Shown: positions 1-64,000 of the stretch, piece by piece
Position numbering within the stretch: the first letter of the stretch is position 1
Layout: each line of letters opens with the position of its first letter
From: Roseicella frigidaeris
Lineage (GTDB): Bacteria > Pseudomonadota > Alphaproteobacteria > Acetobacterales > Acetobacteraceae
Reading direction: 5' to 3'
Assembly: GCF_003258945.1 (NCBI RefSeq)
Contig: NZ_QLIX01000013.1
Coordinates: 1-64,000 of the forward strand
Length of the DNA stretch: 64,000 nucleotides
Notes under the pieces: generated by a model
Told to the model about the DNA's origin: nothing
The model's input: the letters and a program-made list of their open reading frames with translations, nothing else
Database searches by the model: none
Position numbers and translations under genes: made by a program

Positions 1-26
1 ATCCACACACCCACACACACCACCCA

Positions 27-103
<77 letters not shown>

Positions 104-115
104 AATCCAGATGAA

Positions 116-140
116 GAAGCCCGCCCTACCGGCGGGCTTC
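116..140. terminator. hairpin between tRNA and thiolase gene
   Basis: A perfect 10-bp inverted repeat, GAAGCCCGCC and GGCGGGCTTC, encloses a 5-nt loop. It lies between the tRNA (+) and the convergent thiolase (-), so it can serve both transcripts. The T tract is short on either side, as expected in such GC-rich DNA. Confidence 0.6.
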
Positions 141-147
141 CTTGCGT

Positions 148-1443
148 TCAGGCGACCTCCACCAGCACCGCCATGCCCTGGCCGCCGCCCGCGCAGGCGC
201 CGGCGATGCCGCGCTTCAGCCCGCGCCGCCGCAACTCCATCATCACCGAGAGCACGCAGCGCACGCCCGTCGCGGCCAGCGGATGGCCGAAGGCGATGGC
301 GCCGCCATTCACGTTGAACCGAGCCCGGTCGATGCCGAGCGCGCGTCGCACCGCCTCCGCCTGCGCCCCGAAGGCCTCGTTGATCTCGAACAGGTCGATA
401 TCCCCGATCCCGAGACCGAGCCGCCGCAGCAGCGCGATCGTCGCCGGCACCGGGCCGATGCCCATCACCTCCGCCGGCACGCCGGCGGCGCAGGCCGCCA
501 CCACCCGGCCGAGCGGCGCCGCGCCGCCGCCGAGCGAGGCCGCGGCCGCCCGCGTCGTCACCACCACCGCCGCCGCGCCATCGACGATGGCGCTGCTGTT
601 GCCGCCCGTCTGCACGCCGCCGAAGACCGGCTTCAGCCGCGCCAGCGCCTCGAGCGGCGTCGGCCGCACATGCGTGTCCACGGCGACCTCGGCGAGCTTG
701 CGGGGCAGGGCGAGGCGGCGTGGCTTCAGCCCCTTGCCCTCGAAGACCTGCTCGGTGACCGGCGCGATCTCCTCGGCCAGGCGGCCGGCCTGCTGCGCGG
801 CGAGCGCCCGGGCGAAGCTCTCCGCCGCATAGGCATCCGTCTCCTCGCGGCTCACCTTGTGCAGGCGCGACAGGTTTTCCGCCGTCCGGCCCATAGGAAG
901 GTCGCAGCCGGTGTCGAACAGCGCCTCCCAGAGGAAATCCTTGAACTCCACCTGGCCCAGCCCGAAGCCGCCGCGCGAGGTGTAGGAGGCGACCGGGGCG
1001 CGGCTCATGCTCTCCGTGCCGACGCAGAGCGCCGCCTCCACCTGGCCGGCGCTGGTCGCCCGCGCCCCCTGGGCGATCGCCTCGAAGCCGGTGGTGCAGA
1101 GCCGCTGCACCCCATGCGCCGGCCGGTCATCCGGCATCCCGGCATAGAGGCCGATATGGCGGGCGAAGAAGAGGCTGTCGAAACTCGCCTGGGTGCAGTT
1201 GCCGGCGATGGTCACCCCGATCCGCGCCGGGTCGATCCCGGCCCGCGCGATCGCCGCCCGCGCGGCATGGATGCCGAGATCGGTCGGCGAGACCAGGGCG
1301 AGGGCGCCGTTGTAGTCGACGAAGGGCGTCCGCGCCCCGGCCACCAGCGTGGCATCGGCGAAGGTCTCGAGGAGGGCGGCCTCGGCATAGCGCGACCAGT
1401 CGGGCGCGTCGGCGGCGGCGGCCGGATCGAGGGCGACATTCAT
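148..1443 (-). CDS. thiolase, acetyl-CoA acetyltransferase family
   Basis: A 431-residue thiolase that condenses acyl-CoA with acetyl-CoA or cleaves 3-oxoacyl-CoA. The nucleophile is Cys116 in RLCTTGFEAIAQG. The NEAFGAQ box, the catalytic His in GGAIAFGHPLAATG and the second Cys in CAGGGQGMA are all present. The start chosen is the ATG at 1443; the open frame continues upstream but without thiolase-like sequence. It is divergent from the alpha/beta hydrolase at 1592. It is clearly a different paralog from the pcaF-type thiolase at 10183-11391. The substrate is not determined; beta-oxidation or short-chain use is an inference. Confidence 0.92.
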   Translation of the reverse strand: MNVALDPAAAADAPDWSRYAEAALLETFADATLVAGARTPFVDYNGALALVSPTDLGIHAARAAIARAGIDPARIGVTIAGNCTQASFDSLFFARHIGLYAGMPDDRPAHGVQRLCTTGFEAIAQGARATSAGQVEAALCVGTESMSRAPVASYTSRGGFGLGQVEFKDFLWEALFDTGCDLPMGRTAENLSRLHKVSREETDAYAAESFARALAAQQAGRLAEEIAPVTEQVFEGKGLKPRRLALPRKLAEVAVDTHVRPTPLEALARLKPVFGGVQTGGNSSAIVDGAAAVVVTTRAAAASLGGGAAPLGRVVAACAAGVPAEVMGIGPVPATIALLRRLGLGIGDIDLFEINEAFGAQAEAVRRALGIDRARFNVNGGAIAFGHPLAATGVRCVLSVMMELRRRGLKRGIAGACAGGGQGMAVLVEVA

Positions 1444-1591
1444 GGCGTCTGGGCCTCCGGGTCTTGCTGTTGGCGCAGCATGGCACGGCCGCGGCCAGGG
1501 GAGGAGCGGGGAGGGCCGGGCCACCCCTAGCCGGGCCACCCCTGGCCGGGCCGGCCGCGGCCGCCCTATCCTGCGCGCGGGGAGATCGGCG

Positions 1592-2389
1592 ATGCAGGAC
1601 GGCATGGTCGCGGGCGAGATCCTGCTGGCGGAAGGCCGGCTGGAGACAGGCTGGTGGGGCCCGGCCGCGGCGGCGGCGCCGACCCTCGTGCTGCTGCATC
1701 AGGGCCTCGGCAGCCTCGGCCTCTGGCGCGACATCCCGGCGCGCCTCGCGGCGGCGACCGGCTGCGGCGTCTTCGCCTGGTCCCGCCTCGGCTATGGCCG
1801 TTCGGACCCGGTGCGGCTGCCCCGCCCCTTCGACTATCTGCGGCAGGAGGCGCAATCGGTGCTGCCGCGCGTGCTGGAGGCGATCGGGCTGCAGCAGGGC
1901 GTGCTGGTCGGGCATTCGGATGGCGGCTCCATCGCCGCCATCCATGGCGGCACGGTCGAGGACCCGCGCCGGCGCGGCATCGCGGTGCTGGCGCCGCATT
2001 TCTTCACCGAGGCCGCGGGCCTCGCCGCCGTCGCCGAGACCCGCGCCCGCTACGAGCAAGGGGATCTCCGCGCCCGGCTCGCCCGCCATCACCGGCATCC
2101 CGACATCGCCTTCCATGGCTGGTGCGACACCTGGCTGCATCCCGACTTCCCGGCCTTCTTCGACCTGCGGCCGGATATCGCCGGCCTGCGCGTCCCGGTG
2201 CTCGCCATCCAGGGCGAGGCCGATCCCTATGGCAGCCCGGCGCAGCTCGAGCTGCTGGCGCGGCAGGCCGCCGGGCCGGTGCAGGTGATGCTGCTGCCCG
2301 GCATCGGCCATGATCCGCTGCTGGAGGCGCCGGAGACGGTCCTGCCGGCGCTGCGCGCGTTCACCGACCGGCTGTTCGCGGTGCGATGA
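1592..2389 (+). CDS. alpha/beta hydrolase
   Basis: A 265-residue cytoplasmic alpha/beta-hydrolase-fold protein. The nucleophile elbow is GHSDGG with Ser109. The acid is probably the Asp in GEADPYG and the base the His in GIGHDPLLE, near the C-terminus as usual. Residues 31-43 (TLVLLHQGLGSLG) form the oxyanion strand. The ATG at 1592 is preceded by GGAG seven bases upstream; longer in-frame starts lack a ribosome site and give low-complexity sequence. It is divergent from the thiolase and 95 bp upstream of the binding-protein gene. The substrate is unknown. Confidence 0.88.
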   Translation: MQDGMVAGEILLAEGRLETGWWGPAAAAAPTLVLLHQGLGSLGLWRDIPARLAAATGCGVFAWSRLGYGRSDPVRLPRPFDYLRQEAQSVLPRVLEAIGLQQGVLVGHSDGGSIAAIHGGTVEDPRRRGIAVLAPHFFTEAAGLAAVAETRARYEQGDLRARLARHHRHPDIAFHGWCDTWLHPDFPAFFDLRPDIAGLRVPVLAIQGEADPYGSPAQLELLARQAAGPVQVMLLPGIGHDPLLEAPETVLPALRAFTDRLFAVR

Positions 2390-2484
2390 GAGGCGGCGGG
2401 TGGGGGAGGTGACGCCGCCGCGGCGGCCGGCTAGCCTTGCCGCCGCTGAGGAGACCGCCGGTCCGCCGCCCGAAGGAGAGCGAC

Positions 2485-4089
2485 GTGACCCAAACCATGC
2501 CCCCGATCACCCGCCGCGGCGTCCTGGCCGCGGCCGCCATCGGCATCGCCGCCCCGCGCCTCGCCCTGGCGCAGGGCGCGCGGCTCATGCGCTTCATCCC
2601 GCAGATCGATCTTTCGGTCATCGACCCGCATGGCTCGCTCGCCTATGTCACCCGCGGCCATTCGCAGATGGTCTTCGACACGCTCTACGGCATGGACAGC
2701 CAATTCCAGCCGCAGCCGCAGATGGTCGAGGGCCATGTCGTCGAGGCGGATGGCAGGCGCTGGACGCTGACCCTGCGGGAGGCGCTGTTCTGGCATGACG
2801 GCACCCCGGTGACGGCGCGCGACTGCGTTGCCTCCATCCGCCGCTGGGCGAAGCGCGATGCGCTCGGCGGCGCGCTGATGCTGGCGACCGACGAGCTTTC
2901 GGCCACCGATGACCGGCGCATCGTCTTCCGCCTCAACAAGCCCTTTCCGCTGCTGCCGGCCGCCCTCGGCAAGGTCAGCTCGCCCATGCCGGCGATGATG
3001 CCGGAGCGGCTGGCCAACACCGATCCCTTCAAGCTGATCCCCGAGATCATCGGCAGCGGCCCCTTCCGCTTCCTGGCCGCCGAGCGCATCCCGGGCTCGC
3101 GCAACGTCTACGTGAAATTCGACAAATACGTGCCGCGTGCCAATGGCAAGGCGGACTGGCTGGCCGGGCCGAAGGTCGTGCATTTCGACCGCGTCGAATG
3201 GACCACCATCCCCGACGCCGCGACCAAGGTGGCGGCGCTGCAGCAGGGCGAGCAGGATTGGTGGGAGAACCCGACGCATGACCTGCTGCCGCTGCTGGCC
3301 AAGGACCGCAAGATCAAGGTCGAGGTGATCAACCCGACCGGCGCGGTCAACATGATGCGCCTCAACACGCTGCAGCCGCCCTTCGACAAGCCGGAGGGAC
3401 GCCAGGCGCTGCTCTACGCCTTCAGCCAGACCGATTTCATGCAGGCGATCGTCGGCGACGATCCCGCCATGTACCACGTCCCGCACGGCGTCTTCTGCCC
3501 GGACACCCCGATGGCGAGCGAGGCGGGGCTGGAGCCGCTGAAGGGGCCGCGGAACTACGACAAGGCGAAGCAGCTCCTGAAGCAGGCCGGCTATGCCGGC
3601 CAGAAGGTCGCCATGCTGGTCGCCACCGACTACGCCCAGTTCAAGGCGATCGGCGAGGTCGCGGCCGATGCCATGGCGAGGATCGGCATCAATGTCGATT
3701 TCGTCGCCACCGACTGGGGCACCATGCTGCAACGGCGCAGCAACAAGGGGCCGCTCGACCAGGGCGGCTGGTCCTGCTTCAGCACCGGCTGGGAGGGAGC
3801 GGACCACATGGACCCCTCCAACCACTACGCCATGCGCGGCAATGGCGACGACCCCTCCGCCTGGCCGGGCTGGTGCGTCGACCAGAAGCTCGAGGATCTG
3901 CGCAATGCCTGGTTCGACGCCCCCGATCTCGCCGCGCAGCAGGCGATCTGCCGCGACCTGCAGGTGCGGGCGATGCAGGTGGTCCCGAGCGTCCCGCTCG
4001 GCCAGTACATCCAGCCGACCGCCTACCGCACCAACGTCACCGGCGTCTCGCGCGGCTTCCCGGTCTTCTGGGGCGTGAAGAAGGGCTGA
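2485..4089 (+). CDS. ABC transporter substrate-binding protein, family 5
   Basis: A 534-residue periplasmic solute receptor of the oligopeptide/nickel-type family (SBP_bac_5). The N-terminus TRRGVLAAAAIGIAAP with the ALAQG cleavage site is a Tat-like signal. The body carries the family pattern around FIPQIDLSVIDPHGS and the central VRFHLNKP-like stretch (IVFRLNKPFPLL). The start is GTG 2485, set by AAGGAGAG six bases upstream; ATG 2497 is an alternative. No dpp/opp permease or ATPase genes lie nearby, so the receptor is an orphan here. The ligand cannot be read from the sequence. Confidence 0.9.
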   Translation: MTQTMPPITRRGVLAAAAIGIAAPRLALAQGARLMRFIPQIDLSVIDPHGSLAYVTRGHSQMVFDTLYGMDSQFQPQPQMVEGHVVEADGRRWTLTLREALFWHDGTPVTARDCVASIRRWAKRDALGGALMLATDELSATDDRRIVFRLNKPFPLLPAALGKVSSPMPAMMPERLANTDPFKLIPEIIGSGPFRFLAAERIPGSRNVYVKFDKYVPRANGKADWLAGPKVVHFDRVEWTTIPDAATKVAALQQGEQDWWENPTHDLLPLLAKDRKIKVEVINPTGAVNMMRLNTLQPPFDKPEGRQALLYAFSQTDFMQAIVGDDPAMYHVPHGVFCPDTPMASEAGLEPLKGPRNYDKAKQLLKQAGYAGQKVAMLVATDYAQFKAIGEVAADAMARIGINVDFVATDWGTMLQRRSNKGPLDQGGWSCFSTGWEGADHMDPSNHYAMRGNGDDPSAWPGWCVDQKLEDLRNAWFDAPDLAAQQAICRDLQVRAMQVVPSVPLGQYIQPTAYRTNVTGVSRGFPVFWGVKKG

Positions 4090-4302
4090 TCCGACGGGCC
4101 TGCCGGGACGGGGGAGGGCAGGGCGGGGGAGGGCAGGCCGCCCGCCCCGGCCGCAGGCGCTTCGGTCCGCCGCCGGACACAGGACTGTGACCGCGCAGGG
4201 CTGCCCTGCCCGCGGCATGGAGCGACGATCCCGCTCGGACGTTCTATGGCCGTCGGGATTGCCGGAGCCGTCGATCCGCTCCGCAACAGGAGGCCATGTC
4301 GC

Positions 4303-4614
4303 ATGTCCCACATCCTTTGCCGCCGCGCCGCGTTCCGCCTGGCCGTGCTCGGTTTCGCCACGGTCGCCACCCTGTCCGTCGCGCAGGCGCAGGAGCGGCG
4401 CCGCGTCGAGAACGACGCGCCCACCGCCGCCGAGCGCAAGCGGATCGAGGGCGTGCTGCAGCAGCGCGGCTATGTCCGGTGGAAGGAGATCGAGCGCGAG
4501 GATGGCGGCAAGACCTGGGAGGTCGACGACGCCTATACCGCCGATGGCAAGCGCTACGACCTCCGCCTCAGCGCCGACGACCTGAAGGAGATCGACAAGC
4601 ACCTGGAGGATTGA
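4303..4614 (+). CDS. small secreted PepSY-domain-like protein
   Basis: A 103-residue exported protein. Residues 1-29 form a signal peptide ending in the AQA region. The mature part (residues about 40-100) resembles a PepSY unit: a helix (AERKRIEGVLQQRGY), then a strand pair with W-K-E-I-E and TWEVDDAYTADGKRYDL, then an acidic helix. The start follows a strong AGGAGG at 4288. An overlapping out-of-frame ATG at 4296 is not the start. It stands alone between the binding protein and the enolase-family gene. The function is unknown; inhibition of a protease or metal-linked roles are only family precedents. Confidence 0.8.
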   Translation: MSHILCRRAAFRLAVLGFATVATLSVAQAQERRRVENDAPTAAERKRIEGVLQQRGYVRWKEIEREDGGKTWEVDDAYTADGKRYDLRLSADDLKEIDKHLED

Positions 4615-4693
4615 GGCCATCCCGCAAGGCCGGCGGGCTTCCCTCCGCGCGCCGCAGCCGTAAGCTCGCCGGCAAGGACGGTCGGAGGGATCC

Positions 4694-5839
4694 ATGCGCA
4701 TCGCCAGCATCCGCACGCATGTGCTGGAGGCGCCGCTCGCCGCGCCCTTCGCCTATTCCCGTGCCTGGTACGGCACGCGGATGGCGATGCTGGTCGAGAT
4801 CGAGACGCGGTGCGGCCTCACCGGCTGGGGCGAATGCTACGGCCCGGCCTGGATGACCGAGGCGATGGTGCGCAGCGTCGCGCCCTGGCTGATCGGCGAG
4901 GACGCGCTGCGCACCGAATGGATCTGGCAGGAGATCTATGCCCGGCTGCGCGACCACGGCCAGAAGGGCGTGGTGATCGAGGGGCTGAGCGGCATCGACA
5001 TCGCCCTCTGGGACCTCAAGGGCAAGCATTTCGGCGTGCCGGTGCACCGGCTGATGGGCGGGCCGCTGCGCAACGAGGTGCGTGCTTACGCGACCGGCCT
5101 CTACCGGCGGCGGGAGGGCGACCCGCTCACCTATCTCGCCGAGGAGGCGGCCGGCTACGCGGCCGAGGGCTTCCATGCGGTGAAGCTGAAGGTCGGCTTC
5201 GGCGTGCCCGAGGATGCCGCCGCCACGCAGGCGGTGCGCGAGGCCATCGGCCCGGAGGTCGGGCTGATGGTCGATGCCAACCATGCCTATGACGCGGTCG
5301 CGGCGATCGCGCTCGGTCGGCGGATCGCGCCGCTCGGGATCGGCTGGTTCGAGGAGCCGGTGCCGCCGGAGGATCTCGACGGCTACCGCGCGGTGCGGGC
5401 GGCGCTGCCGATCCCGATCGCGGGCGGGGAGTGCGAGTTCACCCGGCTCGGCTTCCGCGAGGTGCTGGCCTCGCGCGCCATGGACATCATCCAGCCCGAT
5501 ACCTGCGCCGCCGGCGGGCTATCGGAGTGCAAGAAGATCGCCGACATGGCCGCCGCCTTCGGCATCCGGTACAACCCGCATGTCTGGGGCACCGGCATCG
5601 GCCTCGCCGCCTCGCTGCAACTCATGGCGGTGCTGCCGACGCATACGCCGGCCTCGCTGGCGCCGGCCGAGCCGGTCTTCGAGTTCGACCGCACCGAGCA
5701 CCCGATCCGCCAGGCGATCCTGCGGACGCCGATCGAGCCGGTCGGCGGCGTGGTGGCGATTCCGCAGGGGCCGGGCCTCGGCATCGAGATCGACCGGGCG
5801 GCGCTCGACCGCTTCCGGGCCCGCCCGCCGGGCGGCTGA
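4694..5839 (+). CDS. mandelate racemase/muconate lactonizing enzyme family protein
   Basis: A 381-residue enolase-superfamily enzyme. The sequence shows the second-half-barrel apparatus: KxK base Lys164/Lys166 (VKLKVG), metal ligands Asp194, Glu220 and Glu246, and a His296-Asp269 dyad. This is the mandelate-racemase/sugar acid dehydratase pattern. Length matches the family. GGAGGG lies about eight bases before the ATG. Proximity to dgoA/dgoK is loose (6 kb), so a sugar-acid dehydratase role is possible but not shown. Substrate assignment needs residues of the N-terminal capping domain that I cannot interpret. Confidence 0.9.
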   Translation: MRIASIRTHVLEAPLAAPFAYSRAWYGTRMAMLVEIETRCGLTGWGECYGPAWMTEAMVRSVAPWLIGEDALRTEWIWQEIYARLRDHGQKGVVIEGLSGIDIALWDLKGKHFGVPVHRLMGGPLRNEVRAYATGLYRRREGDPLTYLAEEAAGYAAEGFHAVKLKVGFGVPEDAAATQAVREAIGPEVGLMVDANHAYDAVAAIALGRRIAPLGIGWFEEPVPPEDLDGYRAVRAALPIPIAGGECEFTRLGFREVLASRAMDIIQPDTCAAGGLSECKKIADMAAAFGIRYNPHVWGTGIGLAASLQLMAVLPTHTPASLAPAEPVFEFDRTEHPIRQAILRTPIEPVGGVVAIPQGPGLGIEIDRAALDRFRARPPGG

Positions 5840-5868
5840 GGGGGCCGGCATCGCCGCCGGCCACCGGA

Positions 5869-6672
5869 TCACGCCGCCGTCTGCGCCTTGCCCCGGGCGA
5901 TGGCGGCGGCAAGCCCCGCCTCGCGGGTCTTGCGGAACTCCTCCGTCACATGCGCCAGCTGATGCGTGTCGAAATGCGCGTTGATGGCATCCCGGAAGCC
6001 CTGCATGTCGGCGGCGCGGTTCAGCGAGCGCTTGGTGAGCCTGATGGCGAAGGGCGGGGCGCTGGCGATGTCCTCGGCCAGCGCCTGCGTCGCCTCCTCC
6101 AGCGTCGCGCGCGGCACCACGCGGTTCACCATGCCGAGCCGGTGCGCCTCGGCCGCATCCATCCGGCGGCCGGTGAAGAGGAACTCCTTGGCCGCCCGCA
6201 GCCCCATCACATAGGGATGCATCAGCACCTCCACTGCCGAGGCGGCGAGGGTCTTGCAGACCGGGTCGGCGAAGAAGGCGTCCTCGGCGGCGACGATCAT
6301 GTCGCACATATTGGCCACCATGAAGCCGCCCGCGATGCAGGCGCCCTGCACGGCGGCGATGGTCGGCTTCGGGCAGTCCCAGATCCGCAGCGAGTATTCC
6401 AGGTAGCGCCGCTCCTCATAGGCCCAGCGCTCCTCGACGGTGAAGGCCTGGCGGCGGGCCTGGCCCTCCTTCAGGTCGTGGCCGGCGGAGAAGTGGTCGC
6501 CCTTGCCGGCGATGACGATGACGCGGACGGCGTCGTCGGCGCTCGCCTCGCGCAGCGCCGCGTCGAGCTCGTCGAGCAGCACGCTGCTCTCGGCGTTGCG
6601 CATCTCCGGCCGGTTGTGGGACAGCCAGGCGACGGGGCCGCGCCGCTCCACCGCGATTTGCGTATAGGCCAT
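5869..6672 (-). CDS. enoyl-CoA hydratase/isomerase family protein
   Basis: A 267-residue crotonase-fold protein. It has the oxyanion-hole segments AGHDLKEG and IAAVQGACIAGGFMVANMCDMIVAAED. The usual catalytic glutamates of true hydratases are not obvious in the second segment, so a hydratase versus isomerase or other crotonase role is open. The ATG at 6672 is preceded by AGGAGGAAAC, which rules out the upstream ATG at 6687. It runs in the same direction as upp, 51 bp downstream of it in transcription order. Confidence 0.88.
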   Translation of the reverse strand: MAYTQIAVERRGPVAWLSHNRPEMRNAESSVLLDELDAALREASADDAVRVIVIAGKGDHFSAGHDLKEGQARRQAFTVEERWAYEERRYLEYSLRIWDCPKPTIAAVQGACIAGGFMVANMCDMIVAAEDAFFADPVCKTLAASAVEVLMHPYVMGLRAAKEFLFTGRRMDAAEAHRLGMVNRVVPRATLEEATQALAEDIASAPPFAIRLTKRSLNRAADMQGFRDAINAHFDTHQLAHVTEEFRKTREAGLAAAIARGKAQTAA

Positions 6673-6723
6673 GGTTTCCTCCTCCATTGAGCGTGAATCC
6701 GGGGGCGATAGGCGCCCGGAGGG

Positions 6724-7353
6724 CTACCGGGTGCCGAACATCCGGTCACCGGCATCGCCGAGGCCGGGGACGATGTAGCCATGCGAATCGAGATGGCTGT
6801 CGATCGCCGCGGTCCAGATCGGCACCTCGGGATGCGCGCCGTGGAAGCGCTCCACCCCTTCCGGCGCGGCCAGCAGGCAGACCAGCCGCAGCTCCTTGCA
6901 GCCGCGCTCCTTCAGCCGGTCCACCGCGGCGACGGCGCTGTTGGCAGTGGCGAGCATCGGGTCGAGGACGATGACCAGCCGTTCCGCCACATCGGGCGGC
7001 GCCTTGAAGTAGTATTCCACCGCCTGCAACGTCTTCGGGTCGCGGTAGAGGCCGATATGGGCGACGCGGGCGGAGGGCACCAGCTCCAGCATGCCGTCGA
7101 CGAAGCCCATGCCGGCGCGGAGGATCGGCGCGAAGACCAGCTTCTTCCCGGCCAGCTTCGGCGCCTTCATGGTCGTCAGCGGCGTCTCGATCTCGACATC
7201 CTCGAGCGGCAGGTCGCGCGTGACCTCATAGGCCAGCAGCATGCCGATCTCGTTGAGCAGCTGCCGGAAGCCCTTGGTGGTCCGCTCCGCCTCCCGCATC
7301 AGGGTGAGCTTGTGCTGCACCAGGGGGTGGCGGACGAGATGCACGTCCCTCAT
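6724..7353 (-). CDS. upp: uracil phosphoribosyltransferase
   Basis: 209 residues converting uracil and PRPP to UMP in pyrimidine salvage. Recognisable segments are [14 protein letters not shown] at the N-terminus, [19 protein letters not shown], the PRPP loop [12 protein letters not shown], and the C-terminal uracil site [16 protein letters not shown]. The PRPP loop reads ATAN where many bacteria have ATGG, a variant rather than a loss. A GGAAGGA ribosome site lies seven bases before the ATG. It lies 71 bp downstream of pcaB on the same strand. Confidence 0.96.
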
Positions 7354-7424
7354 CGCGGGTCCTTCCGGGCAGGGGGAAATCCCCTGGGCTTTCCTCCCTG
7401 CTGTAGCACCGCTGGAGCCCGCGC

Positions 7425-8768
7425 CTACACCCTTGCCAGCACCCGGTCCACGAAGGCCCCGGCCGCGCCCAGATAGCCGGCCGGATCGGTCAGCCGCTCC
7501 ACCTGCTCGCGCGGCAGCTTGCCCGCCACCTGCGGGTCGCGCAGCAGCGCCTCGGCCAGCGGCACGCCCTCGGCCAGGGCCAGGTCGCAGGCATGGTTCA
7601 CCACGTGATGCGCCTCGCCGCGGCCCATCACCGGGGCCAGGCCCATCATCACCGCCTCGGCCATGATGAGGCCGCCGGTGCTCTCCAGGTTGCGCCGCAT
7701 CCGGGCGGGATCGACCACGAGCCCCTCGGCGATCACCCGCGCGCAGGCCAGCGCGCCATGCGCCAGCAGGAAGGCCTGGCCCACCGCCAGCGGCTCGGCC
7801 TGCCAGGGGCCGGTGCCGCGTTCCTGGTCCTGCGCCATGGCGGCCAGCATCTGCGGCACCAGCGCCTGGACGCCGCGCGCCTGGGCGATGACGTACTCGC
7901 AGGAGATGGGGTTGCGCTTCTGCGGCATGGTGGAGGAGCCGCCGCGGCCCGCCTGGTGCGGCTCGGCCACCTCGGCCACCTCGGTCTGCATCAGCAGGAT
8001 CACGTCGGTGGCGAGCTTCGAGAGGGCGCCGGTGAGCAGGCCGAGGAAGGACACGGCCTCGGCCAGCCCGTCCCGCGCGACATGCCAGGGGATGTCCGGC
8101 ACGGCGAGGCCGAGCTCCTCCGCCAGCGCCGCCTGCACCGCGAGGCCCTGCTCGCCGAGCGAGGCGAGGGTGCCGGCGGCGCCGCCGAATTGCAGCCGCT
8201 CGACCCGCGGGCGGAGCTGCGCCAGCCGCTCGCGCATGGTCAGCAGCGGCGAGAGCCAGACGGCGGCCTTGTAGCCGAAGGTCACCGGCAGGGAGTGCTG
8301 GAGGTGGGTGCGGCCGGCCATGACCGTGTCGCGGTGATCGCGGGCGAGGCGGGCGAGGCCGGCGATCACCGCCTCCAGCTCGGCCTCGATCAGGCCGAGC
8401 CCGTCGCGCACCTGCAGCACCACGCCAGTGTCCATGATGTCCTGCGTGGTGGCGCCCCAATGCGTCCAGCGCCCGGCCTCGGGCCCGGCCAGGGCGCTGA
8501 GCTGGCGCACCAGCCCGACCACCGGATAGCCGGTGTTGCGCGTCGCCGCGGCCAGGGCCGGCAGGTCGAGCCGGTCGACATCGGCGGCGGCGGTGATCGC
8601 CTCGGCGGCCGTCGCCGGCACGATGCCGAGCCGCGCCTGGGCGCGGGCCAGCGCCGCCTCCACCGCCAGCATGCCGGCGAGGAAGGCGCGCTCGCCCATC
8701 GCGGCGCGCATGGCATCCGTGCCGTAGAGGGCGCCGAGGACGGGGCTGTCGGCCGGGTTCACGGGCAT
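7425..8768 (-). CDS. pcaB: 3-carboxy-cis,cis-muconate cycloisomerase
   Basis: A 447-residue fumarase/adenylosuccinate-lyase superfamily enzyme. It carries the signature [11 protein letters not shown] in the mobile loop, the [13 protein letters not shown] region and the catalytic-His region [14 protein letters not shown]. These three alone would also fit adenylosuccinate lyase. The gene ends of the block decide the call: it starts five bases after the stop of the fused enol-lactonase/decarboxylase gene, with the beta-ketoadipyl-CoA thiolase behind. It cyclises 3-carboxymuconate to 4-carboxymuconolactone in protocatechuate degradation. Protocatechuate dioxygenase genes (pcaGH) are not in the window. 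Confidence 0.92.
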
Positions 8769-8773
8769 CGGGC

Positions 8774-9925
8774 TCAGCCTTCCATCTCTTTCAACGTTTC
8801 CTTGGCGATGCGGAGCGCGGTGTTGGCGCTCGGCACCCCGCCATAGGCGGCGAGCTGCAGCAGCACCTCGGCGATCTCCTCCGGCGTCACCCCGGTGTTC
8901 TGCGTCGCCCGCACATGCAGGCGGAATTCCTCATGGTGGTGCAGGGCGGCGAGGATGCCGAGGCAGAGCAGGCTGCGGTCGCGGACCGAGAGGCCCGGCC
9001 GGGTCCAGACCCGGCCCCAGACGCCCTGCAGGATGAAGTCGCGGAAGGGCGCGTCGAGCGGCGTCAGCGCCGCCTCGGAGCGTGCCACATGCGCCTCGCC
9101 CAGGATGCGCCGGCGCATCGCCATCCCGGCCTCGGCGGCATCCCCGGCCGGGGCGGTGACGCGCTCCAGATGCCCGAGCACGGCGCGGGTCATCGCCGCC
9201 GCGCGCTCGAGGTTCGGGATATGCGCCGCCTCGGCGATGGTGACGAGATGGCTGCCCGGGATCGCCGCCTGCACCGCCTCGGCGGCGGCGAGCGGGGTGG
9301 AGGCGTCGCGCTCGCCGACGATGACGGTGGTCGGGCAGGCGATGCGGCCCATGACCTCGGATGCGCGGCAGTCGCGCAGCGCCGCGCCGCAGCCGGCATA
9401 GCCCGCCGGATCGGTGGCGAGCAGCATCCGCCGCAGCCCCTTCGAGGAGGCGAGGGAGCGGTCGCAGACCCAGCGCTCCATCACCGCATCGGCGACCGCG
9501 CGCATGCCGCCCGCGGCCACGGCGTCGATCCGCTGCTGCCAGGTCTCGGGCGGGCCGAATTCGAGGGCGGTGTCGCAGGCCAGGAGCGAGAGCACCCGCT
9601 CCGGCGCCATCGCCGCCATCTGCAAGGCGATGCGCCCGCCGATGGAGACGCCGCCGACATGCGCCGCCGCGATGCCGAGGCTGTCGAGCAGGGCGAGCGC
9701 ATCGCGCGCCAGCATCGCCATGCCGTAGGGACCGGGCGGCGCCTCGGTCAGCCCATGGCCGCGCATGTCCATGCGGATGACGCGGAAGCGCCCGGCCAGC
9801 GCCGCCGCCTGCGGCTCCCACATGGCGAGGCTGGTGCCGAGGGAGTGCAGCAGCAGCACCGGTGGCGCCGTCGCCGGCCCCTCCACTGCGGCATGGACGC
9901 AGATATCGCCGATCTCGCAGAACAT
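8774..9925 (-). CDS. pcaL: fused 3-oxoadipate enol-lactonase / 4-carboxymuconolactone decarboxylase
   Basis: A 383-residue two-domain fusion. Residues 1-255 are an alpha/beta hydrolase (PcaD type) with nucleophile motif GGVSIGG, acid in VGERDAST and His in EAAHIPN. Residues about 270-380 are a carboxymuconolactone decarboxylase domain (PcaC type) with [25 protein letters not shown]. It performs two successive steps, decarboxylation and then lactone hydrolysis to 3-oxoadipate. Similar fusions are known as PcaL in actinobacteria. The start ATG 9925 has GGAGG six bases upstream. A 257-bp gap with two kinds of repeat separates it from pcaF. Confidence 0.93.
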
Positions 9926-9941
9926 GGCGGGCCTCCGGGCC

Positions 9942-9983
9942 AAGGGAGCGAAAGGAAGGGAGCGAAAGGAAGGGAGCGGAAGG
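9942..9983. repeat. three tandem 14-bp units upstream of pcaL
   Basis: Three head-to-tail copies of AAGGGAGCGAAAGG lie at 9942-9955, 9956-9969 and 9970-9983; the third has one change (GGAAGG for GAAAGG). They begin 16 bp upstream of the pcaL start codon. Seen from the pcaL strand they are pyrimidine-rich. Each unit is close to 1.3 helical turns, so a regulator array would not be in phase. The role is unknown; slipped-strand expansion in the leader is the simplest reading. Confidence 0.85.
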
Positions 9984-10032
9984 AGGGCAGCGGCGCGGGC
10001 GGCGGGCCTCGCCGCCCGCGCTTCGCGACGGG

Positions 10033-10182
10033 TCATACCAGGCGCACGAGGGTCCGGCCTGTGGCCTGCTGGGCCGAGCGCCCGAAGGGGCGCCGCGGGT
10101 CGCGCCGTCAGGCGCGCCAAATGGCGCGACGCCGCGCAGCCAGGCAAAGGCGCAGGACGGTGACACCGTCCTGCGCTCGGGA

Positions 10183-10185
<3 letters not shown>
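10033..10185 (-). repeat. family C intergenic repeat, copy between pcaF and pcaL
   Basis: A 153-bp element bounded by TCATACCAGGCG on the left and GGATCA on the right. Read on the minus strand it starts TGATCC, and that TGA is the stop codon of pcaF. Next comes a perfect 12-bp hairpin, 10150-10161 with 10165-10176 and a 3-nt loop. The interior GGGCCGAGCGCCCGA block is shared with the copies at 45069 and 62213. It may terminate or attenuate transcription between two genes of one pathway. Confidence 0.75.
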
Positions 10186-11391
<1,206 letters not shown>

Positions 11392-11475
11392 GGCGGCTTT
11401 CCTCCCGTGGTGGCGCGCGGAGACTTGCCCCGCGGCCGGGCCGGGGTCAACCGAGGGCGTGCCCGGCCCGGCGCG

Positions 11476-12102
11476 TCACCCCCCGTGCAGGGTCTCGACC
11501 AGCGCCCTGGCGCGCTCGCCGACCAGGGCGGCGGCATCGCCCGGCTTGTAGAGCGAGGACCCGATCCCGAAGCCGCCCGCCCCGGCCGCCCGCCAGGGGC
11601 CGATGGTGTCGGCCGCCATGCCGCCCACCGGCAGCACCAGCGTCCCCGGCGGCAGCACCGCCCGCAGGGCCCGCAACACCGCGGGCGAGGCCGCCTCGGC
11701 CGGGAAGAGCTTCAGCGCATCCGCCCCGGCGGCGAGCAGCGAGAAGGCCTCGGCCGGGGTGAAGAAGCCGGGCGCGGCGAGCAGCCCCGCCGCCTTGGCC
11801 GCCCGCACCAGGGCCGGGTCGGCATGCGGCGTGACCATCAGCCGCCCGCCCGCGCCGGCGACCGCCTCGACCTGCGCCGGCGTCATCACCGTCCCGGCCC
11901 CGACCAGCGCCCGGTCGCCGAGATGCGTCGCCAGGCGGCGGATGCTCTCGATCGGCTCCGGCGAGTTCAGCGGCACCTCCAGCACCCGCAGCCCGGCGCC
12001 GACCAGCGCCTCCCCGACCGGGATCGCCTCCTCCGGCGTCAGGCCGCGCAGGATGGCGACGAGCGGGCAGGGGGCGAGCCATTCGGCGAGCGTCAGGGCC
12101 AT
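11476..12102 (-). CDS. dgoA: 2-dehydro-3-deoxy-6-phosphogalactonate aldolase
   Basis: A 208-residue KDPG/KDPGal aldolase-fold protein. It shows the N-terminal AILRGLTPEEA motif typical of DgoA, the catalytic Glu in LEVPLNSPEP, VGAGTVMTPAQV, and the Schiff-base Lys in ALKLFPAE. It splits phosphorylated deoxygalactonate to pyruvate and glyceraldehyde 3-phosphate. Its start overlaps the end of dgoK by 10 bp, so the two are translationally coupled; this context favours the galactonate enzyme over the Entner-Doudoroff one. Confidence 0.93.
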   Translation of the reverse strand: MALTLAEWLAPCPLVAILRGLTPEEAIPVGEALVGAGLRVLEVPLNSPEPIESIRRLATHLGDRALVGAGTVMTPAQVEAVAGAGGRLMVTPHADPALVRAAKAAGLLAAPGFFTPAEAFSLLAAGADALKLFPAEAASPAVLRALRAVLPPGTLVLPVGGMAADTIGPWRAAGAGGFGIGSSLYKPGDAAALVGERARALVETLHGG

Positions 12103-12986
12103 GCGATCATCTCCGCGATCAGGGCGAGGCCGCGCGCCACGATGTCCTCGGCATGCCGGCGATGCGCCAGCCCGTGCTCGGCGAAGGCGAGGGCATAGGC
12201 GTGGCAGAGCGCCTCGCTGCCGGCGAGGTGGATCGGCCCCGCCGGCTGCCCCTCCGCCAGAACCGCATGCAGCTCATGGCCGATCAGCAGGCCGGAGAGG
12301 TAGCTCGCCGTCTCCGCCGCGGCGAGCTCGCCGGCGAGGCCGAGGGCGCGCGTGCCGAAGAGGTGGTGCAGCAGCCCGCCCGGCTCGCCGGCGCGGCGCA
12401 CCCCGCGGCGGAAGGCCGTGTCCGAGCCGGGGCCGGGCCCGGCGAGGCGGCCGAGGATGCTGTGCTGCAGCAGCACGGCGCGGGTCTCGCCGGTCATCTG
12501 GGTGGCGAAGCCGGCGATGCGTCCGCCCTCCAGCCGGGCCCATTTGCTGTGGGTGCCGGGCAGGCAGGCGAGCGCCGCGGCGCCCGGCGGCAGCGCGGCG
12601 AGCAGGCCGAGCAGCTTGGTCTCCTCGCCCCGCATCACATCCGGCACGCCGGCCGCGTCGCGCGTGGTGAGGCCGGGGACGAGGCGGCAGGCGGCGCCCT
12701 CGAAGGGCAGCGGCACCACCGCGGCGGCGATCTCGGCCGGCCCGGCGGGGCAGGGGAGGTAGGGCGCCTCCTGCCAGCCCTGGCGGCTGCCGACCATGCC
12801 GCAGAGCAGCACCCGCCGCTCGCCCTCGGCGAGCCAGGGGCCGATGGCCTCGCGCAGCGCGGCCGGGAAGCCGCCGGGCGGGACGGTGAGGATGCCGCCC
12901 TCGCGCTCGATCCGGTCCAGCACGCCGCCCCGCGGATCGAGGCGATAGGCGCGGAAGGCGGTGGTGCCCCAATCGATGCCGATCAT
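12093..12986 (-). CDS. dgoK: 2-dehydro-3-deoxygalactonokinase
   Basis: A 297-residue sugar kinase of the DgoK family. It starts with the phosphate-binding motif IGIDWGTTAFRAY and contains CGMVGSRQGW and CLPGTHSKWARL, all typical. It phosphorylates 2-keto-3-deoxygalactonate for the downstream aldolase. Two close ATGs exist; the one at 12986 is better spaced from an AGAGAA stretch than the one at 12992. No dgoD or dgoR homologue is adjacent; the enolase-superfamily gene at 4694 could be the dehydratase but this is speculative. Confidence 0.92.
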   Translation of the reverse strand: MIGIDWGTTAFRAYRLDPRGGVLDRIEREGGILTVPPGGFPAALREAIGPWLAEGERRVLLCGMVGSRQGWQEAPYLPCPAGPAEIAAAVVPLPFEGAACRLVPGLTTRDAAGVPDVMRGEETKLLGLLAALPPGAAALACLPGTHSKWARLEGGRIAGFATQMTGETRAVLLQHSILGRLAGPGPGSDTAFRRGVRRAGEPGGLLHHLFGTRALGLAGELAAAETASYLSGLLIGHELHAVLAEGQPAGPIHLAGSEALCHAYALAFAEHGLAHRRHAEDIVARGLALIAEMIAWP

Positions 12987-13108
12987 GCCCATTCTCTGCG
13001 CCGGACGGCGGCGGCGCGCAATGCGGGCCGATGCGAGGCCGGGCCGGCTGGACACCCCGGCCGCCCGGCCCGACACTCGCGGCCGGGCATATCAGAGGGC
13101 CACGCCGC

Positions 13109-14278
13109 ATGACACGTCTGCTGCTCGCCGGCCTGGCCGCGCTGGCCCTCGCCCCCTGCGCCGCCGGACCGGCCGGCGCCCAGCTCCTCCTCTCCTCCAA
13201 CGACAACAAGGTGACGCTTGAGAACGGCGCCATGAAGGTGCTGCGGGAGCCGCAGCCCGACACGCTCTCGATCCTCGACCTCTCGGTCAGCCCGCCGGCG
13301 CTGCGGGCCGAGATCCCGGTGCCGGCCAGCGTCATCGGCCCGCCCACCTCCGTCGCCGTCACGCCGAACGAGAAGCTCGCCCTGGTCACCGCCAACCAGC
13401 GCCCCGACCCGGCCGAGCCCGGCAAGCTCATCCCCGGCAACACCATGGCGGTGATCGACCTGGCCGCGACGCCGCCGCGCATCGCCGCGACGCTGCCCAC
13501 CGGCGCCGCCCCCGCCGGCATCTCCATCAACCGCGCCGGCACGCTGGCCCTGGTCGCCAACCGCGCCGAGGGCTCGGTCAGCGTCTACCGCATCAACGGC
13601 AGCCAGGTGGTGCCCGCCGGCAAGGTCGATATCGGCCCGGTTTCCTCCGAGGTCAGCCATGTCGCCTTCACGCCGGATGGGCGCTTCGCGCTGGTGACGC
13701 GCTACGGCGACCACATGCTGAACCTGCTGCAGATCGAGGGCGACAAGGTCATCAAGCTCGACCGCGAGATCACCGCCGGCGTCCGGCCCTATGCGGTCAC
13801 CGTCGGGCCGGACGGGCGCTGGGCGGCGGTGGCGAATATCGGCCGCGGCACCGGCGATGCCGATACGGTCAGCCTCATCGACCTGACGCAGGAGCCCTTC
13901 CGGGTGGTGGACACCATCAGCGTCGGCCAGACGCCCGAGGGCATCACCGCCAGCCCGGATGGGAAGCATCTGGCGGTGACGGTGATGAACGGCTCCAACA
14001 AGCCGCCCGGCTCGCCCTTCGCCGGGCCCGGGCTGGTGCGGCTGCTGCGGGTGGAGAATGGCCGGCTGGCGGCGGTCTCCAAGGCGAAGGTCGGCAACTG
14101 GGCGCAGGGCGTCGCCTTCGCGCCGGATGGCCGCACGCTCTTCGTCGGCAACATGGTGGACAAGGACATCTCGGTGTTCCGGGTCGCCGAGGATGGGCAG
14201 CTCACGGAGGCGGGGCCGCGCATCCGGCTGAACGGCGCCTCGGCGGCGCTGCGGGTGGCGGACCGCCCGGCGCGGTGA
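13109..14278 (+). CDS. secreted YncE/lactonase-like beta-propeller protein
   Basis: 389 residues with a signal peptide (residues 1-24, cleaved near AGAQ). The rest is repeated propeller blades, each with a VAFTPDGRFALV-like strand: VAVTPNEKLALVTAN, ISINRAGTLALVANR, VAFTPDGRFALVTRY, VTVGPDGRWAAVANI, ITASPDGKHLAVTV, VAFAPDGRTLFVGN. This gives about seven blades, the YVTN/lactonase fold. It is periplasmic. No catalytic residues can be assigned, so binding or scaffold functions are as likely as hydrolysis. Confidence 0.85.
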   Translation: MTRLLLAGLAALALAPCAAGPAGAQLLLSSNDNKVTLENGAMKVLREPQPDTLSILDLSVSPPALRAEIPVPASVIGPPTSVAVTPNEKLALVTANQRPDPAEPGKLIPGNTMAVIDLAATPPRIAATLPTGAAPAGISINRAGTLALVANRAEGSVSVYRINGSQVVPAGKVDIGPVSSEVSHVAFTPDGRFALVTRYGDHMLNLLQIEGDKVIKLDREITAGVRPYAVTVGPDGRWAAVANIGRGTGDADTVSLIDLTQEPFRVVDTISVGQTPEGITASPDGKHLAVTVMNGSNKPPGSPFAGPGLVRLLRVENGRLAAVSKAKVGNWAQGVAFAPDGRTLFVGNMVDKDISVFRVAEDGQLTEAGPRIRLNGASAALRVADRPAR

Positions 14279-14365
14279 GGCGGCGGTCGGTCGGTTGACC
14301 ATCGGCCGGTCCAGTCCCTAGCCTGCGGACGGAACCATCGTCACACCCAGGAAAGGCATCCCTTC

Positions 14366-15562
14366 ATGGCCCATCGCGGCTTGCGGTTCGGCATCTTCCT
14401 CGCCCCCTTCCACCGGGTCGGGGACAACCCGACGCTGTCGCTGACGCGCGACATGGAGCTGATCCAGTGGCTCGACCATCTCGGCTTCGACGAGGCCTGG
14501 ATCGGCGAGCACCATTCCGCCGGCTGGGAGATCATCGCCAGCCCCGAGATCTTCATCGCCGCCGCCGCCGAGCGGACGCGCCACATCATGCTCGGCACGG
14601 GCGTGACCTCGCTGCCCTACCACCACCCGCTGCTGGTGGCGCAGCGCTTCGTCCAGCTCGACCACATGACCCGCGGCCGGGTGATGATGGGGGCCGGCCC
14701 CGGCGCCCTGGTCTCGGATGCCTACATGATGGGCATCAAGGCCGAGGACCAGCGGCGGATGATGGATGAGAGCCTCGACGCCATCACCCGGCTGCTCGCC
14801 TGCGAGGAGCCGGTCACCATGAAGACCGACTGGTTCGAGCTGAAGGAGGCGCGGCTGCACCTCGCCCCCTACAGCAACCCGCGCTTCCAGATCGCCGTCG
14901 CCTCCGCCACCACCCCCTCGGGCGTGCTGGCGGCGGGCAAGTACGGGCTCGGCCTGCTCTCCCTCGGCGCCGGCCTGCCGGGCGGCAACGCCAAGCTCGC
15001 CGATTACTGGCGGCAGGGCGAGGCGGAGGCGGCGAAGCACGGCAAGACCATGCCGCGCGACGGCTGGCGCCTCGTCGTCAACATGCATTGCGCCGAGGAG
15101 GACGAGCGCGCCTTCCGCGACGTCGCCCGCGGCGAGCGGATCGAGACGCTCAGCTATTTCAGCGAGACGCTGGGCCGGCCGCCGATGCGCTCGGAGGACC
15201 CGCTCGGCGACGGGCTGAAGGCCGGCACGACGCTGGTCGGCTCGCCCGACACGCTGATCAAGGGCATCGAGCGCCTGCTCGAATACACCGAGGGCGGCTG
15301 CGGCGGCGTGCTGTTCCGGGCGCATGAATGGGCGAACCGCGAGGACACGCTGCGCAGCTACGAGCTCTTCGCCCGCTGGGTCATGCCGCGCTTCCAGGGC
15401 TCGCTCACCATGCCGGCGCAGAGCCGCGAATGGTGCAGCGACAACCGCACCGGCATCTTCGGCCCGAGCATGGGCGCGCTGCGCAAGGCCTTCACCGATG
15501 CCGGGCAGGAGGTGCCCGACCACATGCGCATGAAGCTGCATACCGGGAAGGTCGATCTCTGA
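14366..15562 (+). CDS. LLM-class flavin-dependent monooxygenase
   Basis: A 398-residue luciferase-like TIM-barrel protein. It has the N-terminal strand LRFGIFLAPFH, DEAWIGEHHSAGWE, the region LGTGVTSLPYHHPLLVAQ, and a C-terminal VGSPDTLIKGIERLL. The EHH motif and overall order resemble the limonene monooxygenase-like subgroup. It would use reduced FMN and O2 and needs a flavin reductase, which is not visible next to it. AGGAAAGG lies upstream of the ATG. It is the only gene in its short plus-strand unit and converges on the ABC exporter. Confidence 0.9.
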   Translation: MAHRGLRFGIFLAPFHRVGDNPTLSLTRDMELIQWLDHLGFDEAWIGEHHSAGWEIIASPEIFIAAAAERTRHIMLGTGVTSLPYHHPLLVAQRFVQLDHMTRGRVMMGAGPGALVSDAYMMGIKAEDQRRMMDESLDAITRLLACEEPVTMKTDWFELKEARLHLAPYSNPRFQIAVASATTPSGVLAAGKYGLGLLSLGAGLPGGNAKLADYWRQGEAEAAKHGKTMPRDGWRLVVNMHCAEEDERAFRDVARGERIETLSYFSETLGRPPMRSEDPLGDGLKAGTTLVGSPDTLIKGIERLLEYTEGGCGGVLFRAHEWANREDTLRSYELFARWVMPRFQGSLTMPAQSREWCSDNRTGIFGPSMGALRKAFTDAGQEVPDHMRMKLHTGKVDL

Positions 15563-15635
15563 ACCGGCGGGCCCGGTTCGGGCGCTCGGCCGGCAATGCC
15601 GGCTGCCAGGCGGGATGTGTCCCGGCCGGCATGAT

Positions 15636-15665
15636 CCGCCCGGCCTGACCGCGCAGGCCGGGCGG
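15636..15665. terminator. bidirectional terminator hairpin
   Basis: A perfect 10-bp stem, CCGCCCGGCC with GGCCGGGCGG, encloses a 10-nt loop, between the convergent monooxygenase and ABC genes. The same gap holds a further CCGGCAATGCCGG hairpin and a GGTTCGGGCGCTCGGC string recalling family C repeats, possibly a decayed copy. Confidence 0.55.
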
Positions 15666-15670
15666 TTGCC

Positions 15671-17512
15671 TCAGAGCGCCTGCGCCCGGGCTGGCAGCGC
15701 GGCGCGGTCGGGCCGCGGCGCCGGCCGCTGCTCCGGCAGCGCATGCGCATGCGCCACCCGCAGCCGGCCCGGGGCGGGCAGGGGCGGCAGCGCGGCGGGG
15801 CTGGCGCCGACCAGCCGGCCGCCCTCGAGCCGCAGCACCCGGTCGTGCCAGCGGAGCAGGCCGGGCCGGTCGCCGGTCGAGACCAGCCCCACCCCCGCCA
15901 GCTCCTGCTCGAAGAGCCGCATCAGCCCGGCCTCGGCGATCTCGTCGAGCGCCGAGGTCGCCTCGTCGAGCAGCGCCCAGCGCGGCCGGTGCAGCAGCAG
16001 CCGGGCGAAGCCGAGGCGCTGCTGCTCGCCGAGCGAGAGGCTACGGTCCCAGCGCCCCGCCTCGTCGAGCCGGCTCGCCAGCCCGGCCAGGCCGCAGCGC
16101 GTCAGGGCGGCGGCGATCGCCGCATCGCCGAAGCGGTCCGGCGGCGCGGGGTAGCAGACCGCCGCCCGCAACGGGCCGAGCGGCAGGTAGGGACGCTGCG
16201 GCAGCAGCAGCATCTCCGCCCGCGCCGGCCGGCGGATGCGCCCCTCGCCCCAGGGCCAGAGCCCGGCCGCGGCGCGGAACAGCGCGCTCTTGCCACAGCC
16301 GCTGCCGCCCTGGATCAGCACGCGCTCGCCGGGGCGGATCTCGGCCTCGGCCTCCTCCAGCAGCACCCGGCCGGCGGGGCTGCGCAGGGTCAGCGCATCG
16401 AGGGCGAGCAGCCCGGCGTCCTCCTCGATCGCGATGCCGCCCTTGCCGGCCAGCCGGCCCGCCGCCTCCAGGCTGTCCTCCAGCGCCATGAGGCGCTCCA
16501 TATGGCTGCGCCAGTCGGCCACCTGCGGCCAGTGCTCCTGCAGCCAGGAGAGGGCGCGCACCACCTCGGCGAAGGCCTGGCCGAGCTGGACCAGCGTGCC
16601 GAGGCCGATCGCGCCCGCGAAGTAGCTCGGGCTCGCCAGCAGCAGCGGCAGGGTGGCGGCGACCATGCCGTAGCCGGAGGCGATCCACATCAGCTGCCGC
16701 TCCTGGCGCAGCATGCGCTGCATCACGCCGACCACCCGGGCGAAGGCCTGGTCGAGGCGCCGCGCCTCGTCGGCGCCGCCGCCCAGCATGGCCACCGCCT
16801 CGGCCTGCTCGCGCTGCCGGATCAGGGCGAAGCGGTGCTCGGATTCCGCCTGGTTGCGGTCGATATGGATGCCGATCAGCGGCCGGCCGACCAGCCAGGT
16901 GAGCAGCGTGCCGCCGGCCGCGTAGAGCAGGGCGATGCCGAGCATGCCGCCCGGCAGCGCCAGGCCGGCGGGCGGGATGGCGGTGGAGAGGGACCAGAGC
17001 AGCCCGACGAAGGTGACGAGGTTGACCGCGGCATAGAACAGGCTGGTGCCGAGCTCGACCGAGACGGCGGTGGCCCAGCGGGTGTTCTCGCTGATGCGCT
17101 GGTCGGGGTTGTCGGCGGCCTCGGGCAGCAGCGCCATGTGGTAGTTGCGCCCGTCGCGCACCCAGCGCCCCTGCAGGTGCTCGACCAGCCAGCGCCGCCA
17201 GGAGAGGGCGAGGATCTGCCGCGCCCAGAGCTGCGCGACGGCGAGCGCCATGGTCAGCAGGGCGAGCAGGGGAAAGAGCCAGGCCTGCCAGGCCAGGCCC
17301 GACTGGTCGCGCCGCTCGAGCGCCGAGAAGAAGGCGCCGTTCCAGGCATTGAGGCCGAGGGCGGTGGCGATCTGCGCCAGGGTGCAAAGGATGACCAGGG
17401 CGGTCAGCCCCCAGGCCAGGCGCCGCTCGCCGGACCCGTACCAGCTGCGGGCGAGGTGGAGGGTGCTGCGCAGCGCGCCGTGGCGGGAGCGGTCCGCGCG
17501 ATCGCTGGCCAA
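15671..17512 (-). CDS. SbmA/YddA-like ABC transporter, fused membrane and ATPase domains
   Basis: About 613 residues. The N-terminal half (ABC_membrane_2 type) has several hydrophobic helices, including LAWGLTALVILCTLAQIATA and AWLFPLLALLTMALAVAQLW. The C-terminal half is an ATPase with Walker A GGSGCGKSA, signature LSLGEQQRLGFARLL and Walker B ALLDEATSAL. Family members move peptides or cobalamin-like solutes. No ATG suits the family start. I prefer TTG 17512, which lies just inside a palindrome at 17517-17553; the frame stays open to 17623. The C-terminal 40 residues are Pro/Ala/Arg-rich. Confidence 0.85.
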   Translation of the reverse strand: MASDRADRSRHGALRSTLHLARSWYGSGERRLAWGLTALVILCTLAQIATALGLNAWNGAFFSALERRDQSGLAWQAWLFPLLALLTMALAVAQLWARQILALSWRRWLVEHLQGRWVRDGRNYHMALLPEAADNPDQRISENTRWATAVSVELGTSLFYAAVNLVTFVGLLWSLSTAIPPAGLALPGGMLGIALLYAAGGTLLTWLVGRPLIGIHIDRNQAESEHRFALIRQREQAEAVAMLGGGADEARRLDQAFARVVGVMQRMLRQERQLMWIASGYGMVAATLPLLLASPSYFAGAIGLGTLVQLGQAFAEVVRALSWLQEHWPQVADWRSHMERLMALEDSLEAAGRLAGKGGIAIEEDAGLLALDALTLRSPAGRVLLEEAEAEIRPGERVLIQGGSGCGKSALFRAAAGLWPWGEGRIRRPARAEMLLLPQRPYLPLGPLRAAVCYPAPPDRFGDAAIAAALTRCGLAGLASRLDEAGRWDRSLSLGEQQRLGFARLLLHRPRWALLDEATSALDEIAEAGLMRLFEQELAGVGLVSTGDRPGLLRWHDRVLRLEGGRLVGASPAALPPLPAPGRLRVAHAHALPEQRPAPRPDRAALPARAQAL

Positions 17513-17516
17513 GGCG

Positions 17517-17553
17517 GGTATTCCCCTTAAAGTTGAGAAACTAAGGGAATACC
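17517..17553 (-). promoter_or_regulatory. palindrome ahead of the ABC transporter
   Basis: Arms GGTATTCCCCTTA (17517-17529) and TAAGGGAATACC (17542-17553) pair over 12 bp with one bulged C. The block is markedly AT-rich for this genome and ends five bases before the proposed TTG start. It could be an operator or an mRNA hairpin covering the ribosome site. I cannot name a regulator. Confidence 0.5.
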
Positions 17554-17662
17554 TATACAGAGACGCTTGGGCGCGCAAAGGAAATGCGGCCGAATTGGGG
17601 CGGGACCGGGGCAACTGTGGCAAACCGGCCAGGCGCCCGCCCGCGATGTCCGGGCGACGGCG

Positions 17663-17810
17663 CCTGGGCCACGATCCGTTCGCCCGGGTTTACGGGAAAT
17701 GCCCTAGAGCAGATCCCGATCAGGTGGACTCACCTGATCGGGTGAAGATGCTCTGAAAACAATAGCCTAGGGCACTTCCCCTGAACTGGTGTTCAGGGGA
17801 AGTGCCCTAG
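17663..17810 (-). repeat. family A structured intergenic repeat, copy 1
   Basis: A 148-bp element. On the minus strand it begins CTAGGGC with a perfect 20-bp hairpin (17767-17786 with 17791-17810, 4-nt loop), then an AT-rich GCTATTGTTTTC linker. A 12-bp hairpin follows (17715-17726 with 17731-17742, 4-nt loop) inside AGAGCA/TGCTCT, then a CCCGGG-centred third part. It aligns end to end with the 148-bp copy at 46884. The CTAG end supplies the TAG stop of the dehydrogenase gene. Confidence 0.85.
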
Positions 17811-18778
17811 CCGGCCAGTTCGGGGATGACCCAGAGCGGCCGCTCGCCGCGGGCGACGCGCTGGCAATTGTCGAAGGCGTTGCGGAAGCGGGCCTGCTGG
17901 TTGTCCCAGGTCGGGCCCGCGAAATGCGGCGTCAGCACCACGTTGTTCAGCCGGAAGAGCGGGTTGTCGGCCGGCGGCGGCTCCTGGTCGAAGACGTCGA
18001 GCCCGGCGCCGGCGATGCGGCCCTCGGCGAGCGCGGCGGCCAGCGCCGGCTCGTCCACCACCGGGCCGCGGCAGGTGTTGATGAGATAGGCGGTCGGCTT
18101 CATGCGGGCGAGCTCGGCGGCGCCGATCATGTGCCGCGTCGCCGGGGTCAGCGGCACGTGCAGGGAGACGATGTCGGCATTCGCCAGGATCTCGCCGAGC
18201 AGGCGGAAGCGGACCGCGAGCGCGTCCTCCTCGGCCTCCGAGACGCGGCGGATGTCGTAATACTGCACGTCCATGCCGAAGGCGTTGGCCAGCCGCGCCA
18301 CCTTCTTGCCGATCGCGCCCAGCCCGACGATGCCGAGCGTCTTGTCGCGCAGCTCGTAGAGCTTCGTCCCGGCCAGGTCGTTGCCGCGCCAGCGCCCGGC
18401 GGCGACGCTCTGGTGCTGCCAGACCAGGCGGCGGCAGGCGGCGAGCATGAGCAGGATCGCGTGCTCGGCCACGGCGGTGGAATTGGCGCCGCCGTTGTTG
18501 CAGACCGGGATGCCGGCCTGCCGCGCCGCCTCGATGTCGATGGTGTCGTAGCCGGCGGAGAGGAGCTGCAGCAGCTTCAGCCGCGACGCCCGGCGGTAGA
18601 GGCCGGCATCGATGGCGCGGCTGCCGAAGCCGACCAGGAAATCGGCCTCCGGCAGGGCCTTCTCGAATTCCGGGCTGCCGAGCGGCGCCACCACCATCTC
18701 CATCTCGGGCGGCGCCAGCTCGCGCGCGAGATCCATCGCGCTCAACGGGTTGTCCATCATCAGGATGCGCGGGGCCAT
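17807..18778 (-). CDS. D-2-hydroxyacid dehydrogenase (NAD-dependent)
   Basis: 323 residues. The Rossmann motif is GIVGLGAIGKKVA. The catalytic Arg lies in NTCRGPVVDE, the Glu in DVFDQEPP and the His in LTPHFAG, so the Arg-Glu-His triad is complete. It interconverts a 2-oxoacid and a D-2-hydroxyacid or acts on a phosphoglycerate-like substrate. The CGGAGG ribosome site precedes the ATG. Its stop codon TAG at 17809-17807 lies in the end of a family A repeat. The substrate is unknown. Confidence 0.92.
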   Translation of the reverse strand: MAPRILMMDNPLSAMDLARELAPPEMEMVVAPLGSPEFEKALPEADFLVGFGSRAIDAGLYRRASRLKLLQLLSAGYDTIDIEAARQAGIPVCNNGGANSTAVAEHAILLMLAACRRLVWQHQSVAAGRWRGNDLAGTKLYELRDKTLGIVGLGAIGKKVARLANAFGMDVQYYDIRRVSEAEEDALAVRFRLLGEILANADIVSLHVPLTPATRHMIGAAELARMKPTAYLINTCRGPVVDEPALAAALAEGRIAGAGLDVFDQEPPPADNPLFRLNNVVLTPHFAGPTWDNQQARFRNAFDNCQRVARGERPLWVIPELAG

Positions 18779-18960
18779 GGCCGTTTCCTCCGGGTCCTGC
18801 CTCCGTCATGGCCGGGGCCGGCGACGACGGCAAGCCCGGCGCCGCGCCTCCACCGCCCCGGATCGGCCAGGGGACCGGGCCGCGGGCGGCATACGGTGGC
18901 GCACAGCGCGAGGGCACGCCGCGGGGCTAGTGGCCTGGGGCCGAAGCGTGGGGCGCAGCC

Positions 18961-19620
18961 ATGCCGCAGGGCGTCGCCGAGTTCCTCTTCCTCTCCCTCG
19001 CCGTCATGGCGACGCCGGGACCGGCCGTCGCGCATGTCCTGGCCAGTGCGCTGCTCGGGGGCGCACGCCTCGCAGGCGCGGCGATGGCGGGGCTGATCCT
19101 CGGCCACTGCGTCACGATCTCCCTCAGCCTCACGGCCGGCGCGGCGCTGATGGCCTCGCCGGCGCTGCTCGCGGCGGGGCAGGGTGCGGCGGCGGCGGTG
19201 TTGCTGCTGCTCGGGCTGCGCCTGCTGCGGCGCGGCCTCGATCGCGCCGGCGCGGCAGCGGTGGGAGGCGCCGCGCCACGCTGGCCGGAGAGCCGGATCG
19301 GGGTGGTCGCCGGCGGCTTCGTCATGACGCTCGGCAACCCGCTCTCGCTCTCCTTCGCCGTCTCGGCCGCGGCCGGCTTCCTCGATCCAGCGCATCCGCA
19401 CCTGCCGCAGAGCCTCGTCCTCGGCGGCGCCTATATCGGCGCGGCGGCCGCGGTCTATGCCACCTATGCCGCGCTGGCCGCCATGGCGCGCGGGCGCGTG
19501 CTCGGGGCCGTGGCGCGGCGGCAAGGCCCGATGCGCCTGGCCGCCGGCCTGGTCATGCTGGCGGCGGCCGGAATCATCGGCCTGCGCAGCGCCCGGCTGC
19601 TCGAGGCGTCGATGCCGTGA
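18961..19620 (+). CDS. LysE/RhtB family exporter
   Basis: A 219-residue inner-membrane protein with about six hydrophobic segments. The N-terminal ATPGPAVAHVLASAL motif and the mid-protein FVMTLGNPLSLSFAVS motif are those of LysE-type amino acid exporters. The ribosome site is weak. It is divergent from the dehydrogenase and runs convergently into the NtaA-type monooxygenase, six bases apart. The transported amino acid cannot be told from the sequence. Confidence 0.9.
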   Translation: MPQGVAEFLFLSLAVMATPGPAVAHVLASALLGGARLAGAAMAGLILGHCVTISLSLTAGAALMASPALLAAGQGAAAAVLLLLGLRLLRRGLDRAGAAAVGGAAPRWPESRIGVVAGGFVMTLGNPLSLSFAVSAAAGFLDPAHPHLPQSLVLGGAYIGAAAAVYATYAALAAMARGRVLGAVARRQGPMRLAAGLVMLAAAGIIGLRSARLLEASMP

Positions 19621-19626
19621 CGGCGC

Positions 19627-20943
19627 TCAGAACTCCAGCAGGTTGTCGCGGAACTGCGCGTGGCCATAGGCGCGCCGGGCCAGGCCGCGGCGCTGCAGCG
19701 CCGGCACCAGGCCGTCCGCCACCTCGGCGATGGTGCGGCGGCTGACATCGCCCATGGAGATCAGGAAGCCGTCGCCGCCCACCTCCTCCATCGCCTCGGC
19801 CATCTGCCCGGCCACGGTGTCCGGCGTGCCGACCAGCTCGACCGAGCCGCTGCTGCCGCGATAGCTCAGCATCGCCTCGCGCAGGCTCTTCTTCCCGGCG
19901 ACGCGCTTGAAGTCGTCGAGCGACTGCTGGTGCCCGTTGGTGCGGAGGTCGAGCGAATCGACCGGCGCATCGAGGTCGAAGCGGGAGAAGTCGATGTTGG
20001 TGATCTTGCCGAAGAAGGCGAGAAGCTGCGGCACCTGCCGCTCCGCCCGCTGCTTGCGGGCGTCGAGGCGCGCGGCGGCCTCCGCCGCCGTCTCGCCGAG
20101 GCAGGGATTGACCAGGTAGAGCACCTTCACATGGTCCGGGTTGCGCCCGGCGGCGGCAGCGCGGGCGCGGACATCGTCGCGATAGGCCTTCATCGCGCCG
20201 GTGCCCTTGATGCTGGCGACGATGGTATCGGCATGCCGGGCGGCGAATTGCCGGCCGCGCGGGCTGCCGCCGGCTTGGGCGATCACCGGCCGCCCCTGCG
20301 GGCAGGGGCCGGAGTTCAGCGGCCCATGGGTGCGGTACCAGCGACCCTCGAAATCCACCGCATGCACCTTGGTGTGGTCGACCAGCACGCCGCTCGCCTC
20401 GTCGGCGAGGATCGCGCCCGGCTCCCAGCTATCCCAGAGGCCGTTGACCGCCTGCATGTACTCGTCGGCCATGTCGTAGCGCAGGTCGTGCTCCGGCAGC
20501 CGGTCCAGCCCGTAATTCCGCGCCGCGACGTCGGAGCTGCCGGTCACCATGTTCCAGCCGATCCGCCCCGAGCTCGCCTGGTCGAGCGAGGCGATCATCC
20601 GCGCCAGCAGATAGGGCGGGTGGGTGAAGGTCGCGAAGGTCGGCACGATGCCGATGCGCTGCGTCGCGGCCGCCATCAGCGTCGCGGTGATGGCGGGGTC
20701 CTGCCGCGGCACGGCGAGGCCGTGCTTCAGGTAGATCTCGGTCGAGCCGCCGAAGCTCTCGCCGACATAGGAGCTGTCCTCGATCAGGATGTAGTCGAAG
20801 CAGGCGCGCTCGAGCGAGCGGGCCATGTCGCAGAACAGGTCGGGCACCCGCCAGTCGCGGCCGATCGCACCCGTCCAGGGCTCGCCCCAGGCCTGCACCG
20901 AGGATCCCTGGAGGAACCAGCCGAGGTGGAAGGGCTTGGGCAT
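19627..20943 (-). CDS. NtaA/SnaA/DszA-type flavin-dependent monooxygenase
   Basis: 438 residues of the luciferase-like nitrilotriacetate monooxygenase component A group. Typical blocks are FDYILIEDSSYVGESFGGSTE, GRIGWNMVTGSSDVAARNYG, RYDMADEYMQ and VIAQAGGSPRGRQFAARHAD. It oxidises a small organic molecule with FMNH2 from a separate reductase, not present nearby. The start is the ATG at 20943 with GGGAG upstream. It lies 31 bp downstream of the hybrid kinase gene on the same strand, so the kinase and enzyme may be co-transcribed. Confidence 0.92.
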   Translation of the reverse strand: MPKPFHLGWFLQGSSVQAWGEPWTGAIGRDWRVPDLFCDMARSLERACFDYILIEDSSYVGESFGGSTEIYLKHGLAVPRQDPAITATLMAAATQRIGIVPTFATFTHPPYLLARMIASLDQASSGRIGWNMVTGSSDVAARNYGLDRLPEHDLRYDMADEYMQAVNGLWDSWEPGAILADEASGVLVDHTKVHAVDFEGRWYRTHGPLNSGPCPQGRPVIAQAGGSPRGRQFAARHADTIVASIKGTGAMKAYRDDVRARAAAAGRNPDHVKVLYLVNPCLGETAAEAAARLDARKQRAERQVPQLLAFFGKITNIDFSRFDLDAPVDSLDLRTNGHQQSLDDFKRVAGKKSLREAMLSYRGSSGSVELVGTPDTVAGQMAEAMEEVGGDGFLISMGDVSRRTIAEVADGLVPALQRRGLARRAYGHAQFRDNLLEF

Positions 20944-20974
20944 GAGTCGACTCCCGCGATGAGACGCCGCGAGG

Positions 20975-22942
20975 CTAGCATGCCCCATGCCAGTCGAGCC
21001 GGGCCGGCCCGCTCGCCTGGATTGGCCCGCCGCGTCCCGGGCCGGCCGCCGTGCCCTCCCCTGCGGCGGCCGGGACCAGCCGCGCCAGCTCCGCCCGCAG
21101 CACCGCGCGGTCGATCGGCTTCGTCAGGTGCCCGTCCATGCCCGCCGCGCGGATGGCCGCGCTGTCCTCCGGCATGGCATAGGCGGTGAGCGCGACGACC
21201 GGCACGCGGCCCAGCCGCCCCGGCAGGGCGCGGATCAGCCCCGTGGTCGCGTAGCCATCCAGCCCGGGCATGCCGATATCCATCAGCACCAGGTCGGGCT
21301 GCGCCCCGGCCCGCAGCATGGCGATGGCCTTGGCGCCATCCGCCGCCTCCAGCACCGCATGGCCATCCTGCTCCAGCAGGGCGCGGGCGATCCGCCGGTT
21401 GGCCGTGGCATCGTCGACGACGAGGATGCGCAGCGCGGCACGCGGCGACAGGGCCGGCGGGGCCGGGGCAGCCGGCGCGGCCGGCGCGGCCGGCGCGGCG
21501 GCGGGCAGGGGCAGGCTGGCGGTGAAGCGGCTGCCGCGCTCCTCCGGCCCCGGGCCATAGTCCAGCCGGCCGCCCATGGCACGCGCCAGCGCGGCGCTGA
21601 TGGCGAGGCCGAGGCCGGTGCCGCGCCCGGCCTCGCTCTCCTGCCGCGACTGGGCGAACTCCATGAAGAGGCTGTCCCGCATCTCGGCCGGGACCCCCGC
21701 GCCGGTGTCGAGGACGGCGAGGCTCAGCCCGCCCTCCGGCCGGCAGCGCGCCTCGAGGGTCACGGCGCCGCCTGCCGGCGTGAATTTCACGGCATTGCCC
21801 AGCAGGTTCAGCAGGATCTGCCGCAGCCGCACCGGATCGGCGAGCACCGTCTCCGGCAGGTCAGGCGCCAGGTCCGGCACGAGGTCGATCCGCTTCTCCG
21901 CGGCGGCGCCGCGGACCATGTCCAGCGCCTCCCGCAGCAGGACCCGCAGCGGCACCGGCCGCGGCGCGAGCTCGATGCGGCCGGCCTCGATGCGGGTGAG
22001 GTCGAGCACGTCGTTGACGATGGCCAGCAGGTGCCGCCCCGCCTGTTCGAGTGTCTCCGCCTGTTCGCGCTGGCGGGCCGAGAGCGCCGCGTCTCGCGCC
22101 AGAACCTGCGCCATGCCGAAGACGCCGTTGAGCGGGGTGCGCAGTTCATGGCTCATACGGGCGAGGAAGCGGGATTTCTCCCGGCTCGCGGCGGTCGCGG
22201 TGTCGCGCGCCCGGGTCAGCACGGCCTCGGCCGCCAGGGCGCTCCGCTCCCCGGCCAGGGCGACGAGCAGCACCGCATGGCTGGCGAGCAGGGCGACGCC
22301 GATGATGGCGATGAGGTCGTCCCACATCGCCGCCGGTGCCTCGCCGCCATGGGTCTGGAAGGGAAGCACGAAGGCCAATCCGGCGCGCGCCGCATAGGTG
22401 ACGCCGTGCGCGACCAGCACGCCGATCGCCGCGCGGTGCGAGGGCAGCGGATGCCGCCGTATGCCCTGGCGGAAGGCCTGCGCGTTCGCCAGGCTGTAGA
22501 GGGTGATGATCGCCGAGCCCAGGGCGACTCGCTCGGGCAGCGAGGTGAGGAAGCCGGGCAGCAGGCAGCCGGCGCCCCAGGCCGCCGCGCCGGCCAGCAG
22601 GCCCGGCGCCTGCACGTCGAGGCCGGAGAAGCGCCGCGTGCCGCCCCAGAGCAGGCCGTAGCCGAAGCAGATGGCGGCGTTGCCGAGCAGGATCGGGATC
22701 CAGTCCGGCACCAGCCCGCGCAACGCGAAGACCGGCATCGACAGCGCCCAGGCGAGATGCGCGGCACCCCACCAGGCCAGGGCCGGCTGGGTTCTGTCGC
22801 GCCGCCAGATGAGGAGGAACAGCCAGGCGAAGACCGTCGCCAGGGCAAAGCTGAGCGCGACGCGGGCGGAGGTCAACTGCAAGAGACGTGCATCCTGCGA
22901 GGCAAGGGCAGGGAGCGCACGCAAAAGGCGTCCACTGCGCAA
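20975..22942 (-). CDS. hybrid histidine kinase/response regulator with 7-helix membrane sensor
   Basis: About 655 residues. The first 230 residues have around seven hydrophobic segments and a further SHAVLLVALAGE helix, an integral-membrane sensor. Then come HisKA with His265 (MSHELRTPLNG), the ATPase N box NLLGNAVKFTP and G boxes LDTGAGVP and GRGTGLGLAIS, an Ala/Pro linker, and a receiver with Asp555 (LVLMDIGMPG) and KP (LTKPID). No ATG fits; TTG 22942 is the longest start, and later TTGs near 22880 are possible. Upstream DNA (22950-22985) is AT-rich with GTATA/TATAC arms, a likely promoter. Confidence 0.87.
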   Translation of the reverse strand: MRSGRLLRALPALASQDARLLQLTSARVALSFALATVFAWLFLLIWRRDRTQPALAWWGAAHLAWALSMPVFALRGLVPDWIPILLGNAAICFGYGLLWGGTRRFSGLDVQAPGLLAGAAAWGAGCLLPGFLTSLPERVALGSAIITLYSLANAQAFRQGIRRHPLPSHRAAIGVLVAHGVTYAARAGLAFVLPFQTHGGEAPAAMWDDLIAIIGVALLASHAVLLVALAGERSALAAEAVLTRARDTATAASREKSRFLARMSHELRTPLNGVFGMAQVLARDAALSARQREQAETLEQAGRHLLAIVNDVLDLTRIEAGRIELAPRPVPLRVLLREALDMVRGAAAEKRIDLVPDLAPDLPETVLADPVRLRQILLNLLGNAVKFTPAGGAVTLEARCRPEGGLSLAVLDTGAGVPAEMRDSLFMEFAQSRQESEAGRGTGLGLAISAALARAMGGRLDYGPGPEERGSRFTASLPLPAAAPAAPAAPAAPAPPALSPRAALRILVVDDATANRRIARALLEQDGHAVLEAADGAKAIAMLRAGAQPDLVLMDIGMPGLDGYATTGLIRALPGRLGRVPVVALTAYAMPEDSAAIRAAGMDGHLTKPIDRAVLRAELARLVPAAAGEGTAAGPGRGGPIQASGPARLDWHGAC

Positions 22943-23045
22943 GTTTATTAATCACAGGTTGTATAACAAGTCATGTATACTGGGCAACCGTCTCCCGTGG
23001 CCTCCCGCGCGTCGGGCGCGTTTGCCAGGCCCGCGCGGCGCGGAA

Positions 23046-24687
23046 TCAACGCCCCCGGGCTTGGTCCGGCCAGAAGCGCACCCCGGGGCGCGCCAGCCCG
23101 CCGCCGAGGCCGATCGCCGTGCCATCCGCCCGCCAGCAGGCGGCGCCCTCGAGCATTCCCCCGGCCCCGAAGCCGATGGCGCACATCCCGCCCGCGACAT
23201 GCGGCAGCCGCAGCGGCGCATGGCCGCGCGCGCGCAACCCGGCCGCGGTCGCGTCGGCGAAGCCGGCTTCCAGCTCCAGCGCCAGGCCCTGGGTCCAGAG
23301 CCGCGGCGCCTCCACCGCCGCCTGCAGCGGCATCCCGTGGTCGATGAGGTTGATCAGCGCCTGCATGGCCGAGCCGAAGATGCGCAGGCCCCCGGGCAGG
23401 CCGAGCGCCACCATCGGCGCCCCGTCGCGGAGCGCGATCAGCGGCGCCTGGCTGGTGGTGATGCGCTTGCCCGGGGCGATGGAGAGCGCATGGCCCGGCC
23501 GCGGGTCGAACAGCGCCATGTAGTTGTTCGGGATCAGCCCGAGCGCCGGGATCAGGAAGCGGGCGCCGAACAGGCTGTTGATGGTGTGCGTCGCGCAGAG
23601 GATATGGCCTTCGGCATCGGCGACGGTCAGATGCGTGGTGTTCGGGCTCTCGCCCGCGGCCGGCATAGGATTTCGACAGCAGCGTCTCGACCGGCACGGC
23701 GACGAAATCCGGGTCGGCGGTGGCGGCGGCGCGGTCGGCGAAGGCGATCTTCAGCGCCTCGGCGATCAGGTGGCAGCTCTCGGCCGTGCCGAAGCCGAGA
23801 TGCCGCAGGTCGAAGCCCTCCAGGATGTTCAGCATCTGGATGACGTGCACGCCGCCCGAGGAAGGCGGCGGCGGCCCGACCACCTCGATGCCGCGATAGG
23901 TGCCGCGGACCGGGGCGCGGGCGACGAGGCGCATGTCGCGCAGATCGGCCGCCGTCAGCAGCCCGCCGCGGCGGGCGATCTCCTCGGCGACCAGGGCGCC
24001 GAGCGCGCCGCCATGCAGCGCCCCCGGCCCCTCGCGGGCGATGGTCTCGAGCGTCTCGGCCTGGGCGCCGATGACGAGCCGCGCCCCGGCCGCCAGCGGC
24101 GTGCCGCCGGGCAGCAGCAGGGCGGCGATGGCCGGGTCGCGCGCCAGGTCCGGCGCCGCCTCGGCGATGCATTCGGCGAGATAGGGGGTGACCGCGAAGC
24201 CGCGCCGGGCGAGCCGGATGGCGGGCGCCATGACATCGGCCAGCAGCAGCCGTCCATGCCGCTCCAGCGCCGCGCACCAGGCGAGCAGGTTGCCGGGCAC
24301 GGCGACGGCGCGCGAGCCGACCGCATTCGCCCGATCCACCGTCTCCAGCGCCGCCGGCCAGTCCTGGCTGACCGGCGTGAACATGTCCGGCCTTCCGGCG
24401 GCGGGCACGGTGGAGAGGCCGTCCAACACCTCGTGCCGGCCATCGGGCAGGCGCAGATGCGTCATGCCGCCGCCGAGCAGCCCGACCATCATCGGCTCGA
24501 CCACGGTGAGGGCGAAGAGGGCGGCGATGCCGGCGTCCACCGCATTGCCGCCGGCCGCCAGCATCTCGGCGCCGGCGGCGGAGGCGAGGGGGTGGTTGGT
24601 GACGACCATGCCGCGGCTGCCGAGGGCCGGCTGCTTCTCGGGGGTGAAGGTGGTGCCGGCGCGGGCGCGCCAATCCGATGCGGTCAT
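23046..24687 (-). pseudogene. ggt: gamma-glutamyltransferase, disrupted by deletion/frameshift
   Basis: The N-terminal part (from ATG 24687) and C-terminal part (to the stop at 23046) are both clearly GGT. The first has PGNLLAWCAALERHG and the GPPPPSSGGVHVIQMLN region; the second has SPNTTHLTVADAEGH with the autocleavage/nucleophile Thr and LPGGLRIFGSAMQ. They are in different frames, joined near 23660-23670 just after LLSKSYA. In functional homologues some 30-40 residues separate that motif from the nucleophile Thr; here they are missing. So a deletion of the P-segment plus a frame change has occurred. Assembly error remains possible. Confidence 0.85.
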
Positions 24688-24785
24688 GCCGGGAGCCTCC
24701 ATCCGATCGCGGCGGCCGGCAAGCCCGCGGTGGCGCGCGCGGCGGTCCCGTTGCAAGCTGCCGGGACCGCCGCGAGGGAGTCCTC

Positions 24786-25442
24786 ATGACCGCCATCCGC
24801 CTGGACGCCGCCACCGACATCCTCGGCATCGTCGACGTCCAGCCCACCTTCATGCCGGGCGGCGAGCTGCCGGTCGCCGGGGGGGAGGCGGTGGTGCCGG
24901 TGATCAACCGGCTGCTGGACGGCCCCTTCGCGCATGCCTTCGCCACGCAGGACTGGCACCCGCCCGGGCATTCCTCCTTCGCCTCCTCGCATCCGGGCCG
25001 GGCGCCCTTCGAGAGCGTCGAGATGCCCTACGGCCCGCAGACCCTCTGGCCCGACCATGCCATCCAGGGCAGCGCGACCGCCGCGCTGCATCCGGCGCTG
25101 GCGCCGGCGCGGATCGAGCTGGTGATCCGCAAGGGCTTCCGGCCGGAGGTCGACAGCTACTCCGCCTTCTTCGAGAACGACCGGCGGACCACGACCGGGC
25201 TGCATGGCTGGCTGCGGGAGCGGGGGATGCGGCGGCTCTTCCTCGCTGGCCTGGCCACGGATTACTGCGTCGCCTTCTCCGCCGAGGATGCGGCGCGGCT
25301 CGGCTACCAGGTCTTCGTCATCGAGGAGGCCTGCCGCGGCATCGGCCTGCCGGCGGAGGGCGGCGACACCACCATCGACGCGGCGCGCCGGCGGCTGGAA
25401 GGCATGGGCGTGCGCTTCGTGAGCATGTCCGCCTTCACCTGA
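24786..25442 (+). CDS. pncA: nicotinamidase (isochorismatase-like hydrolase)
   Basis: 218 residues. The cysteine hydrolase triad is visible: Asp in GIVDVQPTFMPGGEL, Lys in VIRKGFRPEVDSYSAF and Cys in GLATDYCVAFSAEDA. Metal-binding residues lie in TQDWHPPGHSSF. It deamidates nicotinamide to nicotinate in NAD salvage. The strong ribosome site GAGGGAG precedes the ATG, which is divergent from the broken ggt gene. Its stop TGA (25440-25442) is also the first three bases of an intergenic repeat. Confidence 0.94.
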   Translation: MTAIRLDAATDILGIVDVQPTFMPGGELPVAGGEAVVPVINRLLDGPFAHAFATQDWHPPGHSSFASSHPGRAPFESVEMPYGPQTLWPDHAIQGSATAALHPALAPARIELVIRKGFRPEVDSYSAFFENDRRTTTGLHGWLRERGMRRLFLAGLATDYCVAFSAEDAARLGYQVFVIEEACRGIGLPAEGGDTTIDAARRRLEGMGVRFVSMSAFT

Positions 25443-25544
25443 TCCCGGTGCCCTGCCACGGCTTCGCCGTGGCAGGCTGTGACGCATCCTGGATCAGAAG
25501 CGAATCACGGGGCCCCCGCGACGGCGCAAAGCGACGTCGTGGGG
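25440..25544 (-). repeat. family B intergenic repeat, copy 1
   Basis: This fills the gap between the convergent pncA and TonB-receptor genes. On the minus strand it begins CCCCACGACGTCGC, exactly three bases after the receptor stop, and ends GGCAGGGCACCGGGATCA. It contains a 10-bp hairpin with loop TTC (25453-25462 with 25466-25475). It aligns over about 100 bp with 39527-39627, where the stem reads CTGCTGCGGC instead of CTGCCACGGC and still pairs. Sub-ends TGATCC (25440) and GGATCA (25491-25496) bound a 57-bp unit. Confidence 0.8.
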
Positions 25545-25547
25545 AAT

Positions 25548-27662
25548 TCAAAACGCCCGGCTCAGCCCCGCCAGCACCGTTCGCCGCAGCCCGTATTGCG
25601 GCGCGCCGACGCCGATGCCGCTGCCGTCGCGCAGCTGGTAGATGCTGTCGAAGGCGTTGATGAGATCGAGCCGCAGCGTCCAGGTGCCGCCATCCGGCCC
25701 GGTGACATCCTGCGCCACGCCGAAATTGAAGGTGGCATAGGCCGGCAGCTTCTCGGAATTGGCGAAGCCGCGGCGCAGCCCGTTGCCGTAGAGCATGCTG
25801 GCCGAGAGCCGGCCGCCCTCCCAGCCGCGCCAGACGGTGCCGGCCGAGCCGGTGACAAGCTGGTCATGGTCGGTGCGGACATATTTGCCGGCGATATAGG
25901 CGAGCTCCTCGGCATCGAAGGTGAACTGCGCCGAGCGGATGTCCCGCGCCGCCGAGCGGCTGAGGGCGAGGTTGCCGTAGACCAGCCAGCGCTCGCTGCG
26001 CCAGTTGCCGCTGAACTCCACGCCATAGATCTTGCCCTGGCGGTAGTTGAAGGGCGTGAAGATCAGCGCGTTGCCGAACTGCCCGAAATCCAGCAGGTCC
26101 CGCACGTCCTTGTAGTAGGCGTCGACGCCGAGGGTGAGGCGCTCGCCCAGGCGCTGCGAGACGCCGATGTCGAAGCGATGCGCCCGCTCCGGCCGCACCG
26201 GGTCGTTCTGCAGGTTGGCCGCCGCGCCGGTGGTGCCCTCGAAGCGCGCCAGCGTGGCGTTCGAGACCAGTTCGAGTTGCGGCGGGGTGAAGGTGCGGGC
26301 ATAGCCGGCATGGACCGTGGTGGTCTCGGTCGGCCGCCAGACCAGGTTGGCGCGCGGCGAGAGTTGCCCGGCGGTGACGTATTCCACCATCTGGTCCCAG
26401 CGGACACCGAGATTGAGCGTCAGCCGCTCGGCGAGCCGCCACTCGTCCTGCAGATAGGCGCCGTAGAGCCAGCCGGTGCGGCCGAAGCGGTCGCTGAGGG
26501 TGAAGGGGTCGTCCACCGGATTGCCCATGGCATCGAGCGGCAGGACGGTGGTGTCGCTGCGGAAGCGGGCCCGCTCGCCGGTGACCTGGAAGCCGGCGCG
26601 CAGCGTGTGGCGCTCGCTCACCCGCCAGGAGGCGTCGGTCTGCGCCCCCATGGCGAGGCTGCCGCGATAGACGTCCGAGGCGACGCCGTTGAACACCATC
26701 TCCCCCACCACGCTCGGCACGTAGTGGATGGAGGAGGAGCGGAGGAAGGGCGCGATCTGCAGGTCGACATCGCCCCAGCTCTTCTGCAGGGCGGCGGTGC
26801 CGTACCAGGTGCGCTCCCACTGCCGGGCCCGCAGCCCGGTGCTGTCGAAGTCGGCGACGCCAAAGGCGGTGTAGTCCGGCGCGATCCCGGGCGTGGTCGG
26901 GATGCGGAAGCGGTTGAGCGCGGTGCCGGCGATGAGCGAGAGGCGCGTGGTGTCGTCCAATTGCCGGGCGGCATAGGCGAGGCCGCGGGTCTGCTCGGTG
27001 CCGCCGTTGCGCGCCTGCCAGGAGCTGGTCGGGTTCTCGATCCCTTGGTCGCTGCGGAGGAAGCTGCCGCTGGCGAAGACGTCCCAGCCGCCGATCAGCC
27101 CGGCCCAATTGGCATAGGGCTGGACCGTGCCGCGCGAGCCGCCCTGCACGCCGATGGCGCCCCCGGGATCGAGCGCGCCGCTGCGCGTCTCGAGATCGAT
27201 GACGGCGTTGGTGCGGAAGCCGAATTGCGCCGGCAGGGCGCCGGTGAGGACGGAGACGCTGCGCAGCGAGCGGGCGTCGAAGACCTGGCCGAAGCCGGAT
27301 ATCCCCTCGGGCAGCGCCACGCCGTTCAGCCGGTATTGCAGGTTGCGGTGCTCGCCGCGGACATGGATGTCGCCGAAGCTGTCCTGCACCACGCCCGGCG
27401 TCTGCAGCAGCACCTGGTTCAGCGGCTGCGCGCCGCCGCCGGGCAGCGCCTCGATCGTCTCGCGGTCCACCGTGGTCTCGCGGCTGCCGAAGCGGGCGAG
27501 GATGCCCTGCCGCGCCGCCGCGGCGCGCTGCGCCTGCACCACCAGCTCCGGCAGCGTCGTCACCGCGGCGTCGGCGCCGGTGACCTGGGGGTTGGTCTGC
27601 TGGGCGAAGGCGGGCAGGGCGAGGGGTGCGAGCAGGAGGCCGAGGCCGAGGCGGTGGGTCAT
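25548..27662 (-). CDS. TonB-dependent outer-membrane receptor, probable Zur-regulated zinc receptor
   Basis: 704 residues. Residues 1-20 are a signal peptide (cleaved after AFA). Residues about 35-150 are the plug, with LPELVVQAQRA (TonB-box area), ETIEALPGGGAQPLNQVLLQ and DIHVRGEHRNLQYRLNG. The rest is a 22-strand barrel ending in Phe (GLSRAF). The gene has no Shine-Dalgarno sequence. A perfect GTTATAATATAAC palindrome lies eight bases upstream and contains a TATAAT hexamer, so the mRNA is likely near-leaderless and repressed by Zur. Zinc uptake is inferred from this operator; the sequence alone does not show the ligand. Confidence 0.9.
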   Translation of the reverse strand: MTHRLGLGLLLAPLALPAFAQQTNPQVTGADAAVTTLPELVVQAQRAAAARQGILARFGSRETTVDRETIEALPGGGAQPLNQVLLQTPGVVQDSFGDIHVRGEHRNLQYRLNGVALPEGISGFGQVFDARSLRSVSVLTGALPAQFGFRTNAVIDLETRSGALDPGGAIGVQGGSRGTVQPYANWAGLIGGWDVFASGSFLRSDQGIENPTSSWQARNGGTEQTRGLAYAARQLDDTTRLSLIAGTALNRFRIPTTPGIAPDYTAFGVADFDSTGLRARQWERTWYGTAALQKSWGDVDLQIAPFLRSSSIHYVPSVVGEMVFNGVASDVYRGSLAMGAQTDASWRVSERHTLRAGFQVTGERARFRSDTTVLPLDAMGNPVDDPFTLSDRFGRTGWLYGAYLQDEWRLAERLTLNLGVRWDQMVEYVTAGQLSPRANLVWRPTETTTVHAGYARTFTPPQLELVSNATLARFEGTTGAAANLQNDPVRPERAHRFDIGVSQRLGERLTLGVDAYYKDVRDLLDFGQFGNALIFTPFNYRQGKIYGVEFSGNWRSERWLVYGNLALSRSAARDIRSAQFTFDAEELAYIAGKYVRTDHDQLVTGSAGTVWRGWEGGRLSASMLYGNGLRRGFANSEKLPAYATFNFGVAQDVTGPDGGTWTLRLDLINAFDSIYQLRDGSGIGVGAPQYGLRRTVLAGLSRAF

Positions 27663-27670
27663 GGGTTAGG

Positions 27671-27683
27671 GTTATATTATAAC
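27671..27683 (-). promoter_or_regulatory. Zur-type operator overlapping the -10 of the TonB receptor
   Basis: GTTATATTATAAC is a perfect 13-bp palindrome and equals the core of the proteobacterial Zur site. The outer bases GGTTA (27664-27668) and TAACC (27684-27689 region) extend the symmetry. On the gene strand it includes TATAAT at 27681-27676. Transcription would start 5-8 bases before the ATG. Zur binding there would block RNA polymerase. Confidence 0.75.
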
Positions 27684-27730
27684 GTAACCGGCCGACAAGC
27701 CGGTGCGGCGCGGTTTTCCCGGCCGCCGCG

Positions 27731-28459
27731 CTACCAGGGCAGCGTGAAGACCCGCCCGTGCCGCGCCAGTGGCGCCGGGTCGGCGCCCGCCACGCCGAAG
27801 GCGCCCCAGAGCGAGACGGCGACGCTGTCGAGCACCGGGATGCCGAGCTCGGCCTCGAGGCGCGGCGCGAGGCGGGCGCCGCGGAAATTGGTGCAGTGGA
27901 TGGCGATCGCCTCCGGCCCCGCCGCCGCGACCTCCCGCACCAGCCGCTCGATCACCGGCTCGGCATGGTCGGCGAAGCTGAAATTGCCCGGATCCTCCAG
28001 GTGCCGCTCGGCGACGCAGGTGAGCCCGGCCTCGGCCCAGCGCGCCGCGATCGCCCGCTGCACCTCGCCCAGATAGGGCGTGACCAGCCCGATCCGGCGC
28101 GCGCCGAGGGCGGCGAAGGCCCGCATCAGGGCCAGCGTCGCGGTGGTCGCCGGGATGCCGGTCTCGGCGATGATGGCGGCGCAGAGCGCCCGGTCCTGCT
28201 CGAGGCCGAGCCAGGCGCCGGAGGTGCCGTTCCAGCAGATGGCCTGCACCTTCGCATCGGCCAGCAACCCGGCGGCGGCCAGGACCGGCGCGAGGTCGAA
28301 TTGCGCCCGCGATCCCGCGCCCATGTCGATCGCCACCACCCGGAAGCGGGCGAAATGCGCCGTCGCGCCCGGCCGGTCGGCCAGCATCGCCGCGGTCAGC
28401 GGCTCCAGCACCGTGTTCGAGGAGGGGGTGAGCATGCCGAGGCGGAGGGGACTGTCCAT
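27731..28459 (-). CDS. maleate isomerase / Asp-Glu racemase superfamily protein
   Basis: 242 residues. The N-terminal LGMLTPSSNTVLEPLT and the two cysteine motifs, AICWNGTSGAWLG and AIHCTNFRGARLAP, match the arylmalonate decarboxylase/maleate cis-trans isomerase group. Both cysteines needed for a racemase/isomerase-type mechanism are present. GGAGAAGGGGG precedes the ATG at 28459. It is divergent from the secreted hydrolase-like gene. Maleate use would fit a catabolic genome but no maleate pathway genes are adjacent. Confidence 0.85.
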   Translation of the reverse strand: MDSPLRLGMLTPSSNTVLEPLTAAMLADRPGATAHFARFRVVAIDMGAGSRAQFDLAPVLAAAGLLADAKVQAICWNGTSGAWLGLEQDRALCAAIIAETGIPATTATLALMRAFAALGARRIGLVTPYLGEVQRAIAARWAEAGLTCVAERHLEDPGNFSFADHAEPVIERLVREVAAAGPEAIAIHCTNFRGARLAPRLEAELGIPVLDSVAVSLWGAFGVAGADPAPLARHGRVFTLPW

Positions 28460-28578
28460 GCCCCCTTCTCCGGCAGGCGGGACCGGGCGGTCAACGCCGC
28501 CGCCCGTGCGGGCGGTCACAGCGGGCCGGCCGGCAGGGTGACAAGCTTCCCTGCACTGGAGACGATTGCGGAGGGGCG

Positions 28579-29409
28579 ATGCGAACCATGGCCTGCCGGC
28601 GACTGGCCGCGCTGCTCGCCCTGCTGCTCGTCTCCCTGCCGCTGGCCCGGGGCGGGGCCCGGGCGGCGGAGCCGATGCCGGAGGAGGCCCGCCCCAGCGC
28701 GCTGCTCCGGCTCGGCGCGGAGCACGGCCTGCTGACCGTGCCGCCCGACCGGGCGCCCGATCCGGCGCCCGACCTGCCGCCGGGCGGGCGCTGGCCGGTG
28801 GCGATCCTGCTGCCCGACAGCGACGGCAGCGAGAGGCGCGGCACGCTCTATGGCGAGCGGCTGCTGCAGAACGGCATCGCCCTGCTCGAACCCCTGCCGG
28901 ACGAGGCAGCCGAGGGCATGGCCGCCGACCGGCTGGCGGCGAGCCTGGCGGCCATCGCCGCCGATCCGCGCCTCGATGGCCGGCGCATCGCGGTGCTCGG
29001 GCTCGGGGCCGGGGCGCGGCAGGCGCTGCTCGGGCTGGCGGCGCGCCCGGCCCCGGTCGCCCTGGCGCTGCTCTATCCGGGCTGCGACGCGGCGCTCGCC
29101 GAGCTCGCGCGCGGCCTGGCCGGCCTGCGCGTGCTGCTGCTGCATGGCGATGCCGATCCGGCGAACGACGCCGCGGCCTGCGCGGCGCTGGCCGCCGCCT
29201 TCCCGGCCTCGGCCAGGCCGCGCCACCGCCTGCTGCCCGGCACCGGCTATGGCTGGGACGCGCTTGGCCTGGCGCCGCCCGGCGCCGCGGTCCTGCTGCC
29301 CGATCCGGCGGGGCAGGCGCGGCGGCTGCGGGCCTGGCCCGATCCGGACGCGACGCTGATCGCCGCCGACCAGCTCCTCGGCTTCCTCCTCGCCGCCTTC
29401 GGGCGCTGA
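28579..29409 (+). CDS. secreted alpha/beta-hydrolase-like protein without nucleophile
   Basis: 276 residues with a signal peptide (residues 1-30, ARAA site). The fold is recognisable from PVAILLPDSDGSE, IAVLGLGAGARQALLG, ALALLYPGCD and RVLLLHGDADPAND, in the order of dienelactone hydrolase-like proteins. The elbow reads GLGAG, with Ala144 where the Ser or Cys nucleophile should be, and the usual late His is Tyr in PGTGYGWD. So it is probably a non-enzymatic relative. It has a good GGAGGGG ribosome site and stands upstream of dinB. Confidence 0.75.
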   Translation: MRTMACRRLAALLALLLVSLPLARGGARAAEPMPEEARPSALLRLGAEHGLLTVPPDRAPDPAPDLPPGGRWPVAILLPDSDGSERRGTLYGERLLQNGIALLEPLPDEAAEGMAADRLAASLAAIAADPRLDGRRIAVLGLGAGARQALLGLAARPAPVALALLYPGCDAALAELARGLAGLRVLLLHGDADPANDAAACAALAAAFPASARPRHRLLPGTGYGWDALGLAPPGAAVLLPDPAGQARRLRAWPDPDATLIAADQLLGFLLAAFGR

Positions 29410-29465
29410 CGCGGGCGGGCCGCGCCGGGGCGACCATGCTATGCTCGGCGGCGGAGCCACTGCCC

Positions 29466-30557
29466 GTGACCGCCCCGATCCGCAAGATCTGCCATGTCGA
29501 TCTCGACGCCTTCTATGCGAGCGTCGAGCAGCGCGACGACCCGGCCCTGCGCGGCCGGCCGCTCGCCGTCGGCGGCTCGCGCGAGCGCGGCGTGGTGGCG
29601 GCGGCGAGCTACGAGGCGCGGCGCTTCGGCGTCCGCTCCGCCATGCCCTCCAGCCAGGCGCTGCGGCTCTGCCCCGAGCTGGTCTTCGTCAAGCCGCGCT
29701 TCGAGGTCTACCGCGCCATCTCGCGCCAGATCCGCGGCATCTACGAGGCCTATACGCCGCTGGTCGAGCCGCTTTCGCTCGACGAGGCCTATCTCGACGT
29801 CACCGAGAACCTGAAGGGCATCCCCTGGGCGAGCCGCATCGCCACCGAGATCCGCGCCGCGATCCGCGCGGAGACCGGGCTGACCGCCTCGGCCGGCGTC
29901 TCCTACAACAAATTCCTCGCCAAGCTGGCCTCCGACCACCGCAAGCCGGACGGGCAGTTCGTCATCACGCCGGAGATGGGGCCGGGCTTCGTCGAGGGGC
30001 TGGAGGTGGCGCGCTTCCACGGCGTCGGCCCGGCGACGGCGGCGAAGATGCACCGGCTCGGCATCCGCACCGGCCGCGACCTGCGCGAGCAGCCGCTCGC
30101 CGTCCTGCAGCAGCATTTCGGCAAGGCCGGGGCGCATTTCCACGCCATCGCCCGCGGCGAGGACGACCGGCCGGTGCGGCCCGACCGGCCGCGCCGCTCG
30201 AGCGGCAGCGAGACCACCTATCCGCAGGACCTGACCGAGACGGCGCAGGTGGAGGCCGGGCTGGCGGCGCTGGCGGCCGAGGTCTCGGACTGGTGCGAGC
30301 GGCATCGCTGGTTCGGCCGCACGGTGACGGTGAAGCTGCGCTACGCCGATTTCCGCACCGTGACGCGCAGCCGCACCCGGCCGGCGCCGGTGCAGGGGAG
30401 GGAGGCGCTCACCGCCGCGGCGCTCGATCTGGTGCGCGGGCTCTTCCCGCTGCGGCGGCCGGTGCGGCTGCTCGGCGTGACCGTGGCGGCGGCCGAGGCG
30501 ACGGAGGAGCGGGCGCAGCCGAGCTTCGATTTCGGCCCCGCCCCGCCGGCCGCCTGA
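29466..30557 (+). CDS. dinB: DNA polymerase IV (Y family)
   Basis: About 363 residues. Catalytic motifs are HVDLDAFYASVEQRD at the N-terminus and PLSLDEAYLDVT. SAGVSYNKFLAKLASDHRKPDG and VARFHGVGPATAAKMHRLGI (helix-hairpin-helix) follow, then the little-finger domain. It does translesion synthesis. GTG 29466, with GGAG nine bases upstream, gives the usual N-terminus; ATG 29436 would add ten residues. No clear beta-clamp motif beyond the C-terminal QPSFDFG, which fits the QxSLF-like consensus. No LexA site could be identified. Confidence 0.94.
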   Translation: MTAPIRKICHVDLDAFYASVEQRDDPALRGRPLAVGGSRERGVVAAASYEARRFGVRSAMPSSQALRLCPELVFVKPRFEVYRAISRQIRGIYEAYTPLVEPLSLDEAYLDVTENLKGIPWASRIATEIRAAIRAETGLTASAGVSYNKFLAKLASDHRKPDGQFVITPEMGPGFVEGLEVARFHGVGPATAAKMHRLGIRTGRDLREQPLAVLQQHFGKAGAHFHAIARGEDDRPVRPDRPRRSSGSETTYPQDLTETAQVEAGLAALAAEVSDWCERHRWFGRTVTVKLRYADFRTVTRSRTRPAPVQGREALTAAALDLVRGLFPLRRPVRLLGVTVAAAEATEERAQPSFDFGPAPPAA

Positions 30558-30580
30558 GGCCAGCGCGCATCGGGGGCGCG

Positions 30581-31240
30581 TCAGGGGGCAGCGCCGAGGC
30601 CGGCGAGAAGGAGATCGAGATGCGCCGCCTGCATGGCGGCGAGATCGGGCGCCGCCTCGCCGAGGATCATCTGCCAGACCGAGCCGGCCACGGCCGGCGC
30701 CATGATCACCGCGGCGAGGCCGGGCAGGGCGGCGGCGGCCGGGCGGAACTCGCCCGAGGCGACGCCGGCCCGCAGCACCGCCCGCGCGATGCCGAGCGCC
30801 CGGTCCAGGATCTCCCGGCGGTAGAACTCGGCGAGCTCGGGCACCCGCTCGGCCTCGGTGAGGATGAGGCGGAACAGGGCGCGCTCCTGCTTCTCCTCGC
30901 GCAGGCGGGCATAGGCCAGGGCGATCAGGTCGGCGAGCAATTGCCGCGCCGAGCCCTCGAAGCCGCTGAGCCGCCGCTCGGCATCCTCGAAGACCGGCCG
31001 GGCGCAGGCGGTGATGCTGGCCTGGAAAAGCTCGGCCTTCGAGGGGAAGTAGTGGTAGATCAACCCCTTGGCGATGCCGGCCCGGCGCGCCACCGCGGCC
31101 ATGCGGGCGCCGGCATAGCCCCGCTCGGCGAATTCCTCGATCGCCGCGGCGAGGATCTGCGGCATGCGGGCCTCGGGCGGCAGCCGCGCGCGGGGCTCCT
31201 GCCGGCCATCCCCCCCGGTCGCTGCCGCCGCCTCGGTCAT
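30581..31240 (-). CDS. TetR/AcrR family repressor
   Basis: 219 residues. Residues about 25-75 form the TetR DNA-binding domain (ILAAAIEEFAERGYAGARMA, then VARRAGIAKGLIYHYFPSK). The rest is a helical ligand domain with FEDAERRLSGFEGSARQLL. It is divergent from the RND efflux genes. Two copies of TTGACC-N4-GGTCAA lie in the 124-bp shared promoter region, so it very probably represses both itself and the pump and responds to a pump substrate. Confidence 0.92.
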   Translation of the reverse strand: MTEAAAATGGDGRQEPRARLPPEARMPQILAAAIEEFAERGYAGARMAAVARRAGIAKGLIYHYFPSKAELFQASITACARPVFEDAERRLSGFEGSARQLLADLIALAYARLREEKQERALFRLILTEAERVPELAEFYRREILDRALGIARAVLRAGVASGEFRPAAAALPGLAAVIMAPAVAGSVWQMILGEAAPDLAAMQAAHLDLLLAGLGAAP

Positions 31241-31264
31241 CGGTCCGTCATCCTTCGATCCGAT

Positions 31265-31284
31265 TATTGACCTTCTGGTCAATA
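31265..31284. promoter_or_regulatory. TetR operator 1
   Basis: TATTGACC and GGTCAATA are perfect 8-bp arms around TTCT. It is the proximal site for the tetR gene, 25 bp upstream of its start codon. It shares the TTGACC-N4-GGTCAA core with operator 2. Confidence 0.7.
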
Positions 31285-31306
31285 TCCCTAGATTGCCTCT
31301 CGCAGC

Positions 31307-31325
31307 TATTGACCATGAGGTCAAC
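31307..31325. promoter_or_regulatory. TetR operator 2
   Basis: TATTGACC-ATGA-GGTCAA repeats operator 1 with a different 4-nt centre. The two dyad centres are 42 bp apart, four helical turns, so two dimers would sit on the same DNA face. It lies 40 bp before the efflux adaptor gene. Confidence 0.7.
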
Positions 31326-31364
31326 CGCAGGCGCGGAGGAGAGGCCGAAGGGCCGCTGGGACAG

Positions 31365-32531
31365 ATGCCGGACCACCTGCTTCCCGACCCGATCGCCCTC
31401 GGCGAGCCGGCGGCGCCACGGCCCGCCCGCCGGCGGCGCTGGCTGCTGCTGGGGGCGGCGGCGCTGCTGCTGGCCGCCGGCGGCCTCTGGCTCGGCCGGC
31501 ACCGCGCCGCCGCGCCCCCGCCGCCCGCGGCCGCCGCCGAGCCGCCGCCGGCGCTGACCGTCGGCCTGGTCCCGGCGCGGCGGCAGGTGCTGCGCCGCCC
31601 GGCGATCGGCGACGGCTCCGTCACCGCCTGGCAGGAGCTGATCCTCGGCACCGAGACCGGCGGGCTGCGCGTCGTCGAGGTGGGGTTCGAGGAGGGCGAC
31701 GCGGTGCGGCAGGGCCAGGTGCTGGTCCGTCTCGACCCCGCTTTGCCGACGGCCCAGCTCGCCCAGGCGGCGGCGGCCGAGTCCGAGGCGGAGGCGGCGC
31801 TGCGCATCGCCGAGGCCGATCTCCGCCGCTCCAGCGAGCTCGCCCGCACCGAGAACGTCGCCCGCCAGATCCTGGAGCAGCGGCAATCCGCCGCCCGGCA
31901 GGCGGCGGCGCGGCTCGAGGCGGCCCGCGCCCGGCGCGAGGAGGCGGCGGCGCGCCTTGCCCAGACCCGCATCCTGGCGCCGAGCGACGGCATCGTCTCC
32001 CGCCGCAGCGTCCTGCTCGGCGCCGTGGTGCAGCCGGGCCAGGAGATGCTGCGCCTGATCCGCGACGGCCGGCTGGAGCTGGATGCGAGGGTGCCCGAGC
32101 TCGACCTCGCCGGCATCGCCCCCGGGCAGGCGGCGCGGGTCTTCCATGGCGAGCGGGAGATCCCGGCGCAGGTGCGCGCGGTGGCGCCGGTCGTCGCCGG
32201 CGACACCCGGCTCGGCATCGTCCACCTGATGCTGCCGGCCGGCTCCGGGCTGCGCCCCGGCATGTTCGCCCGCGCCGAGATCGCCCCGCCCGAGACACCC
32301 GCCGCCCTGACCGTGCCGCAGGAGGCGGTGGTGTTCCGCGCCGGCGCGCCGGTGGTCTTCGTCCTGCCGGCGGGCACCGATCACGTGGCGCAGCGCCGCC
32401 TCGTCACCGGCCAGCGCGGGGACGGGCAGGTGGAGGTGCTGGACGGCCTCGCGGAAGGCGAGCGGGTGGTCGCGGCCGGCGCCGGCTTCCTCACCGAGGG
32501 CGACCGCGTGCGCGTCGCCGCCGGCCCATGA
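31365..32531 (+). CDS. RND efflux membrane-fusion (adaptor) protein
   Basis: 388 residues. An Arg-rich stretch and a hydrophobic anchor, RRRRWLLLGAAALLLAAGGLWL, are near the N-terminus. Then come a lipoyl half (VVEVGFEEGDAVRQGQVLVRLDP), an Ala/Glu/Arg-rich coiled-coil hairpin (residues about 120-190), the second lipoyl half (ILAPSDGIVSRRSVLLG), and a beta-barrel domain. It bridges the inner-membrane pump to an outer-membrane channel. Its stop overlaps the pump start by four bases (ATGA). No TolC-type gene is in the operon. Confidence 0.92.
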   Translation: MPDHLLPDPIALGEPAAPRPARRRRWLLLGAAALLLAAGGLWLGRHRAAAPPPPAAAAEPPPALTVGLVPARRQVLRRPAIGDGSVTAWQELILGTETGGLRVVEVGFEEGDAVRQGQVLVRLDPALPTAQLAQAAAAESEAEAALRIAEADLRRSSELARTENVARQILEQRQSAARQAAARLEAARARREEAAARLAQTRILAPSDGIVSRRSVLLGAVVQPGQEMLRLIRDGRLELDARVPELDLAGIAPGQAARVFHGEREIPAQVRAVAPVVAGDTRLGIVHLMLPAGSGLRPGMFARAEIAPPETPAALTVPQEAVVFRAGAPVVFVLPAGTDHVAQRRLVTGQRGDGQVEVLDGLAEGERVVAAGAGFLTEGDRVRVAAGP

Positions 32532-35500
32532 CCCGCCCCGACGCGCCGCCGGCCGATGCCGCGGCCTATCGCAACATCTCCGGCTGGGCGATCCGCAACC
32601 CGATCGCCACCATCGTGCTGTTCCTGCTGCTGACCGTCGGCGGGCTGGTCGCCTTCCCGAGCCTCCGCATCAACAACACGCCCGATATCGACCTGCCGGC
32701 CGTCGTCGTCACCGTGCTGCAGCCCGGCGCCGCGCCGGCCGAGCTCGAGACGCAGGTGACGCGGCGCATCGAGGACGCGGTCGCCGGCATCGGCGACGTC
32801 AAGCACATCACCTCCATCGTGCAGGACGGCACCTCGACCACGGTGATCGAGTTCTCGCTCGCCAAGGACCCCGACCGGGCGACCAACGACGTGCGCGACA
32901 AGGTGGCGCAGATCCGCGCCGACCTGCCGGCGGCGATCCGCGACCCGATCGTCAGCCGCGTCGAGATCACCGGCGGCGCCATCCTCACCTACACGGCCGC
33001 GGCGCCGGCGATGAGCACGGCCGAGCTCTCCTGGTTCGTCACCGACACCGTGGCGAAGTCCCTCCTCGCCATCCCGGGCGTCGCCCAGGTGAACCGGGTC
33101 GGCGGGGTGGAGCGGGAGATCCGCGTGGCGCTGCGCCCGGACCGGCTGCTCGCCCTCGGCATCACCGCGGCGCAGGTGAACGCCCAGCTCCGCGACGCCA
33201 ACATCAACCTGCCCGGCGGCCGCGGCACGCTCGGCGCCAGCGAGCAGAGCATCCGCACCCTCGGCGCGGCCGATTCGGTCGAGACCCTGCGCGCCCGGCC
33301 GATCATCCTCTCGAACGGCCGCACCGCCCGGCTCGGCGACCTGGCCGAGGTGACGGATTCGCATGCCGAGATCCGCACCGCGGCGCGGCTGGATGGCCGG
33401 CCGGTCGTCGCCTTCGAGGTGCTGCGCACCCGCGGCTCCTCCGAGGTGCGCGTCGCGCGCGACGTCGCCGCCCGGGCGGCGCTGCTGGAGGCGGAGCATC
33501 CGGGGGTCGAGATCCGCAAGGTCACCTCCACCACCGCCTTCGTCGAGGCCGGCTATCACGGCGCCATCGAGGCGCTGCTGGTCGGCTCGGGGCTGGCGGT
33601 GCTGGTGGTCTGGATCTTCCTGCGCGACTGGCGGGCGACCCTCGTCGCCTGCCTCGCCATGCCGCTCTCGCTGATCCCGACCTTCCTCGTCCTCTCCTGG
33701 CTCGGCTATGCACTGTCCAACATCACCCTGCTGGCGCTGACCCTGGTCGTCGGCGTGCTGGTGGACGATGCCATCGTCGAGATCGAGAACATCGTCCGGC
33801 ATCTGCGCAGCCGGCCGGAGCAGGGGGCCTATCGGGCGGCGCTCGAGGCCTCGGCCGAGATCGGCCTCGCCGTCATGGCGACGACCGGCGCCATCCTCGC
33901 GGTCTTCATCCCGGTCGCCTTCATGCCGGGCATCCCGGGGCAGTTCTTCCGGCAGTTCGGCCTGACCGTCGCCGCCGCCGTCACCTTCTCGCTGCTGGTC
34001 GCGCGGCTGCTGACGCCGCTGATGGGCGCCTATCTGCTGCGCCAGCCGCGCGAGCACCGTTCGGAGGAGGTCGGCGAGGGGGCGATCGGCCGGCGCTACC
34101 TGGCCCTGCTCGGCTGGTGCCTCCGGCATCGCTGGACGACGCTGGCCGGCGCCGCCGGCTTCTTCGCCCTCTCCCTCGCCCTGGTGCCGCTGATCCCCTC
34201 CGACTTCGTCCCGGCCGCCGATCGCGGCCGCTCGGCGCTGGCGATCGAGCTCGCCCCCGGCGCCACCCTCGCCGAGACCGACGCCGCGGTGCGCCAGGCG
34301 ACGGCGATCCTGAAGGCGCGGCCGGAGGTGGCCTCGGTCTTCGCCTCGCTCGGCACCGCGACGGTCGCCGGCGGCCCCGGCCTCGGCAGCACCACGCGGG
34401 AGGGCGACCCGCGCAACGCCAACCTCATCGTCACCCTGGTGCCGCGCGGCGAGCGGAGGCTCAGCCAGCAGCGCTTCGAGGCGGCGGTGCGGCCGGCGCT
34501 GGAGGCCATCCCCGGCGCCCGCATCCGCTTCGGCGCCGATGGCATGAGCGGCTCCCGCGCCTCCATCACCCTGATCGGCGACGACGCCGCGGCGCTGGCC
34601 GGGGCGGCGCGCGAGCTGGAGCGGCAGATGCGGACCATCCCCGGCCTCTCCGGCGCCCGCTCGGTCGCCAGCCTGGAGCGGCCGGAGCTGCAGATCGTCC
34701 TCCGCGACGCCCGCGCCGCCGAGCTCGGCGTCTCGGCCGCGGCGATCGGCGCCACGGCGCGCATCGCCACCATCGGCGATATCGACCAGTCGCTGGCCCG
34801 CTTCACCCTGCCCGACCGGCAGATCCCGATCCGCGTCATGCTGGCGGAGACGGCGCGCAACGACATGGATGCGCTGCGCAGCCTGCGCGTCGCCGGCCGG
34901 GCCGATGTCACCGTGCCGCTCGAGGCGGTGGCGGAGATCCGCCACGGCGCCGGCCCGGCGCAGATCGACCGGCTGGACCGGGTGCGCAAGGCGACGGTGG
35001 AGGCGGAGCTGGACGGCATGCCGCTCGGCCGGGCCACGGCGCTGATCGCTGCCCTGCCGATCATGCAACACCTGCCGGCCGGGGTGCGGGAGCGCGAGAC
35101 CGGCGACAAGGAGGTGATGACCGAGCTCTTCGGCGGCTTCATCATTGCGCTCGGCACCGGCGTGCTGCTGATCTACCTGGTGCTGGTGCTGCTCTTCGGC
35201 GGCTTCCTGCAGCCGCTCACCATCATGTCCGCCCTGCCGCTCTCGCTCGGCGGCGCGCTGCTGGCGCTGCTGCTGGCGCAGAAGGCGCTCGGCGTCTCGG
35301 CGGTGATCGGCGTGCTGATGCTGATGGGCATCGTCGCCAAGAACTCCATCCTGCTGGTGGAATACGCCATCGAGGCGCGCCGGGCGGGCCTCGCGCGCGG
35401 CGCGGCGCTGTTCGAGGCGGCGCGCAAGCGGGCGCGGCCGATCGTCATGACGACGATCGCGATGACGGCGGGCATGGCGCATATCGCCGCCGGACTCGGC

Positions 35501-35686
35501 GCCGATGCCGAGTTCCGCGCGCCGATGGCGCTGGTGGTGATCGGCGGGCTGATCACCTCGACCCTGCTGAGCCTGGTGGTGGTGCCGGTGGTCTACACGG
35601 TCGTCGACGATGTCGGACGGCTGGCGCTCCGCGCCTGGCGCTGGCGCCGCGAGCCGCGCGGGCGGATGGCCACGGAGCCGCGCTGA
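32528..35686 (+). CDS. RND family efflux pump, inner-membrane transporter
   Basis: 1052 residues, the normal size for an AcrB/MdtB-type proton antiporter. Features are the first membrane helix (NPIATIVLFLLLTVGGLVAF), two large periplasmic loops, and helix 4 with the proton-relay pair in LTLVVGVLVDDAIVEIENI. GIVAKNSILLVEYA follows in the second half. The substrate class cannot be predicted; the TetR context suggests induction by a toxic hydrophobic compound. Confidence 0.95.
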   Translation: MTRPDAPPADAAAYRNISGWAIRNPIATIVLFLLLTVGGLVAFPSLRINNTPDIDLPAVVVTVLQPGAAPAELETQVTRRIEDAVAGIGDVKHITSIVQDGTSTTVIEFSLAKDPDRATNDVRDKVAQIRADLPAAIRDPIVSRVEITGGAILTYTAAAPAMSTAELSWFVTDTVAKSLLAIPGVAQVNRVGGVEREIRVALRPDRLLALGITAAQVNAQLRDANINLPGGRGTLGASEQSIRTLGAADSVETLRARPIILSNGRTARLGDLAEVTDSHAEIRTAARLDGRPVVAFEVLRTRGSSEVRVARDVAARAALLEAEHPGVEIRKVTSTTAFVEAGYHGAIEALLVGSGLAVLVVWIFLRDWRATLVACLAMPLSLIPTFLVLSWLGYALSNITLLALTLVVGVLVDDAIVEIENIVRHLRSRPEQGAYRAALEASAEIGLAVMATTGAILAVFIPVAFMPGIPGQFFRQFGLTVAAAVTFSLLVARLLTPLMGAYLLRQPREHRSEEVGEGAIGRRYLALLGWCLRHRWTTLAGAAGFFALSLALVPLIPSDFVPAADRGRSALAIELAPGATLAETDAAVRQATAILKARPEVASVFASLGTATVAGGPGLGSTTREGDPRNANLIVTLVPRGERRLSQQRFEAAVRPALEAIPGARIRFGADGMSGSRASITLIGDDAAALAGAARELERQMRTIPGLSGARSVASLERPELQIVLRDARAAELGVSAAAIGATARIATIGDIDQSLARFTLPDRQIPIRVMLAETARNDMDALRSLRVAGRADVTVPLEAVAEIRHGAGPAQIDRLDRVRKATVEAELDGMPLGRATALIAALPIMQHLPAGVRERETGDKEVMTELFGGFIIALGTGVLLIYLVLVLLFGGFLQPLTIMSALPLSLGGALLALLLAQKALGVSAVIGVLMLMGIVAKNSILLVEYAIEARRAGLARGAALFEAARKRARPIVMTTIAMTAGMAHIAAGLGADAEFRAPMALVVIGGLITSTLLSLVVVPVVYTVVDDVGRLALRAWRWRREPRGRMATEPR

Positions 35687-35827
35687 CGGGCGGCCGCATC
35701 GATCGTGGGAAAAGGGATGGCTCCGGCGGATGTCCCGCTCGGCGACCGTGACCGCGGCCTGACGGCCGCGGTCCGGTGCTCTTTGTTGCGGGACGTTCCG
35801 CTCCCCACGCCGTCTTGGTGCCGGCGC

Positions 35828-35861
35828 GGAAGACGTTTCCTTTGGGCGGAAATCATCTTCC
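35828..35861. promoter_or_regulatory. nested palindrome after the RND gene, possible terminator and IclR site
   Basis: GGAAGA...TCTTCC (35828-35833 and 35856-35861) encloses TTTCC-N7-GGAAA (35836-35852). The inner 17-bp dyad TTTCCTTTGGGCGGAAA matches the spacing of the dyad in the iclR promoter at 36801. A second hairpin CCAAGGG/CCCTTGG (35865-35885) follows. It may terminate both convergent genes, or bind the regulator. Confidence 0.4.
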
Positions 35862-35891
35862 TCTCCAAGGGAGCATACCCCTTGGGTGAGG

Positions 35892-36731
35892 TCAAGCCCT
35901 CGTCAAGCCCATGCGGGCATGTAAAATCGGGCGCATGCGGGTTTCGATCTCGGCGCGCGCCGCCTGCAGCCGTTCCAGCACCTCCTGCCGGCGCGGCGGC
36001 TGCAGCCGGGCCGAGATGGCGGCGAGGCTGAGGGAGGCGACGGGATCGCCGACCGGGCCGAAGATCGGCTGGCCGATGCCGGTCGTGCCGGGGACGAGGT
36101 CCTGCACCACCGTGTGGCCGTCCCGGCGCGAGGCCTCGATCCAGCGCCGCAGCCGATCCTCGTCGACGCCATGGGCCGCCCGCCCGGCCCGCTGCTCCGG
36201 CGCCTGCAGCAGCCGCTCGATCTCCGCCGGGTCCTGCAGGAAGGCGAGCAGGGCGACGCTGCCGGCGCCGAGGCCCAGCACCCGCCGGTCGCCGGGATTG
36301 GTGACGACGGCGCGGATCGGGTAGGTGCCGTCGATGCGGGAGACGCAGATCGCCATGTCGCCGGAGCGGAGCGTCAGGTAGACGGTGTCCTGCGTCGCTT
36401 CCGAGAGGGCCTGCATCACCGGATGCGCCACCTCCGCCAGGCCGAAGCGGTTGGCGGCCGCGAAGGCCCAGCCCGCGAGGCGCATGCCGAGGTGATAGCG
36501 CGCCCCGGCGGCCTCCTGCTCGATGAAGCCGTGCTCGGCCAGCGCCGCCACCAGGCGGTGCACGGTGGTCTGGCTGAAGCCGGAGCGGCGCACCAGGTCG
36601 ACGAAGCGCAGGCCCGTCGTGCCGGCATTGGCGAGGGCGTTGAGCAGCACGGCGGCGCGGCCGAAGGATTGCTCCAGGCCGCGTTCGCCGGGGGTGAAAT
36701 TCCGCTCCATGGCCGCGGGGTGTCCGCGCAT
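35892..36731 (-). CDS. IclR family transcriptional regulator
   Basis: 279 residues. Residues about 20-75 form the winged helix-turn-helix (GLRFVDLVRRSGFSQTTVHR). The remainder is the IclR effector domain with DTVYLTLRSGDMAICVSRID and VLGLGAGSVALLAFL. AGGAGGGCGG precedes ATG 36731. It is divergent from the amidohydrolase-Rieske operon and so is its likely regulator. Confidence 0.93.
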   Translation of the reverse strand: MRGHPAAMERNFTPGERGLEQSFGRAAVLLNALANAGTTGLRFVDLVRRSGFSQTTVHRLVAALAEHGFIEQEAAGARYHLGMRLAGWAFAAANRFGLAEVAHPVMQALSEATQDTVYLTLRSGDMAICVSRIDGTYPIRAVVTNPGDRRVLGLGAGSVALLAFLQDPAEIERLLQAPEQRAGRAAHGVDEDRLRRWIEASRRDGHTVVQDLVPGTTGIGQPIFGPVGDPVASLSLAAISARLQPPRRQEVLERLQAARAEIETRMRPILHARMGLTRA

Positions 36732-36788
36732 CCGCCCTCCTGGTCACGGGGCTGGTCGTTGACGGCCGGCCCCATACGTGTTTCGCTT

Positions 36789-36817
36789 GAAGGAATGGAT
36801 TTTCCTTCTAAGGGAAA
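36789..36817. promoter_or_regulatory. candidate IclR operator
   Basis: Overlapping dyads lie in an AT-rich patch of the divergent promoter: GAAGGAA-N6-TTCCTTC (36789-36808) and TTTCC-N7-GGAAA (36801-36817). IclR-type regulators bind such short palindromes. A second TTTCC-N7-GGAAA lies at 35836-35852, beyond the other end of iclR. Confidence 0.5.
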
Positions 36818-36861
36818 TTTGTAACACCGGCAAGCCAGCCGTCCGGCGCCGGGGAGGGACG

Positions 36862-37962
36862 ATGACGCGAGAAGCCCCGCCATCCGGCGCCTTCTCCGGC
36901 CTGGCCGGCGCCATCGACTGCGACATCCATCCGGCGCCGCCCGATCTGCGCGCCCTGCTGCCGCATCTCGATCCCTATTGGCGCGAGCATGTCGAGCGCC
37001 GCGGGCTGGAGCGGGAGAACCTCGACACCAGCGCCTATCCGCCCGCCGCGCCGATCAACGCCAACCCGGACTGGCGGCTCCCCGCCGGGCCGGCCGGCAG
37101 CAGCCTCGCCGCGCTGCAGGCGCATCTGCTCGACCCGCTGGCGCCGCGGGCGGCCATCTGCAACCTGATCCACGGCGCGCAGATGATGATGAGCGAGGAC
37201 CTGTCGGCCGCGCTCTGCCGCGGGCTGAACAACTGGCTGGCCGCCGAATGGCTCGGCCGCGACGACCGGCTGCGCGCCTCGATCACCGTGCCGGTGCACA
37301 GCCCGGAGCTGGCGGCGGAGGAGATCGAGCGCCTGGCGCCCGACCGGCGCTTCGTGCAGGTGCTGCTGCTGGCCATGGCCGAGCTGCCGCTCGGGCGGCG
37401 CATGATGTGGCCGATCTATCGCGCCGCCGAGAAGCACGGCCTGCCGGTCGGCATCCATGCCGGGTCGAGCTTCCGCCACCCGCCGAGCGCCGGCGGCTGG
37501 GGCTCCACCTATCTCGAGGACTACGTCACCTATGCCCAGGGCTTCGCGGGGGCGCTGAACTCGCTGCTGGCCGAGGGCGTGTTCCAGAAATTCCCCGGCC
37601 TGCGCGTGGTGCTGATCGAGAGCGGCGTCACCTGGCTGCCGGCCAGCCTCTGGCGCATCAACAAGACCTGGCGCGGGGTGCGGGCCGAGGTGCCCTGGCT
37701 CGACCGCCTGCCCGCCGATCTGGTGCGCCAGCATGTGCGCCTCACCCTGCAGCCCTTCGACGCGCCGCCCGATGCGCGCTCCCTCGCGGTGCTGCTCGAC
37801 CAGCTCGGCTCCGACGAGCTGCTGCTCTTCTCCACCGACTACCCGCACTGGCATTTCGACGCCGCGGAGGGACCGCTGCCGGCCGGGCTGCCGCCATCGC
37901 TGATCCGCAAGATCACGGTGGAGAACCCGCTGGCCACCTATCCGCGACTGGCGGCCGCCTGA
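36862..37962 (+). CDS. amidohydrolase family 2 protein
   Basis: A 366-residue TIM-barrel metal-dependent hydrolase or decarboxylase (ACMSD-like superfamily). The N-terminal metal motif is DCDIHP. Further motifs are LPVGIHAGSSFRHP (His), VVLIESGVTWLP and FSTDYPHWHFD (Asp). The GGGGAGGGAC ribosome site precedes the ATG. It is the first gene of a three-gene operon with a paralogous amidohydrolase 31 bp downstream and a Rieske ferredoxin. The substrate is unknown; aromatic or amide catabolism is inferred. Confidence 0.87.
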   Translation: MTREAPPSGAFSGLAGAIDCDIHPAPPDLRALLPHLDPYWREHVERRGLERENLDTSAYPPAAPINANPDWRLPAGPAGSSLAALQAHLLDPLAPRAAICNLIHGAQMMMSEDLSAALCRGLNNWLAAEWLGRDDRLRASITVPVHSPELAAEEIERLAPDRRFVQVLLLAMAELPLGRRMMWPIYRAAEKHGLPVGIHAGSSFRHPPSAGGWGSTYLEDYVTYAQGFAGALNSLLAEGVFQKFPGLRVVLIESGVTWLPASLWRINKTWRGVRAEVPWLDRLPADLVRQHVRLTLQPFDAPPDARSLAVLLDQLGSDELLLFSTDYPHWHFDAAEGPLPAGLPPSLIRKITVENPLATYPRLAAA

Positions 37963-37993
37963 TGGCCCCCACCCCGTCCATGGGAGACCTGCG

Positions 37994-39106
37994 ATGAACG
38001 TGGCGCTCCAGACCCCCCGGATCGAGCGGCCGGGCGAGGCCTATCTCGGCTTCGTCGATTGCGACGTGCATCCGTTTTACCGCACGCCGGCCGATTTCGA
38101 TCCCTTCCTCTCGGCGCGCTGGCGCGAGCACCGGCAGAGCATCGGCGGCCGGTCCCGCCAGGGCCTGGCCCGCACCTCGCTCTATCCGCGCATGTCGCCG
38201 GGCAACGGCATGCGCGGCGATGCCTGGCCGAAGACCGGGGGGCCGCCGGGCTCCGATCTCGCCCTGATGCGCGAGCAGCTCCTCGACCTCTCCGATGTCA
38301 GGGCCGGGCTGCTGGCGCCGCTGGTCGGCGGCGCGGCGGCGGAGCGCAATGTCGAGTTCGGCGCCGCCATGGCGGTGGCGGTGAACGAGTGGCAATGCGC
38401 GCATTTCTGCGACCCGGAGCCGCGGCTGAAGGCGAGCGTGCAGATCACCCTCGAGCACGAGGAGAGCGCCCTGGCCGAGATCGAGGCCCGCGCCGGCGAT
38501 GCCCGCTTCGCCCAGGTGAACATCCCGCCGCGCGGGATCGAGCCGCTGGGGCGCCACCGCTACCGCAAGATCCTCGCCGCCTGCGCCGCGAACGGCTTCC
38601 CGATCTCGCTGCATCTCGGCGGCACCAGCGGCCATGCCAGCACCGGCGGCGGCTGGCCGAGCTTCTACCATGAGGAGCATCCCTCCTACGTGCAGTCCAT
38701 GCAGAGCCTGGTCACCAGCCTGGTCTGCGAGGGCGTGTTCGAGACGGTGCCGGATCTCAAGGTGGTGCTGGTGGAGGGCGGCTTCGCCTGGCTGCCCTCG
38801 CTCGCCTGGCGGCTCGACAAGCACTGGAAGCGCCTGAAGGCCGAGGTGCCGCATCTGAGGCGCGCGCCGAGCGAATACATCCGCGAGCATGTCTGGGTCT
38901 CCACCCAGCCGATGGAGGAGCCGGAGCGGCCGGACGACATGCTCCGCACCATCGAATGGATCGGCCCCGACCGCATCCTGTTCTCGACCGACTATCCGCA
39001 CTGGGACCAGGACGACCCGCGCTACGCCTTCAAGGTGCGGCTGCCGGAGGACTGGGCGCGGATGATCTACCGCGAGAATGCGATGGCGCTCTACCGGCTG
39101 GACTGA
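37994..39106 (+). CDS. amidohydrolase family 2 protein (paralog of the preceding gene)
   Basis: 370 residues with DCDVHPFY, FPISLHLGGTSGHAST, VVLVEGGFAWLPSLAWRLDKHW and FSTDYPHWDQDDP. The same plan as the previous protein shows they are tandem paralogs, but the sequences have diverged strongly in the centre. They may act together as a heteromer or on successive substrates. It ends three bases before the Rieske gene, so translation of the two is probably coupled. Confidence 0.87.
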   Translation: MNVALQTPRIERPGEAYLGFVDCDVHPFYRTPADFDPFLSARWREHRQSIGGRSRQGLARTSLYPRMSPGNGMRGDAWPKTGGPPGSDLALMREQLLDLSDVRAGLLAPLVGGAAAERNVEFGAAMAVAVNEWQCAHFCDPEPRLKASVQITLEHEESALAEIEARAGDARFAQVNIPPRGIEPLGRHRYRKILAACAANGFPISLHLGGTSGHASTGGGWPSFYHEEHPSYVQSMQSLVTSLVCEGVFETVPDLKVVLVEGGFAWLPSLAWRLDKHWKRLKAEVPHLRRAPSEYIREHVWVSTQPMEEPERPDDMLRTIEWIGPDRILFSTDYPHWDQDDPRYAFKVRLPEDWARMIYRENAMALYRLD

Positions 39107-39109
39107 GGC

Positions 39110-39523
39110 ATGGCGCGGCACGTCGTCGCGGCCGTCGGCGAGATTCCGCCGGGCGGCCGCAAGCTGGTGACCATCCGGGGGCGGGAGATCGGCGTCTTCA
39201 ACCTCGACGGCGCCTACTACGCCCTGATCAACCGCTGCCCGCACCAGGGCGCGGCGCTCTGCACCGGCGCCATCGTCAGCCGGCTGGAGGCGCCGATGCC
39301 GGGCGAGTACCGCCTCGCCCAGCCGGGCAGCATGCTGCGCTGCCCCTGGCATTGCTGGGAGTTCGACATCCGCACCGGCCAGTCCTGGTGCGAGCCGGAG
39401 GACGTGAAGGCGCGCAGCTACGCGGTCACGGTCGAGCCGGGCGAGCGCCTGGCGCGCGGCCCCTTCGTGGCGGAGACGGTCAGCGTCGCCGTCGAGGAGG
39501 ATTACGTGGTGGTGACGCTCTAG
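39110..39523 (+). CDS. Rieske [2Fe-2S] ferredoxin-like protein
   Basis: 137 residues with the Rieske cluster ligands Cys43-x-His45 (CPHQGA) and Cys78-x2-His81 (CPWHCWEFD). The 35-residue spacing between the two pairs is long because of an inserted loop (residues 54-72). No signal peptide or membrane anchor, so it is a soluble electron carrier. In an amidohydrolase operon it could feed an oxygenase encoded elsewhere. The TAG stop is followed three bases later by a family B repeat. Confidence 0.9.
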   Translation: MARHVVAAVGEIPPGGRKLVTIRGREIGVFNLDGAYYALINRCPHQGAALCTGAIVSRLEAPMPGEYRLAQPGSMLRCPWHCWEFDIRTGQSWCEPEDVKARSYAVTVEPGERLARGPFVAETVSVAVEEDYVVVTL

Positions 39524-39526
39524 AAG

Positions 39527-39627
39527 CCCCACGACGTCGCTGCGCGCCGCCGCGGGGGCCCCGTGGAGTGCCTTCTGCCCGAGACGCGTCACAGCCTGCT
39601 GCGGCGAAGCCGCGGCAGGGCAACGGG
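39527..39627 (+). repeat. family B intergenic repeat, copy 2
   Basis: It starts CCCCACGACGTCGC three bases after the Rieske stop and continues with CCGCGGGGGCCCCGTG, a variable middle, CGTCACAGCC and a 10-bp hairpin (39596-39605 with 39609-39618, loop GAA). It aligns end to end with copy 1 at 25440-25544. The rest of the gap to the rhodanese gene (39628-39756) shows only that gene's ribosome site. Confidence 0.8.
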
Positions 39628-39756
39628 TGGCGACGGTTCGGAGAGCAGCTTTCAATGCCCCATGGCGTCGCGGGCGCGGCGGAGGGCGGCCTTGCCGGAT
39701 TGCCCTGGCGGCGGCCTCGCCGCATTGTCCCCGCCGAACCAGGAGGAACTCGCCGC

Positions 39757-40173
39757 ATGCCCGGCGTGCCCGATATCTCCCCCACCGAGACCTGGGAGGC
39801 CCTGCGGGCCGATCCCGAGGCGGTGCTCATCGATGTCCGCACCGATGCGGAATGGAATTTCGTCGGCCTGCCGGACCTGACGGGGATCGGCAAGCAGACG
39901 CTGCTGGTGCCCTGGCAGCTCTACCCCTCCATGCAGGTCAATGGCAGCTTCCCGGACCATCTGCACAAGGCCGGGCTGACCGCGACCCACCGCCTCTACT
40001 TCATCTGCCGCTCCGGCGCCCGCAGCCTCGCGGCCGGGCAGGCGGCGCAGGCGGCGGGCTTCCCGCAGGCCTTCAACGTCGCCGATGGCTTCGAAGGGCC
40101 GGTGGATGGCGAGGGGCATCGCGGCACGGTCGCCGGCTGGAAGGCGGCCGGGCTGCCCTGGCGGCAGCGCTGA
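39757..40173 (+). CDS. rhodanese-like sulfurtransferase
   Basis: A 138-residue single-domain rhodanese. VLIDVRTDAEWNFVGLPDL is the entry motif. The active-site Cys lies in FICRSGARS and is followed by NVADGFEGP. The AGGAGG site at 39741 fixes the ATG. It would carry persulfide sulfur or act in cyanide/thiosulfate handling. It is 22 bp upstream of the DUF3237 gene, probably one transcript. Confidence 0.93.
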   Translation: MPGVPDISPTETWEALRADPEAVLIDVRTDAEWNFVGLPDLTGIGKQTLLVPWQLYPSMQVNGSFPDHLHKAGLTATHRLYFICRSGARSLAAGQAAQAAGFPQAFNVADGFEGPVDGEGHRGTVAGWKAAGLPWRQR

Positions 40174-40195
40174 ACACGCAAGGAGAGGACGCATC

Positions 40196-40669
40196 ATGGC
40201 GACGACGCCACTGCCGCTGAACACCGAATTCCTGTTCCGCATGGCGCTGCAGGCCGGCACCCCGCAGATGGCGGCCGCCGGGCCGGGCCAGGAGCTGCGC
40301 GTCATCCCGGTGACCGGGGGCAGCTTCGAGGGACCCTCGCTGCGCGGCGAGGTGGTGCCGGGGACCACCGCCGACTGGCTGCGCGTCGAGCCCGACGGCA
40401 CGGCGCATATGGATGTCCGGCTGGTGATGCGGACCGACAAGGGCCAGCATTTCTACATGCACTACAGCGGCGTCCGCACCGGCCCGCCGGCGGTGCTGGC
40501 CCAGCTCGGCCGCGGCGAGGCGGTGGACGCCTCGGCCTATTACTTCCGCGTCGCCATCCGCTTCGAGACCTCGGAGCCCGAGCTCACCTGGCTGAACCGG
40601 GTGCTCGCGGTCGGGGTCGGCCAGCGCCCGCCGACGGGGCCGACCTACGACGTCTACGCGGTGCGCTGA
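40196..40669 (+). CDS. DUF3237 family protein
   Basis: 157 residues. It has the features of the DUF3237 beta-barrel family: GGSFEGPSLRGEVVPGTTADWL, DVRLVMRTDKGQHFYMHYSG, YYFRVAIRFETSEPELTWLN and a YDVYAVR end. AAGGAGAG precedes the ATG. Members often sit beside catabolic genes but no activity is established. It lies behind the rhodanese gene and converges on the ABC permease. Confidence 0.88.
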   Translation: MATTPLPLNTEFLFRMALQAGTPQMAAAGPGQELRVIPVTGGSFEGPSLRGEVVPGTTADWLRVEPDGTAHMDVRLVMRTDKGQHFYMHYSGVRTGPPAVLAQLGRGEAVDASAYYFRVAIRFETSEPELTWLNRVLAVGVGQRPPTGPTYDVYAVR

Positions 40670-40716
40670 GGCGGCCGGCCCCAGGCGGCGCTGTTGGGCG
40701 GCGCTGCTGGGCGGCG

Positions 40717-41397
40717 CTATTGCCGCCCGGCGAGCTGCCGGTTCTCCAGCCGGCTCAGCAGCCGCACCACCGGCCAGAGCAGCAGGAAGTAGATCACCGC
40801 CGCCGCCATGATCGGGGTCGCGTTGTAGGTCACGCTCTGCGCCTGCCGGGCCTGGAAGAGCAGCTCCGGCAGCGCCACCACCGAGGCGATGGAGGTGAGC
40901 TTCACCACCTCCAGCGTGTTGCTGATGAGGTCCGGCAGCACGTTGCGCACCGCCTGCGGCAGGATGACATAGGCGAGCGCCTGGGCGCGCGAGAGGCCGG
41001 TGGAGCGCGCCGCCTCCATCTGCCCGCGCGGCACGCTCTCGATCCCGGCCCGCAGCACCTCGCCGTAATAGGCGCCCGTGTTCAGGAAGAAGCCGATCGC
41101 CACCGCGCCGAGCGCCGAGACCTCCAGCCCGGCGAAGGGCAGGCCGGCATAGATGAAGATCAGCAGCACCAGCGGCGGCAAGGCGCGGAAGAAATCGACC
41201 CAGGCCATGAGCGGCCAGCGCACCAGCGGGTGGTGCACGGTCGAGAGCAGCGCCAGGACGGTGCCGCCGACGAGGCCGAGCGGGACGACGATCACCGAGA
41301 GCAGCAGCGTCTGCTGCAGCCCCAGCCAGAGGATCGGCCAGGCCTCCCGCAGGATGTCGAGCGAGAAGAAGGCGAGGAGGAAGTCGTCGAGGCTCAT
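40717..41397 (-). CDS. polar amino acid ABC transporter permease (second)
   Basis: 226 residues with about five membrane helices. The permease EAA loop is visible in GQMEAARSTGLSRAQALAYVILPQAVRNVLP. WVDFFRALPPLVLLIFIY is typical of HisM/GltK-type subunits. It pairs with the permease at 41510. The gap between them holds a local repeat. Amino acid specificity is unknown. Confidence 0.93.
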   Translation of the reverse strand: MSLDDFLLAFFSLDILREAWPILWLGLQQTLLLSVIVVPLGLVGGTVLALLSTVHHPLVRWPLMAWVDFFRALPPLVLLIFIYAGLPFAGLEVSALGAVAIGFFLNTGAYYGEVLRAGIESVPRGQMEAARSTGLSRAQALAYVILPQAVRNVLPDLISNTLEVVKLTSIASVVALPELLFQARQAQSVTYNATPIMAAAVIYFLLLWPVVRLLSRLENRQLAGRQ

Positions 41398-41417
41398 GGC
41401 GTCTCCACGCGGCTCAC

Positions 41418-41501
41418 GCTGCGGTCCTCCGCGATCGCGTGGATCTGGCCATGCGATTCACGCTGCGGTCCTCGCCTTTGGCTGCGGTCCTCCGCGATCG
41501 C
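41418..41501 (-). repeat. direct repeats between the two permease genes
   Basis: The 21-bp unit at 41418-41438 recurs exactly at 41481-41501. A truncated form (GCTGCGGTCCTCGC) lies at 41462-41475. Read on the coding strand the unit is GCGATCGCGGAGG-ACCGCAGC, containing the palindrome GCGATCGC. It may be a family of its own; only this site is in the window. Confidence 0.75.
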
Positions 41502-41509
41502 ATGGCGGG

Positions 41510-42190
41510 CTACCGCTTCCAGGCGAAGCGCGTCTCGATCCAGCGGCCGAGGATGACCACCGGAACGAAGAGCACGACATAGGCGAGGGCGCCGAGCGTC
41601 AGCGGCGTCGGGTTGAAGGAGAAGGAGACGCCGGCCTGCGCCGCGCCGAGGATCTCCGAGACCGCGACCACCGAGCCGAGCGCCGTGCCCTTGGTGATGG
41701 CGATGGTGCGGTTGGTCAGCGGCGGGATCACCATCCGCAGCGCCTGCGGCAGCACCACCCAGCCGAGGGTCTGGAGGAAGGAGAGGCCGGTGGAGCGCGC
41801 CGCCTCCCACTGGCCGCGCGGCGTCGCGGTGATGCCGGCCCAGATGATCTCCTCGGCGAAGGCCATGAGGACCAGGGAGAGGGAGAGCCAGGTCGCGGCG
41901 AAGCCGGAGAGGGAGAGGCCGGCCGCCGGCAGGCCGAAATAGAGCAGGGCGATGATGACCAGCGGCGGCAGGGCGCGGAACAGGTCGACCAGGAAGACGA
42001 TGAGCCAGTTCAGCGGCCTCAGGCCGAGGCTCCGCGCCACCGCCAGGCCGAGGCCGGCGGCCAGGCCGCTGGCGATGATGCAGAGGGCGAGCAGGATCGT
42101 CAGCCAGAAGCCGTCAACGATCCGCGGCAGATACTCCCAGGCGACCCGCGCGTTGAAGAAGGAGTCGAGGAACCTGTCCCAATTGCTCAT
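41510..42190 (-). CDS. polar amino acid ABC transporter permease (first)
   Basis: 226 residues, HisM/GltJ type. The EAA loop is GQWEAARSTGLSFLQTLGWVVLPQALRMVIP. Another typical segment is LIVFLVDLFRALPPLVIIALLYFG. It is the upstream partner of the permease at 40717. The remainder of the importer (ATPase, receptor) lies beyond the MORN gene on the same strand. Confidence 0.93.
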   Translation of the reverse strand: MSNWDRFLDSFFNARVAWEYLPRIVDGFWLTILLALCIIASGLAAGLGLAVARSLGLRPLNWLIVFLVDLFRALPPLVIIALLYFGLPAAGLSLSGFAATWLSLSLVLMAFAEEIIWAGITATPRGQWEAARSTGLSFLQTLGWVVLPQALRMVIPPLTNRTIAITKGTALGSVVAVSEILGAAQAGVSFSFNPTPLTLGALAYVVLFVPVVILGRWIETRFAWKR

Positions 42191-42288
42191 GCGCGGCCAC
42201 TCCGCGGCCGGGACCTGCCCAATCGGGACTTGTCCAGGCCGCGCCGGCCGGTGCAGAGCTTGCGGGACCCAGCCGGAGAGATGACCTG

Positions 42289-42876
42289 ATGCCGTTGTCT
42301 TCGCGCCTTCGCCTGCTGCCCCTCGCCCTGCTGCTGCTCGCCGGCTTCAGCCCGCCGCCGGAGGCGCAGCGCGCCGTGCCGGGCGGCCGCGCCGGCTTCA
42401 TCGCCGATGGGGCCGGCGGCTGCTGGATCTGGGTCGGCGGCCTGCCGGCCAATGCCGAGGGGCTGGCCGGCAGCTGGACGGGCCCCTGCCCGGAGGGCCC
42501 GGCCGAGGGCGAGGGCCGGGCCGTCACCACCTGGCGGGAGGCCGGGCGGGAGAAGCAGATGGTCTATGAGGGGGCGCTGCAGGCCGGCAAGGCGGAGGGC
42601 AAGGGCCGGCTCTCGCATTACGAGGGCGGCCGGCTGGTGGTGCAGGAGGAGGGCGCCTATCACGACGACCGCTTCACCGGCGGCCGCTTCATGATCCCGG
42701 GCGCCGGGCTGGTCTATGAGGGCGGCTGGTTCCTCTCCGGCCCGCATGGCGAGGGGCGGCTGGAGGTGGATGGCCGGGTCTTCGAGGGCAAGTGGGAGCT
42801 CGGCTGCCTGCGCAGCGGCGATGCCTGGATCGCCTTCACCCGCCCGCCCAAGACCTGCGACAGCCCCGCGACCTGA
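42289..42876 (+). CDS. secreted MORN-repeat-like protein
   Basis: 195 residues with a signal peptide (residues about 1-25). The C-terminal half has MORN-like units: YEGALQAGKAEGKGRLSHY, YHDDRFTGGRFMI, YEGGWFLSGPHGEGRLEV and FEGKWELGCL. Four cysteines (GGCWIW, GPCPEG, LGCL, KTCD) could form disulfides outside the membrane. It is inserted on the opposite strand inside the amino acid ABC transporter locus. The function is unknown. Confidence 0.8.
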   Translation: MPLSSRLRLLPLALLLLAGFSPPPEAQRAVPGGRAGFIADGAGGCWIWVGGLPANAEGLAGSWTGPCPEGPAEGEGRAVTTWREAGREKQMVYEGALQAGKAEGKGRLSHYEGGRLVVQEEGAYHDDRFTGGRFMIPGAGLVYEGGWFLSGPHGEGRLEVDGRVFEGKWELGCLRSGDAWIAFTRPPKTCDSPAT

Positions 42877-42900
42877 GCGCGCGTCATCCGGCCGCATCGC

Positions 42901-43676
<776 letters not shown>

Positions 43677-43680
<4 letters not shown>

Positions 43681-44543
43681 GGGCAGGCCACCGCGTGCGG
43701 GGTCTCCTCGTAGCCGGGCATGCCGGGCACGCCGAAGCCGGGGAAGACCACCCGCTCGGCATCGTCCGGCTTCGGCTCGGCGCCGAACCACGTCTTCGAC
43801 AGGGCGGCGACGGTGCCCTCCTGTTTCAGGCACTCGATCACCCTCTCCACCTGGTTGCGCATCGCCGCGCTGTCCTGGCGGAAGGGGGTGCCCCAGTGGA
43901 AGCGGGTGCCGGGCAGCACGAAATCGGCGACGTATTGCGGCGTGCGGGTGGCCGAGTACTTCACCACCGTGTTGCCGGCGAGGTTGGCATAGGCCCTTCC
44001 CTGCAGCACCGCCTGCACCGCATCCGCCTGGCTGTCGAAGGCGAGCAGCGTCAGGCCCAGCCGCTCGGCGTTGTTGCGCACCCATTGCTCGTAGGGCGTG
44101 CCCTTGTTGACGCTGATCGTCTTGCCGCGGAGATCCTCCTCGGCCTTGATCGGCGCCGTGCCGCGCTTGATGCCGAATTGCAGCTCGGTCCAGAGATAGC
44201 CCTCGGTGAAGAGCAGGTTGGCGGCCCGCTCGGGCGTCACCGTGGTCGGGGCGCAGAGGAAGTCGTAGCGGCCGGCATTCATCGCCGGGATGAGGCCGGA
44301 GAAGCTGGCGCCGGTGATCTCGACCGGCCGGTTCAGCTTCTTGCCGACGGCATCGAACAGGTCGATCTGGAAGCCCTGCAGCCCGCCCTGCAGGGAGGGG
44401 AAGGCGTGCGGCGCATAGGTGCCGTCGACCCCGCAGCGCAGCGGCGGCTGGCCGGACTCCCTGGCGCCCACGGTGATGGTCTGCGCCCCCGCGGTCCCGG
44501 CGAGGCCGAGGGCAAGGACAAGGGCGGCGGTCAGCAGACGCAT
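43677..44543 (-). CDS. amino acid ABC transporter substrate-binding protein
   Basis: 288 residues with a signal peptide (residues 1-20, AGA site). The family-3 receptor pattern is present: [35 protein letters not shown], and [20 protein letters not shown]. The C-terminus ([17 protein letters not shown]) extends past the usual domain. It is the first gene of the importer. An Arg that binds the ligand carboxylate is probably in TPERA. Confidence 0.93.
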
Positions 44544-44819
44544 CGGGACGGGGCTCCGGCGGGCGGTGAAGGCGGCGGGAGCCTCCCCCATCCGGCAGGG
44601 GGGCGCAACCGGGCGGCCGGCCGGTTCCGCGCCGGCCCGGCCGGCCGATGCCTGGGGGATGGGCGGTTCGTCCGGCGCCCTGCCCCTCGCCTGGGCAGCG
44701 CGTGGGCAGGCTTTGCCATGAAATCGCCCCAGGCTTTCCCCCTTCATGCCCTGCCCCCGGTATTCAAGGGGGGTGAGCCGGGCGCCCCGCCCGGGAGGCG
44801 AGCGAAGGATGAAGTCACC

Positions 44820-45071
44820 ATGCAACGCATTGCCTGCGCGCTGATCGGGAGCGCGCTGCTGCTCATCACCGCGCTGGTCGCGCTGCTGTTGAGCGATGCG
44901 TTGGCGCCGGGCCGGGTGCCGCCGATGCTCTGCTTCTGGGCCGCCTGCGGCGCCGGCGGGCTGTTGGTCGGCGGCTTGGCGCTGCTGGAGTGGAGCGGCC
45001 GGCAGGCGGTGCTGCCGCTGCCGCGGGCCGCGCCCGGCGCCTCCTATCCGCCGGCCGGCCGGGTGGTGTGA
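44820..45071 (+). CDS. small membrane protein of unknown function
   Basis: 83 residues with two hydrophobic segments, LIGSALLLITALVALLLSDA and AACGAGGLLVGGLALLEW, and a Pro-rich tail. A GAAGGA ribosome site precedes the ATG. I do not recognise a family. Its TGA stop is the start of a family C repeat. The 276 bp between it and the binding protein hold only a CCCCC/GGGGG hairpin at about 44755-44780. Confidence 0.6.
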   Translation: MQRIACALIGSALLLITALVALLLSDALAPGRVPPMLCFWAACGAGGLLVGGLALLEWSGRQAVLPLPRAAPGASYPPAGRVV

Positions 45072-45235
45072 TACGAACGGCCGTTGCTGGCGACCCATCA
45101 ACGGCCCCCATCGGCAGTCCCCTTGGCGCCCGGCGGAACCCTCCGGGTCGCTTGGCTTCGCGCCACTCGGCGCAACACCCATTCGGGCGCTCGGCCCTGC
45201 GGGCCGCAGGTCGGACCGGCGTGCACCTGGTGTGA
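45069..45235 (+). repeat. family C intergenic repeat
   Basis: A 167-bp copy starting TGATACGAACGG and ending CACCTGGTGTGA. Its first hairpin is GGCCGTTG/CAACGGCC (45079-45086 with 45099-45106). A second stem AACCC/GGGTC is followed by GGCTTCGCGCC, then CATTCGGGCGCTCGGCCC. The left end matches the copy at 54705. The reversed right end matches the left end of the copy at 10033, linking all five copies. Its TGA is a stop codon. Confidence 0.78.
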
Positions 45236-45313
45236 GCCGGCATGCCCCTGGCCCGACCGGGGCCAGACGGAGAAAGGGGGACGCCCGCGCGGCAGGGCAG
45301 GCGCCCGCCGAGG

Positions 45314-46855
45314 TCAGAAGGCGAACTGGGTGCGCAGCGCCAGGGTGTGGAAACGCTTGCCGATCTGCGTCGTGCCGGCGGCATTCAGCCGGTCCACGTT
45401 GACGATGTCCCAGTTGAGCATGAAGCGCAGGAAATTGTTCGGGTACCAGGAGAGGCCCATGCCGACGACCTCCTGCCGCCCGCCGAAGACGCCGCCCGTG
45501 GCCGCCTGCGCCCGGCCGCGCGTCGCGTGGTCGTTCAGGTCGACGACGCTGTAGCGGGCCATCGCCTCCCAGGCCCCCCAGCCGCCCCCGGCGAAATCGA
45601 AGGGCCGGGCCGGGCTCGGCCGGCCGAAGGCGCCGGAGGCGGTGCTGTAGCGCCGCGGCTCGCCGGTGATAACCCAGCTCCCCTCCACATAGCCGCCCTC
45701 GAAGCCGAGATCCGGCCGCGGCACCCCGCTGGCCTGGGACTGGTTCACCCCGATCCGCACATACTCGCCCTGGAGCATGAAATTCCGCCAGCGCAGGCCG
45801 AATTCCGGGCCCCAGGTATAGGCGCTGTCGGCGGCGAGGGCGCCGGTGTCGATCAGCCGCGTCTGGTCGATGCGCCATTCCGGCCGGTCGCGCAGGCGCA
45901 GCGACTGGCCATCCGCCTGCCGCCGGAGGTCGAAGGCGTAGGAGCCGGTGACGCCGAGATGCACATCCGTGTCGGCATCGGCATAGGGCCGGCCGGCGAG
46001 CCGCGCGACGCCGCCGGTCTGGCCGCTGGTCGCCTGGGTGCTGTTCGAGCCGTAGCTGTCGCCGGTCAGGTAGGCCGCGGCGAACCAGCGCTCCGCCGCC
46101 CAGCGGCCGCCGATCGAGGCGCGGGAATCGCCGGCGGCGATGCCGCGGGCGATCTCGATGATGCCCGGCCGCTCCAGCATCAGGAAGTCGTTGGAGCTCA
46201 TGGAATCGGCGAGCCCGTAATAGGGCTTGTAGTAGCCGAGGGTCAGCGCCAGGGGCTTCACCGGCGACCAGTTGAAATTCGCCTCGTAGAGCGTCGGCGT
46301 GCCGTCCGGCGAGCCGCCGAAATCCGGCGTCAGGTTGAGGGTGAAGTCGTCGTAGCCGAGGCTGAAGAACAGCCGGGCGCGGCGCAGGTTCTGCCCGAAG
46401 CTGTCGAGCCGCGCCGCCGGGTTGCCGCCGAAGCCCGGGCTGTCCTGCAGGGCGCCGCCGACATCCCATTGCACCTGGCCGCCGAGCGAGGCGCGGAAGC
46501 GGCCGTCGCCCGAGGTGATGGTCGGGCGGCCCCGCTCGAAGGCGAGGCGCACCTGGTCGGCGGGCGGCGCCTCGGTGAGGCGGGCCGGCGGCGGCGTGGT
46601 GTCGAGGCGGCGCTGCGCCGCCTGCGCCTCGGCCCGGGCTTCGCTGGCCTGCTGCTTCGCGGCCCGGGTCTCGGCCTCGCGCGCCTGCATGTCGCGCCGC
46701 ATGCGCGTCAGCTCGGATTGCAGGCTGCGGATCTGGCGCTCGATCGCCTCCATCCGGGCGGCGTCCTGGGCCTGCGCCCCGGCCGGAAGGCCGAGGCCCG
46801 TCGCCAGGCCCAGGGCGAGCAGCACGGGCCCCGGTCCAATCGATTGATTTCGCAT
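45314..46855 (-). CDS. phosphate-selective porin O/P-like outer-membrane protein
   Basis: 513 residues. Residues 1-30 are a signal peptide (AQAQ site). Residues about 33-85 are a coiled coil (MEAIERQIRSLQSELTRMRR and following). The rest is a beta-barrel with the OprP/OprO pattern RARLFFSLGYDDFTLNLTPDFGG, ending in Phe (RTQFAF). The ATG 46855 has GGAAGGG eight bases upstream; ATG 46873 has none. No PhoB box was identified, so phosphate specificity is a family label only. Confidence 0.88.
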   Translation of the reverse strand: MRNQSIGPGPVLLALGLATGLGLPAGAQAQDAARMEAIERQIRSLQSELTRMRRDMQAREAETRAAKQQASEARAEAQAAQRRLDTTPPPARLTEAPPADQVRLAFERGRPTITSGDGRFRASLGGQVQWDVGGALQDSPGFGGNPAARLDSFGQNLRRARLFFSLGYDDFTLNLTPDFGGSPDGTPTLYEANFNWSPVKPLALTLGYYKPYYGLADSMSSNDFLMLERPGIIEIARGIAAGDSRASIGGRWAAERWFAAAYLTGDSYGSNSTQATSGQTGGVARLAGRPYADADTDVHLGVTGSYAFDLRRQADGQSLRLRDRPEWRIDQTRLIDTGALAADSAYTWGPEFGLRWRNFMLQGEYVRIGVNQSQASGVPRPDLGFEGGYVEGSWVITGEPRRYSTASGAFGRPSPARPFDFAGGGWGAWEAMARYSVVDLNDHATRGRAQAATGGVFGGRQEVVGMGLSWYPNNFLRFMLNWDIVNVDRLNAAGTTQIGKRFHTLALRTQFAF

Positions 46856-46883
46856 GCTTCTGCCCTTCCGCATCGCGGCAGAC

Positions 46884-47031
46884 CTAGGGCATGCCCTGTG
46901 AACTTCCGTTCACCTGCAATGCTCTAGGTATTTGTTTTGACGAGCATCTTCACCTGTCCGGATGAGGTCATCCGGACAGGATCCGCTTCAGGCCCTGGTC
47001 CGTTCACCCGGGTTCATGGACCATGGCCTAG
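46884..47031 (+). repeat. family A structured intergenic repeat, copy 2
   Basis: A 148-bp element with CTAG at both ends. It occupies most of the 335-bp gap between the porin start and the mtnA stop. Hairpin 1 is 46884-46903 with 46908-46927. A TATTTGTTTTGA linker follows, then GAGCATCTTCAC and hairpin 2 (46953-46964 with 46969-46980, 4-nt loop). Hairpin 2 differs from copy 1 at five stem positions and every change is compensated. The rest of the gap (47032-47190) shows nothing I can name. Confidence 0.85.
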
Positions 47032-47190
47032 CGTGGTGTCGTGTCGCGTGAGTCGCGCCTTCGGTGTGTCCACCTCCGGCGGGCACGCTCTAGGCGGCGC
47101 CGGGGCAGGCGCGGCGAGTCATTTCCGTGAAATTGCAGGCAAGTTACGGACGGGCCAGGAGCGCCGAGCGCCGACAGGGCCCGGTGAGGA

Positions 47191-48282
47191 TCAGGGCGCG
47201 TCCGCGTACAGCCCGCGCAGCCCGGCCTCGGAGGCCTCGCAACGGCCGCGCTCGGTGATCAGCCCGGTCACCAGCCGCGCCGGCGTCACGTCGAAGGCCG
47301 GGTTGGCCGCCGGGCTGCCCTCGGCGGCGACGCGCACCGTCTCGATCCGCCCATCGGCGGTGCGGCCGGTCAGGTCGGTCACCTCGGCCGCGCCGCGGGC
47401 CTCGATCGGGATCTCCGCCACGCCGTCGCCGACCTGCCAGTCGATGGTCGAATGCGGCAGCGCCACCCAGAAGGGCACGCCGTTGTCGCGCGCCGCCAGC
47501 GCCTTCAGATAGGTGCCGATCTTGTTGGCGACGTCGCCCCGCCGCGTCACCCGGTCGGTGCCGACGATGCAGAGATCGACCTCGCCATGCTGCATCAGGT
47601 GCCCGCCGGCATTGTCGGCGATGACGGTGTGCGGCACGCCGTGCTTGCCGAGCTCGAAGGCGGTGAGCGCGGCGCCCTGGTTGCGCGGCCGCGTCTCGTC
47701 CACCCAGACATGCACCGGGATGCCGGCATCATGCGCCTGGTAGATGGGGGAGAGGGCGGTGCCGTAATCCACCGTCGCCAGCCAGCCGGCATTGCAATGG
47801 GTGAGCACGTTCACCCGCTCGGCCGGCTTGCGCGCCTGGATCTCCTGCAGCAGCGGCAGGCCATGGGCGCCGATGCGGCGGCAGGTCTCGGCATCGTCGT
47901 CGGCGATCGCCAGCGCCTCGGCATAGGCGGCCGCCACCCGCTCGGCGGGCGGCAGGTTGTGCAGCCGGGCCCGCATGCGCCCGAGCGCCCAGCCGAGGTT
48001 GATGGCGGTCGGCCGGGTGGCGCCGAGCAGGGCGATGGCCCGCTCCAGCGCCTCGGTCGAGGCATCCGCCCGCAGCGCCAGCGCCACGCCATAGGCGGCG
48101 ACGGCGCCGATCAGCGGCGCGCCGCGCACCTGCATGCTGCGGATCGCCTCGGCCACCTGCGCCGCCTCGGTCAGGCGCAGGATGTCGAGCTGCCAGGGCA
48201 GCCTTGTCTGGTCGAGGATGCGGACGGACCAGCCATCCGCATCCACCCAGACGCTGCGATAGGGGGTGCCGTCGATCTTCAT
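47191..48282 (-). CDS. mtnA: S-methyl-5-thioribose-1-phosphate isomerase
   Basis: 363 residues. It has [33 protein letters not shown] with catalytic Cys163, [13 protein letters not shown] and [21 protein letters not shown] with Asp243. Fold and motifs are those of MtnA rather than the related eIF2B proteins. It isomerises methylthioribose-1-phosphate to the ribulose form in methionine salvage. No other mtn genes are adjacent. Confidence 0.95.
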
Positions 48283-48336
48283 GCGCCCCAGATGCGGCGG
48301 CGCGGCGGGAAAGGCAACCGGGCGCCGCGGCCGGGA

Positions 48337-48978
48337 TCAGTCCAGCAGCAGGGGCATGCCGGGATCGCCCTTCGCCATCGCCCGCTGATAGGCCGGACGG
48401 GCGGCGATCCGCTGCAGATAGGCGCGGATGGCGGGGTAGGGGGTGAGGTCCACCGGGCTGAAATAGCGCATGGTGGTCAGGGTGAAGCCGATCATGATGT
48501 CGGCGGCCGTGAAGTCCCGGCCCGCCAGCCAGGGCTGCGCCGCCACCCGTCGTTCCAGATGGCCGAGGGCGCGCTCGCGCCGCTCCTGCGCCGCCAGCAG
48601 CACCTTGTGGTCGGCCGGCAGCCCGGCCCGGTTGAGCAGCATCAGCCGCCCCAGCACCGGCTGCAGGGTGCCGTTGGTGAAGTGGAACCAGTAGAGATAG
48701 TCGGCGAATTCCGGCGCCTCCGGCCCGGGCGCCAGCCGGCCGCCGCCATGCCGCGCCAGGATGTATTCCATGATCGCCGCGGATTCCGCGAGCAGCACCT
48801 CGCCCTCGGTGATGACCGGCGCGGCGCCGATCGGGTGCAGCGCCCGCAGCTCGGGCGGCGAGAGCATCGTCACCGCATCCCGCGTGTAGTGCTTCAGCGC
48901 GTAGGGGATGCCGAGCTCCTCGCAGAGCCAGACGATCCGCTCGGATTGCGACTTGCCCAGGTGATGCACCGTCAGCAT
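48337..48978 (-). CDS. glutathione S-transferase family protein
   Basis: 213 residues. The thioredoxin-like N-terminal domain has KSQSERIVWLCEELGIPY, with a Ser in the activating position, PIGAAPVITEGEVLLAESAAIMEYI (cis-Pro and Glu-Ser for the glutathione gamma-Glu). The helical C-terminal domain contains the N-capping motif DFTAADIMI. It is 54 bp downstream of no start of its own strand neighbour but lies beside mtnA with the same orientation. The substrate is unknown. Confidence 0.92.
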   Translation of the reverse strand: MLTVHHLGKSQSERIVWLCEELGIPYALKHYTRDAVTMLSPPELRALHPIGAAPVITEGEVLLAESAAIMEYILARHGGGRLAPGPEAPEFADYLYWFHFTNGTLQPVLGRLMLLNRAGLPADHKVLLAAQERRERALGHLERRVAAQPWLAGRDFTAADIMIGFTLTTMRYFSPVDLTPYPAIRAYLQRIAARPAYQRAMAKGDPGMPLLLD

Positions 48979-49193
48979 GGCCTGCTCCTCCACGGGGCGG
49001 CGGATGCCGGGCCCCGCGCCAGCTACGGCCGGACCGGCGCCACGCGCAACCATGTGCCGGATTGCCGCAGGGGGTGGGTTTCGACGGCCGATGCGCACGC
49101 GCCGCTTGCGCCGGGGCGCGCGACGGGCGATGCCCTCACCGGCAGGTGATCGCTTCCGACTCGCCGCCTCCGCACAGACGAAGAGAGATGCGC

Positions 49194-49712
49194 ATGAAGA
49201 TCGCGCCCGCCGCGGGCCTCGCCCTTGCCCTTCTCGCGGCAGCCTGCTCCGACTCCGCCGAGAATGCCGCGACCAGCGGCAATGCGGCGGCCAACGGCAT
49301 GCAGGGCGGCCTCGCCGGCTCCACCCTGGGCGGCCAGCGCGCCGGCGCCGGCCAGCCCGGCTCGCAGGAGGATCTCGCCGCGACCGCCGGCGACCGCGTC
49401 TATTTCGCCACCGACAGCGCCTCGGTCGGCGCCGACCAGCGCCCGACCATCCAGCGCCAGGCGCAGTGGCTGGCGCAGTACCGGCAGGTGCAGGCGACGG
49501 TCGAGGGGCATGCCGACGAGCGCGGCACCCGCGAGTACAACCTCGCCCTCGGCCAGCGCCGGGCCAATGCCGCGCGCGACCTGCTGGTCAGCAACGGCGT
49601 GGCGGGCAGCCGGCTGCAGACCATCAGCTACGGCAAGGACCGGCCGGAGGCGCTCGGCTCCGACGAGCAGGCCTGGGCGCAGAACCGGCGGGCGGTGACG
49701 GTCGTCCGCTGA
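49194..49712 (+). CDS. pal: peptidoglycan-associated lipoprotein (OmpA family)
   Basis: 172 residues. A lipoprotein signal ends in LAAAC (lipobox, Cys20 region). A Gly/Ala-rich linker follows, then an OmpA-like domain: DRVYFATDSASVGADQRP, VEGHADERGTREYNLALGQR, ISYGKDRPEALGSDEQAW. This is the Pal signature. It anchors the outer membrane to peptidoglycan. The start is ATG 49194, six bases after AGAGAG; 49188 is less well placed. tolB and the other tol genes are not adjacent, which is unusual for pal. Confidence 0.9.
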   Translation: MKIAPAAGLALALLAAACSDSAENAATSGNAAANGMQGGLAGSTLGGQRAGAGQPGSQEDLAATAGDRVYFATDSASVGADQRPTIQRQAQWLAQYRQVQATVEGHADERGTREYNLALGQRRANAARDLLVSNGVAGSRLQTISYGKDRPEALGSDEQAWAQNRRAVTVVR

Positions 49713-49748
49713 GAGGACGGCGCGGACGGGGCGGCGGCCCGCCGCCGC

Positions 49749-50273
49749 TCAGATCCGCTGGTGCAGCGCGCAGACCAGGGTGAAGAGCCGCCGCGCCGTC
49801 TCGAAATCGAGGCCGATGCGGCCCTCGAGGCGCTGCGTCAGCAGCTCGGCGCCCTCGTTGTGCAGGCCGCGCCGGCCCATGTCGATCGCCTGGATGCGGG
49901 CCTCGTGGCCGCCCTCGGCGACCGCCTGCTCATGGCTCTCGACGATCAGGTGGTAATCCTTGATCAGCCGCCGGAAGGGGCCGAGGGCGAGCGCCACCGC
50001 CCGCACCGGGGTGTCCTCGCCGTCGCGGATGTCGAAGACCAGCCGGCCATCGCGCACGCAGAGATGCAGGGCGAAGGGCCCGCCGGCGACGCCGGTGGGG
50101 TCGAAGCGGTTCTCGGTGAGGAGATCGGCCACGGCTTGGCGCCGGTCCGCCTCGGCATAGGCCGAGGGCAGGGGGGTCGCATCCGGCAGGACGAGATTGG
50201 CCAGGCGCCGCTGCGCCGGATCGGCCTCGGCCGGCGCCGCCGCCCCGGCGTCGCGGCGGACGGTGTCAGGCAT
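49749..50273 (-). CDS. UPF0262 family protein
   Basis: 174 residues. Recognisable from IRDGEDTPVRAVALALGPFRRLIKDYHLIVESH, and from EARIQAIDMGRRGLHNEGAELLTQRLEGRI. The family is essentially confined to alphaproteobacteria and has no assigned function. The start overlaps the end of the DUF983 gene by eight bases, so both are co-translated. Confidence 0.9.
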   Translation of the reverse strand: MPDTVRRDAGAAAPAEADPAQRRLANLVLPDATPLPSAYAEADRRQAVADLLTENRFDPTGVAGGPFALHLCVRDGRLVFDIRDGEDTPVRAVALALGPFRRLIKDYHLIVESHEQAVAEGGHEARIQAIDMGRRGLHNEGAELLTQRLEGRIGLDFETARRLFTLVCALHQRI

Positions 50274-50724
50274 GCGGGCTGCCGAGGCGGTCGCGGGCCG
50301 GGGGCGGCAGCGCCGCTTCCTGCTCGGCGGCGACGAAGCCGAGCGTGCTCATCCAGCCGACCACCGCGCCCTTGATGGGCCGCAGCATCAGCGTGCAGAT
50401 GACGGCGAAGAGCGGCAGCCAGACCACCATGTGCAGCCACATGGGCGGCTGGTAGGTCTTCTCCACCCAGAGCACGCACGGCACCAGGAGGTGGCCGGCC
50501 AGGAAGATGGTGAAATAGGGCGGCGCGTCATCCGCCCGCAGCAGCCCGAGCGGCGCGTGGCAATGGCTGCATTCCGGCACCACCCGGAGATAGCCCGCGA
50601 AGACCCGGCCGATGCCGCAGAAGGGGCAGCGGTTCATCAGTCCGCGCCGCAGCGCCAGCAGCAGCGGCGGTGTCTCCTGCGTCGCCGGGTGCGGCGGGGG
50701 GATGCCCTCGGGGGTCCAGCGCAT
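50266..50724 (-). CDS. DUF983 family membrane protein
   Basis: 152 residues. A zinc-ribbon-like pair of CxxC motifs (NRCPFCGIGR, ECSHCHAPLG) precedes two membrane helices (APPYFTIFLAGHLLVPCVLW and MWLHMVVWLPLFAVICTLML). This order is the DUF983 family plan. The function is unknown. It is the first gene of a pair with UPF0262. The 263 bp upstream show nothing that I can name apart from its ribosome site. Confidence 0.9.
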   Translation of the reverse strand: MRWTPEGIPPPHPATQETPPLLLALRRGLMNRCPFCGIGRVFAGYLRVVPECSHCHAPLGLLRADDAPPYFTIFLAGHLLVPCVLWVEKTYQPPMWLHMVVWLPLFAVICTLMLRPIKGAVVGWMSTLGFVAAEQEAALPPPARDRLGSPHA

Positions 50725-50987
50725 GATGGTGTTCCTCCTGTCCGGTGGCCGGAACCCCGGTCTCGGCACTCGCCGGATGGTAGCCTGGATGGTCCGACCT
50801 GTCTGCGCAGCGACGGCGCGATCCATTGTGCAATGCAATATCGGTCCGGCGCCCCGCCTGGATCAAGCGCCGCGATGCAGCCCCGCGTTCCCCGCATCCC
50901 TAGGCGCGACGGGCCTGGCGTGGCGGGTCTAGGCAGGCCGGGTCCTGGGGCTTGCCCAACGGCCCGGCGCGGCGCGAGGCTCGGGCC

Positions 50988-51653
50988 ATGGCGGCACGCA
51001 TCCTGGTCATCAATCCCAACACCACCCGGTCCTGCACCGAGGGGATCTCCGCGGCGATGGCGCCCCTGCCCATGCCGGCCGGGCTGCGGCTGGAGGTGGC
51101 CATGCTGCCCGGCGGGCCGCCGGCCATCGCCAGCTGGGAGGACTGGCACGCCGTCGCCCTGCCGCTCTGCCGGATGGTCGAGCGCGAGCCGGCCGCAGCC
51201 TATGTGATCGCCTGCGTCTCCGATCCCGGGCTCGAGGCGGTGCGGGCGGCAACGCCGCGGCCCGTGCTCGGCATGTTCCGCTGCGCCGTCGCCGCGGCGG
51301 CGAGCCGTGCCGAACGCTTCGGCATCATCGGCTTCGTCGCGGCGAGCGAGGCCCGCCAGCGCCGCGCGCTGCAGGCGATGGGGCTCGAGGTGCGGCTCGC
51401 GGGCTGGGAGGCGCTCGACCTGCCGATGTCCGTGCTGACCGACCCCGAGGCGCCGCGGGAGCGCATCGCGGCCGCGGCGCGCCGGCTGGCCGCGGCGGGG
51501 GCGGAGGCGATCATCCTCGGCTGCACCGGCCTCGCCGGCCATGCCGCGCTGGCCGCCGAGGCGGCGCGGCGTCCGGTCATCGAGCCCTGCCGCGCGGCGG
51601 GCGCCATGGCGCTCCTCGCCGCGCTCGAGACGGGCGCGCCGGCCACGGCCTGA
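50988..51653 (+). CDS. hydantoin racemase-like Asp/Glu racemase family protein
   Basis: 221 residues. The start ILVINPNTTRSCTEGIS, the first cysteine in VIACVSDPGLEA and the second in IILGCTGLAGHAAL match the hydantoin/allantoin racemase group. Both catalytic cysteines are present. It racemises 5-substituted hydantoins. This fits the hydantoinase and two carbamoylases at 55-61 kb, though it is separated from them by a kinase gene. The ATG at 50988 gives the conserved N-terminus. Confidence 0.88.
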   Translation: MAARILVINPNTTRSCTEGISAAMAPLPMPAGLRLEVAMLPGGPPAIASWEDWHAVALPLCRMVEREPAAAYVIACVSDPGLEAVRAATPRPVLGMFRCAVAAAASRAERFGIIGFVAASEARQRRALQAMGLEVRLAGWEALDLPMSVLTDPEAPRERIAAAARRLAAAGAEAIILGCTGLAGHAALAAEAARRPVIEPCRAAGAMALLAALETGAPATA

Positions 51654-51832
51654 GCCGGCCATACGGCAGGCGCGAGGAGAGGCCGGCGGCGTCCGCAACA
51701 CCGTTGCCGGCCATGCAGCCGACGGTTGCAATCCGGCCCCGGGCAGGCTTCCCTGCTTGCGATGGTCCCGATCGTCCCCGCGACGCTGGTTATGCAAGCC
51801 TGGCTGCCTCGCGGCGCGCGGCGGCGGCCCGG

Positions 51833-54691
51833 ATGACGGCAGCGCGCATGCGTCTGCGTCGCTGGCGCAGCCTGGATGTCGGCCTCGCGGCGACGGCGCT
51901 GCTGTCCCTGCTCTGGGGCGCGGTGGTGCTGGCCATCCGCGGGGATGAGCGGGCGGCGGTTGCCACGGCCTTCCGCGACACGGCCAACATGGTGCGCACG
52001 GTCGAGGCGCAGGTGGCCGGGCGGATCGAGGCGATCGATGCCCGGCTGCGCTTCGCGCAGGAGCTCTATGCCCGCGATCCGGAGCGGTTCAGCTTCGGGG
52101 CCTGGAGCGGCGTCGACCCGGAGGGGGACATCCCGGTCGGGTTGGTGGTGGGGCTCGATGGGCGGACGCTGGTGGGGCCGCCGGGCACCAGGCCGGACGA
52201 CATCGACCGCTCCGACCTCGACGCGGTCCGCAGCCATCTCGACCATCCCACGGAAGACCGCCTGTTCGTCGGCCCGCCCTTCATCGGCCGGCTGGCGCGC
52301 CGGCGGGTGCTGGCCTTCTCCCGGCCGTTGCGCCGCGACGGCGAGGTGGTCGGCGTGGCGATCTTCGGCGTCGATGCCGCGAGCTTCTCGCGGCTGTACC
52401 GCGATCTCGATATCGGCGGCGGCGTCATCGCCCTGATCGGGCTGGATGGGGTGGTGCGGGCCTGGGCGCCGGAATCCGGCATGGTCGGCCGGACCTTGCC
52501 CCGCGAGGCCGAGCTCCGGATCCCGTCCGGCGCGGTGCAGGTCTCGCGCCGCCTGTCGGCGGCCGAGGATGGGGTGGAGCGCTTCGTCACGCTGCGCCAG
52601 GTCGGTGGCCAGCCGCTGGTGGTGATGGTCGGCCTGCCGGCGGCGCAGGTCCTGGCGCCGGTCTGGAGCGACCGCAACCGATTGCTGCTGCTCGGCCTCC
52701 TCCTCTCGGTCCTGATCGTGGTCGTCTCGGTCCTGCTGCTGCAGCGGCGCCGCGCCGCCGGCCGGGCGCATGCGGTGCTCGAGGCGGCGGTCGGCCATAT
52801 CAGCCAGGGCATCCTGATGGTCGATCCGCAGGGGCGGGTCGCCCTGGCGAATGCCCGCGCGATCGAGCTGCTCGGGCTGCCGCCCGGCCTCGCGGTGCCG
52901 GGCCGGCCGCTGCGCGACATCATCGCCTGGCAGCTGGACTCGGGCGAGTTCGGCCAGGACCCCGTGCCCGATCCGCATCTCCGCAGCATCGCCTCCGCGC
53001 CCGGCGCGCCGCCCGACCTCTACGAGCGTGTCCGGCCCGACGGCACGGTGCTCGAGATCCGCACCGAGCATCTGCCCGATGGCAGCCATGTCCGCACCTA
53101 TACCGACCTCACCGCGCCGCGGCGCGACGCGCAGGTGCTGGCCGAGGCGCGCGACCGCGCCCTCGCCGCCGAGGCCGCCCTCGCGGCGGTGATCGAGAAC
53201 GTCCCGCACGGCGTGCTGATGGTCGATGCCGAGAACCGGATCGTGGTGATGACCCGGCGCGCGCTCGAGATGCTCGACCTGCCGGCGTCGCTCGGCCGGC
53301 CGGGGACCGATGTGCGGGAGCTGTACCGGGCGCAGGTGGCGCGCGGCGATCTCGCCACCGCGCCCGATATCGACAGCGGCGGCACGCGCATGGTGCTGAC
53401 CGAGCGGCCGCCGGCGATCGCGACCTATGAGCGCGAGCTGCGCAACGGCCGGGTGATCGAGGTCCGCACCACCGTGCTGGCCGATGGGCGGGCGGTCCGC
53501 ACCTACACGGATGTCAGCGAGCGCCGGGCGGCGGCGGCGGCGCAGGAGGCGGCGCGGCTGGCGGCGGAGGCCAATGCCCGGGCCCGCACCGAATTCCTCG
53601 CCATGGTGAGCCACGAGCTGCGCACCCCCTTGAACGCGGTGATCGGCCTGTCCGGCCTGCTGCTGCAACAGCAGCCGAGGGAGGACCAGGCGCAGCACCT
53701 GCACCTCATCCGCGAGGCGGGCGAGCATCTGCTCGCCCTGGTCAACGACATCCTCGACGTCACCCGGCTCGAGCGCGGCGAGATGGCCCTGCGGCAGGAG
53801 AGCTTCGACCCGCGCGAGAGCCTCGGCGCGGCGGTCGGGATCATCCGGCCGCAGGCCGAGGCGAAGGGCCTGTCCCTGTCCTTCGAGGTGGCGGACACCG
53901 TGCCCCGGCGCGTCGTCGGCGACGTGGCGCGGCTGCGCCAGGTGTTGCTGAAGCTGCTGGGCAACGCGGTGAAGTACACCGAGCAGGGCGGCATCCGGGC
54001 GATGCTCTCGGTGCTGTCGGCGGGGAAGGATTCGGTGCGGCTCGGGATCACCGTCGCCGATACCGGCATCGGCGTTCCGCCGGAGGCGCAGGCGCGGCTG
54101 TTCAGCCCCTTCTCGCAGGGCGAGGGCGGCGTCGCGCGGCGCTTCGGCGGCCTCGGCCTCGGCCTCGCCATCTGCCGCATGCTGCTCGAGCGCATGGGCG
54201 GCAGCATCCGGCTCGAGAGCGAGCCGGGCACCGGCAGCGTCTTCCGCTGCGAGGTGCCGCTGCGCCGGGCCGAGCCGCTTCCCGCCCCCTCGGCCGGGCC
54301 CTGGCATGGGCCGCTGCGCATCCTTGTCGCCGAGGACGTGCTCGCCAACCGCCTGCTGATCAACCACTCCGCCGCGAGGCTCGGCCATGCGGTGGATACG
54401 GTGCAGAACGGCCGCGAGGCGGTCGAGGCGGTGCAGGCCAGGTCCTACGACCTGGTGATCATGGATGTCCTGATGCCGGTGCTGGACGGGGTGGAGGCGA
54501 CGCGCGCGATCCGTGCCCTGCCGGGGCCGGCGGGCCGGGTGCCGATCATCGGCCTGACCTCGCACGCCGCGCCGGAGACCGAGGCCGAGTGCCTGGAGGC
54601 GGGCATGGACCGCTTCGCCCGCAAGCCGATCGGCCCGGATGCGCTGCGCGCGGCGATCGCCGCGGTGCTGGAGACGCGCGCGGTCGTCTGA
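51833..54691 (+). CDS. hybrid histidine kinase with periplasmic sensor and two PAS domains
   Basis: 952 residues. Helix 1 (residues about 15-37) and helix 2 (about 283-305) bracket a 245-residue periplasmic Cache-like domain. Two PAS domains follow (GHISQGILMVDPQGRVALAN and ENVPHGVLMVDAENRIVVM). HisKA has His594 (MVSHELRTPLNA). The ATPase has LLGNAVKYTEQGG, VADTGIGVPPEA and GGLGLGLAI. The receiver has Asp878 (VIMDVLMPVLDG) and KP. It is an orphan kinase, with no response regulator adjacent. Its ligand is unknown. Confidence 0.92.
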   Translation: MTAARMRLRRWRSLDVGLAATALLSLLWGAVVLAIRGDERAAVATAFRDTANMVRTVEAQVAGRIEAIDARLRFAQELYARDPERFSFGAWSGVDPEGDIPVGLVVGLDGRTLVGPPGTRPDDIDRSDLDAVRSHLDHPTEDRLFVGPPFIGRLARRRVLAFSRPLRRDGEVVGVAIFGVDAASFSRLYRDLDIGGGVIALIGLDGVVRAWAPESGMVGRTLPREAELRIPSGAVQVSRRLSAAEDGVERFVTLRQVGGQPLVVMVGLPAAQVLAPVWSDRNRLLLLGLLLSVLIVVVSVLLLQRRRAAGRAHAVLEAAVGHISQGILMVDPQGRVALANARAIELLGLPPGLAVPGRPLRDIIAWQLDSGEFGQDPVPDPHLRSIASAPGAPPDLYERVRPDGTVLEIRTEHLPDGSHVRTYTDLTAPRRDAQVLAEARDRALAAEAALAAVIENVPHGVLMVDAENRIVVMTRRALEMLDLPASLGRPGTDVRELYRAQVARGDLATAPDIDSGGTRMVLTERPPAIATYERELRNGRVIEVRTTVLADGRAVRTYTDVSERRAAAAAQEAARLAAEANARARTEFLAMVSHELRTPLNAVIGLSGLLLQQQPREDQAQHLHLIREAGEHLLALVNDILDVTRLERGEMALRQESFDPRESLGAAVGIIRPQAEAKGLSLSFEVADTVPRRVVGDVARLRQVLLKLLGNAVKYTEQGGIRAMLSVLSAGKDSVRLGITVADTGIGVPPEAQARLFSPFSQGEGGVARRFGGLGLGLAICRMLLERMGGSIRLESEPGTGSVFRCEVPLRRAEPLPAPSAGPWHGPLRILVAEDVLANRLLINHSAARLGHAVDTVQNGREAVEAVQARSYDLVIMDVLMPVLDGVEATRAIRALPGPAGRVPIIGLTSHAAPETEAECLEAGMDRFARKPIGPDALRAAIAAVLETRAVV

Positions 54692-54704
54692 AGCGTGGCC
54701 GGGC

Positions 54705-54848
54705 TCATACGAACGGCCGCTGCTGGTGACCCATCAACGGCCCCCTCAGATGCCGGGCGCAAACCTCCGGTCTGCTTGGCTTCGCCGCACTGGCGGCGGC
54801 GCCCGTTCGGGCGCTCGGCATGAAGACGCATTCATGCCGTTGGTATGA
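54705..54848 (+). repeat. family C intergenic repeat
   Basis: A 144-bp copy with near-perfect 12-bp terminal inverted repeats: TCATACGAACGG and CCGTTGGTATGA (one mismatch). Inside are GGCCGCTG/CAACGGCC, GCAAACC-TCC-GGTCTGC and GGCATGAA/TTCATGCC (8 bp, 6-nt loop) stems. It follows the hybrid kinase stop by 13 bp and precedes the small secreted-protein gene, which ends here in convergent orientation. Confidence 0.85.
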
Positions 54849-54957
54849 CGCGGACCAGCCCCGCCATTGCGCCTGGTACGGCCTTGCGACGCGCCGGGCC
54901 GGGACGCCCTCGGCCGATCAGGCCGGCCCGCCCAGCCGGGTCCGCGCCGCCGGCGTC

Positions 54958-55257
54958 CTACCGCTGGGGATTGCGGCCGCCGCCGGTGGCCGCCATCTCG
55001 CCGCCGGTGACCGGCGAGCCGCTCTCCTCCGGCCGGCCGACATCGGGCTGGAAGGAGCGGCGATCCACGTCCAGCGCCTGGGCGGCGGGGGTCTGCTCGA
55101 CCGGCCGCGGGCCCTCGGGGCCGCCGGCCTCGGCCACGCGGTCGCGCTGCACCTCCTGGTGCAACTGGCGCGAGGCGCGCTCGGCCGGTGTCTCGGCCTG
55201 GGCCGCGAGACCGACGAGGCCGATGGGAAGGCAGCTCAGCAGCAGGCGGCGGTGCAT
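54958..55257 (-). CDS. small secreted protein of unknown function
   Basis: 99 residues. A signal peptide (MHRRLLLSCLPIGLVGLAAQA) spans about 21 residues. The mature part is charged, with QLHQEVQRDRVAEAGGPEG, and disordered, rich in Pro, Gly and Gln. No family was recognised. The ribosome site AGGGG lies 11 bases upstream, and the frame is longer than chance alone would favour in this GC range only weakly. I treat it as probable. Confidence 0.5.
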   Translation of the reverse strand: MHRRLLLSCLPIGLVGLAAQAETPAERASRQLHQEVQRDRVAEAGGPEGPRPVEQTPAAQALDVDRRSFQPDVGRPEESGSPVTGGEMAATGGGRNPQR

Positions 55258-55393
55258 GATCGGTGCATCCCCTGGCGCCACCAGCGGCGCCGTCGCCATG
55301 CGGAGCGCGCGGGACCGGGTCCGGGTTGCGCGGCCCCGCTCGACCCCGGTGCGCGGCATGGCCCGGCATGGGGGCGCCGCGCCACGCCGGGCG

Positions 55394-56359
55394 TCACCCC
55401 TGGCCGGGCGTCCAGCGTGGCGGCGCGGCGCTGCTGGTCTGGCCGGTGATCCGGCCATAGGCCTCCGGCCGGCGGTGCCGGGCGAAGTCGAAGATGGTGC
55501 GCCGGCCGAGCTCGCACATGCCGAGATCGCAATCGGCGAGGATCAGCTCGTCCCCCCAGCTCGTCGCCTGGGCCATGATCTCGCCCTGCGGGTTGACGAT
55601 GATGGAATGCCCGAACAGCTCATGCCCGTCCTCGGTGCCCGCCTTGGCGACGGCGGCGGCGAAGCAGGCATTCTGGTAGCACCCCGCCTGCACCGAGAGA
55701 TGGCTGTGGAAGACGCGCAGGTGATGCGCCTCGAAGCCGCGGTTCTCCATGTTCAGGCTCGGCGTGTTGTAGCCGAGCATGACCAGCTCGACCTGCTGCA
55801 GCCCGAGCATGCGCCAGGCCTCCGGCCAGCGGCGGTCGTTGCAGATCAGCATGCCGATATTGGCCTCGGTGCCGCCGACCGGGGCGCGGACCACCGGGAA
55901 GCCGAGATCGCCCACCTCGAAATAGCGCTTCTCGAGATGCTGCACCCGGCGCTGCGGGTCGAACTCGCTGTGCCCGGGCAGGTGGACCTTGCGGTATTTC
56001 AGCGCGACCTCGCCGCTCGGATGGACATAGGCGGCGGTGTTGAAGCGCCTGCCGTCCGGCGTCTTCTCGGCATAGCCGAGATGGAAGCCGATGCCGTAGC
56101 GCCGCGCCGCCGCGAAGAGCGGCGCGGTGGCCGGCGAGGGGAGGGTGGTCTCGTACCAATGGTCGGCGTTGGCGAGGTCCTCCTCGTACCAGCGGGGGAA
56201 GAAGGTGGTCAGGGCCAGCTCGGGGAAGACCACCACCTCGGCGCCGCGGCGATGCGCCGTCTCCATCAGCCGCACCATGCGGCCGACCGCGACCTCCCGG
56301 CCCTCGGCCTTCTGGATGGGGCCGAGCTGGGCGGCGGCGAGGGTGAGGCGGCGGGACAT
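55394..56359 (-). CDS. N-carbamoyl-D-amino acid hydrolase-like nitrilase-superfamily protein (1)
   Basis: 321 residues. The Glu-Lys-Cys triad is Glu47 (FPELALTTFFPRW), Lys124 (KYRKVHLPGH) and Cys173 (LICNDRRWPEAWR). The TTFFPRW and CNDRRWPE strings are those of D-carbamoylases. It releases D-amino acid, CO2 and ammonia from N-carbamoyl amino acids. A second copy lies at 58836. It is divergent from the Bug receptor gene. A role in hydantoin or pyrimidine use is inferred from the hydantoinase downstream. Confidence 0.9.
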   Translation of the reverse strand: MSRRLTLAAAQLGPIQKAEGREVAVGRMVRLMETAHRRGAEVVVFPELALTTFFPRWYEEDLANADHWYETTLPSPATAPLFAAARRYGIGFHLGYAEKTPDGRRFNTAAYVHPSGEVALKYRKVHLPGHSEFDPQRRVQHLEKRYFEVGDLGFPVVRAPVGGTEANIGMLICNDRRWPEAWRMLGLQQVELVMLGYNTPSLNMENRGFEAHHLRVFHSHLSVQAGCYQNACFAAAVAKAGTEDGHELFGHSIIVNPQGEIMAQATSWGDELILADCDLGMCELGRRTIFDFARHRRPEAYGRITGQTSSAAPPRWTPGQG

Positions 56360-56508
56360 GCGGCGGTCCTGGGCTGTGGGGGCGATGTCGCAGGACAGTA
56401 AAGCAAGTCGCCCACCGGCACAGGCCGTGGCGGCCTCGGCGCGCCCCGCCCGTGAGCAGGTGACACCCGCTTTCGTATCGGGCAAACCCCCGGCGAGGAG
56501 ACCCGTCG

Positions 56509-57498
56509 ATGCCCACCACCCGCCGCGCCACCCTGCTGCGCCCGCTCGCGGCCGTTGCCGCCGGCGCGCTGCCCTTGCCCGCCCTCGCCCAGGGCGGCGA
56601 GTTCCCCAACCGCCCGCTCCGGATGATCATTCCCTTCCCGCCCGGCGGCGGCAGCGACATCCTCGGCCGGCTGCTGGCGCAGCGCATGGGCGAAGCGCTG
56701 GGCCAGCCGGTGGTGCCGGAGAACCGCTCCGGCGCCGGCGGCAACATCGGCACCGAGGCGGTGGCGAAGGCGCCGCCCGATGGCTACACGCTGGTCATCG
56801 TCTTCAACACCATCGTCGTCAACCAATTCGTCTATGCCCAGCTGCCCTTCGACCTGAAGCGCGACCTGACGCCGGTGGCGAAGGTGGCGCTCGCCCCGAC
56901 CCTGATCTGTGGCGGCCCGAAGCTGCAGGCGCGGGACCTGCGGGAGGTCGTCGAGATCAGCCGCCGCGAGCCGGGCCGGCTGAACCACGGCACGCCCGGC
57001 CTCGGCACCATCACCCATGTGAGCTGCGAGCTGATGGATGCGATGTCGGGCGGCAAGCTGACCCAGGTGCACTACCGCGGCACCGGCCCGGCGGTGACGG
57101 CCTGCGTCAGCGGCGAGGTGGAGCTGGTCTCGGCGCCGCTCTCGGCGGTGGACGAGCTGGTCAAGGCCGGGCGGCTGCGGGCGCTCGGCAACCTGGCCGG
57201 GCAGGACAGCCCGCTGATGCCGGGTGTGCCGACGGTTGCCGCGGCGGCCAGGCTGCCGGGCTATGCGGTGGACAATTGGGGCGCGGTGCTGGCGCCGGCC
57301 GGCCTGCCGGAGCCGATCCGGCAGAAGCTCGAGTCGGCGGCGCGCCAGGCGGTGGACACGCCGGAGGGCCGGGCGGCGCTCGCCTCGCGCGGCATCGAAA
57401 GCAGCTTCGGCGATGGCCGCGCGCTCGCCGCCGTCATCGAGGCCGACAGCCGGCGCTGGGAGCCGGTGATCCGCAAGGCGGACATCCGGGTGGAATAG
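56509..57498 (+). CDS. Bug-family tripartite tricarboxylate transporter receptor
   Basis: 329 residues. Residues 1-27 are a signal peptide (TTRRATLLRPLAAVAAG, Arg-Arg motif). The Bug pattern is RPLRMIIPFPPGGGSDILGR, VPENRSGAGGNIGTEAVAK and PPDGYTLVI. It is a periplasmic receptor. No tctA/tctB membrane genes are adjacent, as is usual for Bug proteins. Position between the two carbamoylase genes suggests a ligand linked to hydantoin or carbamoyl compounds, but this is only context. Confidence 0.93.
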   Translation: MPTTRRATLLRPLAAVAAGALPLPALAQGGEFPNRPLRMIIPFPPGGGSDILGRLLAQRMGEALGQPVVPENRSGAGGNIGTEAVAKAPPDGYTLVIVFNTIVVNQFVYAQLPFDLKRDLTPVAKVALAPTLICGGPKLQARDLREVVEISRREPGRLNHGTPGLGTITHVSCELMDAMSGGKLTQVHYRGTGPAVTACVSGEVELVSAPLSAVDELVKAGRLRALGNLAGQDSPLMPGVPTVAAAARLPGYAVDNWGAVLAPAGLPEPIRQKLESAARQAVDTPEGRAALASRGIESSFGDGRALAAVIEADSRRWEPVIRKADIRVE

Positions 57499-57700
57499 GC
57501 CGTCACGGCGAGGGATGCGGGGCGCGCCCGCGCCCGCGCCCGCGCTGCCGGTTGCCGATGCATCCTTGCCGGTTCGGATGGGCCGGCGGGCAGCGCGGCG
57601 TCGGTGACTTCATACTGTCGCGGAATGCGCATGAACCCTGGTTGCCCCGGGCCGTTCTCTGGCCTCGCGGCTCTGCGGGCCGCAGCAGGGAGAGTCCGGG

Positions 57701-58624
57701 ATGTTCATGCGCATCGACAAGCTTCAGGCCGAGCTGCCCGCACCCAAGCGGAAGGATCCGAACGCCGCCGCCGCCCTGCAGGAGCTGCTGGGCGGCAAGT
57801 ATGGCGAGATGTCGACGCTCGGGAACTACATGTTCCAGAGCTTCAATTTCCGCAGCAAGGACAAGCTGCGTCCCTTCTATTCCCTGGTCGCCAGCATCAC
57901 CGCCGAGGAGCTCGGCCATGTCGAGCTGGTGAGCAACGGCGTCGCCATGCTGGCCAACGGTCCGGATTCCGCGGGCGACGAGACCGGCGGGCAGGACATC
58001 TCCGGCGCGCCCTTCGAGGCGATGAAGGACATCCGCTCCTTCGCCAGCTTCGCCTCCCATGCCGGCGGCTCGGTGCCGGTGAACAGCAACGGCATGTCCT
58101 GGAATGCCGACATGGTGACCACGACCGGCAATGTCGTGGTCGACCTGCTGCACAATTTCCACTTGGAATGCGGCGCCCGGCTGCACAAGCTGCGGGTCTA
58201 CGAGACGCTGTCGGACCTCACCGGGCGCGAGGTCTGCGGCTATCTGCTGGTGCGCGGCTCGGTGCACGCGCATGCCTATGCGCTGGCGCTGAAGCAGATC
58301 ACCGGCGCCGACATCACCAAGGTGCTGCCGACGCCGAACATCCCGCTCGGCAACATCCCCGAATGCCAGAAATACCTGCAGGAGGGCTCGCATCGCCGGC
58401 TCTATACCTGGAGCCCGGCCGACTACAAGGAGATCGCCGGCCTCTGGGGCAATGGCGAGCAGGCCTTGCCGGGCGACCCGCCGGGCGAGTTGCAGGTGGT
58501 GGACGGCCTGCCGGAAGGCGGCAAGATCCATCAGCTCACGGGTGTCGCCTCGGCCTTCACCCCGGACTATGCGCCCGAGGAGATGTTCGAGGTCGCCACC
58601 AAGCTCTACAAGATGTCGCGCTGA
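57701..58624 (+). CDS. manganese catalase
   Basis: 307 residues. The dinuclear Mn ligands line up with Lactobacillus Mn-catalase: Glu36 (KYGEMST), Glu70 and His73 (AEELGHVELV), Glu156 (FHLECGARLH) and His189 (GSVHAHAYAL). It removes hydrogen peroxide in the cytoplasm without haem. It lies between the Bug receptor and a family C repeat. The 202 bp upstream hold its promoter; no operator was identified. Mn catalase fits an aerobe that uses O2-dependent and H2O2-forming oxidases, an inference. Confidence 0.95.
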   Translation: MFMRIDKLQAELPAPKRKDPNAAAALQELLGGKYGEMSTLGNYMFQSFNFRSKDKLRPFYSLVASITAEELGHVELVSNGVAMLANGPDSAGDETGGQDISGAPFEAMKDIRSFASFASHAGGSVPVNSNGMSWNADMVTTTGNVVVDLLHNFHLECGARLHKLRVYETLSDLTGREVCGYLLVRGSVHAHAYALALKQITGADITKVLPTPNIPLGNIPECQKYLQEGSHRRLYTWSPADYKEIAGLWGNGEQALPGDPPGELQVVDGLPEGGKIHQLTGVASAFTPDYAPEEMFEVATKLYKMSR

Positions 58625-58649
58625 CCGGCAGCGGGGCACGCCACCCGTC

Positions 58650-58786
58650 TCATACCAACGGCATGAATGCTTCATTCATGCCGAACGGGCGCCGGGCCCC
58701 GTGGCGTGGTGCCAAGGTTTGCGGAGCAAACCGCTCGGCGACTGAGGGGCCGTCGATGGGTCACTATCGACGGCCGCTGGTATCAT
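58650..58786 (-). repeat. family C intergenic repeat
   Basis: A 137-bp copy in the gap between the convergent catalase and carbamoylase genes, oriented opposite to the copy at 54705. Ends are TCATACCAACGG and CCGCTGGTATCA. The main stem is a perfect 10 bp, GGCCGTCGAT with ATCGACGGCC (58748-58757 with 58766-58775). GGTTTGC/GCAAACC and GGCATGAA/TTCATGCC stems also pair. Confidence 0.85.
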
Positions 58787-58793
58787 TGGGCGC

Positions 58794-58832
58794 GCCCGGG
58801 CCCCCGCGGCGGCGCGCAGCGGCGTCGCGGGG
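58794..58832 (-). repeat. family B intergenic repeat, short copy 3
   Basis: Read on the minus strand it starts CCCCGCGACGCCGC three bases after the stop of the carbamoylase and continues to CCGCGGGGGCCCGGGC. It matches the first 35-40 bp of copies at 25440 and 39527 and then abuts a family C copy. CCCCGCG/CGCGGGG arms form a stem. Confidence 0.65.
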
Positions 58833-58835
58833 CGT

Positions 58836-59783
58836 TCAGCCGGGCGGCACCGCGCCCGTCCGCTCGGTGATCATCCCGTACCATTGCGGCCGGCGATGGG
58901 CGGCGAAATTGAACATCTTCTCCTTGCCCTGGCGGCAGGCATCGAGATCCGCCTCGGCCAGGATCAGCTCGTCGCCGAGCCCCTTGGCCTGTGCCACCAC
59001 CTCGCCATTCGGATCGACGATGCAGGAGCCGCCGATCAGCCCGGCGCCGTCCTCGTTGCCCGCCTTCGCCACCGAGACCGCCCAGGTCGCATTCATATAG
59101 GCATTGGCCTGCACCGCGAGGGTGGAGTGGAAGGTGCGGCGCTCGGCGCTCTCCCCCTCGCCGCCATTCGGATCGTAGGCGGCGGAGTTGTAGCCGATCA
59201 GCACCAGCTCCACCCCCTGCAGGCCGAGCACCCGCCAGCCCTCCGGCCAGCGGCGGTCGTTGCAGATCAGCATGCCCATCACCGGCGCGCCCCAGGCAGC
59301 CGGGCCGCGCGCCGCCGGGAAGCCGGTATCGCCATAGGCGAAATACATCTTCTCGAGCTGCTGGTAGCGCTGCCCGGGCTTCACCCGGTCGGAGCCCGGG
59401 AGGTGGATCTTGCGGTACCTGAACAGGATCGACCCGTCCGGCCCGACGGTGACGGCGCTGTTGAAGCGCTGCCCCTCCGGCGTCAGCTCGGCATAGCCGA
59501 CATAGAAGCCGACCCCGAGCGCCTTCGCCCGGTCAAACAGCGGCTGCACCTGTGGGTTCGGCATCGCCGTCTCGAAGCAGGCCAGCAGCTCCGGGCTGTC
59601 CTGCTCCATCGGCCAGCGCGGGAAGAAGGTGGTGAAGGCGAGCTCGGGGAAGACGACGAGCTGCGCCCCCCGGGCGGCGGCGCCTTCCAGCAGCGCGATC
59701 ATGCGGCCGAGGATGGCGGCGCGGCTGTCGGCGCGCTGGTTCGGGCCCATCTGGGCGCCGGCGAGGCGCAGGATGCGGGCCAT
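58836..59783 (-). CDS. N-carbamoyl-D-amino acid hydrolase-like nitrilase-superfamily protein (2)
   Basis: 315 residues. The triad is Glu47 (FPELAFTTFFPRW), Lys125 (RYRKIHLPG) and Cys174 (LICNDRRWPEGWR). It is a diverged paralog of the enzyme at 55394 with the same catalytic strings. It starts three bases after the hydantoinase stop on the same strand, so the two are translated as a unit. The pair opens cyclic imides or hydantoins and removes the carbamoyl group. A family B repeat starts three bases after the stop. Confidence 0.91.
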   Translation of the reverse strand: MARILRLAGAQMGPNQRADSRAAILGRMIALLEGAAARGAQLVVFPELAFTTFFPRWPMEQDSPELLACFETAMPNPQVQPLFDRAKALGVGFYVGYAELTPEGQRFNSAVTVGPDGSILFRYRKIHLPGSDRVKPGQRYQQLEKMYFAYGDTGFPAARGPAAWGAPVMGMLICNDRRWPEGWRVLGLQGVELVLIGYNSAAYDPNGGEGESAERRTFHSTLAVQANAYMNATWAVSVAKAGNEDGAGLIGGSCIVDPNGEVVAQAKGLGDELILAEADLDACRQGKEKMFNFAAHRRPQWYGMITERTGAVPPG

Positions 59784-59786
59784 GGC

Positions 59787-61175
59787 TCAGCCCTCCCCCA
59801 GATAGGTGTCGCGGTGCTGGCGCGGCACGAAGCGACCGCTGCCGGGCCGGGCCAGCACGGCGCTGCCGTCCCAGATGCAGGCGCCGCGGAGATAGGTGGC
59901 GGCGACGCGGGCGTGCATCGCCCGCCCGTCATAGGGCGACCAGCGGGCATCCTCGCGGTCGCGGATCTCGCGCGCATCGAAGGTGAAGTCGCCGCGCTCC
60001 AGCACGCAGAGATCGGCGTCGCACCCCACCCGGAGGGCACCCTTCTTCGGGAAGAGGCCGTGGAAGCGGGCCGGCCGCTCGGCGCCGTAGAGCGCCATCA
60101 GCGTCACCGGCAGGCCGCGCTCGGCGAGCAGCGTGTAGAGCAGGGGGGCGAAGCTCTGCAGCCCGGTCAGCCCGGCGACGGGGGCGAAGATGTCGCCGTC
60201 ATAGCGCTTCCGCTCCCGCGGCCAGGGGGCGTGGTCGGTCGAGACATAGGCGATCCGGCCGGCGCGGAAGGCCTCCCACATCCGCTCCACCTCGGCGGCG
60301 CTGCGGAAGGGCGGGTTGCATTTGCCGAAGCCCTGCAGCCGGACCAGGTCCTCCTCCGTCATGCAGAGATACTGGATGCAGGCCTCGCCCGAGGTCCTGG
60401 CGCCGCTGCGGCGGTAGATCTCGGCCAGCTCGAAGCCGCGGGCGATGGAGGAATGGGCGATGTGGACATGGCAGCCCGTCTCCAGCGCCATCTCGAAGAT
60501 CTCGAGATCGGCCATGCTCTCGGCCAGGGGCGGCCGGGTGCGGGCATGCATGATCGGGTCGGTGCGCCCGGCCGCCTTCGCCTCCTCGGTCAGGCGCTGC
60601 ACCAGCTCCTGGTCCTCGTTGTGGATGGCGCACATGAGGCCGGTCTTCGCGATCTCGCGGAAGGCGGCCAGCATGGTCGGGTGGTCGATGCGCGGGAAGC
60701 GCACCGCGTCGTATTCATAGGTGGAGAGCTTGAAGGAGCAGGCGCCCGCCTCGGCCAGCCCGGCGATGGCCTCGATGCCGCCCGCCTTGGTGATGGTGCC
60801 GTAGAGCGCCATGTCGACATGCGAGGTCGCCTCGACCACCGCCACCTTCTCCCGCAGGATGCCGGCATCGGTCACCGGCCGCGGCACGTCATAGGGCATG
60901 TCGACGCAGGTGGTGACGCCGCCGGCGGCGGCCGACATCGAGGCCCCCTCGATCCCCGGCCAGCCGGTGCTGCTGCTGGTGTGCATGTGGCCATCCACCA
61001 GCCCGGGCAGCAGCAGCCGGCCGGCATGGTCGTCGACGGACGCGGCCGGCGGCGGCGTGCCCTGGCCGATCGCCGCGATTGCCTCCCCGCGCACCGCCAC
61101 ATAGCCATCCCGCAGCACGGCATCGGGCAGCACGACATCGCCGAGGATCACGCGGTCGAAGGGGGTGGGCGGCAT
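59787..61175 (-). CDS. hydantoinase / dihydropyrimidinase / allantoinase family amidohydrolase
   Basis: 462 residues of the cyclic amidohydrolase family. Metal ligands are His63 and His65 (DGHMHT), Lys149 (carboxylated, CSFKLST), His185 (CAIHNED), His241 region (VHIAHSS) and Asp in VSTDHAPWP. It opens a five- or six-membered cyclic diamide. The start is ATG 61175, six bases after GGAG; ATG 61190 has no ribosome site. With the carbamoylase downstream it forms a hydantoin or pyrimidine degradation unit. The exact substrate is open. Confidence 0.92.
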   Translation of the reverse strand: MPPTPFDRVILGDVVLPDAVLRDGYVAVRGEAIAAIGQGTPPPAASVDDHAGRLLLPGLVDGHMHTSSSTGWPGIEGASMSAAAGGVTTCVDMPYDVPRPVTDAGILREKVAVVEATSHVDMALYGTITKAGGIEAIAGLAEAGACSFKLSTYEYDAVRFPRIDHPTMLAAFREIAKTGLMCAIHNEDQELVQRLTEEAKAAGRTDPIMHARTRPPLAESMADLEIFEMALETGCHVHIAHSSIARGFELAEIYRRSGARTSGEACIQYLCMTEEDLVRLQGFGKCNPPFRSAAEVERMWEAFRAGRIAYVSTDHAPWPRERKRYDGDIFAPVAGLTGLQSFAPLLYTLLAERGLPVTLMALYGAERPARFHGLFPKKGALRVGCDADLCVLERGDFTFDAREIRDREDARWSPYDGRAMHARVAATYLRGACIWDGSAVLARPGSGRFVPRQHRDTYLGEG

Positions 61176-61438
61176 CTCGCTCTCCGGCATCGGGTTCGCG
61201 GGACCCTACTCCGCTTCCCCACGCAATTTGAGGGGGGCGGAGCGGCGAAATCTGCCGCTGCCGCCCGGCAATGCCTGCCGGGCGGGCGGCGATTGCCGGG
61301 CCTTGCGGCGTGGCGCGGCGCCGGGGATGGCCGGTGGCGCCGGGCCGCGTGGGAAAATATTACACTGGCACCATGATCGCCCCCTGTCCCAGGGCCAGCG
61401 GACGAAGGGTCCGGGGCCTTCGACGGAGGGAAGCGATC

Positions 61439-62122
61439 ATGCAGATCGGTTCATCGAGCACCGCATCCATGGAGGGCTGGGCGCGGTTGCAGGCGCCGCG
61501 GCCGGCGAGCGGCAGCACGGATGACAGCAGCAGCACCCGCCAGGGCACGGCCAGCGATGCCGGCACGACGGATGCGAGCGGCACGGCCGGCGGCACCGCC
61601 CTGCCGCAGATCGCCGCCGCGCTGATGCAATTCCTGATGCAGGCCCAAGGCGGCATGCAGGGCACCGCACAAGGCCAGGATGGCAACGGCAGCGATGGCC
61701 GGCGCAGCAGCGCCGCCGGCGAGGCCGCCGATGCGCGGCCCGCTGGTCCGCCCGCCGGCCCGCCCCTCGGGCCGCCGCCTGCTCCCCCGCCCGGGCCTCC
61801 CCCGGGCGCCGGCAGCACCGATGCGGCCGACAGCGCGAACGGCACCGCCGCCGCCGCTTCGGGCAGCGCTGACGGCACCACGACCGCCGCCACCGCGGAT
61901 GCCGACACGACGGGGACCGCCGGCGAGACGCAGGGGGCGGGCCGGCCGCATCGCCACCACCAGGCCGGCCCCGCCGATGACGGCGCCGGGCAGCAGGACA
62001 GCGACCCGATGCGCGACTTCATGCAGGCGATGACCCGCGCGCTCGACGCCTATGCCGCGCAGAACAGGAGCAACAGCGGCACCTCCGCCACGGCCGCGGC
62101 CAGCACCTCGGTCAGCGCCTGA
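61439..62122 (+). CDS. low-complexity Ser/Thr/Gly/Ala-rich protein
   Basis: 227 residues with no signal peptide and no known domain. It is rich in Ser, Thr, Gly, Ala and Asp. A Pro/Gly tract is at about residues 100-123 (PPAGPPLGPPPAPPPGPPPG). Short hydrophobic helices (ALPQIAAALMQFLMQAQGG and DPMRDFMQAMTRALDAYAAQ) sit among the tracts. The ribosome site GGAGGG lies eight bases upstream. AT-rich GGGAAAATATTACAC at 61349-61363 may be its promoter. I do not recognise it; secreted-adhesin-like or disordered scaffold roles are guesses. Confidence 0.6.
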   Translation: MQIGSSSTASMEGWARLQAPRPASGSTDDSSSTRQGTASDAGTTDASGTAGGTALPQIAAALMQFLMQAQGGMQGTAQGQDGNGSDGRRSSAAGEAADARPAGPPAGPPLGPPPAPPPGPPPGAGSTDAADSANGTAAAASGSADGTTTAATADADTTGTAGETQGAGRPHRHHQAGPADDGAGQQDSDPMRDFMQAMTRALDAYAAQNRSNSGTSATAAASTSVSA

Positions 62123-62212
62123 GGCTGGGATGCGGCCGGCCCGGCAAAATGCCCGGTCCCCGCTGCCGCTCCTTCCCAGGCGAGCCGCTCCACGCCCCTC
62201 CGCGACCGGCTC

Positions 62213-62370
62213 TGATCCCTGGTGCGCGACGTGCGGACCTGCGGCCCGCAGGGCCGAGCGCCCAACTGGACGCCGCGCCGCGCCGCGTGGCGCGACGCCA
62301 AGCTGCCAGGGGCAGCGTCCGGCGCTTGCGGGGCGCGACGGTGCGACCGTCGCGCGCTTGGCATGATACC
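62213..62370 (-). repeat. family C intergenic repeat
   Basis: A 158-bp copy in the 250-bp gap after the low-complexity gene. It is bounded by TGATCC and GATACC. It contains a perfect 10-bp hairpin (62333-62342 with 62346-62355, 3-nt loop) just inside the right end. The stretch CTGCGGCCCGCAGGGCCGAG is shared, reversed, with the copy at 45069. Its right end stops two bases before the LysR stop codon. Confidence 0.75.
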
Positions 62371-62372
62371 CG

Positions 62373-63284
62373 TCACGGCGCCGGCTCGCTCTGCGGGAAG
62401 ACCTGCCGCGCCACCTGCACCGCCAGGCGCGCCGCCTCGGTTTCGCGCTCGCCATTCCAGACCAGCGCGACGCCGACGGAATCGACCGGGCCGGCCAGCT
62501 CGCGGAAGGCGACGCCCGGCGGCCGCAGCACCGCCATGCCGGAGCTGACCAGCGCGACGCCGAGCCCGGCCGCGACGAAGGCGAGCTGCGCCATCGCCGA
62601 GGAGACCTCGCGCACCGGCACCGGCTCGAAGCCGGCGGCGCGGCAGGCGCTGATCTGGCGGTCGAAATAGGCCGGGCTGATACTGCGCGGCAGGAGCATC
62701 AGCGGCTCCCGCGCCAGGGCGGCGAGCGGCAATGGGCCAGCCGTGCCGAGCAGCGCATGCCCGTCCGGCAGCGCCGCCACCAGCGCGTCCTTGCCGAGCG
62801 GCAGGACATGCAGCGGCAGCCGGTCGTGGTCGAGGCGGGCCAGGGCGAAATCCACCTCGCCGCGCCGCAGCGCCTCCACCGCATCGGCGGTGTCCATCTC
62901 CTGCACCGCCATGGCGGCGTCGGGCTGGGCGTCGCGCAGCGCCCGGACGAGCGGCGGCAGGAAATCGAAGAGGGCCGAGGTGACGCAGGCCAGCGCCATC
63001 GGCAACTGCCGGCCGGCGCGCAGCTCGCGGGCCAGCGCCTCGACCTGCTTGGCTTCCTCGGCGAGTCGGCGGATGACCGGCAGCAGCGCCTCGCCCTCGC
63101 GCGTCGGCCGCGCCCCCTTGCGCGTGCGCTCGAGCAGCCGCACGCCGAGCTCGGCCTCCAGCGCCTGGATCTGCGCCGAGAGCGGCGGCTGCGACAGGCC
63201 GAGCCGCGCCGCGGCTCGCCCGAAATGCCCCTCCTCCGCGACGGCGAGGAAATGCGCCATCCGCCGCAGCATGCGGAAATCCAT
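62373..63284 (-). CDS. LysR family transcriptional regulator
   Basis: 303 residues. Residues 1-60 are the winged HTH ([20 protein letters not shown]). The effector domain (residues about 90-290) has the two-lobed LysR fold. It is divergent from prpD across a 303-bp gap and is its probable activator, a common arrangement for LysR regulators. Confidence 0.93.
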
Positions 63285-63587
63285 GCGTCATCCCCCGCGG
63301 CGCCGGCTCGTCGTCCTGTCCGGCCGGCCCATCCCGCAGGCGCGGCCTGCCGGATCGCCCGCCGGCCGCCGCACCTTGCCTCGCATCGCCGATACGGAAA
63401 TCCTATCGATCCGCTGCGTCAATCGGAATGGACGAAGACCGGGCGCGGCGGGAGAAAGCCCGCGTCGTCCTTCGCCTCAGCCCCGGCAGGTCCCGGGGCA
63501 GGTCGAGCGGGCAGCACCACGTCCCGGAGCCAGGCCGCATGGCAGGCCCGGGGATCCCAAGGCCATCGAGAGGGAGCCAGGCCCGTC
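63285..63587. other. 303-bp divergent promoter region, lysR/prpD
   Basis: This gap between the LysR and PrpD start codons holds no reading frame that I can support. The only clear feature is the CGATA-N9-TATCG dyad at 63390-63408. No repeat of families A, B or C was seen. Confidence 0.5.
63390..63408. promoter_or_regulatory. candidate LysR-type box
   Basis: CGATA and TATCG arms are separated by nine bases and contain the ATA-N9-TAT, T-N11-A core of LysR sites. It lies 106 bp upstream of the regulator start and 180 bp from prpD. Confidence 0.45.
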
Positions 63588-64000
63588 ATGCAGATGCACC
63601 CCGTGAAACTTCACCCGTCCAAGGCCATGTTGCCGCGCGAGGAGCAGCTCGCCTGGAAGATCGCGGGAGTCGCCGCCGACAAGGTCGCCGTCCAGAAGGA
63701 CGTGCAGGAGATGATCATCAACCGGATCATCGACAACGCCTCGGTCGCCATCGCCGCCATCAACCGCCGGCCGGTGGTCTCGGCCCGCGCCATGGCGCTC
63801 GGCCATCCGCGCAAAGGGGGGGCGACCATCTTCGGCCTGTCCAACGCCAAGGGCTTCTCGCCGGAATGGGCGGCCTGGGCGAACGGCACGGCGGTGCGCG
63901 AGCTCGACATGCACGACACCTTCCTCGCCGCCGACTACTCCCACCCCGGCGACAACATCCCGCCCATCCTGGCGGTCGCCCAGACCATGGAGAAGTCCGG
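63588..64000 (+). CDS. prpD: MmgE/PrpD family protein, 5' part (2-methylcitrate dehydratase-like)
   Basis: The first 137 codons are visible; the gene runs off the window. [61 protein letters not shown] and PPILAVA are PrpD blocks. It would dehydrate 2-methylcitrate in propionate oxidation. It could be another MmgE/PrpD hydratase, since prpB and prpC are not visible. ATG 63588 and 63594 are both possible starts. Confidence 0.85.

Follow-up and report, generated by a model that had tools for sequence, protein, structure and literature searches.

A mobile two-hairpin repeat of Roseicella frigidaeris and other alphaproteobacteria, probably a non-autonomous IS630-type transposon

We report that two hairpin-rich elements in a 64,000-nucleotide stretch of Roseicella frigidaeris DNA (the window, by which we mean the whole of this stretch) are copies of a mobile repeat that is present about 100 times in this genome and that occurs in many other alphaproteobacteria as well. 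The sequences of its ends and of sites that lack it indicate that the repeated unit is probably a non-autonomous transposon (MITE) of the IS630/Tc1-mariner type, 107/108 bp in length and without a transposase gene. The covariation of its stems is real, and is best read as subfamily history together with some constraint at the source or correction of one arm by the other; the repeat shows how genomic copies can covary clearly without RNA function at each site. What is new here is the proposed link to IS630, the putative CTAG target, and the CcrM-type GANTC site that the element and IS630 ends have in common.

The window copies and the repeat family

The earlier note on this DNA had described 2 blocks of 148 bp each, at 17663-17810 (+ strand) and 46884-47031 (- strand), which align over their full length in opposite orientation; our alignments bore this out, as they did the statement that the linkers are conserved between the 2 copies. 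The 12-bp stem, CCCGATCAGGTG/CACCTGATCGGG in the first block and CCTGTCCGGATG/CATCCGGACAGG in the second, does differ at 5 positions with 5/5 of the changes compensated, and the first hairpin pairs at 20/20 positions in one copy and at 15/20 in the other. Folding z-scores were -10.3 (+ strand) and -9.8 (- strand) for the 17663 copy, and -5.95 (- strand) and -5.77 (+ strand) for the 46884 copy, with 0/200 shuffles folding equally well in either case. The unit that is repeated, however, is a core of 107/108 bp (17704-17810; 46884-46991) and not the whole 148 bp. The remaining 40-41 bp of each block is a separate hairpin module in front of the core, and is absent from the large majority of own-genome places among the matches listed. 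The core consists of hairpin B, in which the clamp GAGCA/TGCTC encloses the 12-bp stem, followed by a 13-14-nt linker containing AAACA and by hairpin C, which has 20-bp arms with CTAG at each foot; CTAG stands at both outer ends of the core, except that CTGA replaces the first CTAG in the 46884 copy. The features are as follows, where R1 denotes the covariance model.

17704..17810, + strand: core element, copy 1, 107 bp, CTAG...CTAG; boundary common to most of the matches listed, and from alignments; R1 match of 121.7 bits
17704..17753, + strand: hairpin module B of copy 1, clamp GAGCA/TGCTC, 12-bp arms at 17715-17726 and 17731-17742
17704..17731, + strand: putative IS630-type end signature CTAGAGC-N15-GGACTC, the sole match to YTAGAGY-N15-KGANTC in the window
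17727-17731, + strand: GANTC (GACTC), bases 21-25 after TA, inside the end signature of copy 1
17754..17766, + strand: linker TGAAAACAATAGC of copy 1, from stem tables and alignment
17767..17810, + strand: hairpin module C of copy 1, perfect 20-bp arms, CTAG at both feet
17663..17703, + strand: additional 41-bp hairpin module, outside the core
46884..46991, - strand: core element, copy 2, 108 bp, other stem subfamily; R1 match of 88.2 bits
46942..46991, - strand: module B of copy 2, stem CCTGTCCGGATG, loop without GANTC
46884..46927, - strand: module C of copy 2, 15/20 pairs
46992..47031, - strand: additional hairpin module of copy 2
17807..18778, - strand: neighbouring gene, 323 aa, with its stop TAG within the terminal CTAG of the element

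By eye, the 17663..17703 module is similar to the second hairpin of another two-hairpin repeat in a sister species. An Rfam search of the window at gathering scores returned only the tRNA at 27-100 and no RNA family at the elements.

The own genome comprises 5.82 Mb in 87 contigs. The linker pattern has 90 exact matches in it, 46 forward and 44 reverse, and the reversed-pattern control has 0; because regular expressions for the linker pick out intact linkers, these counts are minimum values and overstate how well the linker is conserved. DNA searches with the window copies were scored for the best 40 of 194 candidates (copy 1) and the best 40 of 106 (copy 2), and 67 well-preserved full copies (66 distinct) were aligned. 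The stems fall into the subfamilies CCCGATCAGGTG, CCTGTCCGGATG, CCCGTTCGAGTG and CCCGCTCCGGTG, and the C modules are likewise of several types. B and C module types recombine, as is evident from module-swapped copies, and nested or tandem copies are also present.

A search with the covariance model R1 found copies in other genomes: 40/289 genomes of the class (34/219 genera) match, own genome included, at E <= 0.001 with strict filters. Among the 30 R1 loci shown, most are ~106 bp, six are longer (137-141 bp) and two shorter; their feet are mostly CTAG or TTAG, the loop is often GGAATC, and the stems are strongly divergent. The longer form has extended arms and was seen in other alphaproteobacteria (L159, L163, L164, L165, L170 and L177). 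The linker pattern of the own genome occurs in 24/59 genomes (own included), in high numbers in few of them. In the phylum search, which is a weak negative control, 22/199 genomes match (own included), all of them the own genome or members of the same class. Judged by the neighbour gene, Roseicella sp. DB1501 is the closest relative with a name, its protein being 97% identical. An R1 search of 20 of the 80 loci around relatives of that gene (the 19 highest, and L301) gave no match, and 9 of these 20 orthologues end in CTGA. R1 also picked up 2 two-hairpin elements on pSymB of S. meliloti; the orthologous pSymB sites offered no clean empty site, but displayed altered stems and, for one hairpin, growth in tandem. 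On pSymB-type plasmids of Sinorhizobium (L194, L198, L199, L200) there is a hairpin module of ~54 bp whose tandem number varies by strain at one locus. A 107-bp indel between 2 Komagataeibacter plasmids near a copy was discarded as a candidate empty site, as the alignment placed it in other sequence, ~500 bp away.

Covariation and decay of the stems

Among the 67 own-genome copies, both-sided changes occur at 22/37 pairs, covariation is 0.288 against 0.155 in shuffled alignments (0/500 shuffles as high), and 92.5% of cells are paired against 84.6% in shuffles; structures slid along the alignment gave a covariation of <=0.091. For 37 sequences from six genomes, the corresponding values are 25/37 pairs, a covariation of 0.311 vs 0.161, and 88.8% of cells paired. 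When all 96 B stems are taken, 146 cells are compensated, 59 are one-sided and 6 are double non-pairs.

Most, or nearly all, of the paired stem changes separate subfamilies. The B1 subfamily (57 copies) has 35 one-sided cells vs 3 compensated, and B2 (24 copies) has 5 one-sided and 0 compensated; the criterion for B1 and B2 was the opening five or six bases of one arm, and paired changes there consequently count between groups and not within these totals. The remaining mixed B group (15 copies) has 23 one-sided, 2 double and 13 compensated cells. C1 (42 copies) has 76 one-sided cells, 2 double non-pairs and 35 compensated cells, 25 of the 35 at two subfamily-defining positions. G-T was not significantly favoured over A-C mismatches (53 vs 37, p = 0.11). 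Stems and loops vary in B1 at 26/912 (2.9% per base) and 15/152 (9.9%), in B2 at 3/456 (0.7%) and 4/76 (5.3%), and in C1 at 143/1600 (8.9%) and 13/160 (8.1%), respectively. There is thus some constraint on B stems and none visible on C stems, because the former vary less than their loops and C1 stems vary equally. Some copies, for example L007 and L015, have perfect C stems with a variant unique, or nearly unique, to that copy, and at one orthologous Sinorhizobium locus two stem positions are changed in pairs.

These observations bear on the proposal of the earlier note that structure, and not sequence, is under selection. The part that stands is that paired changes keep the stems paired. Against the remainder, the ends carry a sequence signature of IS630, described below, the paired changes mostly split subfamilies, G-T is not in excess, and copies are found in either orientation. 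Additional copies with stems that have lost their pairing, which the note would have counted against itself, are numerous, and well-paired copies were found in relatives too. RNA function at each locus is therefore unsupported: within subfamilies most changes are one-sided, G-T has no advantage over A-C, and neither strand is preferred.

Ends, target sites and placement

The outer ends of the element read YTA followed by GAGC, or CTA followed by GGGC, and IS630 ends in the same and other element-bearing genomes read YTA followed by GAGC. We collected 35 IS630 loci by the PF13358 domain (5 from the own genome and 30 further), and required of their ends only TA-flanked inverted repeats, with no end sequence specified. 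Pairs were found for 10 copies, which represent 8 distinct elements from 7 genomes; inverted-repeat ends were not found at the other 25/35 loci. In 9/10 copies the best pair begins with GAGC/GAGT after TA on both sides; at L252 another pair was better by one match, and the GAGC pair, which is the same as in sister copies, ranked second. In L221, a perfect 16-bp TA-flanked inverted repeat, GAGCCTGTTTGAGAAT, lies at 87-899 with its copies 812 bp apart; these are possibly the ends of another insertion sequence.

GANTC was also found at the same offset in both kinds of end. It begins at base 21 of the element B end in 43/94 own-genome elements (next commonest offset, 3) and in 15/36 elements of other genomes (next commonest, 2). 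Among the 16 ends of the eight distinct IS630 elements, 6 have GANTC at bases 21-25, or 7/17 when L221, with an end picked by its GAGC start, is added, vs a rate of 0.0066 at other offsets; both L221 and one end of L224, which are own-genome IS630 copies, have the site, and 2 of the eight distinct elements (L222, L230) do not. The motif YTAGAGY-N15-KGANTC occurs at 13/35 IS630 loci, once each, and at 0/80 control loci (369 kb, not composition-matched); it was partly read off the same IS630 ends, 9/13 positive loci having been viewed beforehand. The other four positive loci are L229 (which matches L221), L231 (a further copy of the G080 element), L239 and L251. The right ends of the elements resemble own-genome IS630 ends in particular (2/5040 label permutations were as good), and the left ends are no closer to own-genome IS630 than to that of other genomes (668/5040 as good). 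IS630 domains were detected at E 1e-10 in 13/20 element-bearing genomes tested, so that a current helper is not always seen. The resident IS630 copies L222 and L224 share with the element the YTA-GAGC ends and a CTAG site, and in L224 the base-21 GANTC at one end; unlike the element, they are ~1.04 kb with a transposase domain, and L222 lacks the GANTC.

Comparison with a sister species (G003) provided sites without the element. At L079 and L012, where CTAG borders the element on each side in the own genome, G003 has a single CTAG between flanks that are homologous on both sides. At L014 (4199-4305), where the right foot reads CCAG, G003 has the left flank and one CTAG, and only ~6 matching bases on the right before divergence. 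At L025, an array, the G003 site is empty without CTAG and both genes end there in TGA, which argues against a CTAG/TA target. Duplication of TA and duplication of CTAG give indistinguishable results at the empty sites. No clean alignment across the junction was obtained for L056/L122, L016/L110, L107/L126 or L039/L120. L007 and L125 occupy the same site with nearly the same B and a different C, and the G003 counterpart of the window at 46.9 kb has a different two-hairpin repeat at the same GCGGCAGACCTAG. We also noted a second two-hairpin family (TAGAGCGTGATCGCTTGAGGTGGACTC...), with the same end signature and sometimes fused to the present repeat, at L342 (G003, ~10300-10700), L098, L112, L122 and L124.

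CTAG occurs 16 times in the window vs ~154 expected from base composition, with 13 occurrences intergenic and 3 as stop codons; other than as a stop, it was not found in any called window gene. With CTAG so strongly depleted, and within window genes present only as a stop, insertions would end up between genes or at TAG stops. Of 129 facing gene ends, 45 have their stop precisely at the foot of an element (41 CTAG, 3 TTAG, 1 GTAG), and CTAG stops are found in 38/361 other genes (p = 1e-7 vs element-foot ends, CTAG alone). When locus-edge elements are included, such gene ends number 46 (B foot, 29; C foot, 17). At L025 and L079, each of the two outer feet holds the end of the called gene on its side. 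Seven of these gene ends could be aligned with G003 (L056 was not lined up): TAG is present in 4 (both L079 genes, L012, and L023 as ATAG) and TGA in 3/7 (window 17807, L017 and L025 left). Other TAG genes kept TAG in G003 in 10/15 cases, or in 9/13 without L012 and the second view of L025. TGA is thus commoner than a strict CTAG target predicts, and an additional event, for example a switch of stop codon or a local deletion, is needed. The reverse case also occurs, in that the G003 copy L120 supplies the stop of a gene whose own-genome orthologue (L039) has TGA at the same codon.

As regards placement, 46 of 96 copies lie between convergent genes, 37 between tandem and 6 between divergent genes, with 6 at locus edges and 1 overlapping a gene by >30 bp. 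Convergent placement accounts for 46/89 copies with two called neighbours (odds ratio 6.8), where genes were called by a codon-usage script trained on 28 window ORFs, not taken from annotation, and the called neighbours include short ones, such as the right-hand gene of L025 with 47 codons. Orientation relative to the facing gene ends was 28 same/32 opposite and 37 same/32 opposite. Placement mostly behind genes in balanced orientation fits insertion that is tolerated there rather than a strand-specific terminator. A strand-specific terminator or small RNA was considered and rejected, as there is neither an orientation bias nor a significant G-T excess.

Origin of the repeat and comparison with known systems

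In the origin that we consider probable, that of an IS630-type MITE, an IS630 transposase would act in trans to cut out the element and paste it at TA, preferably inside CTAG, with duplication of TA. Each end may have become a hairpin by gaining an inverted copy of itself, the 2 hairpins having been joined through the AAACA linker. Founder copies would be the place where new stem sequences originate, transposition and the exchange of modules would spread these, and individual copies would subsequently decay mostly neutrally. The end signature and the empty CTAG sites would supply a concrete enzyme and a concrete target. Points against this reading are the left ends that are no closer to own-genome IS630, the genomes in which no helper was seen, the IS630 loci without inverted-repeat ends, the TGA stops, the L025 site, and the long internal hairpins, which are unexplained by IS630 biochemistry alone.

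Paired changes may also accumulate without selection, if replication switches template from one arm of a quasi-palindrome to the other. Such template switching would be compatible with a MITE origin; perfect C stems with variants confined, or nearly so, to single copies (L007, L015) and the paired changes at an orthologous locus speak for it, and the excess of one-sided over paired changes within subfamilies speaks against it, so that we regard it as quite possible without expecting it to be correct. An RNA or cruciform function at each locus, in 3' end formation, mRNA stability or as a small RNA, with every copy selected to fold, would account for the strong covariation (146 compensated vs 59 one-sided cells in 96 B stems), the lower variability of B stems than of their loops, the two paired changes at the orthologous Sinorhizobium locus, the position of 46/89 copies between convergent genes and the T-rich linker that follows hairpin C on one strand. 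Against it, the B1 subfamily, picked by the six opening bases of its 5' arm, has 35 one-sided vs 3 paired changes; C1 stems are as variable as their loop, G-T is not significantly in excess, orientation is balanced and no Rfam family matches, which together make this explanation unlikely.

Two further explanations concern the hairpins and the GANTC sites. The hairpins with their tetranucleotide feet and the module layout recall REP-type elements, which are moved by a RAYT/IS200 Y1 transposase as single-stranded hairpins beside a tetranucleotide. The Y1_Tnp domain was not found in the own genome despite ~100 copies, it is present in 10/40 element-bearing vs 48/249 element-free genomes (p = 0.40), and the ends of the element match IS630; we consider this explanation very improbable. 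According to PMC2229807, Chen and Shapiro speculated that such repeats are regulatory sites. The repeat would then be a host site for the CcrM methyltransferase, with the GANTC loop as the selected feature and no transposon involved. In favour of this, 43/94 own and 15/36 other copies have the base-21 GANTC, which falls in the loop region of B; however, IS630 ends have GANTC at the same offset, from which it can be inherited, and the B2 subfamily, including the 46884 copy, is without it. We consider the methyltransferase-site explanation improbable.

If the MITE reading is extended, the CIR-type repeats of alphaproteobacteria, and possibly RIME and Bru-RS, might all be IS630 MITEs in which the base-21 GANTC, as in the ends of the parental IS630, serves as a methylation switch, only hemimethylated ends being active. 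This suggestion is tentative. That GANTC is present in IS630 ends too suggests a possible gating of transposition by a cell-cycle methylase, and such a switch, if real, would tie transposition to the CcrM-controlled cell cycle. Dam sites act comparably for IS10 and IS50.

Descriptions of similarly built repeats in rhizobia and Brucella date from the 1990s, and in Caulobacter such repeats have been tied to CcrM methylation sites; among the open-access papers that we covered by title and beginning of abstract, we found none that links them to IS630. In both L120 and L121 of G003, the same end of another insertion sequence follows CTAG at the hairpin C foot, near a contig end in each case. The one reading frame seen there looks IS1182-like. 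The arrangement may be compared with that described for IS711 in Bru-RS1. Also by published description, Bru-RS1/2 of Brucella (103-105 bp for Bru-RS) and RIME of Rhizobium are palindromic and intergenic like the present repeat. The GTAG and CGTC families of REPs, in the account of PMC3733652, resemble it as high-copy palindromic sequences with a conserved tetranucleotide; they differ in that they end in GTAG or CGTC, are shorter (20-40 bp) and have a link to RAYT that the present repeat does not share, and CGTC is reported missing from Acetobacteraceae.

The closest counterparts by published description are CIR and RUP. The CcrM-associated intergenic repeats (CIR) of Chen and Shapiro (2003), as reviewed in PMC2229807, occur in alphaproteobacteria, are ~110 bp long and consist of two inverted-repeat arms and a linker, with TA termini in a table of that paper and with intergenic location; in all of these respects the present repeat agrees with them, by description rather than by comparison with the CIR1-4 sequences. 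GANTC is given for the terminal loop of CIR, and in the present repeat it is found in 43/94 own and 15/36 other copies and in none of B2. The mobility of CIR is termed unresolved in that paper, and a mechanism, through IS630 ends and a CTAG target, is proposed here. RUP of Streptococcus pneumoniae is 107 bp long with IS630-like ends (PMC2229807, PMC3049150) and a TA target (PMC2229807), and by description resembles the present repeat in length, in its ~100 copies, in ends that match a resident IS630 and in target; the two ends of RUP are said to pair together, and the present repeat has two separate hairpins instead. In mode of action the present repeat would be analogous to RUP, and in layout it corresponds to CIR.
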